The notes under the pieces were generated by a model, which worked only from the letters and a program-made list of their open reading frames with translations, was not told the DNA's origin and did not search any database. Below are positions 1 to 42,016 of a stretch of 42,016 nucleotides of DNA, one piece after another. Every line of letters starts with the position of its first letter. Position 1 is the first letter of the stretch. A program made the position numbers and the translations under genes. Source of the stretch: a virus; the IMG/VR virus record IMGVR_UViG_3300037240_000034, positions 1 through 42,016 of that record; one strand, given 5' to 3'.

Positions 1-132
1 GGCCACAACTCCTTCGGCCAACTCGGCCTCGGCAACGCCACCAATTATTATTCTCCCAAGCAAGTCGGCGCTTTGACAACTTGGTCAAATGTCGCGTGCG
101 GCTTCTATCACACGATTGCTAGACACACATGA
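1..132 (+). CDS. C-terminal end of an RCC1-repeat protein (partial)
   Basis: Frame 1 is open from the window edge to a TGA at 130-132, giving 43 residues. They carry the RCC1/BNR signature: a GHNSFGQLGLGN motif, then a short variable stretch and W-x-x-V-A-C-G-x-x-H-T. RCC1 repeats form seven-bladed beta-propellers; in phages they occur in surface or tail-associated proteins. Only the last blade is visible. The stop overlaps the start of the next gene (ATGA at 129-132), so the two are probably translated together. Role in the virion is inferred from position only. Confidence 0.8.
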   Translation, partial: GHNSFGQLGLGNATNYYSPKQVGALTTWSNVACGFYHTIARHT

Positions 133-1946
133 ACAAGAACCTGCATTTTCTTTCAGGCATTCCACGTTCAGGCTCGACGGTGCTGGCGGCCATCCTTAAT
201 CAGCATCCGTCAATTCATGTCAGCACCACGTCCGGCCTTGTTCACGCTCTCGACGGCGTAGCAAATACTTGGGCACAAGCCGCATTGCTGAATGCCAACG
301 ATCCAGCGCGCGAACAACTTGCCAGAGTCATGCGCGGTATGGTTGATGCTTTTTACGAAGATGTTGAAAAGCCTACTGTCCTCGACAAATCCCGCGGCTG
401 GCCTATCGCACAGATCATGCATGCGATGGGCATGGTGTTAAAACATCCGCCGAAGATCATAGCGACGGTTCGCTCTGTGCCGGACTGCGCGGCCTCATTT
501 GTTCGTATCGCCAAGCCGGATGATCTCGACGCCTTCGTGCAATCTGGGCAGTTGCTGGATCACCTGAAAGCCGCGTACATTTCCCTGCAAGACGGTTATT
601 GTTTTATGCCGGAATGCTTCTTGATGGTCGAGTACGACGACCTGATAGCGAACCCAAAGGTGCAGCTTGATCGGGTTCACGAGTTTCTGAAACTTCCATC
701 GTTTAAGTACGATCTAGAAGCCATCGACGGCAAGTCGGTCGAGGAAGATGATGAAAACCAGCACGGTTATGCCGGGATGCACGCCATCAAGCCAAAGCTT
801 GAACGTCAGCACACCGATGATCCGAAAGATGTTCTGAACCACCACTATGTCAGCTTTTGCCAACCGGAGTTCTGGCTCGACAAGCCACGAACCATTCCGC
901 CGATCCACGATCTTGATCTGCAACTAGCCGCCGCGACTGTTGGTGATTTTGCCGAAGGCTGGCGTATTGCACAGAAACTCGAAATCGAGGAACCAAACAA
1001 TCACAAGGCGGCGTTTAACCGGGCGCATTATGTGCTGCGTATGGGCAAGATACAGGAAGGCTATCGCCTGTTAAACCGAGGGCGTTTCTTCAACGAAAAG
1101 TTCTATCGCCCCGATGCGCCGACCGAAGAATGGGACGGCATCCGCAAGGGAACGGCGTTGCTCGCATTGGGTGGTGGCCTTGGCGATCAAATCCATCAGG
1201 TGCGCTACGCCAAGAACATAGCGACGAAAGGCTGCAAGGTTATCGTCGCCTGCGCCGGACCTCTGGCCTCTCTCTTTACGGATGTCGAGGGGGTGTCGGC
1301 TGTCATCCAACGCGAGGCCGCTTTCGGCGTCTACCATGATTTTTGGGTTGATGGCATGTCGGCTCCGGTGCCTCTTGGTCTTGAACTAGAGGACTTGAGC
1401 GGCAAGCCCTATATCCGCAAACCTGCCGCTATTAAGGGGCGCAAGAAGCGGATAGGGCTGCGCTGGCAAGGCAATTCGCGTTTCGAGAATGACCACCACA
1501 AGCTGTTCCCGCACGATGTTTTCTTCGATGCAGTGAAGGATGCCGACGCCGACTTTATCTCGTTACAGCGCGATGAAGGCACCGAGCATCGGCCACCTTG
1601 GGTGCGAGAGGTTCCGCTGCGCACTTGGGAAGATACGCGCAACGCTATCGCTTCTTGCGATCTGGTGATAAGCTCCTGTACGTCAGTTAGTCACCTATCA
1701 GCCGCGATGGGGGTAGAGACTTGGGTCGTTATACCGATCATGCCATATTATCTCTATGCGATAGATGGCCCGACGACGCCCTATTATGACAGTATGAGGC
1801 TATTCCGCCAGCCAGAGTTCGGACATTGGACCGAAGTGTTTAACCAGGTTAAAATAGCATTAGGAGGTTCTCATGTTGCTCGCAACACGACCACACACAG
1901 TAGGCAACCGCCGCAGGTGGGTTGTCGATTATTCTCAATGGCTTAG
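129..1946 (+). CDS. Sulfotransferase-glycosyltransferase fusion protein
   Basis: 605 aa with two apparent domains. Residues 1 to about 250 look like a sulfotransferase: the N-terminal SGIPRSGSTVL matches the PAPS 5'-phosphosulfate-binding loop, and the later KSRGWP and VRSVPDCAASFVR regions fit the 3'-phosphate site. Residues about 290-590 resemble TPR-linked, GT9/heptosyltransferase-like glycosyltransferases: AAFNRAHYVLRMGK (TPR-like), LALGGGLGDQIHQVRY (glycine-rich loop), IGLRWQGN and DLVISSCTSVSHLSAAMG near the end. It could sulfate and glycosylate virion or host surface glycans; substrate unknown. The start overlaps the RCC1 gene. The last about 24 residues overlap the next gene in another frame, so they are probably not conserved. 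Domain calls are by eye. Confidence 0.75.
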   Translation: MNKNLHFLSGIPRSGSTVLAAILNQHPSIHVSTTSGLVHALDGVANTWAQAALLNANDPAREQLARVMRGMVDAFYEDVEKPTVLDKSRGWPIAQIMHAMGMVLKHPPKIIATVRSVPDCAASFVRIAKPDDLDAFVQSGQLLDHLKAAYISLQDGYCFMPECFLMVEYDDLIANPKVQLDRVHEFLKLPSFKYDLEAIDGKSVEEDDENQHGYAGMHAIKPKLERQHTDDPKDVLNHHYVSFCQPEFWLDKPRTIPPIHDLDLQLAAATVGDFAEGWRIAQKLEIEEPNNHKAAFNRAHYVLRMGKIQEGYRLLNRGRFFNEKFYRPDAPTEEWDGIRKGTALLALGGGLGDQIHQVRYAKNIATKGCKVIVACAGPLASLFTDVEGVSAVIQREAAFGVYHDFWVDGMSAPVPLGLELEDLSGKPYIRKPAAIKGRKKRIGLRWQGNSRFENDHHKLFPHDVFFDAVKDADADFISLQRDEGTEHRPPWVREVPLRTWEDTRNAIASCDLVISSCTSVSHLSAAMGVETWVVIPIMPYYLYAIDGPTTPYYDSMRLFRQPEFGHWTEVFNQVKIALGGSHVARNTTTHSRQPPQVGCRLFSMA

Positions 1947-2151
1947 CCCGGGTGCAACCATAGCGACCGGGACCGCCAGCACTACGTCCACGGACACTAC
2001 GGTGGACACGGTATCGACCACCGCGACGACGCTTATCTTCTTCCTGACCGGCGGATCGCTAAACGAAGCCTTAACTGTTTCGCTTCAGATTGGCGATACG
2101 CTTGGTGAAGTCAAGAACGACACCATCAACTTTAATGTCATCGCACCATAA
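1873..2151 (+). CDS. Small structural protein, putative phage fibre-tail adaptor
   Basis: 92 aa. It begins inside the preceding gene in a different frame, but a strong Shine-Dalgarno (TTAGGAGGTTCTC then ATG) supports the start. The VVDYSQWLSPGATIATGTAS opening and the TTLIFFLTGGSLNEALTVSL...NDTINFNV ending resemble short beta-sandwich proteins annotated as phage fibre-tail adaptors or head-tail accessory proteins. Its position just after host-interaction proteins and before the lysis cassette fits. The family assignment is from memory of the pattern, not a search. Confidence 0.65.
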   Translation: MLLATRPHTVGNRRRWVVDYSQWLSPGATIATGTASTTSTDTTVDTVSTTATTLIFFLTGGSLNEALTVSLQIGDTLGEVKNDTINFNVIAP

Positions 2152-2160
2152 GGAGCTATC

Positions 2161-2553
2161 ATGGCAAACCTAGCTGAAAAGACTGCCGAGGAAATCGCTG
2201 CCGGCGCTCGCACTGCTGAAGCTTATAAGCGTCATATAGAGACCGGCGGGGTTGCGTCTGAGTTTGGTTCACAGGTCCCAGGCCCGAACCCACAGGCGGT
2301 TAACCCTGTTCAGGTGCCTGGTACGCCTGCGGCGGCTGTTGCGGTCACTTTGGCTGGCACCCCAGCTGCTGTTCCTCCCGCTGCGGGGGGTCCTGCGGTT
2401 GCTGTTCTTTTAGGTCTGACTGGCCCGACTGGCGTTGTTGGCTCTACCGGTGCAGTCGCGCCGACCGGTGTGACAGGTCCGACATTCGGCCCTATTCCGA
2501 CCTTCCTTCGCAAGATCGAGGGCGAAATCGAGGCTGAGTTCAAAAAGCTGTAA
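2161..2553 (+). CDS. Low-complexity protein with collagen-like TGPTG motifs
   Basis: 130 aa, preceded by AAGGAGCTATC then ATG. The N-terminus (about 45 residues) is polar. The middle is rich in Ala, Pro, Gly, Thr and Val, with LTGPTGVVGSTG and TGVTGPTFGP motifs like short bacterial collagen repeats. The C-terminus (FLRKIEGEIEAEFKKL) is a likely amphipathic helix. No known domain is recognised. It is probably a minor structural protein; the same TGPTG signature recurs in the 1050-aa structural protein at 5077. Confidence 0.7.
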   Translation: MANLAEKTAEEIAAGARTAEAYKRHIETGGVASEFGSQVPGPNPQAVNPVQVPGTPAAAVAVTLAGTPAAVPPAAGGPAVAVLLGLTGPTGVVGSTGAVAPTGVTGPTFGPIPTFLRKIEGEIEAEFKKL

Positions 2554-2561
2554 GGAACAGA

Positions 2562-2867
2562 ATGGTTGAAGGTCCAACGGTCTTAGAAGTAGCACCGGCG
2601 CGCGTCGTTGAGACCGCGCCGGTGCAAGTTGGCGTTGAGACGGCGCGACAGAAGCAGGTCCTATGGTTTGACCCGAATTGGCGCGAGTTCCACAAGTTGT
2701 GGTCTATCCGGCTCAGTGCCATCGTTATGTTGTTGTCGGCTGCGGAAATGGCTGTGCCAGCCTTCATTACCTGGGTTCCGCCACGTCTGTTTGCGTTGTT
2801 GTGTTTAGTCATCGTCGGGGCGGCCTGGGTCGCACGCCTCATGAACCAACGGAGTACCAATCTGTGA
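2562..2867 (+). CDS. Holin-like membrane protein
   Basis: 101 aa; SD TAAGGA is 6 nt before ATG. The first about 45 residues are soluble and rich in V-x-x-A-P-x-V patterns. They are followed by two hydrophobic segments (about residues 50-65 and 70-90) separated by a short turn containing TWVPPRL. The layout resembles two-helix DUF7940-type holin-like proteins, which open the inner membrane to release endolysin. Its stop overlaps the endolysin start (GTGA), the usual holin-endolysin arrangement. The family match is inferred. Confidence 0.65.
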   Translation: MVEGPTVLEVAPARVVETAPVQVGVETARQKQVLWFDPNWREFHKLWSIRLSAIVMLLSAAEMAVPAFITWVPPRLFALLCLVIVGAAWVARLMNQRSTNL

Positions 2868-3580
2868 GTGATACCCCTCCCCCTATGCCAGCCGGCGCTG
2901 CTCCAGTACGCGGGAGTGGCTATGTCCCTATAGTGGTGTCCCTCCTGATGCTGTTTGAGGGCACGGTGCTGGTCGGATATCATGACCGGATCGACCCACC
3001 CAGGGTTAATACGGTTTGCACTGGCCATATTGAGGGCGTGCATATTGGCGACCGCTACACCAAAATCCAATGCGCTGACATGCTGGCCACGGATATTCCG
3101 CGCTACGAGAAGCAAGTCGAGCGCTGTATTACGGTCCCCCTGCCAGACTACCGGCACGCGGCTATTTTCTCGTTTGGCTACAATGTAGGCGGCGGCGCTC
3201 TCTGCAAGTCAAGCGTGGCCCGCAAGTTAAACGCCGGCGACGTGGAAGGAGGCTGTAATGCCCTCCTGCTGTACGACCGCGCCAACGGGAAGGTTATCAA
3301 GGGCCTCGAAACCCGCCGCGTTGCCGAGCGTAAACTCTGTCTGTTGGACGCGAACAACCCCGGCGCTGTGATTGCAGCTGGCCCCGTGACGCCACTTGCC
3401 CAGCACATTGAGGTACCCCTTGATAAGGCACCCCCTATAATCAGGCCGCAGCCGGTTAAAGTACAACCTATAACCAGGCCGCAGCCTGTTAAAGTACAAC
3501 CTATAACCAGGCCACAACCTGCATCTGCGCCCCAACTTACCCTTTGGCAGCGAGTCACGGGCTGGTTCATGGAGAAGTGA
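2864..3580 (+). CDS. GH24 (T4-lysozyme-type) endolysin with proline-rich C-terminal repeats
   Basis: 238 aa from a GTG start at 2864 with GGAG 9 nt upstream; an in-frame ATG at 2885 is the alternative. The catalytic core is visible: SLLMLFEGTVLVGYHD followed by NTVCTGHIEG gives the Glu-Asp-Thr triad of GH24 muramidases. DYRHAAIFSFGYNVG, KLNAGD and RRVAERKLCL are typical of the rest of the fold. A hydrophobic stretch just before the catalytic Glu is the family's first helix rather than a clear signal anchor. After about residue 170 comes a tail with an 11-residue repeat (PITRPQPVKVQ) and a Trp-rich end, possibly a wall-binding or spacer tail. It lies between holin and spanins. Confidence 0.88.
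   Translation: MSDTPPPMPAGAAPVRGSGYVPIVVSLLMLFEGTVLVGYHDRIDPPRVNTVCTGHIEGVHIGDRYTKIQCADMLATDIPRYEKQVERCITVPLPDYRHAAIFSFGYNVGGGALCKSSVARKLNAGDVEGGCNALLLYDRANGKVIKGLETRRVAERKLCLLDANNPGAVIAAGPVTPLAQHIEVPLDKAPPIIRPQPVKVQPITRPQPVKVQPITRPQPASAPQLTLWQRVTGWFMEK
3434..3520 (+). repeat. 33-nt tandem repeat in the endolysin tail
   Basis: Two full copies (3434-3466, 3467-3499) and one partial copy (3500-3520) of a unit starting CCTATAAYCAGGCCGCAGCC. The unit length keeps frame and encodes the PITRPQPVKVQ repeat. Copies differ by only a few bases, implying recent slippage or duplication. Confidence 0.9.
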
Positions 3581-3581
3581 T

Positions 3582-3995
3582 ATGTTTATAATCCATCACC
3601 TTCTTGCCGGCGCATGGGCTACAATTTGGCACTGGGGGGCTGGCGTTGCCCTGATCATCATCTGCCTATTGTGCGCCTTTGGCACGACGCTGATCGCTGG
3701 TATTCCTGTGATTGGACTAGGGATTGCCAATGCGCTTGCGCCCCTCCGTAAGGACTTCATTATCGCCGCGGCCTTGGTGGCCTTGTTCTTGGCTGGCATG
3801 TATGTGGGGGCGAAAGACACCGCTTTGCACCATAAAGCCCAGCAGATGGTGATAGTTAACCACGTTAACAGCGTGGTGGATACCGTGGTTAACAGCCCAC
3901 AAAACAAGCCACAGCCACAAAAATACACGAAAAAGGGTCACAAACCAATCCCGCGGAAGTCCCCTAGGGACCGCTGGGACAACCCGAGGAATTGA
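3582..3995 (+). CDS. Putative inner-membrane spanin subunit (i-spanin-like)
   Basis: 137 aa, SD GGAGAAGTGAT then ATG. Two strongly hydrophobic segments (about residues 17-45 and 58-78) are followed by a hydrophilic, basic C-terminal half beginning KDTALHHKAQQMVIVNHVN. Classical i-spanins have one transmembrane helix and a periplasmic coiled coil; this one has two hydrophobic segments, so the call rests mainly on position: directly after the endolysin and two bases before a lipoprotein gene. A second holin-like protein is the alternative. Confidence 0.5.
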   Translation: MFIIHHLLAGAWATIWHWGAGVALIIICLLCAFGTTLIAGIPVIGLGIANALAPLRKDFIIAAALVALFLAGMYVGAKDTALHHKAQQMVIVNHVNSVVDTVVNSPQNKPQPQKYTKKGHKPIPRKSPRDRWDNPRN

Positions 3996-3996
3996 C

Positions 3997-4224
3997 ATGC
4001 GGAGAATAGCCATCGTAATCACCGCACTCAACCTGCTTGCCGGGTGTGATGTGGCGGACCTGCCGCCTAGCTCCATCGCCCCCATCTGCCGGGCCTTGGT
4101 AGGCCCCATTAAGTATAATACCAAGAACGTAATGAGCCAGCGGTATGCCGCCTACTTGCTTTCCTTGGATATTCATGCTAGAAACGAGATTGGACGAAAG
4201 CTGAACTGCCCAAAATACAAGTGA
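3997..4224 (+). CDS. Outer-membrane lipoprotein, putative o-spanin
   Basis: 75 aa, SD GAGGAATTGAC then ATG. It has a short N-terminal signal (MRRIAIVITALN) ending in the lipobox LLAGC with Cys17, so it should be lipidated by signal peptidase II. The mature part is about 58 residues with conserved-looking CRALVGPIKYN and ARNEIGRKLNCPKY. The lysis cassette position supports an o-spanin role in outer-membrane disruption, and implies a Gram-negative host. The lipoprotein call is direct; the spanin role is inferred. Confidence 0.72.
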   Translation: MRRIAIVITALNLLAGCDVADLPPSSIAPICRALVGPIKYNTKNVMSQRYAAYLLSLDIHARNEIGRKLNCPKYK

Positions 4225-4230
4225 GGTCCC

Positions 4231-4407
4231 ATGGCTAAGAAATGGATCAAGGGGGCTATCAAGCACCCCGGCGTCGAAAAGAAGGCCGCGGCGCGGGCTG
4301 GCATGTCTACGCAGGAGTACATGCAAAAACACCGTGGCGACTCTGGAACCAGTGGGGAACGGGCCCGGTTGGGCCTTACCCTTTCGGGTATGAGTAAGGG
4401 AAAGTAA
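4231..4407 (+). CDS. Small basic phage protein (MAKKWI family)
   Basis: 58 aa, starting ATGGCTAAGAAATGGATC after a GTGAGG purine stretch. The sequence MAKKWIKGAIKHPGVEKKA resembles a small protein commonly found among phage structural genes, of unknown function. It is basic, with no membrane segment. Spacing to neighbours is 6 nt upstream and 0 nt downstream, consistent with a co-transcribed gene. Confidence 0.65.
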   Translation: MAKKWIKGAIKHPGVEKKAAARAGMSTQEYMQKHRGDSGTSGERARLGLTLSGMSKGK

Positions 4408-4677
4408 GTGTCTCGGCATCCTTCCCTACCTACGATGGGTGCGTTACTGAAGAAGCGTCCGCGCCGGCCCCATCAAGGCGTGACAACCAAATCTACCCCT
4501 GGTACGTCAATAGCGTTCCAGGGGGCTAATTCATCCCTCTTCAAAGGAGATACCAATGCCAACGGATCAGCTACCAACGGAAATCCCACCAGAGGTCGAG
4601 GAACCCCTCACGGCACCGGTCAAGAAGCCGCGCAAACCGCGGGGCAAGAACAAGCCCAAAGTAAAGCCAGTACCTGA
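4408..4677 (+). CDS. Possible small protein, overlapping the next gene
   Basis: 89 aa from a GTG directly after the previous stop, or from ATG at 4435. No convincing SD. It is rich in Gly, Asn, Thr and Gln, with no recognisable domain. Its last 122 nt overlap the well-supported gene at 4556 in another frame. It would fill an otherwise empty 148-nt gap in a tightly packed block, the main argument in its favour. The alternative is that 4408-4555 is simply a leader. Confidence 0.3.
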   Translation: MSRHPSLPTMGALLKKRPRRPHQGVTTKSTPGTSIAFQGANSSLFKGDTNANGSATNGNPTRGRGTPHGTGQEAAQTAGQEQAQSKAST

Positions 4678-5029
4678 CAAGCCAGTCGAGATACCGGTAC
4701 AGGACGTGAACGAAGCGCCCAAGAGCCCGGTACTGCGCCCGGCTGGTCTGTCGTTCCCCGAACTGGAGAAGCAGGTCCTGGCGGCCCGCAACCAGCCTAA
4801 GCCCGAGCCTTTTGTCCCGCAGATCACGGAGCGACAGGCGGAAAAGACCCGGCTTGAAATGGAAGCCGGCGCTAAGCGTACGGCCTATTTCGAGGAACAG
4901 GAACGGCTACGGGTCCTCCCGCCGCCCGATCCCCATGCCCCAATTAACACCCCCGTCCATCGGCCAGGAGACTTCACCCCAAAGATGGGTTCCAAGGACC
5001 CAGCGATTGCCAGCCAGACCCTTAAGTAA
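4556..5029 (+). CDS. Proline/lysine-rich protein of unknown function
   Basis: 157 aa with a strong SD (AAAGGAGATACCA then ATG). The first 60 residues are dominated by Pro, Lys and Glu (PVKKPRKPRGKNKPKVKPV) and look disordered. A helical part follows (FPELEKQVLAARN, ERQAEKTRLEMEAGAKR), then a Pro-rich tail. It lies between lysis genes and large structural genes; a minor virion or scaffold-like role is possible, but no family is recognised. Confidence 0.72.
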   Translation: MPTDQLPTEIPPEVEEPLTAPVKKPRKPRGKNKPKVKPVPDKPVEIPVQDVNEAPKSPVLRPAGLSFPELEKQVLAARNQPKPEPFVPQITERQAEKTRLEMEAGAKRTAYFEEQERLRVLPPPDPHAPINTPVHRPGDFTPKMGSKDPAIASQTLK

Positions 5030-5076
5030 TTGCTAACAAATCAGCCGTAGGGTGACACATCTAGGAGAGTCTCCCT

Positions 5077-8000
5077 ATGCCGGCGTTAAAAATTGAAAAA
5101 ATGGGCGGCATGTTGCCTGCGTGGGACGACACCAATTTGCCGGTCAGTCAGGCCGCCAGTGCTGAAAACTGTTATCTATTTAGCGGTGCGCTTCAGGGCT
5201 GGCGGACACCTAAGCTACTGAGAACACTCAACGATCCCCTTGCGACCGCCGCCTTTCGGGTGCCGACGCTGACCCAGGCGAAGGCCACGTCGATCCTGAC
5301 GTTTATCACCCAGCCAAATGTTGGAGATTTTATTCAACTCGGGGAGCTTGTTTACACCTTTGGCAATGCCACTACGCCGGGCTTTACAGTTGGTATCGGG
5401 GGCACACTGGCCACAACGATGGCCAACTTGCTGGCCGCGCTGGTTATTGGGATCGACCCCACTGCGGATATCGCGGCCCTGGCCGCTGCTTCCTACACCC
5501 TAGATACCTACCAAAACCTGGACTTGTCGCAGGAACCCGGGGAGACCTCGATAGTAGGGTCCACCATTGTCGTGACCGCAACTGACTATGGGGTAGCCTA
5601 CAACACGCTTCAGTCCACCGAAAGCACCGGCGGCGCTCGACTGAGTTTTAATAGCGTCACCTTTACCGGTGGCACCAACCCGACCTTTACTACCGATATT
5701 ACCAGTCCGGCGACGTGGCTGGAGTTCCGTGATCAGTACACGACTGTCCTTCGTTCGCCAATTGTTGATGATCAGTACAACCGTATCTATGTCGCAAGTC
5801 CTACCGTCGCGCCAAACTATAACACCTATAAGCGTATCGCTGCGGGTCCGACTGGCCCCAACGCACCATTCCTCCTTGGCCTGAACCCCCCCGAAATTGC
5901 CCCAACTGTCTCTGTTACCGCGGGCGGCCCGACAGGGCCATCGGGCTATCCTACCTCTATCACTGCCAATACATTCACGCCTGGCTCGAATACCCTAGTG
6001 GTGTTTTCGTTTGGGACAACTGGCACAGGTGTCACCGTTGTAGACGTTGATATTATGCCCGCGGGCACTGCCGATGGGACCAACAATAACGTAGCTGGTG
6101 TCACAGGGGCTCCGTCTTTTACCGGAGTGCTGTACGCCGACGCTGCCAATACCCCCGGCGCGACCGGCCCAACAGGGGCGACTGGTCCTAGCACACCGGG
6201 TGTTCTCCTTGCGACTGGGTCATCCATAGCTGGCTGCGAGGCCGGCACGGCAATTACAAGCACATTCCCAACGCCAGTCACCCTTAACCCGGAGACCGTC
6301 TATTGGGCCGGCTTCCAGATAGAAGACGCAGTTCCAATCCAGTTAGCCGACAACTTGGATAACGCTGGTATGTTATCCTTCTCCCAGACATATGCTGTTG
6401 GAGCGCCATCATCTTTAGGCCCCGCGGCGGTAACCGTATCCGGGGTTAGTATTGGAGCCTTTACAGGCCCACCCCTATATGGATATCCAGCTACGATTGA
6501 ATTTTCTGGTAGTCCCCTCGTTTCTGCGGTACCAACAGGGTCCGTGTTCCAAGTTGGCCCTCTAGGCGATACCTTCTTCCTAACTACTACCGCCCCTGCC
6601 GGTATTGGTGATACGGCCATCCAGGTTCTTATACCAAACGGCGATCCCACCATGCCAGCCGCTGGCATGATAATTCAGGACTATGGCGTGCCTGGGGCGT
6701 ATACCGCGAACCCATGGGCAGCGGCGGTTCCAACTACCACCACGGCAGTTGTGGGCGCGACTGGCCCAACGTCTACACCAATCCCCGATCTTCAGATGTG
6801 GATTGACACCCTTACGGGGGCAACAATAGAGACAAGAGCCTATGTATATACTTGGGTCTCTGCCTACGAGGAAGAGAGCCCACCAAGCCCACCCACTGTC
6901 CAAACAGGCTGGTCGAACGGCCAGTGGGAGATTGGCATGTTTCCACCGCCACCGGAAGATTTAGGGATACTTCGGAATATTACGCTTGAGCGGATTTATC
7001 GTACCATAACCGCAGTCGCTGGCCAAACGAACTATTTCCAGGTCACGCCTATAGCCCCCATAGGGCAGACGGAACCGGCTAACTGGGGTGATTTCCCTAT
7101 CACTCAAGCCACTTTTGCCGACTCGAATGATGATCTGACCATCTCGCTGAATACGATCCTGCCAAGCGCGACCTGGTTCAAACCGCCGGAAGGTCTGGAG
7201 GGGTTCGTGTCCATGCCGAACGGCATGATAGCGGGGTGGATGAATAACGAGATATGGTTCTGCGAGCCATACCGCCCTCATGCGTGGCCTCCAGGCTATG
7301 TGATGACGACCGAGTTTCCTATCGTTGGCTTGGGGGTAAGTGGTAATTCGTTGATTGCTGTAACTAACGGAACCCCTTATATAGCAACGGGTTTGACCCC
7401 CGACAGCATGACACAGGCCAAGGTGTTACTGCCTGAACCATGCAACTCGCGGGCGTCAATAGTGAGTACCCCCGCAGCAGTCTATTACACCAGCCCGAAT
7501 GGGCTAATGATGGTTACGGGGTATGGGGTTGGCGAGAACTTGACAGAAACTTGGATCACCCGCGAAAAATGGGCGGCTTTGTCAATGGCAAAGGGCACCG
7601 CGGCCATCTCTCTTGCGGGTTGCTATTTTGCCTTTGGAACGGTGCAAGGGGCTGATCATTCGGTCGCCCAACAGGGCTATACGATACAGCTGCTGAACGA
7701 TGCGACCGGCTTTACGATCTGGCCTCAACCAGGCGGCCATAGGTTGGGGTTCAACAAGATGACGGCCCCAAACGCTCAGGATATCTATAATGTTCAAGCC
7801 GACCCATGGACCGGGGTAGGCATGCTGATCCAGAACGGGGGCCAATATTACTACGACTTTACCGACCAAGCCCCGGTCATGATGCCCTACACCTGGCGGT
7901 CAAAGATTTATCAGCAGCCGTCGAAGGCAAACTTCGAGGCAATGAAGTTGTTCTTTACCGTACCGACTGGTACTCCTGCTCCAGGGGTACGCAATACGGC

Positions 8001-8229
8001 AGCGGCTAGCGATCCTAGCTGGAATACCTTGGGTACGAACCAGTATGCGATCATCCGTGTGTACGCTGATGGCGATCTAGTGACGTGTCGGGAAGCCCAA
8101 AACAGCGGAGAAATGCTTCGCGTTCTTTCCGGGTTCAAGGCGGAACAATGGCAGTGGGAAATTAGTGGCCAAGTACTTATCACAAACCTTCAAGTGGCAA
8201 CCTCGGCGCGTGAACTCGGGAGCGTCTAA
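5077..8229 (+). CDS. Large tail/nozzle-like structural protein with collagen-like insertions
   Basis: 1050 aa; SD CTAGGAGAG before ATG. The opening (KMGGMLPAWDDTNLP...AENCYLFSGALQGW) and the region around residues 585-830 (YVYTWVSAYEEESPPSPP, IYRTITAVAGQTNYFQV, CEPYRPHAWPPGYVM, NGTPYIATG, SPNGLMMVTGYG) resemble beta-propeller-like structural proteins of podoviruses, functionally compared with tail tubular or nozzle proteins. Residues about 250-400 and near 560 carry several GPTG/TGPTG motifs and Thr/Gly/Pro-rich stretches. It is the first of a coupled run: its TAA overlaps the next ATG. The structural role is fairly safe; the exact tail position is inferred. Confidence 0.8.
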   Translation: MPALKIEKMGGMLPAWDDTNLPVSQAASAENCYLFSGALQGWRTPKLLRTLNDPLATAAFRVPTLTQAKATSILTFITQPNVGDFIQLGELVYTFGNATTPGFTVGIGGTLATTMANLLAALVIGIDPTADIAALAAASYTLDTYQNLDLSQEPGETSIVGSTIVVTATDYGVAYNTLQSTESTGGARLSFNSVTFTGGTNPTFTTDITSPATWLEFRDQYTTVLRSPIVDDQYNRIYVASPTVAPNYNTYKRIAAGPTGPNAPFLLGLNPPEIAPTVSVTAGGPTGPSGYPTSITANTFTPGSNTLVVFSFGTTGTGVTVVDVDIMPAGTADGTNNNVAGVTGAPSFTGVLYADAANTPGATGPTGATGPSTPGVLLATGSSIAGCEAGTAITSTFPTPVTLNPETVYWAGFQIEDAVPIQLADNLDNAGMLSFSQTYAVGAPSSLGPAAVTVSGVSIGAFTGPPLYGYPATIEFSGSPLVSAVPTGSVFQVGPLGDTFFLTTTAPAGIGDTAIQVLIPNGDPTMPAAGMIIQDYGVPGAYTANPWAAAVPTTTTAVVGATGPTSTPIPDLQMWIDTLTGATIETRAYVYTWVSAYEEESPPSPPTVQTGWSNGQWEIGMFPPPPEDLGILRNITLERIYRTITAVAGQTNYFQVTPIAPIGQTEPANWGDFPITQATFADSNDDLTISLNTILPSATWFKPPEGLEGFVSMPNGMIAGWMNNEIWFCEPYRPHAWPPGYVMTTEFPIVGLGVSGNSLIAVTNGTPYIATGLTPDSMTQAKVLLPEPCNSRASIVSTPAAVYYTSPNGLMMVTGYGVGENLTETWITREKWAALSMAKGTAAISLAGCYFAFGTVQGADHSVAQQGYTIQLLNDATGFTIWPQPGGHRLGFNKMTAPNAQDIYNVQADPWTGVGMLIQNGGQYYYDFTDQAPVMMPYTWRSKIYQQPSKANFEAMKLFFTVPTGTPAPGVRNTAAASDPSWNTLGTNQYAIIRVYADGDLVTCREAQNSGEMLRVLSGFKAEQWQWEISGQVLITNLQVATSARELGSV

Positions 8230-8591
8230 TGCCTAATACGCAGCCAACTGTCAACAGAACGCCGTCTATTCCGCTGGTGAAGGATGTGGACAGCCTCATC
8301 GTTGCCGTGCAGGCCCTCACGCACGGCTATAATCTGTTAACCAATCGTATAACCGCGACCAATAAAGCGCTCGCTAATGCCCAAGCGAACCGGCAGCCAC
8401 CAATAGCGAGTAAAAACCAAGCAAATAAAGCAAACCAGGGAAGGTTCGTTGAACAACCCCTGTTACGGGTCACAGTGCTACAAAAGGTCTATAGCAAACA
8501 AGACCCTACGGTGTGGGTCGAGTTCTTGCAGATCAACACGATGACCTTTAAGGACAGCGTCACGGGCGAACTGTGGACCTGGAACCGATAA
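8229..8591 (+). CDS. Small structural-region protein of unknown function
   Basis: 120 aa, starting within the TAATG overlap with the 1050-aa gene and ending in a second TAATG overlap. The N-terminal half is probably helical (VDSLIVAVQALTHGYNLLTNRI...ANAQANRQ), the C-terminal half beta-rich (VEQPLLRVTVLQKVY, VWVEFLQINTMTF). Translational coupling suggests co-assembly with its neighbours, perhaps as an attachment or chaperone-like partner. No known family is recognised. Confidence 0.8.
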   Translation: MPNTQPTVNRTPSIPLVKDVDSLIVAVQALTHGYNLLTNRITATNKALANAQANRQPPIASKNQANKANQGRFVEQPLLRVTVLQKVYSKQDPTVWVEFLQINTMTFKDSVTGELWTWNR

Positions 8592-9688
8592 TGGTTACCT
8601 ATATAGACGCCTTTCCCGATCAAGACCTGATAATAGATCAGGACCCAAGCACCGGCTATGCCGGCGGCTGGCTGGATACCATCGTGGACCTCAACTTTCC
8701 CAGTAAGGGCGGCCCGTGGTGGGCATATACGCCGATCACACAGCCTTATGAATGGAGCAGTATATCGTATGATGGGCATATTGGAGACCCATACACGGCA
8801 CTGCGCGGCTTCCCTTACTGCGAAGAACCCTATTGCACAGGTGAACCCTTCGGTACTGACTATTACCCGCCACCCGTCCCCGGCAACTATTTACGCTTGC
8901 CGCGGATAGGGGAGGCTAGCGCTCATGGCGTCATGCCAAATGGCGCTCTACTAGCTCCGTATGGGTTCAAAAGCCTTAACGACGCCGCGTGGGACGCCTA
9001 CGTAAACAGTGGGGGGAGCTGCACCAAGTTGAATTTCCTGCAACCGCCACAGCATCGGTACTTCGACCCGAGCAGTGGCTATGGTGGCTTCCGTCCGAAT
9101 ATCTGGCAAATTATGGCGCTGGACAAGGAACAGCCATGGAAACTAGACCCACTCAACCCCGGTCAAAAAATCTACCTAATGCCGACGCAAAAGGTACAGG
9201 ACACCATAGCGCCAAAGTTCCTCAAGGCATGGAACGACACAACTAATGCCTATAATAAAGGCGAAGTAGCGATGAATTGGTCGGTTTCGCCATTATTCTT
9301 TGCAGAATGGCGCGATGCTATCACGGGAGCACCATATGAGGTTGCGATCAATGCATCATACCCGGGCCCTAACCAGGACTGGAAATTCCCTATTAAAATG
9401 GTAGATGGCCCAGTCACTACGGATGGGGTCATTGGCCGCTGGGACTATAACGTAGACATTCAGGACTTCGCGGCGGGTCTACCGCCGGCTGGATGGTGGC
9501 AAGGTCAATCCATATATCCCTCTGGTACAGCTGGCGGAACAGCCAATTATGGCTATACCTTGTGGGCATTCCACCCTGCCTATGCCGTTAATATAGCCGG
9601 GGGCCAATTGGACCCAAAGCTATGGGATACCACGGGGGATGTGCCTATACCCACCAAAGCTAACCGGGGGCCCCCTTATGCCATTTGA
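8591..9688 (+). CDS. Structural protein of unknown function, Trp/Tyr/Pro-rich
   Basis: 365 aa from ATG 8591, coupled to the previous stop (TAATG); an upstream in-frame GTG at 8573 is less likely. It is unusually rich in Trp, Tyr, Pro and Gly (for example GGPWWAYTPITQPYEW, GWWQGQSIYPSG, YGYTLWAFHPAYAVN), suggesting an extended beta-rich, possibly receptor-facing protein. There is no signal peptide or membrane segment. Position in the tail block suggests a tail or fibre component. No homologue is recognised. Confidence 0.8.
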   Translation: MVTYIDAFPDQDLIIDQDPSTGYAGGWLDTIVDLNFPSKGGPWWAYTPITQPYEWSSISYDGHIGDPYTALRGFPYCEEPYCTGEPFGTDYYPPPVPGNYLRLPRIGEASAHGVMPNGALLAPYGFKSLNDAAWDAYVNSGGSCTKLNFLQPPQHRYFDPSSGYGGFRPNIWQIMALDKEQPWKLDPLNPGQKIYLMPTQKVQDTIAPKFLKAWNDTTNAYNKGEVAMNWSVSPLFFAEWRDAITGAPYEVAINASYPGPNQDWKFPIKMVDGPVTTDGVIGRWDYNVDIQDFAAGLPPAGWWQGQSIYPSGTAGGTANYGYTLWAFHPAYAVNIAGGQLDPKLWDTTGDVPIPTKANRGPPYAI

Positions 9689-9881
9689 CCGCGCTGGCGC
9701 AATTAAAGCCTTAACCAATCCAACCTTCCCACCAGAGGGGGTCGCCCAGTTGCAGCGGGCTATCCAGTTTTATGACCGGATTGGTACAACCCCCCTCCAG
9801 ACCCCACCGCGGAACTTGGTGACAAACCCGGACCCGAAAAAAACGGGACCATTGAGCCCCAAGCCCCCCACGCTCGGGTAA
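9678..9881 (+). CDS. Small proline-rich protein
   Basis: 67 aa from ATG 9678, overlapping the previous gene by 11 nt; a GTG at 9639 is the upstream alternative. The first 40 residues form a likely helix-turn-helix-like stretch (RAGAIKALTN...EGVAQLQRAIQFYDRI); the rest is Pro/Thr/Lys-rich. Function unknown; probably a minor structural protein. Confidence 0.65.
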   Translation: MPFDRAGAIKALTNPTFPPEGVAQLQRAIQFYDRIGTTPLQTPPRNLVTNPDPKKTGPLSPKPPTLG

Positions 9882-9939
9882 CTCAATCTTTACCCTAATT
9901 CATTAGAAGTAGGGGGGCATTTACTATTGAGGGCTATCC

Positions 9940-11286
9940 ATGATCCCCGACGACCCCAGTCTAGCTGCCTTTTTACAGCAAGTTGGTAGCCAGGCGCAAG
10001 GCTATGCTAATACAGCCTACGCCAACTATGATAGTAACTTCCAACCTGCTGAAAACTCTATATCTTCGGCGGCTGGACAAGACTTAAGCCCAGGCTATCA
10101 GACCCAGGTAGCTGGCATGGCGTCCTCCGGGGCAGCGCAGGCCGGGGAAGCCCAGCGCACCAATTCCCTCAAGGACCTTCAGGCCTTCGGCATTGACCCC
10201 TCCAGTGGCCGTTATGCCGAGCTGGATAGCGCCGAGCGGGGCCGGACCGCGGCAACCCAGGCAGGGGCAGCGAACGACGCCGTCCTACAGACCCGGGCGG
10301 CGGGGTTGGGCCTACAGCAGCAAGTAGCGAACTCGGCTATCCAGAGCGCGCAAGTGGGTAACCAGGCCCTGCAAACCGCGGCAAGTATCAAATATCCGCC
10401 GATGTATAACCCTGCCGTGAACACTAATATAACGAACCCCAGCCTTGCTGCGAATAATGCTATGGCAGCGAACGACCAGGCTATAAACGCGGCCAATCTT
10501 GCCAGTATGCAGGCAACCAATACCGCTGCTATAAATAAAGGACTCAGCAGCAGCGTACCCTACACCATGCCAACGGTCGCTGGCACCGGCGGTGGCTCGC
10601 CAGCCCCCGTAACGGGTAGTTATAGCAGCGGGTTGTCGCGGCTTCCGCCATCTTCTCCTAACTCAAGTAGTGCCAGCGCACCAGCCAATTCCGGGTCCTA
10701 CGGTACGGTAGATAACTCGGTCTGGGACCCATCAATGGTAGGAGCTAATCCCGGGCCAACGAACCCATTCAGCGACCCATCCAACTCTGTAATCGGGCCG
10801 GGATCGACCAATCCTACGGATACGAGCATTTACAGTGGTGGCGCAACGGACCCCTATGCAGGCCTATATGGCGGCTATAGTACCGGAGATACCTACACTC
10901 CTGGTGCCACTAATACCGGGGGCGTGTTTGATCCCTCCTATGATGGCAGCGCACCGAGCGGGGACGCCGGTAGTGGGTGGGGCGATAGCGCGGGCGATCC
11001 TACGAATAGTTATACCGGCTTCGCTCAAGGTGGCGCGGTGGGCGGCGCGATCAACCTCCAACAGGGGGGTATAGCGCCCCCCAGTGCCAGTCCTAGCAAT
11101 GGCCAGCAGACCGATGATATCCATGCCAACGTGAATGCCAACGAGTTTGTGGTGCCCAAGGACGTGGCCCTGTGGAAGGGGCAAGAGTTCTTTCAGAAGT
11201 TAATTGCCACGGCGCGTAAGGCCCGGTTATCGGCCCCGGCGCAGGGCTCTCCCCCTAGTGGCCAAACACAACCGGCGATGGGATAA
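9940..11286 (+). CDS. Putative internal virion protein (448 aa)
   Basis: GAGGG sits 8 nt before ATG. Residues 1-200 are Ala/Gln/Ser/Asn-rich and helical, with GYQTQVAGMASSGAAQAGEA and FGIDPSSGRYAELD, a pattern common in podovirus internal core proteins. Residues 200-370 are a Gly/Ser/Pro/Thr-rich linker. The C-terminal part (FAQGGAVGG...TDDIHANVNANEFVVPKDV...GQEFFQKLI) matches a short domain often seen at the ends of phage internal proteins. Likely packaged in the capsid and ejected or needed for ejection. The role is inferred from composition, the C-terminal motif and position before two other large proteins. Confidence 0.7.
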   Translation: MIPDDPSLAAFLQQVGSQAQGYANTAYANYDSNFQPAENSISSAAGQDLSPGYQTQVAGMASSGAAQAGEAQRTNSLKDLQAFGIDPSSGRYAELDSAERGRTAATQAGAANDAVLQTRAAGLGLQQQVANSAIQSAQVGNQALQTAASIKYPPMYNPAVNTNITNPSLAANNAMAANDQAINAANLASMQATNTAAINKGLSSSVPYTMPTVAGTGGGSPAPVTGSYSSGLSRLPPSSPNSSSASAPANSGSYGTVDNSVWDPSMVGANPGPTNPFSDPSNSVIGPGSTNPTDTSIYSGGATDPYAGLYGGYSTGDTYTPGATNTGGVFDPSYDGSAPSGDAGSGWGDSAGDPTNSYTGFAQGGAVGGAINLQQGGIAPPSASPSNGQQTDDIHANVNANEFVVPKDVALWKGQEFFQKLIATARKARLSAPAQGSPPSGQTQPAMG

Positions 11287-11289
11287 GAC

Positions 11290-13392
11290 ATGCCACGCTT
11301 TGCCCAACCAAATCTAAAAAATTATAAAGCATCTGACCAAGCCAAACAGGCGTGGGACCCAAAGGTGGGAACGATAGGCGTCTCGGAGAGTGAACCGCCG
11401 CCATCGCAAACGGCAGACGTAGGCAATAATACGGACCCCCCAACGCGGGACAAAGGTAACAAGGGTACGTACGGCAAAGGCTCGAAGGTCAGAAGTTATG
11501 ACGCCGGCGGCGCTATTCCCGATGACGCCGATCAGCCCGATCCAGGGAGCGACCAGGGCGGGAACGGTAGTGACGCGGTTGATGCTGCAATGGCCTATGG
11601 CCGGCAATTGGTCATGGGCACGGGGCAGCAGGCTGGAAACATTCCGGCAAAGCCAGCGGGCCCCGGTGGTGATCAGCCGAACCCTAACCCCTTCCCAACG
11701 AAAACGCCCGCTATTCCATTGAACGTGGCCGACAATCAGAACGCACCACGGCCAATTCCGCCGAAGCCCGGCACCTTGCCACCGCCGCAGCCGAAACCTT
11801 TTGATCCGCGTGACTACTTGCCGGGTGGTGGTCAGTCCTCCCAGGCCGACACAGGTAACCAATCCCTTGCCACCGGTGGGCCAGTTCTCCCAACAGATAC
11901 TGGGAATGTCGGAACGAAGTCCTATGACGCAGGCGGCGCTGTTCCTGACGATCAAGACCCGGCGAATGGGTCTGATAGTGATCCTGGCCCTATGCCTCCT
12001 GCGCCCACCGGCGCTATTCCTACTGACCAGCAGCCACAGCAGCAGCCACAACCCGCGCCAGGCAACCCGGCGGGGGATCAAGGAGGAAATGGCGGCTTGT
12101 CGATGCAGGACTACCTTAAAGGTAAAGGCGCGCTATCCGCCCAAACCGTCGAGAAATATAAGAACGCGGGCGACCCCCAGAACAGTTTGCCCGTGAATGA
12201 GCGCAATGTGGCCGCGGTTAAAGCGGCTATGGAAAAGGATGGTCCTCAAGCGGCTTTTGGTGTTAACCAGTACTATCGTAAAATCTGGGACCATGAACAG
12301 AACTCAGCGCGAGCGGCGCTTAACGGCGCAAACGGGAAGCCACCGGACCCCGATGCAGTGGTCGAGCATGCCAATGCTGCATACCCCCATATGCCAGATG
12401 GCTCAAGCATTAAATTTTCTCGTATAAATAACGGGTATCGGGCTGACATTGAACCAGGAAAAGCGGCAGGGGGGGACGAGCAAACGATGCGGGTTCAGGC
12501 AGATCATATTGACCTGACGCCGGCTCAAATGAACGATTGGGTGAACATAGGCACGAAGGGGCAGTTTGACGCTGTTTATGCCCATAAAGGCCCAGCCGTT
12601 CTGGCCGATATCGCCAAAACCCCAGGTACGCCCCCACAGCAAGCCAGCAACGCGCAGGCCCAGCAAGGAGGTGCGGCCCCCCAGCAACCTCCCGCGGCTG
12701 GCTCCGCGGCTAACCCCCTTGGCCCAGGCATAGACCACCCGGCCCCTGCGGCCCAGCCTGGCGGCGCGGGAACCCAGCAGGCAGGTTCTATGTTCGACTA
12801 CCAAAAGGCATCTGGGAACACCCCTCAAGAAATCGCATATGCGAAAGCGCGGTGGCCAATGGTGGACTCTTCGGATCGGCTTGACTTTTTACAAAAGCAA
12901 CGGGCTACTCGGGAGGAAAGCGCAACCAAGACTGCGGACGAAGCCGCGAAAGCTAAGGCCAAGTCGGAGTCTGATGACAAGCGAGCGGCTTCCAGTAGAT
13001 ACCGCACCGATGCCGAGTCCTCGCATTGGGATGCCCAAACAAAGGCCCAACTGCTGGGCATTTACACGCGGGCCCAAAATGACCAATATTGGCACGAACA
13101 AAGTGGTGCAATCAAGTTGCTTACTTCCGACGCTATGGCTGGTAACAAACTAACCCCTGTTCAGCAGCAGCTGTCGGATAATATAACCGCGCGGGCCCTG
13201 CAAACACAGCCGCCGCAAGGTCAGCAGCCGCAAGCGCCGCAAGCGCCACAGGCCCCGCAAGCGCCACAGGCCCCGCAAGCGCCACAGGCCCCGCAAGCGC
13301 CACAGTCAGCTACAGGCGCAGCACCAGCTGGGCGGTTCACCAGCGGGCAAACAGTATATGATAAACAGGGTAACCCCCACATTATCCAATAA
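11290..13392 (+). CDS. Putative internal virion protein (700 aa), low complexity
   Basis: Starts 4 nt after the previous stop. The N-terminal 280 residues are Pro/Gly/Asp/Gln-rich with two copies of SYDAGGA-x-PDD (near residues 68 and 215) and a module (about residues 27-62, GVSESEPPPSQTADVGNN...GNKGTYGKG) shared with the 1908-aa protein. Residues about 275-430 look folded (MQDYLKGKGALSAQTVEKYK, FGVNQYYRKIWDHEQN, LTPAQMNDWVNIG). A Gln/Pro linker, a helical segment (about 500-630) and a run of QAP repeats follow. No enzyme motif is recognised. Probably an ejection or internal protein. Confidence 0.7.
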   Translation: MPRFAQPNLKNYKASDQAKQAWDPKVGTIGVSESEPPPSQTADVGNNTDPPTRDKGNKGTYGKGSKVRSYDAGGAIPDDADQPDPGSDQGGNGSDAVDAAMAYGRQLVMGTGQQAGNIPAKPAGPGGDQPNPNPFPTKTPAIPLNVADNQNAPRPIPPKPGTLPPPQPKPFDPRDYLPGGGQSSQADTGNQSLATGGPVLPTDTGNVGTKSYDAGGAVPDDQDPANGSDSDPGPMPPAPTGAIPTDQQPQQQPQPAPGNPAGDQGGNGGLSMQDYLKGKGALSAQTVEKYKNAGDPQNSLPVNERNVAAVKAAMEKDGPQAAFGVNQYYRKIWDHEQNSARAALNGANGKPPDPDAVVEHANAAYPHMPDGSSIKFSRINNGYRADIEPGKAAGGDEQTMRVQADHIDLTPAQMNDWVNIGTKGQFDAVYAHKGPAVLADIAKTPGTPPQQASNAQAQQGGAAPQQPPAAGSAANPLGPGIDHPAPAAQPGGAGTQQAGSMFDYQKASGNTPQEIAYAKARWPMVDSSDRLDFLQKQRATREESATKTADEAAKAKAKSESDDKRAASSRYRTDAESSHWDAQTKAQLLGIYTRAQNDQYWHEQSGAIKLLTSDAMAGNKLTPVQQQLSDNITARALQTQPPQGQQPQAPQAPQAPQAPQAPQAPQAPQAPQSATGAAPAGRFTSGQTVYDKQGNPHIIQ
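13239..13304 (+). repeat. 18-nt tandem repeat encoding QAP triplets
   Basis: A GCAAGCGCCACAGGCCCC unit repeats about 3.5 times with no length change, encoding a Q-A-P run near the end of the 700-aa protein. A slightly degenerate unit precedes it. It is in frame and probably a flexible spacer prone to length variation. Confidence 0.85.
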
Positions 13393-13404
13393 GAGGGATA
13401 GGCC

Positions 13405-16400
13405 GTGGCGGACCCCCAGCTTCCAATTGTCAGCGTGGATGAAGCGAATAATGGGGGCTATAGCGCCACCCCGCCGCCTGCTGTATCCGCCCCTCAGCCT
13501 ATTAGCGCCGACGACGCCAACAGCGGAGACTATACCGCTGCCCCGCCGGCACCAGCCCCGCAAGCTATTAGCGCCGATGAAGCGAATAAGGGGGACTATA
13601 GCGCCACCCCGCCGCCTGCTGCGCCGGCCCCACAAGCCATTAGTGCCGATGAGGCCAACAGCGGAGCATATAGTGCCCTACCACCAGCCCAAGGTGAAAC
13701 CGAAACCGCCCTGCGACGTGGCCTTCATGAAGCCCCTGCGGCTTTTGGCTCAATTCCAGCGATGGTGGCTGGCGCGGCGCAAGGTACAGAATGGGGTCTG
13801 GCTGCTGCGCCCTTTCTTGGCCCTCTTGCACCTGCTGCTCCGATTGTTGGCGGTATTGCTGGTGGTTTTGCTGCTGGTGGCATCGCTGGCTATGTCCTAC
13901 AAAAGGCATCGAACCTTATCCAAACGGCCTTGGGGGTTGACGAAAGCGCTCAACTAGAAGCAAACAAGGAAGCAAACCCCACGTCTGATGTGGTTGGCGG
14001 CGTCTTACCGTGGCTTGCCACAGGCCGGCCCAGTATGCAACTCGCGTTGAAGACCCGCCTGCCTATGGCCGCTGCTGGTGCCGGGTTCTCGGCGTTGCAG
14101 CAAGAGGCTCAAACTGGGCACATTGATCCGACAGAAGTCGCTGCCAATGCCGCCGTGATGGGGCTTACGGACAAGCCCTGGGGCATTGGGAAGCCACTGG
14201 CTGCGCTAGGTGAACGGTTCTCTGTACCGCCGCGGGCCGCTATTGGAGTGTCTGAAAGTCCGCCTCCACCATCCCAAACTGCGGACGTGGGCAATGACAC
14301 CAGCCCACCTATACGTGACCAAGGTAACAAGGGTACATATGCCAAGAAACCTGAGCCTACTGAAGGCTCTAAGTCCATGGCAACCCTCGATCCAGCCACC
14401 GGGCTAGACGAAGCAACCTTGGGGGTTCTTGACAAGTCCCTTGAAGCTTCTGCCTTGAAGCCACCAAGCGGCGATAAGCCATCTATTACGACACAACGTA
14501 AGCCTGGAGTTGACATGGAGGCAGCGGCCCGGGCGGCTGAGCAAATGCCAGCGCCGGCGGCTGAACCCCCGCCGGCTGGTCAATCCCCAATTTCAGATCG
14601 CCTGCCTACGCTTGACGCACAACACGCTCAGGACATTGCAGCAACCACTGATGCAAAAGCCCAAGCCGAAGCGTTGCAAAACATCAAGGCTAAACAGGCC
14701 GGACACGACCAACCTCTTACGCCTGCGGAAGAAGCTGCTCCTGAACGGGCCGCCGCGCCAGCTACGAACCCCAATTTGCGAACGGTTCAATGGACCGATC
14801 CGCATTTACAAGGTCTCAGGGTCGAAACCGCGGACCTTGGCGACAAGCTTAGCCAAATGAGCCCGGACGGTAAGACCTTGCAACTATCCGCCAAGGTGCC
14901 AGAGAGCATCCAGGTAGGCGATAAGACCTTGAACCCGGCAGAACCCCTGGCCGTGCGTGAACGCGCTACACAGTTAGGTACGGAAAAGGGGCTCAGCCTT
15001 GACGACGCCACCAATAAGGTCGGCATTCCATCAGAGAACGACTGGTTGAAACAGAAGGGTTATGACCCAGCTGCCTATCAAAAAACCATGGACGGCCTGC
15101 GAACGGGTGAAACCGCGCCGCCAGCGGCCCAGGCAGCGATTGAAGCTGGGCCAACCAAGGCGGCACTAAGGGTGCAAGCACGACAAGAAGCCGAGGCTCG
15201 CGCCGCTGCTGATACTATTCCGCTTCAAACCAAGCCTACCAGCGTGCAGCCGGCGAACCGGGTGCGGCCTGTTGTAGATATGGGCATGGGCGAACCGGCG
15301 GCGCAGGAGGCCCCAGCAAAAGTGGTGCCAGGGAAGGACGCTGCCCAGAAATTGCTGGATGCGCGTACCGATCTGCCCCAGGATACTCGCCAACGTATGC
15401 AGGATGTTATCGAAAGTGATAACATCCCGGGTATCCGGGCTGTTCTTACCCAAATGCGGAATAAGGCCAACCGGACCACGCTAGAAGGCTCGGGGGTCCA
15501 GGTCGCTCCGGAGGACGCGGCGGCAAAGCAGAGGGCAATCGACGTATCGACGGCGGCAATTAATGCCTTCCCAGATAAGTCCAATCGGCCAGCGACCACA
15601 CCTTCCGAGATAGCCGCCCTGCGGGTTCGCGTACAAAATATGCTCGACCATGCAACGGCGGCAAATGGGGGGACAAGCCCCCTCGATGCATATAAGGCCC
15701 GCGAGAAGCCCGCAGCATGGGAACTGCTGCGCGAGGCCCACAATATGCTCCAAACCAAAACTACAACGCCAGAGCAAGCGCTGGAGTTTAGTACAAATGA
15801 AACACTCGCTCGCGGCGCATTGAAGGATGACCCAAATGCCACCAACACCCTGGGAACTCGCCGCATTGAAAGCGATATTAGCTTCAAGGGAAACCCTGAA
15901 GAAGCCGTCCCGCAGGAAACCCTTACCGAAGCGAGGGAGCGGTCGGAAGCGGAAGTCGAGAAAAACCTCACCGCCGACATGCAAGACCTAGGTAAGACCC
16001 ACGACCTATCGACCGCTGCGGGGCGCGACCAAATACAGACGGATACCGAAAAGGTAGTCCCCAATCTGATTGCGGCCATTGACAAGAAGGCAGCCGCAGC
16101 CCGGTGGGATCGTAGTGCTGAAGAACTGGCTGAAAAGAACCCGCGGGTCAGGGAGGCAGCGTCGCTCGTAAAGCGCGGCTCTCCCGATGCCCCTCTGCCC
16201 GAGCCACAAAGCGGTACAGGGCGGTCTATCCCCCTCACTGATGATGTAATCAAGGCAGCCCTGGCCTCTGCCGACAAGGTGAAAGCCCGCACGGATAAGG
16301 CCGCCTATCGCCCTAATGCTGAAACGATTGATAGTCCCGACGCCCTACGACTGAAGGACCTTCCTAGTAAGTTTCTGGGGGACGAGGCAGGATCGCTCAA

Positions 16401-19131
16401 TACCGACCGTATTCACGCCGACCTAAAGACAAAAGCCGATATGTTCCGCAGGTTATCCAGCGAGTGGTTTGGGGCAACATGGAACGACCCGCAGCGCATA
16501 GCCAAGTCTATTATGACAAAGATGCTGACCCACGGCGACGTTATGAAGACCGATGGGCGCGAGATGTTCGACGCTACATGGCACGAAATAGATAAAACAT
16601 CAACGCCGAAAGAGTTTTTCGGGTTCCTCGACGCCATGGAGAAGACCGCAGCCTATACCGAACCATTATCGGGTGTAGGGCCGCGCCCAATTAATAAGGC
16701 AGAGTTGCTCGATCAGCTTGGTAAGAGCGGGGTTGCGCCGGACCGCGCGCCCCTTCTGGCCGATATGGCCCCCCTGTTCCGTGAGCCTCTGGACCAAATG
16801 TTTCGGGAGGACCTTAAATACGGTAGCACCGCCGAGTACATCAAGACATATGTTCCCCACTTTTTTGGCAATACAAAAGTGAATGGTATGTCAGTAGAAA
16901 AGTGGATACTGGCACGCAACGCGGCGCGAACCCCAACTGTTGGGTCAACCACGTTCCAGCAAGAGCGGGTGTTTGATACTGTGCAGGCGGCGTTAGCCCA
17001 TGGGTTTAAGCTCCGCTATGAAAGCATAGCCGATTTGCTTGGAGCCCGCTATGCAGCGTCAGTAGACTTCCACATGCTGATCGGCAGCCTGCGAAAACTA
17101 GAAGAATATGGGCTAGCAGTACCCGAGATGGATGCTAGTGGTGCCCAAAAAAATTGGCCTAATACCGACGGCAAACAATATATCGCGCCGGATCATAACA
17201 CCTGGTTTATCCACGCCGATGGCGTACCCTCATTTGAGAACGCAGTGGCGAATACCGGCTTACGAAACGCCCCCAATGTCGGCGGCTCTATGTACCGGTT
17301 TTGGTTGAAAGCCAAAGCGGTATGGGTTCCTATAGAACTGATCTTTACCGCGTTCCATCCGGTCCACGTCCTCGGCATTAACCTAGCGGAAAACCTTACA
17401 GGGGCCATGCATGAAGGGTTTAACTCACCGGGTGAGGCATACACACAGATCAAGACGGCGTTAAAAAATTCGGCTACGCAACCGTTTCTTATGCTTCCCC
17501 TTGACAAAATGCCACTGGGACTAGGTGAAAAGTATGCCCAGACCAAGATGGGGACAGCACAAGAAGCTGCTAAAAATAGCCAAATGGTGCAGTGGTGGAA
17601 AAAACCTGAGGCCGACCGTACCCCTGCGGAAAAACGGTGGCAGGCACTAGCCGAGTCCGCGGGTATGCTCCGAGAACAGCCCCCCGCTGAACGTATTATA
17701 GCGGATAGGGTATTATCGAATGCGTGGGATCGAGGCGAGTACCCGACTGCTGCGTTAGCGCTTGGCCGAGTGGCCCTACAAAAAGCGTCCGCCGGTATGT
17801 TTACGAACTGGATACCTGACTTAAAAATGGCCGCGTTTCAAAACGCGGCGGCGAGGGCACTGAGGATGGACCCAGACTTACTCAGCGATAGCCGAAGGCG
17901 CGACTCTGTAATGCGGATGATCGGTAGTAATATTCATTCACGCTATGGTGAAATGAATTACAAGTCCATGCTCTGGAAACCCATTGCACGCGATGTAGGC
18001 GTAGGTAGCTTCTTGTCCCTAAGCTGGCAGTTAGGGATGGTCAACCAGCTGGCGGGGGCGGCGCGAAACCTTATCATGCGGGCTGGTGGCAAAACGATGG
18101 AGCAGGCTGGCACGTATCTGCACGACGCTACCCTGGAAGCAGCAGGGAAAGAGCGGCAAGGGACGAGCCTGCAACAGACGCTATATAAACACTCCAACAG
18201 CGGTACCTATGTGATGACTTATGTTGCCACTAGCCTACTGTTTGGGGGTGCCTTGAGCTATATGCTTAGTGGGAAACCACCAAAAGGCCTTGACTATTCG
18301 TATCCGCAAAACGGAAACACCAATCCAGACGGCTCCCCCGGCAGATACACACTGCCGTTCAATACCCGGGAAGGGCCGATGTTACAAAGCCACGTCACTG
18401 AGTCGGACTCAGTGGTGAAGGGGTTTAGCCAGCTTCTCTACAATAAGCTGATTATACAGCCTATTGTCGAGGCCTTCCAGAACAAGGATAGCTTGGGAAA
18501 CGAAATGTACAGTGTTCATGCGTCCCCCTTCATGACAGCATTGCAACTTGCTGACAGTGAATTAGGTAGACATTTTAGCCCTATCTCGATTACAAACGCC
18601 AATCGGTCCAAACAGCTAGGCGGGGGTACCAAAGATACTATTGCCGCCTATTTAGGCGCAGCGCCAGCGCCGGCTTATGTCAACCGGCCCGGTTTAGATG
18701 GCCAGATTATGAACTTGTATCGGGAACATAGCGCCCCCTCGGAGCGGCCCTATGAAATCAGCGGGACCGGGCTCGTAAAGAGCATCTTTGGTGGGAAAAA
18801 TATTGCTCAACAGCGACAAGACGCGCGAAACGCTAAGTTCCAGGCTATCCAAAGTGGTGATAAAGTCGCTGAACAAAAGGCAAACGAGGCGCTCCGTAGC
18901 ACCGGCGAGGGCAACAATGCGATCCGTAATCAACGGCCCGGGTCTGATATACCATTCTTTTTCAGCCAGCTGCCTATTACTGACCAGGCAATCCTTACCA
19001 AGCAGCTGGCCCAGGATACAAAGGATGGCAGAGCCCAATTCAACCGCCTCGTCATCACCAACCGTGGCATTCACGGGAAGGTGAAACGGCAGCTTCGGGA
19101 AGAGTTTGATAAAGAAAGCGTTAACCAATAG
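13405..19131 (+). CDS. Giant virion-associated (large polyvalent-like) protein, 1908 aa
   Basis: Starts at GTG 13405 with AGAGGGAT upstream. Residues 5-95 hold four copies of a repeat with core ISADEAN-x-GDYSATPPP. A Gly/Ala-rich membrane-like stretch follows (about 125-170: FLGPLAPAAPIVGGIAGGFA). Near residues 280-315 is the GVSES-PPPSQTADVGN module also found in the 700-aa protein. The middle is Ala/Glu/Lys-rich and helical. The last about 650 residues (LIFTAFHPVHVLGINLAENL, MLRQ-type helices, AAYLGAAPAPAYVNRPG) resemble the C-terminal LPD38-type domain of large polyvalent phage proteins. No catalytic domain is seen. Likely ejected with the DNA; families inferred by eye. Confidence 0.75.
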   Translation: MADPQLPIVSVDEANNGGYSATPPPAVSAPQPISADDANSGDYTAAPPAPAPQAISADEANKGDYSATPPPAAPAPQAISADEANSGAYSALPPAQGETETALRRGLHEAPAAFGSIPAMVAGAAQGTEWGLAAAPFLGPLAPAAPIVGGIAGGFAAGGIAGYVLQKASNLIQTALGVDESAQLEANKEANPTSDVVGGVLPWLATGRPSMQLALKTRLPMAAAGAGFSALQQEAQTGHIDPTEVAANAAVMGLTDKPWGIGKPLAALGERFSVPPRAAIGVSESPPPPSQTADVGNDTSPPIRDQGNKGTYAKKPEPTEGSKSMATLDPATGLDEATLGVLDKSLEASALKPPSGDKPSITTQRKPGVDMEAAARAAEQMPAPAAEPPPAGQSPISDRLPTLDAQHAQDIAATTDAKAQAEALQNIKAKQAGHDQPLTPAEEAAPERAAAPATNPNLRTVQWTDPHLQGLRVETADLGDKLSQMSPDGKTLQLSAKVPESIQVGDKTLNPAEPLAVRERATQLGTEKGLSLDDATNKVGIPSENDWLKQKGYDPAAYQKTMDGLRTGETAPPAAQAAIEAGPTKAALRVQARQEAEARAAADTIPLQTKPTSVQPANRVRPVVDMGMGEPAAQEAPAKVVPGKDAAQKLLDARTDLPQDTRQRMQDVIESDNIPGIRAVLTQMRNKANRTTLEGSGVQVAPEDAAAKQRAIDVSTAAINAFPDKSNRPATTPSEIAALRVRVQNMLDHATAANGGTSPLDAYKAREKPAAWELLREAHNMLQTKTTTPEQALEFSTNETLARGALKDDPNATNTLGTRRIESDISFKGNPEEAVPQETLTEARERSEAEVEKNLTADMQDLGKTHDLSTAAGRDQIQTDTEKVVPNLIAAIDKKAAAARWDRSAEELAEKNPRVREAASLVKRGSPDAPLPEPQSGTGRSIPLTDDVIKAALASADKVKARTDKAAYRPNAETIDSPDALRLKDLPSKFLGDEAGSLNTDRIHADLKTKADMFRRLSSEWFGATWNDPQRIAKSIMTKMLTHGDVMKTDGREMFDATWHEIDKTSTPKEFFGFLDAMEKTAAYTEPLSGVGPRPINKAELLDQLGKSGVAPDRAPLLADMAPLFREPLDQMFREDLKYGSTAEYIKTYVPHFFGNTKVNGMSVEKWILARNAARTPTVGSTTFQQERVFDTVQAALAHGFKLRYESIADLLGARYAASVDFHMLIGSLRKLEEYGLAVPEMDASGAQKNWPNTDGKQYIAPDHNTWFIHADGVPSFENAVANTGLRNAPNVGGSMYRFWLKAKAVWVPIELIFTAFHPVHVLGINLAENLTGAMHEGFNSPGEAYTQIKTALKNSATQPFLMLPLDKMPLGLGEKYAQTKMGTAQEAAKNSQMVQWWKKPEADRTPAEKRWQALAESAGMLREQPPAERIIADRVLSNAWDRGEYPTAALALGRVALQKASAGMFTNWIPDLKMAAFQNAAARALRMDPDLLSDSRRRDSVMRMIGSNIHSRYGEMNYKSMLWKPIARDVGVGSFLSLSWQLGMVNQLAGAARNLIMRAGGKTMEQAGTYLHDATLEAAGKERQGTSLQQTLYKHSNSGTYVMTYVATSLLFGGALSYMLSGKPPKGLDYSYPQNGNTNPDGSPGRYTLPFNTREGPMLQSHVTESDSVVKGFSQLLYNKLIIQPIVEAFQNKDSLGNEMYSVHASPFMTALQLADSELGRHFSPISITNANRSKQLGGGTKDTIAAYLGAAPAPAYVNRPGLDGQIMNLYREHSAPSERPYEISGTGLVKSIFGGKNIAQQRQDARNAKFQAIQSGDKVAEQKANEALRSTGEGNNAIRNQRPGSDIPFFFSQLPITDQAILTKQLAQDTKDGRAQFNRLVITNRGIHGKVKRQLREEFDKESVNQ

Positions 19132-19140
19132 GAGGTACAA

Positions 19141-19455
19141 ATGCCAAGTAGTTCACCAGCTCAAGCCCGGTTAATGGCCGCCGCTGCACATACCAAGGGC
19201 GGGTACGGGGGAGTTCCCCAGTCCGTAGGACGTGACTTCAACTCGAAAGATAAAGGTACAGCCATGTTGAGCAAAGGGATGCATCCTCAAACCACTTCAT
19301 ACGCCGCTGGGGGCCCTGTGCTGGGCCGCGTCCGGGACTTCATTAAGGAAGGGTCCCCGTTCGTCACGAACAAGGAAACGCAGGACTATACGAAGGGCAA
19401 ATCCGAGAAAGAAGGCGCTTCCAAAACCCTGAAGACGGTTAAGCCAAAATCTTAA
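19141..19455 (+). CDS. Small conserved phage protein (SPAQARLM family)
   Basis: 104 aa; excellent SD (AGGAGGTACAA then ATG). The opening MPSSSPAQARLMAAAAH...GGVPQSVGRDF-x6-KG is a pattern widely seen in small phage proteins (DUF3008-like) near structural genes. Function unknown. It is the last rightward gene of the block; its TAA (19453-19455) overlaps the TAA of the convergent SPFH gene. Confidence 0.78.
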   Translation: MPSSSPAQARLMAAAAHTKGGYGGVPQSVGRDFNSKDKGTAMLSKGMHPQTTSYAAGGPVLGRVRDFIKEGSPFVTNKETQDYTKGKSEKEGASKTLKTVKPKS

Positions 19456-20009
19456 CCGTGTGAGAGAGGGGCTGCGCCAGCGAGAGCCTTGCTATCAAGG
19501 AATATTCGCATCTGCTGGGGAACCTCGGCAAAATCGGTGAAGCCTACGTTGAACACTTCGGTACCCCACTTCTTCATGCGGGTGGTTAATGTCCCTTCCA
19601 GGGACTTTTCCAGCACCTTCAGATCAGCTTCCAGATCGACTAGGGTCAATTCCCGTACACGCTGGGCTAGATGGGTCATGGCAAGCCCGGCGGTGCTTTC
19701 CACGAAGTCCTGCACCCCACAGCCGTGCGCTACAACGTCAACAATCCGGTAGCCTATGTTCACTTTGAAGCACACCAGCTTCTTGTCCTTTGTGATCACC
19801 GACTGGACAGGCAGGTCAATCACGTCATCCACTATTTCGTAGGCCTCATACTGATGCACGAACCATATTTTCCAATGTATCCCCGGCATCATTTCTTGTG
19901 GGTTCTTGCCAACCGTCCACCGGATGCCACGCTCATAGCTCTTTACAATGACGAACGGGAACAACGACATTAGGTTGTTCAGGATCATCTCTATGAGGGT
20001 GCTATTCAT
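19452..20009 (-). CDS. SPFH/band-7 (stomatin-prohibitin-like) protein
   Basis: 185 aa. An N-terminal hydrophobic stretch (about 5-22, LIEMILNNLMSLFPFVIV) is followed by a recognisable SPFH core: KSYERGIRWTVGKNPQEMMPGIHWK, VDDVIDLPVQSVITKDKKLV and FKVNIGYRIVD, then helices ending ...GTEVFNVGFTDFAEVPQQMRIF. This is half the length of typical stomatins: only the SPFH domain with a short tail, no long coiled coil. SPFH proteins assemble into membrane microdomain rings; in E. coli, HflKC controls FtsH. A phage copy could modulate host membrane proteolysis or shield an injection or lysis site; that is inference. Its start is coupled (ATGA) to a secreted protein gene. Confidence 0.82.
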   Translation of the reverse strand: MNSTLIEMILNNLMSLFPFVIVKSYERGIRWTVGKNPQEMMPGIHWKIWFVHQYEAYEIVDDVIDLPVQSVITKDKKLVCFKVNIGYRIVDVVAHGCGVQDFVESTAGLAMTHLAQRVRELTLVDLEADLKVLEKSLEGTLTTRMKKWGTEVFNVGFTDFAEVPQQMRIFLDSKALAGAAPLSHG

Positions 20010-20251
20010 TTTTTCTTCTTTTCTTTTGGTTCAACTGCGTCCAGCATTTGTTTAAGTTTCTCGGGCGTCTCTTTCACGCAGAATATCTGGTCACTACCCC
20101 CCGTGTAAATAGTGGTCCATTTGCACCCAGTCCCGCTCCCAGCCCCTAGCCGGAACGGGCCCACGTCATCTGGCGAGAACCAGAGCGTTGCCCCATCTGG
20201 TGCCGTTAAAGGCAACAGGGTGAGCAACAGCGCTGGTCCTAGCCATTTCAA
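20006..20251 (-). CDS. Small secreted protein with signal peptide
   Basis: 81 aa from a TTG start supported by GGGAG 7 nt upstream and by overlap with the previous stop (TTGA). The N-terminus is a signal peptide (MKWLGPALLLTLLPLTAPDG). The mature part has two Cys (GCKWTTIY, IFCVKET) that could form a disulfide, and a Lys/Glu-rich tail ending in KEKKKK. It is coupled to the SPFH gene downstream, suggesting a joint envelope role. Function unknown. Confidence 0.7.
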   Translation of the reverse strand: MKWLGPALLLTLLPLTAPDGATLWFSPDDVGPFRLGAGSGTGCKWTTIYTGGSDQIFCVKETPEKLKQMLDAVEPKEKKKK

Positions 20252-23200
20252 GCTACCACTCCCGCAGGCTGCAAGTCTTCCACTTCGTGCGGGGTATGCG
20301 CCAACATGGCACTTTCCAGGATCGACCCAACAGGTACGGGAATTTGTATAACATGTTCCTGGAGCCCGGTTCTGTAGGACGTACCAGCTCCGAGAATAGC
20401 TATAATCGTCTCTGCCTTATATAGCTCTTTCAAGCTATTTGTAATCTGCACCGGGGAGGTATTAGTGTCGCGTAGATAGGCGGCAAACACCCGGCGCGAA
20501 AACCGGAGCAAACGATCATCTACTGCCCACTGCACATGAATAGGCCGCGGACGGTTCTGGTCGGGGCCGAATATAAACGACACCTGCTTAGGCTTCCCGC
20601 GCCCCATGGGGAACGTCCCCGTAAAGAGGGCGTTTTCAATGTTCGCCTGTAAGAACCCTGTCAGGGCTTCATCGGTGTTGATCCGCGATCCGCCTTCCGT
20701 CGCTTCATCAACCATGCGGGCCCGGTTGGCCTGATAGGCAACTTTCAGAAACTCCGTGAGGGCGTCGGTATTAATCTGGGCACCGAAGAGATTGGCGTAC
20801 CCAGCACCGGCGAGCAACGTCCCGCAGACCGCGACCCAATACCTTTCCTCTTTCGTCGCTTGAACGGACGCCGCGAACCTATTGCAGATACCCTTTGTCA
20901 ATTCATCCGAAGCATCTGGGCTATTGGCCAGCAAGCGAGCATACTTGAGCCCCACTTGCCCATAGTTGTGTTCGAGTTCCTGGGTCATGCGGCTGGCGTC
21001 GATTGTATTAATCTGGCCCGGCGCATTGTCCAGTTTGAGAATGTTGTACTCAAACACTCGATACATACCCGCAGTGGTCGTACGCTGGTCGGACACCACG
21101 TAGTCAACCATGCTTATATTGGAGCAAGTGACTAATAGGTTTTGCCAGTCGTCCTTATCCCGCTGCTCGATATTAGAGGTCAACCGTCCCCCGCCGACAC
21201 CTTCAGACCCGTTGAAGAAGGTGTTGTAGACGTGTTTCTGGACTTCCTTATTGCGGATTTCGTCCCAAAACACGGGCAGATTGCGGATTTGGCCCATCTT
21301 GTGGATGACCGACTTGGAAGTTGAGTTGGTTGTTTCCTTACCCTTCTTCGGGTGGCCCCAGACCGCGAGCCCAACCTTTAGCGCCGTTGACTTACAGACC
21401 CCAGTGGGGCCCCAGACGCTCAATAGGGCGGAATACTCGCCGGTGGTGACCATTAGCGGGGACGCAAACGCCGCGGCAATAATGGCATCCAGCTCCGGGC
21501 GCTTCTGGGCGTTCACCATGCGGCACGCTTTACCCCACGGGTCAATGTTGCCGACAGGCTGATAGATCGCCCGGAGGTTTTTGTCCCCCATGCCCGATGG
21601 GCCATCGGAGCCATCGTCCTTCATAATCAGGCCGCCGTACACAAACCCGTGTCGGGCTGCATCTTTAAGGGGATCAGGTTTGTCCATCCACCAGCCGAAT
21701 GGAACAGAGATAACGGACTCTTGTGCATCATGCAGTTTTGTAAGCCACGCCATGAGAAACTCCGTGAGGTAGCGGACGCCGGGAGGATAACACTTAACTC
21801 CCGCACGGCCTAGGGTTCGTAACAAGTCAGGTCCGCCAGCTTGAATTACTTCAAGTTCTATATCTATTTGCGATACATGCCCTTTATCGACGCTAGCCGT
21901 AAAGTGCAATTCATGAGGGCCGGAAGACGCCCAAGGGGACGATATCCGGCAAGTGAAAATCTTGGTATAGATCGGAAGCGGGGGACCTTCCTCCTGTTCT
22001 TCCAGTTTCACCTTGCATATATTTCCGTCTTTGTCAACTCCGAACCCCTCAGGCATCAGGGTGCTTACAGGTTGGCCAGCCACTTGCGAAATGACGGGCT
22101 TGGACGGTGGCGCGAGCGCGAGATGAAGGGGGGATTTACCTTCTTTGAAGTGCGGGCACGTCGCGCAGGCCGTACAGCCACTAGCTTGTATGGCTTTACA
22201 GCTGGGCCATCCAAGAAGTCGATCCTTACGTTCTTTAAGTTTGCGCTCCCAAAGGGCCTCGCTAGTTGCAACATCGTACTCGGCATGTCCTCGCCCCATC
22301 TTATGCGCAAGACTATGCCCCTCTTCCAAAAACGTCGCGGCGAGGGTCGTGAGGTTCCACATCGGCTGGTCATAGTCTTTACCTCCGGTTAGAAGCGCAT
22401 TCCGCAGGAATGCGCAACCTTTCATTATCGGCTTCGGGTCGAGCGGGCGGTCTTCTTTTTGGAGCCCTTCCGCGAGGCTTTCTGCTTTAAGCCCTGCAAA
22501 TGCAGCAGGCGTGCCTTTGTCTGCCCAGCTTTCATATCCAGGTGCCACTGCGCCAGTTCCCGATTTGCGTTCCGAATGAGCCGCCATCGGTGGAAGCGTG
22601 CTAAGAGCGATGCTAAAATCATAGTCAGTCTCCTGTAGTCCCAGAAGCTTTACGGGACGTGGGGGGTCAATTTTACAGTTAAAAGTACCAGATAGACGAA
22701 GCACTCTAGCACTATCAATAGTGCAACCAGCGTCGCAACGCAGCCCAAACTTGAGCGCCGCATTTTTAAGCCCTTCAGCATATGGCCTCCATTCGTCTAG
22801 TGTGAGAGAACGATTACTGAGAAAATAAACATGTAATCCGCCCCCAGAACTCACAATTGCGGTAGGCATGGGGAGGTTTGCGGAATGCACAAATTGCCCA
22901 ACCGCATCAAGGGCTTCCATTATTGACGTATAGCCTTTCGGCGGGTCCTTTACGTCCACATCAAGCCAAATTGCCTTTAGGGCTATAGCATTCGCTTGGA
23001 GCCGAATAGGCTTTTCTTTCCCGTTCTTGTCTGTTCGCATAGCAGACTGCAAAGACAGGCAGTAATATATGTCTTTCACAAATGGCTGTTTCGCGGCCCA
23101 TGCCGTCTGTTCCATGAAGCCGTCAAGCGTTCGTGTTGGCTTGCCAGACCAAAAAACTTTATCCCCAGTCTTGGCTGTTATTGTGTAGATCAGATCAATA

Positions 23201-23265
23201 TAGCCCGGCTCCCCGGCCCTGGGCCAAGGGACAACTCGGGACATAAATTCCCGTATCTGGCTCAT
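20248..23265 (-). CDS. AEP-type primase fused to DUF927-like helicase
   Basis: 1005 aa from ATG 23265 (ATGA overlap with upstream stop); a TTG two codons earlier is possible. The N-terminal half has archaeo-eukaryotic primase motifs: IWLDVDVKDP (metal-binding D-x-D, about residue 95), SSGGGLHVYF (about 140) and D-SARVLRLSGTFN-K (about 185). A Cys-rich segment (about 355-385, C-x8-C-x2-C-x2-C) may bind zinc. The C-terminal half is a DUF927-like helicase: LLSVWGPTGVCKST Walker A (about 615) and LPVFWDEI Walker B (about 665). The Walker A carries Cys where Gly/Ser is usual. This should be the replicative primase-helicase working with the family A polymerase. Confidence 0.85.
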   Translation of the reverse strand: MSQIREFMSRVVPWPRAGEPGYIDLIYTITAKTGDKVFWSGKPTRTLDGFMEQTAWAAKQPFVKDIYYCLSLQSAMRTDKNGKEKPIRLQANAIALKAIWLDVDVKDPPKGYTSIMEALDAVGQFVHSANLPMPTAIVSSGGGLHVYFLSNRSLTLDEWRPYAEGLKNAALKFGLRCDAGCTIDSARVLRLSGTFNCKIDPPRPVKLLGLQETDYDFSIALSTLPPMAAHSERKSGTGAVAPGYESWADKGTPAAFAGLKAESLAEGLQKEDRPLDPKPIMKGCAFLRNALLTGGKDYDQPMWNLTTLAATFLEEGHSLAHKMGRGHAEYDVATSEALWERKLKERKDRLLGWPSCKAIQASGCTACATCPHFKEGKSPLHLALAPPSKPVISQVAGQPVSTLMPEGFGVDKDGNICKVKLEEQEEGPPLPIYTKIFTCRISSPWASSGPHELHFTASVDKGHVSQIDIELEVIQAGGPDLLRTLGRAGVKCYPPGVRYLTEFLMAWLTKLHDAQESVISVPFGWWMDKPDPLKDAARHGFVYGGLIMKDDGSDGPSGMGDKNLRAIYQPVGNIDPWGKACRMVNAQKRPELDAIIAAAFASPLMVTTGEYSALLSVWGPTGVCKSTALKVGLAVWGHPKKGKETTNSTSKSVIHKMGQIRNLPVFWDEIRNKEVQKHVYNTFFNGSEGVGGGRLTSNIEQRDKDDWQNLLVTCSNISMVDYVVSDQRTTTAGMYRVFEYNILKLDNAPGQINTIDASRMTQELEHNYGQVGLKYARLLANSPDASDELTKGICNRFAASVQATKEERYWVAVCGTLLAGAGYANLFGAQINTDALTEFLKVAYQANRARMVDEATEGGSRINTDEALTGFLQANIENALFTGTFPMGRGKPKQVSFIFGPDQNRPRPIHVQWAVDDRLLRFSRRVFAAYLRDTNTSPVQITNSLKELYKAETIIAILGAGTSYRTGLQEHVIQIPVPVGSILESAMLAHTPHEVEDLQPAGVVA

Positions 23266-23447
23266 TTCCAACGCTTTCCGGATTTAGGACGCCAATCCCT
23301 ATCAATGTCGCAGTATCCGGGGTATGGGCGACATTCCCATTCAGATTGCTGCGCGGGAGGTTGCGTCAACCACTGCGCAATTGGCTCGCCAAACAGAACC
23401 AAAAACGCGATGAAAACCCAAACGATCCATATACGGGGCTGTCGCAC
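23262..23447 (-). CDS. Small membrane protein
   Basis: 61 aa from a GTG start with an AAGGGT sequence upstream. One hydrophobic segment (about residues 6-20, IWIVWVFIAFLVLFG) is followed by a hydrophilic part with two Cys (ECRPYPGYCDIDRD). Its stop overlaps the primase-helicase start. Function unknown; possibly membrane anchoring or superinfection-related, but nothing in the sequence shows this. Confidence 0.6.
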   Translation of the reverse strand: MRQPRIWIVWVFIAFLVLFGEPIAQWLTQPPAQQSEWECRPYPGYCDIDRDWRPKSGKRWK

Positions 23448-23456
23448 GATGGACCC

Positions 23457-24467
23457 TTATTTTGACGCCAACATGGCCGCCACTTTTGCATCTAGGGCCG
23501 CATCTGACTCCGTAGCTTCCCCAGTGTCTTCCGAGGTCTGCTCAACTTGAACGGGGGCAGCCACAGTCTTCGCCGCAGCATTACCGTTCGTCAGGACCTC
23601 GAACCCTGTACCTTCGGGTTCTGGCTCTGGTTTAGGCTTAACCACCTCAACCGGAGGCTTCGGCTTTTCAACCTGCTTGAGAACCTGCGTCTGTTCAAGG
23701 CGCTGTACTGCTTCTACATGCTGGTCCTCGCCCGTGATACGGAGCGCAATCGGGCTATCCCGCAAGGGTAGCACAATAGCGGCCTCGGCATCGCCAAGCG
23801 GGGTCTGTGCCTTGAACTTGAACTCGGGATGCGGCTTCTCCTGGTCGAAGCTGATACGTGTGACCAGACTGACATAATGCCGTCCCATACTGTCCAAAGT
23901 CTCGCCGTACTTGGCGAGGCCGTTCAATGACGCCGGGGGTACCCGCAGGAACACCGGCTCAAGCAACGGGGACCCGACAATGCGGGCCGAGAGCGCAGGA
24001 GCGATAAGCACGGCTAGGCGCTTATAGTCCGTACAGTCCCGGCCCTTCTTGCCGTCTGCACTGGTCTTCCACACATTACGTGGGCAGATAGCGCAGTGGT
24101 CCGCCTGCTTCTCCAGCACGTCCGCATCAGGCGTAATACCGTCAAGGGACGCACAGACAGGGCGCTTGCCCTCGGATGCTTCGGGGTCATACCCGCCGCC
24201 TTCTTCCTTGGACTTATAGAATGACTTCGACTTGGTGTGTCCCTGTCGTAGGATAATCACATCAATGTAGCTGAGGGGCTCGCCATCGTCGGCGCGGGTA
24301 AAGTTGTAGCGTTCGCCACGATAACGAATGCTCCAGGTTTTACCTTTGTACCCGATAACTGCGTATGACTGGCCGATACCTTCGGCTAAAGTCTCATGTT
24401 GAGCGCCTAGAGCAGCGAAGGCTGCCGGCATTGGGGCATTTTTGAACAGATCGACTTCTTGGCCCAT
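23457..24467 (-). CDS. Putative ssDNA-binding/replication accessory protein
   Basis: 336 aa, with an excellent SD (ATAGGAGGTCCTC then ATG). Residues 40-90 have a beta-rich stretch (TWSIRYRGERYNFTRADDGE, YIDVIILRQ), followed by a Cys set (C-A-S-L, C-A-I-C, DC) about residues 105-145 that could bind zinc, and a second beta-rich segment. The last 90 residues are Pro/Glu/Val-rich and acidic, as in the disordered C-tails of phage ssDNA-binding proteins. Location between a recombination-type small gene and the primase-helicase supports the role. No direct family match, so the function is inference. Confidence 0.6.
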   Translation of the reverse strand: MGQEVDLFKNAPMPAAFAALGAQHETLAEGIGQSYAVIGYKGKTWSIRYRGERYNFTRADDGEPLSYIDVIILRQGHTKSKSFYKSKEEGGGYDPEASEGKRPVCASLDGITPDADVLEKQADHCAICPRNVWKTSADGKKGRDCTDYKRLAVLIAPALSARIVGSPLLEPVFLRVPPASLNGLAKYGETLDSMGRHYVSLVTRISFDQEKPHPEFKFKAQTPLGDAEAAIVLPLRDSPIALRITGEDQHVEAVQRLEQTQVLKQVEKPKPPVEVVKPKPEPEPEGTGFEVLTNGNAAAKTVAAPVQVEQTSEDTGEATESDAALDAKVAAMLASK

Positions 24468-24481
24468 GAGGACCTCCTATG

Positions 24482-24886
24482 TTAAGCGCGACGAACTCCA
24501 ACAGTCTTGATAGCAGTGAGATTGACCCCTGGGGGTAGCGAACCTTTCTCGGTCACGTAGTCCTTACATGCAGTACTATTAGCCCGCCTGTCAAGTAGTT
24601 CGTATGCCTCATTCGCCAGCACGAACTGAAAGAACACCTCAGGGTCTGCAAGGGACGCGGAGTATCGAGTAGAGAGATACACCGTGCCAGATTTTGTCTT
24701 GATAGCTGTACCATCTGTCTTTTCCAAGAACTCCGTCAACCAACCTGACAAGACAGTCTGAAGATCGAGTAAAGGCTTTCGCCTCTCTTCATGCTCTTTA
24801 TCCATTTCCTTCAGCTTGTCGCGCAGTTGAATGTACTGATCAACACGCTTATTCACGCTTCCTGCTACACTTGGTACGTCCGTCAT
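24482..24886 (-). CDS. Conserved small protein with N-terminal coiled coil
   Basis: 134 aa; SD TATAGGAGGCTAAA then ATG. Residues 10-50 form a likely coiled coil (KRVDQYIQLRDKLKEMDKEHEERRKPLLD). The C-terminal half contains TKSGTVYLSTRYSASLADPE and ends LPPGVNLTAIKTVGVRRA, a pattern I recognise from small proteins beside phage replication genes, with unknown function. Tight spacing to the SNF2 helicase (1 nt) and to the putative SSB (14 nt) suggests a replication or recombination accessory role. Confidence 0.75.
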   Translation of the reverse strand: MTDVPSVAGSVNKRVDQYIQLRDKLKEMDKEHEERRKPLLDLQTVLSGWLTEFLEKTDGTAIKTKSGTVYLSTRYSASLADPEVFFQFVLANEAYELLDRRANSTACKDYVTEKGSLPPGVNLTAIKTVGVRRA

Positions 24887-24887
24887 T

Positions 24888-26438
24888 TTAGCCTCCTATA
24901 TCTGGTGTACCTTCCTCAAGCATCTTGAGAAACTGATCTTGTATCCGTTGTTTACCTTGTAGCAAACGATATATTTTTTTCTCGACCGCAGTTCCTTGGA
25001 GATGTAGCACTTGCTGCTTGTGAAGCTGTCCCACTCGCCGGATACGGGCATTTGCCTGCTCATACAAGTCCAGGGAGGCAGTTGGTGAATACCACACTAT
25101 TGTCCTTGCCGCCGTTAAAGTCAAACCATGTGCCAAACATTTCGGGTGGGCCAATAAAGCCGTGTATTTATCAGTGTTTTGGAACAAGTTGAATATCTCG
25201 TCCCGGTTCGTCGTGCCCCCGTGGACTACCGCGTGATCGACCTTTTCAGTGGTGAGCAATGCGGACAGGCCAGCGAGGGCATGACGATACGGGACGAAGA
25301 TCAACAACTTCCCCTCAACCTCTTCTATGATTTCCAGTAGCACCGTCTGCCGTGGAGTGCTGTCCAATGTCACGTATTCCGGGTTCTTGGTGTACACGTA
25401 CCCACAGGCCACCTGGAGCAGCTTGGACATGGCCACCCCGGCATTGACCGCGGTAATGACCTTCTCTTCCACCATCGCCCGGAACTCGCGCACCATGCGG
25501 GTATAAATCCGGTCCTGTTCAGGGCTCAACTCCACATCCCGTGGCGGCGGCACAACCAACTCGGGCAGTTCAAGCACATCGTCCAGGCTGAACCGCGACT
25601 GAGGCCGCATCATTTTGAACGCCGTGTTCACCGCGTCCGGCTTTGGTAGCCAGAGGAACTGGTTCTTGCGGACCATCAGCATGTCACGGGCAAGCCGGAA
25701 ATACTTCGGCACGGTGGCCGGGGTAACGATGCGGCACTGGGCCCATACGTCAGTGGGGGTGTTAGGCATCGGGCGGCCCGTCATGCCCCAGACCCAAGGG
25801 AACCGTTTCGCGAAATTACGCATGTTCTTTGAACGGGCGGAGTTGTTGCGATACACGGCCAACTCGTCAAGAATGAGCGTGTCAATGTCCGTCCGTTCCG
25901 CCAGTTCCTTCTCAATCACCTTTAGCCCGTCATGGTTGATCACAAAAATTTCAGCCTCGGGGTCGGCCAACCGTTGCAGCCGTACGCTCTTGGGGCCATG
26001 TAATATTGCCACCTTGCGATGCGGCAGGGTAGCGAACGCCTCCCGCAGCCACACGAAATTCAGAGTTGAAAGCGGGGCGACGATTAGCACCTTTTGCGCA
26101 TACCCCTCCTTGTTCAGGTAGTCCCAGGCCCAAAGCGCGGCCTTGGTCTTGCCCGTGCCCATGTCGTTCAGGACGTAGGACCGCGGGTTGAGGGTCAGCA
26201 TGGCACACGTCGCCTTCTGGATAGCGAACGGCTTGCCGCCGCACCAATCGTAATAGGTCAGCATCGGGTTGGGAACGTCATAGCCCAGGTGCTTGAGAAT
26301 GATGGTGGTCCGCAGATCGTGCGGGACAATAATCCGCCCGTTCTCCCGGAGCGAGATATGGTCCGGGATCAGGTTGAGAATAGAGTTGGTCGCTGGTACC
26401 ACCAGCGACCTGTTAGCTTTGGATACGATTATCGGCAT
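24888..26438 (-). CDS. SNF2/DEAD-family helicase
   Basis: 516 aa from ATG 26438 (MPIIVSKANRS); longer in-frame starts exist, but they run back through the upstream nuclease. Helicase motifs in order: AIQKATCAML (Q-like motif), NDMGTGKTKAALWAW (Walker A, about residue 92), LIVAPLSTLNFVW (Ia), TLILDELAVYRN (DE-x-x box, about 186), VWGMTGRPMPN (motif III), KLLIFVPYRHALAGL (IV), AVVHGGTTNRDEIF, and NARIRRVGQLHKQQV (VI). This is the compact SNF2 type common in phages, probably translocating dsDNA during replication or recombination. It overlaps the VRR-NUC gene by 10 nt, suggesting the two act together. Confidence 0.85.
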   Translation of the reverse strand: MPIIVSKANRSLVVPATNSILNLIPDHISLRENGRIIVPHDLRTTIILKHLGYDVPNPMLTYYDWCGGKPFAIQKATCAMLTLNPRSYVLNDMGTGKTKAALWAWDYLNKEGYAQKVLIVAPLSTLNFVWLREAFATLPHRKVAILHGPKSVRLQRLADPEAEIFVINHDGLKVIEKELAERTDIDTLILDELAVYRNNSARSKNMRNFAKRFPWVWGMTGRPMPNTPTDVWAQCRIVTPATVPKYFRLARDMLMVRKNQFLWLPKPDAVNTAFKMMRPQSRFSLDDVLELPELVVPPPRDVELSPEQDRIYTRMVREFRAMVEEKVITAVNAGVAMSKLLQVACGYVYTKNPEYVTLDSTPRQTVLLEIIEEVEGKLLIFVPYRHALAGLSALLTTEKVDHAVVHGGTTNRDEIFNLFQNTDKYTALLAHPKCLAHGLTLTAARTIVWYSPTASLDLYEQANARIRRVGQLHKQQVLHLQGTAVEKKIYRLLQGKQRIQDQFLKMLEEGTPDIGG

Positions 26439-26725
26439 AGGGTATGTATGTGGGCCATGGCTGTAGCGAGAGAGATGGGGCCGTCTACGAGAAACACACG
26501 GCCTCCCGCAGCGCATATATCCTCAGCGCACTGTTCCTGCAAGGGCGTAAAATCCTTTCCCAGGGACTTTGTTTCAATGGCCACGAAATGGCCATTGACA
26601 CAAAGCAGATAGTCCAGGGTCTTCTTCCCATAACCGGTCTGCACCGGCATGAACTTGTAGATACGCTTATCGAGCGTAGCTATAGCCCTGTTCACTTGAG
26701 CCTTGACTTTTCCTTCGGGTGTCAT
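26429..26725 (-). CDS. VRR-NUC domain nuclease
   Basis: 98 aa from ATG 26725, chosen for the AAGGGGAGATAGCC upstream; in-frame ATGs further upstream overlap the HTH gene more deeply. It is a stand-alone VRR-NUC: an N-terminal TPEGKVKAQVNRAI helix, the FMPVQTGYGKKTLDYLL segment (catalytic Asp) and CVNGHFVAIETKS (E-x-K), then QEQCAEDICAAGGRVFLVDG. Family members are structure-selective or Holliday-junction nucleases of the PD-(D/E)XK fold. Pairing with an SNF2 helicase is a common phage arrangement. Confidence 0.88.
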   Translation of the reverse strand: MTPEGKVKAQVNRAIATLDKRIYKFMPVQTGYGKKTLDYLLCVNGHFVAIETKSLGKDFTPLQEQCAEDICAAGGRVFLVDGPISLATAMAHIHTLCR

Positions 26726-26999
26726 GGCTATCTCCCCTTCTCCCGGCAATGGCATAACTGACACACCGGATGCCAGTGTCCAGGTCGTTGGCAATGTCCT
26801 TATATGACTTTTCCGGGTTTTGGCGTGCATAAGCCCGAATGCGTTGTTCGAGAGACGGATCAGGGTTCTTATGCTTGCTGCGGGTCATATGAGCAGGAGG
26901 GCGGCGCTTTGTCTCTTCCGCCAAGTCATGAAGTTCATCAAGTTGATATTCGTCAGCTAGTTCATGTAGTCTCACTCGTATTTGAGGTATCGTTCGCAT
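26667..26999 (-). CDS. Small helix-turn-helix protein
   Basis: 110 aa; its start overlaps no earlier stop but lies 1 nt below one. The N-terminal 35 residues are helical (QIRVRLHELADEYQLDELHDL). Residues about 48-85 contain an HTH-like segment (EQRIRAYARQNPEKSYKDIA, then NDLDTGIRCVSYAI). It overlaps the VRR-NUC start by 59 nt. It may be a DNA-binding regulator of this operon. Function inferred only from the HTH pattern. Confidence 0.6.
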   Translation of the reverse strand: MRTIPQIRVRLHELADEYQLDELHDLAEETKRRPPAHMTRSKHKNPDPSLEQRIRAYARQNPEKSYKDIANDLDTGIRCVSYAIAGRRGDSHDTRRKSQGSSEQGYSYAR

Positions 27000-27000
27000 A

Positions 27001-27282
27001 TCACTCTCCTTTGGTTTCAGGTATCCACATCTTCATCGCACGGTTGTAGACTTCGCCGGGATGCCGTGCCTTCATCCGCTCGAACGCGGCGGCGGTCTTC
27101 AGTTTTTTCGTCGCGGCGTCGTCGCGGCGGCGGTCATCTTCCCGAATGCGCCACGCCTCCGTTTTTCCGCCGGTGCGCTGGTCCGTATAAGAATGACCGG
27201 CCCACGCGGCTTTTCGGGTTTCGGCGTCGATTTTGAGCCACTCCGGGACCGATAAATCGTCGGGAATGGTGAAGGGGCTCAA
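27001..27282 (-). CDS. Hypothetical charged protein
   Basis: 93 aa. Very rich in Arg, Lys, Asp and Glu, with a helical centre (REDDRRRDDAATKKLKTAAA, then FERMKARHPGEVYN). No membrane segment or known domain. The start overlaps the upstream stop (27279-27282); the stop is 2 nt from the next start. Its coding frame is supported by this packing rather than by homology. Confidence 0.6.
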   Translation of the reverse strand: MSPFTIPDDLSVPEWLKIDAETRKAAWAGHSYTDQRTGGKTEAWRIREDDRRRDDAATKKLKTAAAFERMKARHPGEVYNRAMKMWIPETKGE

Positions 27283-27527
27283 TAGCAGTCTCCGTTCTCC
27301 ACGATCTTCATATCTTCGTACTTGCCCACAACGCGGCGCTGGAACTCATGGAGAGCGCCGCCACAGGCACCCACGATATCGTTGATCCGCTGGTAGTTCG
27401 CCTCTCCAGGTTGACGCCAATAGCGTATTAACAGCATGGTGATCGCGTAGTTTAGCTCACCCGCGTTCTCCGGGCAAAGCCCTACAGTGGCCAAGTCTTC
27501 GCGGCGCTCTTTCTTTATATAAGGCAT
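27279..27527 (-). CDS. Hypothetical small protein
   Basis: 82 aa from ATG 27527, chosen because it sits in an ATGA overlap with the nuclease stop and has AAGGGGAG upstream. The sequence MPYIKKERREDL...ENAGELNYAITMLLIRYW...ANYQRINDIVGACGGALHEF looks like a compact helical protein and resembles small conserved proteins near phage nucleotide-metabolism genes. Function unknown. Confidence 0.72.
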   Translation of the reverse strand: MPYIKKERREDLATVGLCPENAGELNYAITMLLIRYWRQPGEANYQRINDIVGACGGALHEFQRRVVGKYEDMKIVENGDCY

Positions 27528-28207
27528 CAGAAACTCCCCTTTTGCCAATATTGGCACGTCGAAACGGGACAGTGCCTTTTGCATAGCCCACTGGGATGGG
27601 GCGGATAGTTGTCGGTGTCATAGGCATCCTTCATTGCGTGGACCCTGTCAAGTACCCCGACCAGTTCATCTGCCATCGCTTTTCGGGTAAAGACCAGTTC
27701 GTTCTTGGTGTCAAACTTGAGCCAGACAAACGCGGTCTTGACTCGTTGGACCTTAGGAAAATGGTTGAATACACACAGGGCCATCAATAGCAACTGGACC
27801 GGGTCATCTAGTACTTTCCCGGTTTTCCAGTCCACAACAAAAGCCACAGACCCGTCAACACACACAACATCGCCAATGCCTCGATACCAAACGTCAGCGG
27901 CAAAATATGTAGTAGGTCGAAAATCTTTGTTAAGGGCATATTTTTGCTCCACATACAGGGTACCGGGTTCAGCCTTCATCTTGTCCATCCAGGGCCGGTA
28001 TATCAACATTTCATCAGGTAGCGGCGTCCCGTGTTGTAGGTGAGCAGCGAACGCCTTGTGAACCCGGTCGCCCCAGATCATCTCTGGACCCTTGGTACCT
28101 TTGAAGTTCTTTAGGAGGTTCACTTCCTTGAACTGAAGCGCGCAACTCTCAAACGACTTGAGGCCGCTGTAGCTCCATGCGAACGCTTTTGCGAGAATAG
28201 CCATCAT
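27527..28207 (-). CDS. RecB-like PD-(D/E)XK nuclease, possible Fe-S cluster
   Basis: 226 aa from ATG 28207 (ATGA overlap). The opening WSYSGLKSFESCALQFK and MIWGDRVHKAFAAHL match RecB/Cas4-type nucleases. The catalytic region is GIGDVVCVDG...AFVVDWKTGK (Asp, then D-x-K), followed by QLLLMAL. One Cys near residue 22 and three near the C-terminus (LCKRHCPVSTCQYW) match the one-plus-three layout of Fe-S cluster nucleases such as Cas4 and AddB. It probably processes DNA ends in replication or recombination. The cluster is inferred from Cys spacing. Confidence 0.8.
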   Translation of the reverse strand: MMAILAKAFAWSYSGLKSFESCALQFKEVNLLKNFKGTKGPEMIWGDRVHKAFAAHLQHGTPLPDEMLIYRPWMDKMKAEPGTLYVEQKYALNKDFRPTTYFAADVWYRGIGDVVCVDGSVAFVVDWKTGKVLDDPVQLLLMALCVFNHFPKVQRVKTAFVWLKFDTKNELVFTRKAMADELVGVLDRVHAMKDAYDTDNYPPHPSGLCKRHCPVSTCQYWQKGSF

Positions 28208-28347
28208 GATAGGTCCAACCACGTTAGACCAAGATAGCCAACGCCAAACCCGGCATAGGCAAGGGCGGCCGGCTGCCGGCCGCCCATCATGGAGAGAGTG
28301 GCAGCCAGCCAGCACAGCGCGACGATCATCAGGTTAAGTTGCCACAT
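28204..28347 (-). CDS. Small two-helix membrane protein
   Basis: 47 aa from ATG 28347. Two hydrophobic stretches (LNLMIVALCWLAATLSM and ALAYAGFGVGYLGLTWL) are linked by GGRQP. It overlaps the upstream gene by 14 nt, and its stop overlaps the nuclease start. The SD is weak, so translation probably depends on coupling. Function unknown. Confidence 0.55.
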   Translation of the reverse strand: MWQLNLMIVALCWLAATLSMMGGRQPAALAYAGFGVGYLGLTWLDLS

Positions 28348-28657
28348 GGGTCTGCTCTTTATCTGCTTCAATCTCAATCTGAAGCAACGCGAGGGCTCGC
28401 CACGCAAGCTGGGCGCTATGGCGAACCTTCGTCACTTCATCTATCGTACCGCGCTCCACCAGGTGCCGGCCAATACAGTCGGCATGGTCGGCGGATTTCT
28501 CGCGGGACCAATGAAGCGGCTGCCCGGGGTTGTGCTTCTCGTTTCCGACAAACGAAACCTCTGCGACCGCCGCCAGTGCGTCCGGGAAGTAATCGACTAG
28601 CCCGGTGACGATGGGTATGCGTTTGCGGGCAGCGCTATCGGTGGGTAAACTAGACAT
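28334..28657 (-). CDS. dATP/dGTP pyrophosphohydrolase-like protein (DUF5664)
   Basis: 107 aa from ATG 28657, with TTGGAGATTTTCT upstream. The sequence carries the whole family signature: RIPIVTGLVDYFPDALAAVA, SFVGNEKHNPGQPLHW, REKSADHADCIGRHLVERG and HSAQLAWRALALLQIE. Related proteins are MazG-like all-helical enzymes converting dGTP or dATP to the monophosphate; in Z-genome phages such enzymes feed or support 2-aminoadenine synthesis. No adenylosuccinate synthetase-like PurZ is visible in this window, so a role in base replacement is unproven; dNTP pool control is the simpler reading. Confidence 0.8.
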   Translation of the reverse strand: MSSLPTDSAARKRIPIVTGLVDYFPDALAAVAEVSFVGNEKHNPGQPLHWSREKSADHADCIGRHLVERGTIDEVTKVRHSAQLAWRALALLQIEIEADKEQTHVAT

Positions 28658-28970
28658 AGAAAATCTCCAATCCAATGGCTTCAGCAGCAGCTTTTTCCGC
28701 TTTAGCCCCCTTACTTTTTTTCCATCCTGGCATGAGGGCAACTGCATCCGCGTGTTTACATATCCAGGCAAGATCAAGCGCAAAAACCCGCCGTCGAAAG
28801 GAAACATCTTCCTGTAACCCGGGGGCGAGCTTCAGATGCTTTTCGATCCCCTTCTCGGCGGGACTAAACACATCATACCCCTGCTTCCGTAGCTTCTTAG
28901 CATACTTATGGAACGCGGGGAAGTTGAACTTCGGTACCCCCCGCATGGGGCCGGCTAGGTAGACCTTCAT
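28650..28970 (-). CDS. DUF4406 / nucleoside 2-deoxyribosyltransferase-like protein
   Basis: 106 aa; GGAG lies 8 nt before ATG 28970. MKVYLAGPMRGVPKFNFPAF is the hallmark opening; YDVFSPAEKG and ADAVALMPGWKKSKGAKAEK-x2-AEAIGLEI match the rest of the family. Relatives swap bases on deoxynucleosides or hydrolyse nucleotides; DUF4406 members are mostly uncharacterised. It overlaps the dATP/dGTP pyrophosphohydrolase by 8 nt, so the pair probably acts on the nucleotide pool together. Confidence 0.85.
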   Translation of the reverse strand: MKVYLAGPMRGVPKFNFPAFHKYAKKLRKQGYDVFSPAEKGIEKHLKLAPGLQEDVSFRRRVFALDLAWICKHADAVALMPGWKKSKGAKAEKAAAEAIGLEIFYV

Positions 28971-29076
28971 GTATCAATCTCCAATGTTTCTGGCACCATT
29001 CCTCGTACGTCATAGCCACGCGATTGCCTTGGCGATCCACTACATAGGGTTCAAACGTATCGCGGTTCATGGTCAT
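28906..29076 (-). CDS. Small ORF coupled to the polymerase gene
   Basis: 56 aa from ATG 29076, which overlaps the polymerase stop as ATGA; a second ATG lies at 29070. The sequence (MTMNRDTFEPYVVDRQGNRV, AMTYEEWCQKHWRLIHEG) looks protein-like. It fills a gap that would otherwise be 102 nt. Its last 65 nt overlap the DUF4406 gene in another frame. Function unknown. Confidence 0.45.
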   Translation of the reverse strand: MTMNRDTFEPYVVDRQGNRVAMTYEEWCQKHWRLIHEGLPSRPHAGGTEVQLPRVP

Positions 29077-30953
29077 TTTGCTTCTCCGTAGTTCAGGCCC
29101 GCGCCTATGTCGGCCTTAAGAGGAACAGTCCGTGCCCACGATGGACGCCGTACCATCTCTGTATGGATCATTTCCTTGGCCTTATCAACCTCGTCCTTGC
29201 GGATGATGAATACCAACTCGTCGTGCCCTTGTAACACGAACCTATGACCCTTGTCATTGATCCGCAAGGCCGCGTTCATCACCACGATCCGGGCCAGGGC
29301 TTGCACGATATTCTCCAGCATCTTCGCGCCGTAGATATGGTGGGTGCGGCGACCATAGCGGTATGTGTACTCTTGCCGCTCGTCATCCCAGTGTGGGTCA
29401 GCATAGTTCAAAAAGAGCCCATTTGGCAGGCTTATCTTGCCCTTGCTAATGATGCAGGGTCCAAACTTAACCGGGCCACTAACCCCGATCCAGGCGGTGG
29501 CAATGATCCGGTCTAGCTTATACCAAGCATTAACAATGGGCCGCCGGGCCTTGCGGTAAGCATTAACAGTCTTGGTGGCCAGCTCCATCGTCCACATCGT
29601 CCCCAGGTCGATCCCTGCGGCGCGGGCCATGATGATAACCATGTTGTAGAATTTGGCGATACCAGCGCCATACCCTAGCCCCAGGACGCCGGTCTTACCG
29701 ATAAAACCTTCCAATATTTGCACCTTGCGGTTGACCTTGTAGCCGAAGATCAGTTCCGCAAGGATAGCGTAGGGGTCAAGGTTGTCCGCAAACTGCTTTA
29801 ATAGGTCCGCATCACCGCATATCCACGCAGTCAATCGGGCCTCGATCTGGCCCAAGTCCGCCGCGGACACCAAATGCTCCTTCGGAGCAGTCAATGATTG
29901 TCGCAGCTTCGACTTGCCCTTACTCCCGCGCTCGGTCGGTAGGTTCTGCATATTTTGGCCCCATTCGCCACTGAGGCGATGGGTATGCGCGCCGCCATAC
30001 CGCAGGGGCACCGGCATGGAGCAGGCAATCAGGCCCGCGTCGCGCCACGGTAGCGAGGCAATACCAAGCAGCTTCAGGCCACGGGTCTGTTCCAAGGTTG
30101 ATTTGAACCCAAGCCGCGCGGTAGCTAAAAGCGAAACGCGCTCATCTTCATGTTCCAGTAGCTCCTGCATGAAGTCGTCGGACTTTGCAAAAGCCGGTAT
30201 GATCTTCCCCTTTGGCGACACCTTCGTTTCAACAGTCACGCCTAAATCTTCGAGCAACTGCTTAAACCTAGCCGTGGACATGAGGGCCTTCTTATCCACG
30301 TTGACCGTTGCAAGGAGCGCCTGTTTTTGCTCCTTTATCTCAGCCAAGTGATCGCACAGTAGCGACCTATTAACCGTAAATCGTGGCTCTATGGTGCATC
30401 GCAGCACCATATCCATCAACTTGCGCTCGGCTAGGGGAAATTCAGGGTACAACTTGTAGAAAATAGCGGCGCACAACTCTACATCCTGTAGGGCATAAGC
30501 TTGGAACTCGTCCCACAGGCCCGCCGCGATAATGCCGGCCCGGTGCATCCCCTTGACCTTGGCCAGGGCGTGTCCTTTGGTCCCTAGCCCTAGGTGCTTC
30601 GCCACGCTATCCAGGGAGGCGCTAGGCAATAGGTGGCCACGCAGGGCGCGTGCCATGCCCATAGGGTCAAGCATACGGTGCGGGACGAACCCGTAGCGCC
30701 ACGCCAGTATGGAGTTATCAAAGAGGGCGTTAAAGGCGACAGTGGTAGTGTGAGCAGGATCAAATTGGGCAATGAAGGCGGGGAAGTCTGGGCCGTCAAC
30801 CACATAGGACGGCTGCATATCCTCTTTGACCGCGCAACAAATGGTTTCCCATCGGGGGTCAAGGATATAGCTTGGGGTCGGTATCTTCCTTAGGCTGTAC
30901 TCGTCATCGTAGTACGTCTCGAAGTCGAGAAACAGCAACCTTTCGGTAGCCAC
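29073..30953 (-). CDS. Family A DNA polymerase with 3'-5' exonuclease domain
   Basis: 626 aa from a GTG start with a GGAAG-type SD. Exonuclease motifs: LLFLDFETYY (Exo I, D-x-E), AFNALFDNSILAW (Exo II) and YALQDVELC (Exo III). Polymerase motifs: AADLGQIEARLTAW (motif A, about 365), K-TGVLGLGYG (motif B, about 420) and VLQGHDELVFI (motif C, about 577). Motif A has Leu-Gly where E. coli Pol I has Tyr-Ser. It should be the replicative polymerase. A consensus-like promoter lies 54 nt upstream. The length is close to that of T7-like and PolA-type phage enzymes. Confidence 0.92.
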   Translation of the reverse strand: MATERLLFLDFETYYDDEYSLRKIPTPSYILDPRWETICCAVKEDMQPSYVVDGPDFPAFIAQFDPAHTTTVAFNALFDNSILAWRYGFVPHRMLDPMGMARALRGHLLPSASLDSVAKHLGLGTKGHALAKVKGMHRAGIIAAGLWDEFQAYALQDVELCAAIFYKLYPEFPLAERKLMDMVLRCTIEPRFTVNRSLLCDHLAEIKEQKQALLATVNVDKKALMSTARFKQLLEDLGVTVETKVSPKGKIIPAFAKSDDFMQELLEHEDERVSLLATARLGFKSTLEQTRGLKLLGIASLPWRDAGLIACSMPVPLRYGGAHTHRLSGEWGQNMQNLPTERGSKGKSKLRQSLTAPKEHLVSAADLGQIEARLTAWICGDADLLKQFADNLDPYAILAELIFGYKVNRKVQILEGFIGKTGVLGLGYGAGIAKFYNMVIIMARAAGIDLGTMWTMELATKTVNAYRKARRPIVNAWYKLDRIIATAWIGVSGPVKFGPCIISKGKISLPNGLFLNYADPHWDDERQEYTYRYGRRTHHIYGAKMLENIVQALARIVVMNAALRINDKGHRFVLQGHDELVFIIRKDEVDKAKEMIHTEMVRRPSWARTVPLKADIGAGLNYGEAK

Positions 30954-31006
30954 TTAACGTCACTTCCTGCTCCAACAGGTGCCGGGAAACTGGCATACTT
31001 GCTACC

Positions 31007-31035
31007 TATATAGGGTAGCAGGTCAGTAGTGTCAA
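31007..31035 (-). promoter_or_regulatory. Sigma70-type promoter with overlapping dyad, upstream of the polymerase
   Basis: Minus strand: -35 TTGACA (31030-31035), 17-bp spacer, -10 TATATA (31007-31012). The -10 is the centre of a 7-bp dyad, TGCTACC (31000-31006 on the plus strand) and GGTAGCA (31014-31020), a plausible operator. It drives the polymerase gene, whose GTG is at 30953. Confidence 0.75.
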
Positions 31036-31086
31036 CTAGCTCCGAAAATTGGGACGAACCACGGGGATCGGAGCTAGTCCCCGTGG
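31036..31086 (-). terminator. Hairpin with loop complementary to downstream sequence
   Basis: A perfect 9-bp stem (CCACGGGGA 31059-31067, TCCCCGTGG 31078-31086) lies just after the stop of the 112-aa gene. Its 10-nt loop (31068-31077) is fully complementary to 31036-31045, which abuts the -35 of the polymerase promoter. It has no long T run, so it is at best a weak terminator; a pseudoknot or alternative-hairpin switch is possible. Confidence 0.55.
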
Positions 31087-31098
31087 CCCGCCGTAAGG

Positions 31099-31437
31099 CT
31101 AGGCCAGCATCGCCTGCCGGGCGGTAGCCTTATCTCGAATTACAGGGTGCAGCACCGTCATCTTTTGTGCGATGTACCAGATTGCACCGAACCGCTTATG
31201 CCGCCGCAGGATGGATACACCATACATTTCGACAACATACCACTTGCGGCCCTTGGTTGACAAGTGCGGCAAGTGAGGCTTGGGGCAGCAATGGAAACCC
31301 TTGCGGAACGTGAACCCAGGGGTAGGGTGCGCTTGGGCGACCATCATACGGTTAAGCGGGACCACCATATGCTTGTCAATAAACAGGGAACCTATGGTCC
31401 CGTTAGACCGCACCCGGAATAGCTTATATGCCATCAT
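31099..31437 (-). CDS. Conserved phage protein of unknown function
   Basis: 112 aa; start placed at 31437 (GCGGAGATA upstream), although 31443 and 31434 are also in frame. The sequence AYKLFRVRSNGTIGSLFID, HPTPGFTFRKGFHCCPKP, PHLSTKGRKWYVVEMYG and GAIWYIAQKM belongs to a small family I recall from phages and bacteria, function unknown. Conserved Trp, His and Cys suggest a ligand-binding or small enzyme fold. It overlaps the upstream gene by 14 nt. Confidence 0.75.
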   Translation of the reverse strand: MMAYKLFRVRSNGTIGSLFIDKHMVVPLNRMMVAQAHPTPGFTFRKGFHCCPKPHLPHLSTKGRKWYVVEMYGVSILRRHKRFGAIWYIAQKMTVLHPVIRDKATARQAMLA

Positions 31438-31663
31438 GGCCATTATCTCCGCAAACACGACTAACATCTGCACCAGGTTGGCAGGCAGAGTAAAACCTCT
31501 CTGCCTGAAAATAGGGGCTATCGTCGTCCAACATACACGCCAAGGAAGCACACGTATGCAGCCACAACTTTTCCGCTGTACCCGATAGCGGTGTTTCGTC
31601 ATGAACCCGTTGCATCATAGCAGCAAGCTGGCGGTATGCCGTGCGAGTGAACATACGTGGCAT
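31424..31663 (-). CDS. Hypothetical small protein
   Basis: 79 aa; AGGGAG lies 10 nt before ATG 31663, which itself overlaps the upstream stop (TAATG). Mostly helical (YRQLAAMMQRVHDETPL, AEKLWLHTCASLACMLDDD). No known domain. The coupled start and the overlap with the next gene support expression. Confidence 0.65.
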   Translation of the reverse strand: MPRMFTRTAYRQLAAMMQRVHDETPLSGTAEKLWLHTCASLACMLDDDSPYFQAERFYSACQPGADVSRVCGDNGHDGI

Positions 31664-31854
31664 TAGGGTAGTCTCCCTTCGCTTTGGTTAGGCATAATCA
31701 TCTCGCCTATCCACCATTCAGTGTGGTGTGAACAATGTCGCTCCGCGTAGATGGAGGCTTTGGAGTGACTACGAAACGGCCCCATAAAGACAAAGCCGTC
31801 AACTGGGTTGCCAGTAATCAAGAGATACTGGCCTATTTCAATATCTTTTGGCAT
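31663..31854 (-). CDS. Hypothetical small protein after the tRNA repeat region
   Basis: 63 aa from ATG 31854, with CGGAGGTTTAAT upstream. The sequence MPKDIEIGQYLLITGNPVDG...GPFRSHSKASIYAERH is a compact, probably beta-rich protein with no known family. It follows directly on the first copy of the 87-bp repeat; part of that copy (the GGAG of its SD lies at the boundary) serves as its leader. Confidence 0.65.
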   Translation of the reverse strand: MPKDIEIGQYLLITGNPVDGFVFMGPFRSHSKASIYAERHCSHHTEWWIGEMIMPNQSEGRLP

Positions 31855-31863
31855 ATTAAACCT

Positions 31864-31950
31864 CCGATTTCCATACTGTCTTATGAACAATTTGATGAAC
31901 CATTTGTTGGCATATGCATGCTCGATAGGACATATAATTGGCGCCGCGGC
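31864..31950. repeat. 87-bp direct repeat, copy 1
   Basis: Identical to 32143-32229 except for one base (G versus T in the AATTTGATG/AATTTTATG stretch). Its right end is GGCGCCGCGGC, the sequence that in copy 2 forms the 3' acceptor end of the tRNA. The copies are spaced 279 bp apart, start to start. Confidence 0.95.
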
Positions 31951-32140
31951 GGCCAAGAACGGCACCGAGAAGGCGGCTGAAGGTGCTGCTGGTGAGGTTG
32001 GCAACAAAGTGGAAAGTCAGCGAACGGTGACAGTAGACTTCACCGCTGAACAAGTTCTTGATGTTGCACCGGTACAAGTAATTGATGTCGAAAGTGTTGA
32101 GGTCGACCCCGAGTTGGATGCACTCTTGGAGATCGAGTGA
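31883..32140 (+). CDS. Small plus-strand ORF enclosed by the tRNA-linked repeat
   Basis: 85 aa from ATG 31883 (or 31895); no SD is visible. The first about 23 residues, encoded by repeat copy 1, form a hydrophobic segment (MNHLLAYACSIGHIIGAAAA). The rest, encoded by the 192-bp insert, is acidic and Val/Glu-rich (FTAEQVLDVAPVQVIDVESV). It runs opposite to all neighbours for 7 kb on either side. Copy 2 restarts the same peptide but ends after 25 residues. It may be an inserted gene, a chance ORF, or a fragment of a structural gene. VLDVAPVQV resembles VLEVAPARV in the holin-like protein. Confidence 0.4.
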   Translation: MNNLMNHLLAYACSIGHIIGAAAAKNGTEKAAEGAAGEVGNKVESQRTVTVDFTAEQVLDVAPVQVIDVESVEVDPELDALLEIE

Positions 32141-32142
32141 TG

Positions 32143-32229
32143 CCGATTTCCATACTGTCTTATGAACAATTTTATGAACCATTTGTTGGCATATGCATGC
32201 TCGATAGGACATATAATTGGCGCCGCGGC
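32143..32229. repeat. 87-bp direct repeat, copy 2, overlapping the tRNA 3' end
   Basis: One mismatch to 31864-31950. Its right 12 nt (32218-32229) are the tRNA CCA end, discriminator and acceptor strand. On the minus strand it is the sequence immediately downstream of the tRNA. Confidence 0.95.
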
Positions 32230-32294
32230 TTGGATTTGAACCAAGGTCTTTGCCCTGAGGGGGGCAACGTGCTAGGCCTCTACACCAACGCGGC
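32218..32294 (-). tRNA. tRNA, Glu-like, with an 8-nt anticodon loop
   Basis: Read on the minus strand: acceptor GCCGCGT/CCGCGGC with one mismatch at the last pair, D arm GTG-TAGAGGCCTAG-CAC, anticodon stem TTGCC/GGCAA, T arm CTTGG-TTCAAAT-CCAAG, discriminator G, and encoded CCA. The D loop and discriminator resemble tRNA-Glu, suggesting anticodon CTC, but the anticodon loop is CCCCTCAG, eight bases instead of seven, and lacks the usual U33. The gene could be degenerate, or an unusual decoder. The 77-nt length is otherwise normal. Confidence 0.72.
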
Positions 32295-32321
32295 ATCGGA
32301 TATTCCTTTGAGATAAGAGCC

Positions 32322-32338
32322 AGGGGCACTGTGCCCCT
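32322..32338 (-). terminator. Short GC-rich hairpin between a gene and the tRNA
   Basis: AGGGGCA (32322-32328) pairs with TGCCCCT (32332-32338) around a 3-nt loop. It follows the stop of the 101-aa gene and precedes the tRNA on the minus strand. No T run follows, so it may be an RNA-processing or stability element rather than a terminator. Confidence 0.4.
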
Positions 32339-32356
32339 AGCCAGTGGTGGACCATA

Positions 32357-32662
32357 TCAGGCCCCGTGTTGCGTCCACACATCGACGCCGTTGGTGTTCA
32401 CGATCCCATAGCTAGACACAGCCTTGGCACCCTTGATCACCTTCTTGGCAATGTTCCGCTCCTTAGCAGAAAAGTCCTTGCCTTCGCGGCTATAGCGCAA
32501 CGCACGACGCGCAACGTCCACCAAGTCTTGCACGGCGTTGCCGCCGCGGTAGTCGGTACGCGGCGGGGTACGGTTCCCGCTACGCGCCGGGGAGGTAGTG
32601 CCGCCAGCATGGGCCTTGATGGCCTCGACCAGCGCCTCCGCTGCCTTAAGTATCTTCTCCAT
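32357..32662 (-). CDS. Hypothetical basic protein
   Basis: 101 aa from ATG 32662, with AAGGAG 8 nt upstream. The N-terminus is helical (MEKILKAAEALVEAIKAHAG); a Gly/Arg/Thr linker and a basic helical region (DVARRALRYSREGKDFSAKE, then RNIAKKVIKGAKAV) follow. It is overall strongly basic, so nucleic-acid binding is possible. No known family. Confidence 0.7.
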   Translation of the reverse strand: MEKILKAAEALVEAIKAHAGGTTSPARSGNRTPPRTDYRGGNAVQDLVDVARRALRYSREGKDFSAKERNIAKKVIKGAKAVSSYGIVNTNGVDVWTQHGA

Positions 32663-32693
32663 TTTAACCACTCCTTGTGTTGGTACCAACTGA

Positions 32694-32734
32694 AACGCAA
32701 GATTGCGTTCCCTGCTGCCGCCCGTAAGCGGCAG
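32694..32734. other. Two adjacent perfect hairpins in an intergenic gap
   Basis: AACGCAA (32694-32700)/TTGCGTT (32703-32709) and CTGCCGC (32715-32721)/GCGGCAG (32728-32734) lie between the 62-aa and 101-aa genes. Neither is followed by a T tract. They may stabilise or process the leftward transcript. Confidence 0.45.
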
Positions 32735-32746
32735 AGTGGGAAAGCA

Positions 32747-32935
32747 TCATTTGCCTTGGATCAATTCATCCTCAAAACACACAAGCCGGTCAGTCGGGTT
32801 GGCCTTCAGTAGCATACCCTTGTATAGGTCGCAAGCCGTTTCCGTTGAAAACGTACCTAGATAGGCGGGCGGAAGGGGCTTGTCACCTGCCATCAGGGTC
32901 ACAAGTAGGACAAACACTTTCGTAGTACCCAGCAT
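32747..32935 (-). CDS. Small secreted or periplasmic protein
   Basis: 62 aa from ATG 32935 (GAAAGGA upstream); a TTG at 32950 in the same frame is the alternative. The N-terminus is signal-peptide-like (MLGTTKVFVLLVTLMAGDKP). The mature part has two Cys (TACDLYKGM, LVCFEDE) spaced for a disulfide, and resembles small phage proteins with a YLGTFSTETAC-x-LYKGML pattern. Function unknown. Confidence 0.65.
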   Translation of the reverse strand: MLGTTKVFVLLVTLMAGDKPLPPAYLGTFSTETACDLYKGMLLKANPTDRLVCFEDELIQGK

Positions 32936-32946
32936 AGCATATCCTT

Positions 32947-34266
32947 TCAAGTGCGGATCGCACCAGTCTGCATGATTTCGGAACTCAGTTCATCGTATCC
33001 ATAGCCGTACTGTTCCAATATATCGGCCACGGCTTCCGCGTTTTTGACGATCAATTTAACCATCATATCATAGTCTTTTTGAATGTCCGCGACATTTCCG
33101 GTAGGTTCGTCGTCATCGTCCTTTACCAGCTTATCAACCGGGGTACCATACACTACCGCTTCACGACTATTTGACCCTAACCGCTTGCCATATGAGTTGG
33201 CATGACCGCCGAAGTCAAGCCCAGTACCCTTCTTAAGCGGTGGTACCCATTTGCCGCCTTCCCAATGCCCTGTTTCGGCCCAGGTATAGTCGTCTTCACC
33301 TTGCCCGTAACTGTAAGCCATGCCATTTGAGTATGTCGTGCCTACGCTATACGACTTGTACTCAGTAGTCCCGGCAACTCGCACGTTGGCCAGCTTGCTC
33401 TCGTCAATGGTCAACAGCTTTTCACGTAATTTGAACATATGGGCGCGGTCGATCCGCTCGGTAGCTTGATGGGCATTGCGGAACCCAACCGATAGATTGG
33501 TACACTCGCCAATCAACCCCACATAACTGGCCGTATCCGTATAAGACCCAGTATCATCGGCCTTGTAGCCCATGCCAAGCTGTTCCGCAAGCGACTTGGT
33601 GAACTCGTCGGAGCAACACCGCTTACCCATTTGGTGGGTAATGATAGATGTGTCACCCTTGCGATCAAGCGCAATCGCAAACCTGATTGGTTTCAAGTGA
33701 CTGGACATATACTTGGCGATGAACTCAGACCCTTTGCGCCCGACTTCTTCCTCACGATGGAAGATATATAGACCGGGAACATTGGCCAGGATCATTTGAA
33801 CCATAAGCCAGACGCCGCACGTATCGTCGCCACCGAGACAATTCGATTTTTCCTTCTCGGCAATGCCAATCTCGTCCATGTCAAACCCGATAACCTGCTT
33901 GCCGCTATCGTCGTGAACGGTGTCCACATGGCAGGACCATAGCACCGCGGAAGTCCCGATCTTCTTGTAGAAGTTGCCATACTTGTCCACTTCCACCTTG
34001 AGAGGAATGATGAACCGATTGATGAATGCCCGTTCGGCCTTGCTGCGAGCAGGCCGCTTATAGGATAGCATATCCAGCAGCATATTGTGCGCCTTTTCCA
34101 GCCCTTGGGGCGGGTTATAGGCCGTTGTACGGTCAATCTTAGGCTGCTTAGGAGGCACAACCGTGACTATCGCCGTATTTGCAGTAGTGGCAGGCACCAA
34201 GTCGAGTGGAGTACCCGGTTCTATCACCGCCGGGTCCGCAGCATTGGAGTTATAAAAGCTTGTCAT
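32947..34266 (-). CDS. M20/M28-like zinc metallopeptidase
   Basis: 439 aa; start coupled to the upstream stop (ATGA). Residues about 55-270 carry co-catalytic metallopeptidase motifs: WSCHVDTVH (metal-binding His113, Asp115), LGGDDTCGVWLM (bridging Asp about 147), HREEEVGRKGSE (catalytic and metal Glu 172-173), ALDRKGD (Asp201) and GFRNAHQATERI (His). These fit the aminopeptidase/PepT-like fold. The N-terminal 50 residues and the last 130 (Gly/Tyr-rich, then acidic) are extra. The substrate is unknown; it is cytoplasmic, with no signal peptide. An amidohydrolase acting on a peptide-like small molecule is also possible. Confidence 0.8.
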   Translation of the reverse strand: MTSFYNSNAADPAVIEPGTPLDLVPATTANTAIVTVVPPKQPKIDRTTAYNPPQGLEKAHNMLLDMLSYKRPARSKAERAFINRFIIPLKVEVDKYGNFYKKIGTSAVLWSCHVDTVHDDSGKQVIGFDMDEIGIAEKEKSNCLGGDDTCGVWLMVQMILANVPGLYIFHREEEVGRKGSEFIAKYMSSHLKPIRFAIALDRKGDTSIITHQMGKRCCSDEFTKSLAEQLGMGYKADDTGSYTDTASYVGLIGECTNLSVGFRNAHQATERIDRAHMFKLREKLLTIDESKLANVRVAGTTEYKSYSVGTTYSNGMAYSYGQGEDDYTWAETGHWEGGKWVPPLKKGTGLDFGGHANSYGKRLGSNSREAVVYGTPVDKLVKDDDDEPTGNVADIQKDYDMMVKLIVKNAEAVADILEQYGYGYDELSSEIMQTGAIRT

Positions 34267-36083
34267 AGCGTTTCATCCTCTTCGGGTTCATCGTCTTCGG
34301 GTTCATCGTCAGGTTCAATATCGTCGTGATCTTCCTCGTCCTCGATAGCATTGGCATCCTGGGCATCCTGGGCAGCCTGGGCATTCCGGGCATAAGCAAC
34401 TGTCGCGCTTTCCGCCGCACTGGATGCCCACCATTCAGGATTAGGCACTCTTGGTGCTGCATTTTGGGCGCGCCATTCGGCCCTCTCCCGCATTGCTTGC
34501 GCTGTATCAGGATGGCACCTAACACAGACCGTTTTACCTTCCCACTTGTCGGGCGCTTTATTCACAATATGGCGCTTCTGGCCACATGCTTCACACTCAA
34601 ACCCGACGCGTGCGTATGACTTCTTGGACCACTTCTGCCCATTATCCATAAGCACCAGGTCTTCATTCCTGCAATATGAGCCATTCAAGTTATCTACGAA
34701 CCCGTGAGTATTGAAGTAGTCAATGGACCATAGTAGCATGTGGGCACTACCATCATCTACCACAAGGCGTTCGCTGCGTGGGTACTTCCCACCATTCCCC
34801 TGGCATATGAACCCGACCGAATTGAAGGCGGCTTGGGACCATATAGCCCCATTCGCCATTGTTACTTGCCCCATACCAGCAGCTTCATAATAGCGGTTGT
34901 TACGTTGGCAATAGAAAACCTCTAGGTTGGCTTGGCAAACTTCGCACAGATGCCGGAAGACAAGATCGCCCGTGTTTGGGTTCACGTGCCCAGTATAGAC
35001 CCGCACGGTATCAACCTCGGTAGCATCGCAATGTTGGCAACGAATGGGCGCGGTCACTTGCTGGCCACGCTCGTCAATCTTCGGGCCGCTGATGCCACCA
35101 GTATGGCCAGCCGAGAAGGTTAATTTACGGGCAGCGGTGATTTCCAGGTGTGTTTTGCGGTCATACAAGTTCAAGCTGCCTTCACCTGAACGCAACCCAG
35201 CGTCAATATAGGGCGCAACGAACCGCAGACAGCCATCCTCTATCACCATAACACGCTGTAGCTTCGCGCCGATTGGTGCCTCGAAGTGATACCCCGCAGC
35301 ACCTAATAGCCCCCGCATACGATGCTCGTCGCCATAGACGCGGCTATGTGTTTTCCTTTCGGGCCACACCACCGATCTGGCAATGATGGATGAATGACTC
35401 TTGTTTTTGTCATACTTCTCGTCATTCTCCACGATATAGGCAACTTGCAAGTCACCTGCGATATACATGCGGCAGGCGTGAATATCATGGGGCCATTTGC
35501 CTTTAGATGGGTAGCCCCAACCATGATCGTGCCGATACCGTTCGCTTGACATGCATGAGGCTGGGCCGCGCTCATAGACCCATTGCACTTCATCTTCCGT
35601 AGCAGCAAAGCGCAATTTGCGCGGCTCAAAGGCGCGAGCAAACACCATTGCGATCTCTCGCACGTCATAGCCCCAAGCCTTCAAGTTCTCGCCAAAATAC
35701 TTTTCGAGGTATCGGCCTGGCTTGATCTGAGTATGGATATTGTCCATACCCTTTTCAGGGGACTCGGTGTAGGCCAGCTTGCCCGGCTCCTTATAGGAAG
35801 CATGCGGAAAGTGATACCTATGAATATGGCTTGTATTGTTCCACCAGCCTTCATGTATCCACGGCACGCGTTGATACTCGCCGCTGGCCATCTTGGCTTG
35901 CTCACGCTCCATCCAGCGGTTATCCAGTACCTTCTTGACCCGCAATTTGCGGTTGTCATGCCGCGAGGAATGTAGTTTTGCAACCCGCTGGGCCTCTTCG
36001 CCTGTATCGTATTGGCGCAATAGACCTGGCGCTACATCGCAAAAGTTACGACCAGTTTCAACGTCTAGAATGACATATGGCAT
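34263..36083 (-). CDS. 606-aa zinc-ribbon protein of unknown function
   Basis: Start ATG 36083 is supported by CAGGAGCTACC. The first half (MPYVILDVETGRNFCDV...) is basic/aromatic without a recognised domain; residues about 150-330 contain WGYDVREIAMVFARAFEPRK and several His/Tyr-rich stretches. The second half has paired Cys knuckles: RCQHCDATE with HLCEVCQAN, a YCQRNN region, then FECEACGQKRH with VCVRCHP, so at least two zinc ribbons. The last 40 residues are almost all Asp/Glu/Pro. It suggests an RNA- or DNA-binding protein with an acidic tail. It is coupled to the metallopeptidase. Not recognised as a known family. Confidence 0.75.
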   Translation of the reverse strand: MPYVILDVETGRNFCDVAPGLLRQYDTGEEAQRVAKLHSSRHDNRKLRVKKVLDNRWMEREQAKMASGEYQRVPWIHEGWWNNTSHIHRYHFPHASYKEPGKLAYTESPEKGMDNIHTQIKPGRYLEKYFGENLKAWGYDVREIAMVFARAFEPRKLRFAATEDEVQWVYERGPASCMSSERYRHDHGWGYPSKGKWPHDIHACRMYIAGDLQVAYIVENDEKYDKNKSHSSIIARSVVWPERKTHSRVYGDEHRMRGLLGAAGYHFEAPIGAKLQRVMVIEDGCLRFVAPYIDAGLRSGEGSLNLYDRKTHLEITAARKLTFSAGHTGGISGPKIDERGQQVTAPIRCQHCDATEVDTVRVYTGHVNPNTGDLVFRHLCEVCQANLEVFYCQRNNRYYEAAGMGQVTMANGAIWSQAAFNSVGFICQGNGGKYPRSERLVVDDGSAHMLLWSIDYFNTHGFVDNLNGSYCRNEDLVLMDNGQKWSKKSYARVGFECEACGQKRHIVNKAPDKWEGKTVCVRCHPDTAQAMRERAEWRAQNAAPRVPNPEWWASSAAESATVAYARNAQAAQDAQDANAIEDEEDHDDIEPDDEPEDDEPEEDETL

Positions 36084-36201
36084 GGTAGCTCCTGTAGTGA
36101 AGAAAATAGGGACCAGCGAGACTGCAATCCAACTGGCCCCAGTTAGTGCGTCAGGACTCAATCATACGCGACAATCGCGCGGTCCTGTCACACGCGGCAA
36201 A

Positions 36202-36222
36202 CCATTTGCCTGCGGCAAATGG
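36202..36222 (-). terminator. Perfect hairpin upstream of the zinc-ribbon gene
   Basis: CCATTTGCC (36202-36210) and GGCAAATGG (36214-36222) form a 9-bp stem with a 3-nt loop between the 80-aa and 606-aa genes. Only TTT follows on the minus strand, so termination would be partial. A possible weak promoter (TTGGAT, 18 bp, TATTTT) lies between this hairpin and the 606-aa gene. Confidence 0.45.
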
Positions 36223-36235
36223 TCGATGGCAAGAC

Positions 36236-36478
36236 TCAGCTGTGTACCAGCGATGCAGGGTGTAGCGCAGCAGCTTCGCTAGATACTCCTGCGTGTGGTG
36301 TGGGCGCTTTTGTATCAACATGAATTGCTCCTAGGGTTGATAGTACGAGGTTCCAGAACGACTTGCGCTCATCGCTGCACAATGTGAGCATCAATTGAGC
36401 GTGTTCAATGCGGCATTGGCGCGTCCATTGACGCTCGTTTTTGAGGTATTCTCCAACTTGCATTTCAAGGTGTGTCAT
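36236..36478 (-). CDS. Hypothetical small protein
   Basis: 80 aa from ATG 36478 (ATGA overlap with the upstream 40-aa ORF). The first half is helical (MTHLEMQVGEYLKNERQWTR, IEHAQLMLTLCSDERKSFW); the rest is Ala/Pro/His-rich. No known family. Supported by coupling in a series of overlapping small genes. Confidence 0.6.
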   Translation of the reverse strand: MTHLEMQVGEYLKNERQWTRQCRIEHAQLMLTLCSDERKSFWNLVLSTLGAIHVDTKAPTPHAGVSSEAAALHPASLVHS

Positions 36479-36597
36479 GACAACACCCAATGGCATATGG
36501 CAAACACCAGCCAAGGCGCGCAAAACAGCACTATCGCCGCTGTTAGCAGCACCCAGGCCGATATGGCCAAGTCCGGGTTATGATAGGACCGCTTCAT
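36475..36597 (-). CDS. Tiny membrane protein (40 aa)
   Basis: ATG 36597 overlaps the upstream stop (ATGA) and its own TGA overlaps the next ATG. The sequence MKRSYHNPDLAISAWVLLTA continues into a second hydrophobic stretch, giving one or two membrane helices. The double coupling makes it likely to be real despite its size. Confidence 0.6.
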   Translation of the reverse strand: MKRSYHNPDLAISAWVLLTAAIVLFCAPWLVFAICHWVLS

Positions 36598-36866
36598 GCG
36601 CCAAACCTTTCCAGATCAAGCGCCTTGACGTTCGTCTTGGACAACGCTTGAGCGTTGAACAGCAAGGACGCTAATGCGTTCACATCATTGGGGTTGCGAA
36701 GCAATACGCGGCGCAACTTGCGACACTTGTTCATCTCAAAGCTATGTCGCAGCGCATATAGCGCAGCACGCGCCTTGTTGCGTCCAATCTTGCGACCTTT
36801 TGCCTTGGTCTTCTTCGCATGCTTTAGTGGGCCGGTAATTACCGCGCCCGGCTTCATATTAGCCAT
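36594..36866 (-). CDS. Small basic protein
   Basis: 90 aa, very rich in Lys and Arg (KHAKKTKAKGRKIGRNKARA, MNKCRKLRRVLLRN). Probably helical and nucleic-acid binding. It overlaps the genes on both sides. Not recognised. Membrane segments absent. Confidence 0.65.
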   Translation of the reverse strand: MANMKPGAVITGPLKHAKKTKAKGRKIGRNKARAALYALRHSFEMNKCRKLRRVLLRNPNDVNALASLLFNAQALSKTNVKALDLERFGA

Positions 36867-36957
36867 TGGAAGTCACCGCTAGTATGAGGATGAACCCAAT
36901 CACGGATGACCACATGGCCAGCTCGTATAGGCTCATTTTGTCAATGTGTAGCATCAT
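36859..36957 (-). CDS. Tiny membrane peptide (32 aa)
   Basis: ATG 36957 (or 36954) follows CAGGAGTACGA, a good SD. MMLHIDKMSLYELAMWSSVI continues with a hydrophobic run ending in VTSNG, a single membrane helix. The longer in-frame extension reads back through the neighbouring gene and lacks an SD. It overlaps both neighbours. Confidence 0.6.
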   Translation of the reverse strand: MMLHIDKMSLYELAMWSSVIGFILILAVTSNG

Positions 36958-37135
36958 TCGTACTCCTGTCGAATAGTTCCGTACGTTCTTGCACCCACTT
37001 CTTGATAGCTGGGTCTGCCCGCTCCATTGCCCACTCACGGCATGGACAATACTTATCGGACATTGGGCAGCGATATTCGCCGCACTTGTCATTGGCGCGC
37101 TGCTCGAATAGCTGGGCAACTGTGGGCGTTCTCAT
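36941..37135 (-). CDS. Small Cys-containing protein
   Basis: 64 aa. Residues 18-32 hold a Cys cluster (KCGEYRCPMSDKYCPCREW: C-x4-C-x6-C-x-C) that may bind zinc or an Fe-S cluster. The remainder is helical and charged (ERADPAIKKWVQERTELFD). Starts 1 nt overlapping the upstream gene. Function unknown. Confidence 0.65.
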   Translation of the reverse strand: MRTPTVAQLFEQRANDKCGEYRCPMSDKYCPCREWAMERADPAIKKWVQERTELFDRSTNDATH

Positions 37136-37374
37136 GGCTCGCCCATTACCTTGCCGAAGATGTAGTCCGATAGCTCACACAACTCTTCGTCAGTGAACTC
37201 GGTGATTGGCTGATCTGGCCTCACAGGGCTTGTGAAGTGAAACGGTTCGTCGTTCACATGGGCCAATGTGCTGCCATCCAGCGTGAACCCGTGCGGCAGG
37301 ATAAGCGGCTTGGCCGCAACTGGCGCGGGCTTTGCCTTGCAATAGTCCTTGAGCATGATGATTTCAGCGGTCAT
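37132..37374 (-). CDS. Hypothetical small protein
   Basis: 80 aa, coupled to both neighbours by 4-nt overlaps. After a basic start (MTAEIIMLKDYCKAKPAPVA) comes a beta-like centre (LILPHGFTLDGSTLAHVNDE) and an acidic helical end (TEFTDEELCELSDYIFGK). No family recognised. Confidence 0.65.
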   Translation of the reverse strand: MTAEIIMLKDYCKAKPAPVAAKPLILPHGFTLDGSTLAHVNDEPFHFTSPVRPDQPITEFTDEELCELSDYIFGKVMGEP

Positions 37375-37580
37375 GACTCGATCCCTGCCTGTAATTTGGC
37401 CAAGTTCAGGTTAAATGTGGGCCTTTTGATCATAGTCCAAGGGTCATAGTGGGGATGCACTACACCATCAAAGGTACGACGCTTCTGGCCAACACCACCT
37501 TGATGGCGTTGGGCTATATATGCGCCGTGTGGTCCCACTATGACACGCTTGTTCCGGTCTTTGCCGTAGATTGTTTTCAT
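37371..37580 (-). CDS. Hypothetical small basic protein
   Basis: 69 aa. MKTIYGKDRNKRVIVGPHGA, then a Gly/Arg/His-rich segment and TMIKRPTFNLNLAKLQAG. No known domain. Its stop overlaps the next start by 4 nt; it begins 4 nt after the DUF7666-like stop. Confidence 0.6.
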   Translation of the reverse strand: MKTIYGKDRNKRVIVGPHGAYIAQRHQGGVGQKRRTFDGVVHPHYDPWTMIKRPTFNLNLAKLQAGIES

Positions 37581-37584
37581 GGCT

Positions 37585-38352
37585 TCACCGCCCTCCTTGC
37601 TTCTTGATTGCGTCTAACACCATTTTATCGAGCATCTTTGATTGGGCACTCCAGGCGACCCTCCGGGCGGCACTCCAGGCGGCACTCCAGGCGACCCTCC
37701 GGGTGGCACTCCGGGCGGCACTATAGGCGGCACTATAGGCGGCACTCTCGGCGGCACTCCAGGCGGCACTCCAGGCGACCTTCCAGGCGGCACTCCAGGC
37801 GACCTTCCAGGCGGCACTCCGGGCGGCACTATAGGCGGCACTATAGGCGGCACTCTCGGCGGCACTCCAGGCGACCCTCCGGGTGGCACTCCAGGCGACC
37901 CTCCGGATGGCACTCCGGGCGGCACTCCGGGCGGCACTCCTTAAACTTTCGTCTCCGCTCTCAAGATAGTCTTGAACAACTTGCGGGCATTTCCACAGAT
38001 GAATAACCTGTAGCGCGCACTTTCTCGCAAACTCGCGGAGAATAAGTTCGGCGTCTACGCGGGCCAAATACTTTCGTGATGTGGCGACAGATTTATCGTC
38101 GCCATGAATGATTTTTCCACCGAGTTGCACTCGGAACAGAATGTTTCCTGGCGCATAATTAAGCGCCTCGCGCACGATCTTTGAGGCATGAAGTCCCAGC
38201 TTGCAGAGAATTGGGGTGCAATCGACCTTGTGCGTTGTGCCTACTTCAATCTTACGACCGTCACCGAAACGAAGCGTTTCCGTTTCGTTGGCAAAGTGCC
38301 AGCCAAGCCAAGCTTTACGCTTACTGATCTTTTTCTTAATCGGGCGCTTCAT
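37585..38352 (-). CDS. DUF7666-like protein with Ala/Ser/Trp repeat tail
   Basis: 255 aa from ATG 38352 (ATGA overlap with the upstream gene). Residues 1-130 resemble DUF7666: WLGWHFANETETLRFGDGRK, a KVDC...CKLGLHAS signature (GLHAS is the core motif) and ILFRVQLGGKIIHGDDKSVA. From about residue 135 to 240 a tail of five-residue-like units (SAARS, AAWKV, SAAES, AAYS) repeats more than 20 times, probably one long amphipathic helix or solenoid. Such AWSAAW tails occur in phage proteins of unknown function. The repeats are encoded by near-identical 12-15-nt DNA units. The last 15 residues (KMLDKMVLDAIKKQGG) cap it. Confidence 0.75.
   Translation of the reverse strand: MKRPIKKKISKRKAWLGWHFANETETLRFGDGRKIEVGTTHKVDCTPILCKLGLHASKIVREALNYAPGNILFRVQLGGKIIHGDDKSVATSRKYLARVDAELILREFARKCALQVIHLWKCPQVVQDYLESGDESLRSAARSAARSAIRRVAWSATRRVAWSAAESAAYSAAYSAARSAAWKVAWSAAWKVAWSAAWSAAESAAYSAAYSAARSATRRVAWSAAWSAARRVAWSAQSKMLDKMVLDAIKKQGGR
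37650..37940. repeat. Dense tandem GGCGGCACTCC-type repeats
   Basis: About 290 bp of short in-frame units, GGCGGCACTCC, GGCGGCACTATA and GGCGACCCTCC variants, in irregular order. A longer block (ACTATAGGCGGCACTATAGG and flanks) occurs twice, near 37718 and 37828, showing segmental duplication. They encode the Ala/Ser/Trp/Tyr tail above. There are no unique spacers, so this is not a CRISPR array. Confidence 0.9.
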
Positions 38353-38750
38353 TTTGCTAGCTCCTGTGCAAAGCGATGATACTTGACTTCTTGATGTGGG
38401 CGCAATTTGCGCCAATTACCCATACCAAATGGCAGGAACCCAAATCGCTTATAATAGGGATCAAGTTCCCTGAAGTTGGTGAAGAGTTGGGCAGCAAGCC
38501 CAAATCGGTCACATAGCTCACAAAACTCGCGCAATGCTATAGCACCGTTACCTTTGGGGGCTGGCGTTAGGCCAGCATCGTTCCAATAGCGTTCGCCTCG
38601 CCGGCCAAATGACCCAAAGTAGAGATGGTCGCCAAATGGTCCCCATCCCTCTCTGAAGCGGAACGACCAACGTACGCCCAATTCGGCTTCGTGGGCGGCA
38701 TGTAGCCGCTCGAACCGCTTTTGGCGATATTTGTTCCATAGGGCTTTCAT
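38349..38750 (-). CDS. GNAT-like protein
   Basis: 133 aa; ATG 38750 overlaps the upstream tiny ORF. The C-terminal half has ALREFCELCDRFGLAAQLF and ELDPYYKRFGFLPFG; the last is the classic end of the GNAT acetyltransferase fold. The N-terminal half (WNKYRQKRFERLHAAHEAEL, FGDHLYFGSFGRRG) is less clear, and the acetyl-CoA loop is not obvious. Possibly a GNAT relative without acetyltransferase activity. Confidence 0.55.
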   Translation of the reverse strand: MKALWNKYRQKRFERLHAAHEAELGVRWSFRFREGWGPFGDHLYFGSFGRRGERYWNDAGLTPAPKGNGAIALREFCELCDRFGLAAQLFTNFRELDPYYKRFGFLPFGMGNWRKLRPHQEVKYHRFAQELAK

Positions 38751-38848
38751 GATTGTATTATCTTGCGTAATAGCGCCAGATAGGCAGCGCGACGTTTGCT
38801 GTGGCTAGGAAGCCACACATCAAACACAAGTGCTTGTAGCTGTTTCAT
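38747..38848 (-). CDS. Tiny basic peptide (33 aa)
   Basis: ATG 38848 preceded by TAGGAAAGCCA; TGA overlaps the next ATG (ATGA). The sequence MKQLQALVFDVWLPSHSKRR continues into a short basic helix. Good SD and coupling support it. Confidence 0.55.
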   Translation of the reverse strand: MKQLQALVFDVWLPSHSKRRAAYLALLRKIIQS

Positions 38849-39191
38849 TGGCTTTCCTAGTGTCGATCACATGACCCTGAAGTTCCATAAGGGTCTTGTC
38901 ATGTGGTGCAGGCTGGCAGCGGGTTTTTAGCGGCCCCGTGCGGTGGGCAACTCTTCCCAAAAGGCTTGCCGCAGCTTCTTGTCCATTCCGTTCTGGTGTG
39001 TCATCCCAGGTAATTCGGCCTCTGGCTGCCGGTCTGGCTGCATCAAACGCGGCTTGTCTGGCCTTAAGATCATCCACACTACAGCCAGGCTGCATATTAC
39101 TCCTGCGAGCCAGCATACAACGAGTAGCCAGATCAAGATTGTCGTAGCCTGTGACATAATCGCTCTCCGTTGCTTGTCTGATTGAACGCAT
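38820..39191 (-). CDS. Hypothetical protein containing a nested gene
   Basis: 123 aa from ATG 39191 (GAGG about 9 nt upstream); longer starts exist. The composition is protein-like (YDNLDLATRCMLARRSN, CSVDDLKARQAAFDAARPAA, EAAASLLGRVAHRTG). It ends within the next tiny gene, keeping the operon continuous. The membrane-protein ORF 38927-39157 lies entirely inside it in another frame; either or both may be real. First gene of the leftward block. Confidence 0.5.
   Translation of the reverse strand: MRSIRQATESDYVTGYDNLDLATRCMLARRSNMQPGCSVDDLKARQAAFDAARPAARGRITWDDTPERNGQEAAASLLGRVAHRTGPLKTRCQPAPHDKTLMELQGHVIDTRKANETATSTCV
38927..39157 (-). CDS. Nested single-helix membrane protein
   Basis: 76 aa; SD GGAGAGCGATT then ATG 39157. 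A strong N-terminal membrane helix (ILIWLLVVCWLAGVICSLAV) is followed by a hydrophilic tail (PDKPRLMQPDRQPEAELPG). It sits wholly inside the 38820-39191 ORF in a different frame. The SD and clear membrane pattern argue that it is expressed. Confidence 0.55.
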   Translation of the reverse strand: MSQATTILIWLLVVCWLAGVICSLAVVWMILRPDKPRLMQPDRQPEAELPGMTHQNGMDKKLRQAFWEELPTARGR

Positions 39192-39362
39192 GTTAACCAT
39201 CCTCGTTGGGATACGGGTCGCGCCGTGCGGCTTCACTAGCGCCACACCGAATTTCGGGTTAACGCGCGTTCGGCGGCTATAGACGGCACAAAGGGCGGCT
39301 CGCGTGTTCGGCGGGGCGTAAGCGAACGCCGTGCCGCCGCGTTAACCTTGAAAGGTAACACA
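39192..39362. other. Divergent leader region, GC-rich
   Basis: 171 bp between the leftward and rightward blocks. It contains the 20-bp leader element at 39304-39323 (second copy at 40013-40032), a possible -10 TATAGA at 39278-39283 with no good -35, and an ACCTTGAAAGGT dyad (39345-39356) that includes the SD of the next gene. I see no consensus leftward promoter. Confidence 0.55.
39304..39323 (+). repeat. Shared leader element, copy 1
   Basis: GTGTTCGGCGGGGCGTAAGC, 40 nt before the ATG at 39363. It matches 40013-40032 at 19 of 20 bases; copy 2 is 43 nt before the ATG at 40075. Similar placement suggests a duplicated 5' regulatory or leader segment. Confidence 0.8.
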
Positions 39363-39548
39363 ATGACCCTAGTTCGCATTTATCCTAGCGATGCCACCTT
39401 ACCGCCGGCGATCCGCGAGCGTGTTCAAGCTGCCCGCGAAGCTGCCCGGAAGAAGAATATTGCCCAGACTGCAAAACGGGCGAAAGCGGATCGCCGCCGT
39501 TATCGGGCATTAGTTCGCCTCGATCAAAGCCTTCGGCGCGTTAAATAG
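39363..39548 (+). CDS. Small very basic protein
   Basis: 61 aa from ATG 39363, with AAAGG upstream. It is rich in Arg, Ala and Lys (IRERVQAAREAARKKNIAQT, KRAKADRRRYRALVRLDQ), likely a single long helix that binds nucleic acid. It is the first rightward gene of the right block. Its last codons overlap the start of the left arm of the inverted repeat. Confidence 0.7.
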   Translation: MTLVRIYPSDATLPPAIRERVQAAREAARKKNIAQTAKRAKADRRRYRALVRLDQSLRRVK

Positions 39549-39660
39549 TGTAAATTTAGCATAAATAGTAAAGCCACTTATTTATTAATAGATCAATCAA
39601 ATCAGACCTTTAACCCCTCACAAGATCAAAAGGTATGAAAAAAATAGATGACTAGAGGGG
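39541..39660 (+). repeat. Large inverted repeat, left arm
   Basis: 120 nt that pair with 39834-39953 without gaps at about 100 of 120 positions by hand count. The outer 51 nt are nearly perfect (3 mismatches), with 31 perfect in a row (39561-39591). It contains an ACCTT/AAGGT pair (39606-39610, 39630-39634). Confidence 0.9.
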
Positions 39661-39833
39661 AATACCTGAATTTCCCAATTATTGAACCCTAAGTTGTGCT
39701 AAAGGTTGCTCAACCCAAATTGAGTTGTACCTTATTACCTTTATTATTTAAACTATTTAGAATAATTAAAATACGCGACTTTTTGCTTTCTGTTTTTGCC
39801 GCAGAATGGCAAGGTGCCAAGGTTACACTCTCC

Positions 39834-39953
39834 CCCCTTTAGTCATCTGTTTTTGCCGTACCTTTTGACTTTGAAAGGGGTTAAAGGTTTGAATATAAAG
39901 GGCTATTAATAAATAAGTGGCTTTACTATTTATACGAAATTTATACTATTTAA
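39834..39953 (-). repeat. Large inverted repeat, right arm
   Basis: Complement of the left arm (see 39541). It contains the rightward promoter; the matching left-arm positions lack its -10, so only the right copy looks active. Confidence 0.9.
39871..39899 (+). promoter_or_regulatory. Sigma70-type promoter
   Basis: -35 TTGAAA (39871-39876), 17-bp spacer, -10 TATAAA (39894-39899), pointing at the gene at 40075. An AAGGT pentamer (39884-39888) lies in the spacer, with an ACCTT (39860-39864) upstream, forming a dyad around the -35. Confidence 0.7.
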
Positions 39954-40012
39954 GATTTTGCTCCTTTATTAGGTCGCATGAGTTGTTCCAAATTGGCACA
40001 ATAGCGGTCGCG

Positions 40013-40032
40013 GTGTTCGGCGCGGCGTAAGC
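40013..40032 (+). repeat. Shared leader element, copy 2
   Basis: One mismatch to 39304-39323; 43 nt before the ATG at 40075 and downstream of the promoter at 39871, so it would be in the 5' untranslated RNA. Confidence 0.8.
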
Positions 40033-40074
40033 ATCGGGGCGGCATTCCGCCGGCCCAAAATTCGGAGCTATAAA

Positions 40075-40401
40075 ATGGCAAAAATTCGTGAAATATTAGA
40101 CTGGGTTACGTTGGACGTTAAGACGTTCCCCAAGGAACTCAAAGCCTTAGACGACGAACTACGTGAAGGGTTCGCCATGATTAAAGAAATCAAGGCGCGC
40201 TATGAAGCGGCTTGTGACAAGGTGTTAATCACCATTGCCCCGGCTTTGGACGCTGCGACCAAGGCCAAGCTTAAGATCGGCGCGGACGGCAAGTTCCCCG
40301 TTGATACCGTTCGCAAGTTCAGTTATATGTACGGCGTAGGCGTTGCTACTGCCAAGGCACCCGGCAAGACTGCGGCGAAAGGTAGCATCTCTCTAGGCTA
40401 A
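40075..40401 (+). CDS. Small helical protein
   Basis: 108 aa; GGAG lies 8 nt before ATG. Mostly helical (FPKELKALDDELREGFAMIK, EIKARYEAACDKVLITIAPA), with a Lys/Gly-rich tail ending KTAAKGSISLG. No family recognised. It is flanked by its own promoter and a strong terminator, so it is a single-gene transcription unit and may be highly expressed early. Confidence 0.75.
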   Translation: MAKIREILDWVTLDVKTFPKELKALDDELREGFAMIKEIKARYEAACDKVLITIAPALDAATKAKLKIGADGKFPVDTVRKFSYMYGVGVATAKAPGKTAAKGSISLG

Positions 40402-40418
40402 TAGCCTGCTATCATTAG

Positions 40419-40431
40419 ACCTTATCACCTT
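40419..40431. promoter_or_regulatory. Paired ACCTT motif before the terminator
   Basis: ACCTT at 40419-40423 and 40427-40431, 8-bp period (ACCTTATCACCTT), nearly the same as the pair ACCTTATTACCTT at 39729-39741. Possible protein-binding site. Confidence 0.5.
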
Positions 40432-40433
40432 TG

Positions 40434-40462
40434 CCCCGTGACAGTAGTCACGGGGTTTTTTT
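40434..40462 (+). terminator. Strong intrinsic terminator
   Basis: A perfect 9-bp GC-rich stem (CCCCGTGAC 40434-40442, GTCACGGGG 40447-40455) with a 4-nt loop and seven T (40456-40462) follows the 108-aa gene by 32 nt. Confidence 0.95.
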
Positions 40463-40593
40463 ATGCGCGGCGAGAGTATGGTTAAGCCTTAACCTTACCC
40501 CGCCCCAGCATGGACAGTACTCGTGCCCGACGCCCAGCAAGAGGGCTTTCGGCATATAGATTGGGTCTAGGACCCCAGTAACCCTTTATTAAC

Positions 40594-40622
40594 TTGACAG
40601 AAGTACTTTTATAAGGTAAAAA
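40594..40622 (+). promoter_or_regulatory. Sigma70-like promoter with weak -10
   Basis: -35 TTGACA (40594-40599), 17 bp, -10 TAAAAA (40617-40622), 17 nt before ATG 40639. Paired AAGGT motifs (40613-40617, 40621-40625) overlap the -10, so a protein bound there would block it. The leader would be very short. Confidence 0.55.
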
Positions 40623-40638
40623 GGTCCGAGGAAAAAAT

Positions 40639-40926
40639 ATGACCAAAAACGACACCCTTACCGCGTGGGAAATTGGCTCGGTCCTCCAGTTCAAACTGGG
40701 CGGCAAGTTCCAGTGCGGCCCCCCGCGGATCGAGACCGTCGATACCCCGAAGGGTACCGAACGGGTGTTCAAGGCCATGATCGCCACCGGCAAAGAACCC
40801 CGCCGGCACTACTTCTACTTCGTCAGCCGGATAACCAACAAGGACATGGATGACTGGCTCGACCATGCCGTGGCCAAAATCCGGCTCTATACGGTCGATC
40901 CCTACGCCGCAATCCCCCAAACCTGA
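40639..40926 (+). CDS. Small protein of unknown function
   Basis: 95 aa, SD GAGGA then ATG. A mixed alpha/beta pattern: WEIGSVLQFKLGGKFQCGPP, ERVFKAMIATGKEPRRHYFY, FVSRITNKDMDDWLDHAVAK. It has a single Cys. The size and expression from its own promoter suggest an early host-takeover protein, but no family is recognised. Confidence 0.7.
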   Translation: MTKNDTLTAWEIGSVLQFKLGGKFQCGPPRIETVDTPKGTERVFKAMIATGKEPRRHYFYFVSRITNKDMDDWLDHAVAKIRLYTVDPYAAIPQT

Positions 40927-40953
40927 CCGGTATGTTAATCCCATTTTAATCCC

Positions 40954-40989
40954 ACCTTGGTACCTTGCCACTTGACAAGGTGAAAAGGT
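40954..40989. promoter_or_regulatory. Double paired-pentamer operator
   Basis: ACCTT at 40954 and 40962 (8-bp period), then AAGGT at 40977 and 40985 (8-bp period), making an inverted arrangement of two direct-repeat pairs. It overlaps the -35 and spacer of the promoter at 40972. Confidence 0.6.
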
Positions 40990-41000
40990 TCAGGTATAGA
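40972..41000 (+). promoter_or_regulatory. Strong sigma70-type promoter
   Basis: -35 TTGACA (40972-40977), 17-bp spacer, -10 TATAGA (40995-41000). It would transcribe the 57-aa membrane protein, the tRNA-Pro and the genes after it. The leader (about 41007-41089) contains a GGGGAC/GTCCCC hairpin (near 41047-41066). Confidence 0.8.
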
Positions 41001-41089
41001 CACCCTGCGAGCGAGCCCGCAAGGTCACAGGGGAGGAAGGGTGGCCGGGGGACAATTCTCGTCCCCTTCCCCACAAATAGGAGAGTTCC

Positions 41090-41263
41090 ATGATTGTTAC
41101 CGCAATCGTTTTGGCCATCATCGCCGCGCTATGTGACTACTTTTTCGGCATCGCAGAGCCCTGGCGAAAGGTCATCCTAGTGGGGATCGTCGTTGTCCTG
41201 GTAGTCGGGATTGTCATGCTGTTCGTGCCGGACCTGATCCCGCTGCATATAGGACGCGTTTAA
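41090..41263 (+). CDS. Small two-helix membrane protein
   Basis: 57 aa, SD AGGAGAG then ATG 41090. Two hydrophobic helices (TAIVLAIIAALCDYFFG and VILVGIVVVLVVGIVMLFV) are joined by IAEPWRK. Its TAA directly abuts the first base of the tRNA. Function unknown. Confidence 0.7.
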   Translation: MIVTAIVLAIIAALCDYFFGIAEPWRKVILVGIVVVLVVGIVMLFVPDLIPLHIGRV

Positions 41264-41340
41264 CAGGGTGTAGCGCAGTCTGGTAGCGCGCCTGGCCTGG
41301 GACCAGGAGGCCGTAGGTTCAAATCCTACCGCCCCGACCA
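41264..41340 (+). tRNA. tRNA-Pro (anticodon UGG)
   Basis: 77 nt with encoded CCA. D arm GCGC-AGTCTGGTA-GCGC, anticodon stem CCTGG/CCAGG, loop CCTGGGA with anticodon TGG, T arm GTAGG-TTCAAAT-CCTAC, C1-G72 and discriminator A as in tRNA-Pro. There is an A-C mismatch at the second acceptor pair, and position 33 is C, where U is almost universal. It begins right after the stop of the 57-aa gene, so it must be cut from an mRNA. Confidence 0.9.
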
Positions 41341-41352
41341 ATTGGAAGATAC

Positions 41353-41703
41353 ATGCTAAAAGGCCCTAATGAACCTATTGACCCCCGCGACCGCGGCGAC
41401 CGCCTACGCTTGCCGCCGGACTTTGGCCGGCGAGAGGCCAAAATTCTACCGTTTAACAGACGCCCTGAGGGACTCACCCCCGCCCGGTCCGAGTCATCCG
41501 GCGGGGGTGATGACAACCCTTTGGATATGCTTCGTTGGCTCTATACCGCCATTCAGGAGGGCCGGATAAAGCCTGAGGCCATGTTTGTGGGGACTGTCGA
41601 GCTACACGGGCAAGATGCCGAGCATTACCCGATGTATGTGTGCAACTTGACACGCCTTGCGGTGAAAGGACTTCTTAACGAATACTTAGAGGACTTGCCG
41701 TAA
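41353..41703 (+). CDS. Small protein of unknown function
   Basis: 116 aa, starting 13 nt after the tRNA. The first 50 residues are Arg/Pro/Gly-rich and probably disordered; the C-terminal 65 residues look folded (NPLDMLRWLYTAIQEGRIKP, EAMFVGTVELHGQDAEHYPM, NLTRLAVKGLLNEYLE). That part resembles short ligand- or protein-binding domains in phage early proteins, but I cannot name it. Confidence 0.7.
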   Translation: MLKGPNEPIDPRDRGDRLRLPPDFGRREAKILPFNRRPEGLTPARSESSGGGDDNPLDMLRWLYTAIQEGRIKPEAMFVGTVELHGQDAEHYPMYVCNLTRLAVKGLLNEYLEDLP

Positions 41704-41836
41704 ACTAGCCGGTTCTGGGGCGTCAGGTCTAACCGTGTCAGGGGTTTCACCCCAACGGTCCTCTGAACGCTACCAAGGTGGGACCCTAGGTTGCCTCCGT
41801 TCCCTGGGGTCCCACTACCTCTTATAGGAGATTGAT
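41704..41836 (+). other. Structured leader with two stable hairpins
   Basis: No gene in 133 bp. Hairpin 1: ACCGT (41732-41736) and GGGGT (41741-41745) pair with ACCCC (41749-41753) and ACGGT (41755-41759), with a possible outer CGTCAG/CTGAACG closure. Hairpin 2: a 13-bp stem (41778-41790 with 41803-41815, one G-U pair) and a 12-nt loop. No T run follows, so this is a structured 5' leader or RNA-stability element for the gene at 41837. Confidence 0.6.
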
Positions 41837-42016
41837 ATGACTATTCAAACCGACCAAGCCACGAAACTGGCTGCCCGTGCGCCAATCAACACTGTTCAGG
41901 TTGCCGAAACGGTGACGCCGGCAACCCACGTTGTTGCCGTGCAAACCGCCCCGGCAACTGTTCTTGCCGTAGACACGCATGGAGTGGTTATCGCGCCGAT
42001 TTCGTACCCATCACCC
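41837..42016 (+). CDS. Val/Thr/Ala-rich protein, N-terminal part (truncated by window edge)
   Basis: Sixty codons open to the edge; SD TAGGAG is 6 nt before ATG. After MTIQTDQATKLAARAP comes a repetitive Val-rich pattern (INTVQVAETVTPATHVVAVQ, TAPATVLAVDTHGVVIAP). The style resembles the N-terminus of the holin-like protein at 2562 and the insert ORF at 31883. Function unknown. Confidence 0.75.
   Translation, partial: MTIQTDQATKLAARAPINTVQVAETVTPATHVVAVQTAPATVLAVDTHGVVIAPISYPSP

What the first reader, a model, noticed from the sequence alone, without database searches (positions are those of the whole stretch)
31864..32294. 87-bp direct repeat at a phage tRNA 3' end enclosing a plus-strand mini-ORF
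Two 87-bp copies with one mismatch lie 279 bp apart. Each ends with the 12 nt that form the tRNA acceptor end, but only the second is followed by a full tRNA. This is the layout expected when a small element integrates at the 3' end of a tRNA and restores it, yet the inserted unit is only 279 bp, keeps reading frame, and carries a small ORF (TM-like start plus acidic tail) opposite to all neighbours. It could be a minimal mobile cassette, a trace of recombination, or a duplicated gene start.
Basis: partly seen in the sequence, partly recalled or inferred. Interest (0 to 1): 0.78.

Follow-up and report, generated by a model that had tools for sequence, protein, structure and literature searches.

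The report
Phage scar patched with rival's DNA
A short stretch beside a phage tRNA gene holds two scraps copied from a different phage, spliced in between two copies of the same 87 bases; it looks like a botched DNA copying or repair event frozen in the genome, not a tiny mobile element.

Summary
The repeat is real: two 87-bp copies (R; 31864-31950 and 32143-32229) with one mismatch, 279 bp apart, the second running 12 nt into an intact minus-strand tRNA gene. The 192 bp between the copies are two unrelated patches from another phage (contig L037, relatives L038-L040). Patch A (31945-31993, 49/49 identical) is from a 64-aa gene just upstream of the portal gene. Patch B (31994-32144, 149/151) is the 3' end of that phage's small-terminase gene, through its stop codon. 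In L037 the two sources lie 5.2 kb apart, in the opposite order. The joins overlap by 6, 0 and 2 nt. No integrase or resolvase was found, and R, A and B were found nowhere else searched. Best reading: a templated insertion. A copying or repair event left the phage template at the end of R, copied two pieces of a second phage's DNA, and re-entered 87 bp back, duplicating R and leaving both tRNA and downstream gene intact. The 85-aa plus-strand ORF is an in-frame fusion, but random L037 pieces keep that frame open about 20% of the time, so function is not indicated. A laboratory chimera cannot be excluded without reads.

The parts
31864..31950 (.). R1: first copy of the 87-bp repeat; leader of the minus-strand 63-aa gene
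   Evidence: one mismatch to R2 (31894 G / 32173 T)
31945..31993 (+). Patch A: 49 nt identical to L037:7663-7711 (64-aa gene upstream of the portal gene), also in L038, L039 and L040; its first 6 nt overlap the end of R1
31994..32144 (+). Patch B: 149/151 nt identical to L037:2317-2467, the 3' end of the small-terminase gene with its stop codon; its last 2 nt overlap the start of R2
32143..32229 (.). R2: second copy of the 87-bp repeat; its last 12 nt are the 3' end of the tRNA
32218..32294 (-). tRNA gene left intact by the insertion; the 18-nt anticodon arm gives an 8-nt loop CCCCUCAG on a 5-bp stem (or a 6-nt loop on a 6-bp stem)
   Evidence: arm read by eye
31883..32140 (+). 85-aa chimeric ORF (R1 chance frame + patch A frame + TerS C-terminal tail); no ribosome-binding site; probably not a gene
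   Evidence: frames match both donor genes; about 20% of random L037 pieces also keep it open
31663..31854 (-). 63-aa downstream gene whose leader (R) and GGAGG ribosome-binding site remain intact

Best explanation
This is a templated (filler-DNA) insertion made by illegitimate recombination between two phages. Shown: on the + strand the order is R1, 43 bp unique to patch A, 149 bp unique to patch B, R2, tRNA; A and B match two places 5.2 kb apart in an L037-type phage. Inferred: during replication or repair of this phage's genome in a cell that also held L037-type DNA, a growing or broken end left its template at the end of R, primed on 6 nt of shared sequence in the small gene upstream of the portal gene, moved to the end of terS, and returned to its own genome 87 bp back (2-nt overlap), so R was copied twice. 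Equivalently, a staggered break was filled in and short foreign fragments were joined between the ends. Because the return point lies behind the exit point, the tRNA and the leader of the 63-aa gene both stay whole; this alone gives the look of tRNA 3'-end integration. The mini-ORF is a by-product.
For: Near-identity of A (49/49) and B (149/151) to two distant places in L037. Close members of that group differ from L037 by about 1.7%, so B's 1.3% fits a donor of the same species. The two phages otherwise share only a lysis cassette at about 43-84% amino-acid identity plus one short weak match, which argues against common descent; no other 24-mer of the window occurs in any fetched locus. B is found only in L037 and A only in L037-L040 among 2.9 million viral contigs. 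Junction overlaps are 6, 0 and 2 nt; a maximum of at least 6 over three random joins has p = 0.005. The joins are too short for a false de Bruijn-graph join (inference). No integrase or resolvase. The phage encodes a family-A polymerase, a PD-(D/E)XK nuclease and an SNF2-type helicase.
Against: One join has no microhomology. No empty-site genome was found, so the ancestral state is inferred. The contig is incomplete (no TerL), so the phage could carry an L037-like packaging module itself, making the event intragenomic. An amplification chimera would look similar.
Confidence: 0.68

Rival explanations
1. Laboratory chimera: the joins were made in vitro by template switching during whole-genome or library amplification of a sample holding both phages, and were then assembled into the contig.
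For: Over 70% of MDA chimeric junctions start at 2-21 nt of complementarity (PMC1855051), like two of the three joins here. The donor match is near-identical, as expected for co-sampled DNA.
Against: Three joins within 200 bp, all in direct orientation; in that study 85% of MDA chimeras were inversions. Random ligation would have to pick two overlapping fragments of the same locus out of a metagenome. A rare chimera should lose to the uninterrupted path in assembly (inference).
Confidence: 0.2
2. Minimal mobile cassette integrated site-specifically at the tRNA 3' end, with R as attL/attR.
For: The layout fits: the full tRNA is restored on one side and a tRNA-end copy lies on the other.
Against: The insert is two unrelated scraps of another phage's genes; 75 of 87 repeated bases lie outside the tRNA; no integrase or resolvase in the record; R and the unit are absent elsewhere; R shows no unusual fold.
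Confidence: 0.03
3. Selected gene fusion: the chimeric ORF is kept because a rival's TerS tail interferes with the rival's packaging.
For: A and B are both sense-strand and in their native frames, and the fusion ends at the native TerS stop.
Against: About 20% of random L037 pieces keep the frame open; no ribosome-binding site; antisense to its neighbours; no family match.
Confidence: 0.04
4. Intragenomic copy: the phage's own, unassembled packaging region is L037-like, and A and B were copied from it.
For: The record lacks TerL and has no end repeats, so its packaging module is unseen.
Against: Shared lysis genes are only about 43-84% identical in protein, and gene order around them differs between the window and L037.
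Confidence: 0.08

Closest known systems
Illegitimate recombination proposed to underlie phage mosaicism (discussed in PMC2327257)
   Same: Joins between unrelated phage sequences with little or no homology
   Different: Usual cases exchange modules or genes at two flanks; here two sub-gene scraps of 43 and 149 bp were added and 87 bp of the recipient was duplicated
Templated insertions by microhomology-mediated template switching (FoSTeS/MMBIR class; own knowledge)
   Same: Short segments copied from elsewhere, joined by a few nt, with duplication of the flank where synthesis re-enters
   Different: Described mainly in chromosomes of cells; here the templates come from another phage; enzymes unknown
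Short-patch double illegitimate recombination in Acinetobacter baylyi (own knowledge; the paper was not found in the library)
   Same: Short heterologous DNA pieces placed into a genome at microhomologies
   Different: That process replaces local sequence; here sequence is inserted with a duplication
MDA amplification chimeras (PMC1855051)
   Same: Template switching at 2-21 nt of complementarity
   Different: Mostly inversions; here all joins are direct and return to the starting locus
Integrative elements at tRNA 3' ends (tyrosine-integrase type; own knowledge)
   Same: A tRNA restored on one side and a copy of its 3' end on the other
   Different: No integrase; insert is chimeric; the repeat lies mostly outside the tRNA

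Membership tests
Templated insertion by template switching | Inserted sequence matches distant templates | tested here: met
   A 49/49 and B 149/151 to L037
Templated insertion by template switching | Short microhomology at joins | tested here: inconclusive
   6, 0 and 2 nt; P(max at least 6 in three joins) = 0.005, but one join is blunt
Templated insertion by template switching | Duplication of the flank at re-entry | tested here: met
   87-bp R1/R2 with one mismatch
Templated insertion by template switching | Produced by replication or repair enzymes in vivo | not testable with these tools
   Needs raw reads or culture
tRNA 3'-end integrative element | Site-specific recombinase encoded by the element or available in the phage | tested here: not met
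   PF00589 and PF00239 absent from the window; the record is incomplete
tRNA 3'-end integrative element | att core lying mainly in the tRNA 3' part | tested here: not met
   12 nt inside the tRNA, 75 nt outside
tRNA 3'-end integrative element | Insert is a coherent element found at other sites | tested here: not met
   Two scraps of another phage's genes; B only in L037, A only in L037-L040, in their home genes
Integron-type gene cassette | Repeat folds as an attC-like hairpin | tested here: not met
   R folds no better than shuffles, z = -0.24 and -0.07
MDA or library chimera | Joins absent from unamplified DNA | not testable with these tools
   No reads available

The most novel reading that the evidence does not exclude
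The phage captured the tail of a competitor's small terminase and expresses it, fused to a short hydrophobic leader, as a decoy that disturbs the competitor's DNA packaging: a gene born by template switching from a rival's genome.
Probability: 0.04. Interest if true: 0.75.

Novelty: new member of a known kind. Interest (0 to 1): 0.36.

Why it matters
If made in the phage, it is an unusually readable record of a single phage-phage illegitimate event: donor group, both template positions, all three joins and the point of return can be named to the base. It shows how unlinked sub-gene scraps from a co-infecting phage can be added to a genome without harming neighbours, and how such an event can imitate tRNA-end integration. 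It also warns that a tRNA-end direct repeat alone does not prove a mobile element.

Tried and rejected
Site-specific integration at the tRNA: rejected for lack of an integrase and because of the chimeric insert. Simple tandem duplication of a 279-bp unit: rejected, because sequence outside R on either side does not resemble the insert. Integron-like cassette: R does not fold specially. Antisense gene under selection: the open frame is expected in about 20% of random L037 chimeras (the ORF start used was off by one base and that part is void). De Bruijn assembly false join: overlaps of 0-6 nt are far below assembler k-mers (inference). Empty-site search: exact R pattern, flanking-gene searches and direct search of 13 related records gave none. 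DNA searches of reference phages and of plasmids with the insert, and protein searches of phages and GTDB genomes, found nothing. Idea that B is itself an exchangeable terS module: rejected, because L043 terS shares the start and end of that tail in place.

Full report
Observation. The window is a 42,016-bp IMG/VR record without terminal repeats of 20 nt or more and without a detectable large terminase, so it is probably an incomplete phage genome. Two 87-bp direct repeats, R1 31864-31950 and R2 32143-32229, differ at one base and start 279 bp apart. R2 runs 12 nt into the 3' end of a minus-strand tRNA gene at 32218-32294. R1 is the leader of a 63-aa minus-strand gene (31663-31854).

What lies between the repeats. 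A search with the 85-aa plus-strand ORF brought in four viral contigs. Nucleotide comparison shows that the insert is a join of two patches. Patch A, 31945-31993, is identical over 49 nt to L037:7663-7711 and to the same place in L038, L039 and L040, inside a 64-aa gene just upstream of the portal-type (head-tail adaptor, phrog_332) gene. Patch B, 31994-32144, matches L037:2317-2467 at 149 of 151 nt: the last 48 codons of the small-terminase gene (phrog_51; weak PF03592 match) and its stop. In L037 the order is B then A, 5.2 kb apart, on the same strand; here it is A then B. L037 and L038-L040 are about 98% identical to one another over most of their overlap, so one donor species explains both patches. 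The window phage shares little more than a lysis cassette with that group, at about 43-84% protein identity, and an exact 24-mer scan against all fetched loci found no other shared stretch. The patches are therefore recently transferred, not inherited, unless the unseen part of this phage is itself L037-like.

The joins. R1/A share 6 nt, A/B none, B/R2 2 nt. A 6-nt overlap in any of three random joins between these sequences has p = 0.005. Joins of this size cannot come from k-mer collisions in assembly; they need chimeric DNA molecules, natural or made in the laboratory (inference).

Why it looks like tRNA-end integration. If synthesis leaves the phage genome at the end of R, copies A and B, and re-enters 87 bp behind the exit point, R is copied twice and nothing on either side is lost. 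The tRNA keeps its whole sequence, and the downstream gene keeps its leader and ribosome-binding site. No integrase is needed and none was found. The repeat lies mostly outside the tRNA, unlike the usual tRNA att core.

The mini-ORF. It keeps the native frames of both donor genes, which at first suggests selection. But replacing A and B by random L037 pieces leaves an ORF at least as long in 20% of trials, there is no ribosome-binding site before ATG 31883, and no family matches. Both differences from L037 in B change amino acids (D to N, P to Q). I regard it as a by-product.

Natural or laboratory made. MDA chimeras also prime at 2-21 nt of complementarity (PMC1855051), but 85% of them are inversions, whereas here three joins in 200 bp are all direct and return to the starting locus. 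Random ligation of fragments would have to bring together two overlapping pieces of one locus. A natural event is favoured, but only reads can settle it.

Limits. The insert was not found in reference phages, plasmids or GTDB genomes.

Noticed in passing
32218-32294 (-): The tRNA next to the scar has an 18-nt anticodon arm (UUGCC CCCCUCAG GGCAA), i.e. an 8-nt loop (or a 6-nt loop on a 6-bp stem) with C where U33 is expected. The body looks Glu-like to me by eye; ARAGORN cannot assign it. It may be a frameshift-suppressor-like or decayed tRNA, or a miscounted run of C.
   Followed up: partly
L038:1040-1631, L040:1-204, L037:4284-4402: Just after terL, L038 carries a recombination endonuclease VII-like gene (PF02945) and a more diverged terL end; L040 keeps only the gene's 3' remnant joined abruptly to an L037-like terL end; L037 has none. 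Another variable illegitimate-join site in the donor group.
   Followed up: partly
37585-38415 (-): 276-aa protein with a long array of degenerate SAA(R/W/Y) repeats, with exact DNA repeats at spacings of 24, 84, 108 and 180 bp.
   Followed up: no
28334-28807 (-): dATP/dGTP diphosphohydrolase-like N-terminal domain (PF18909) beside a family-A DNA polymerase, a set that recalls phages with 2-aminoadenine DNA; no PurZ (PF00709) was found in this incomplete record.
   Followed up: partly
41264-41340 (+): A second phage tRNA, tRNA-Pro (UGG), regular by Rfam (59.8 bits).
   Followed up: no
13405-19131 (+): 1908-aa ORF in the structural region without any PHROGs match; probably a large internal virion protein.
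   Followed up: no
L037:1825-2463 versus L043:8001-8579: The C-terminal tail of TerS varies in length: L037 TerS is 20 residues longer than that of L043 (212 versus 192 aa), the extra lying between a shared start and a shared VDPELDAL end.
   Followed up: partly
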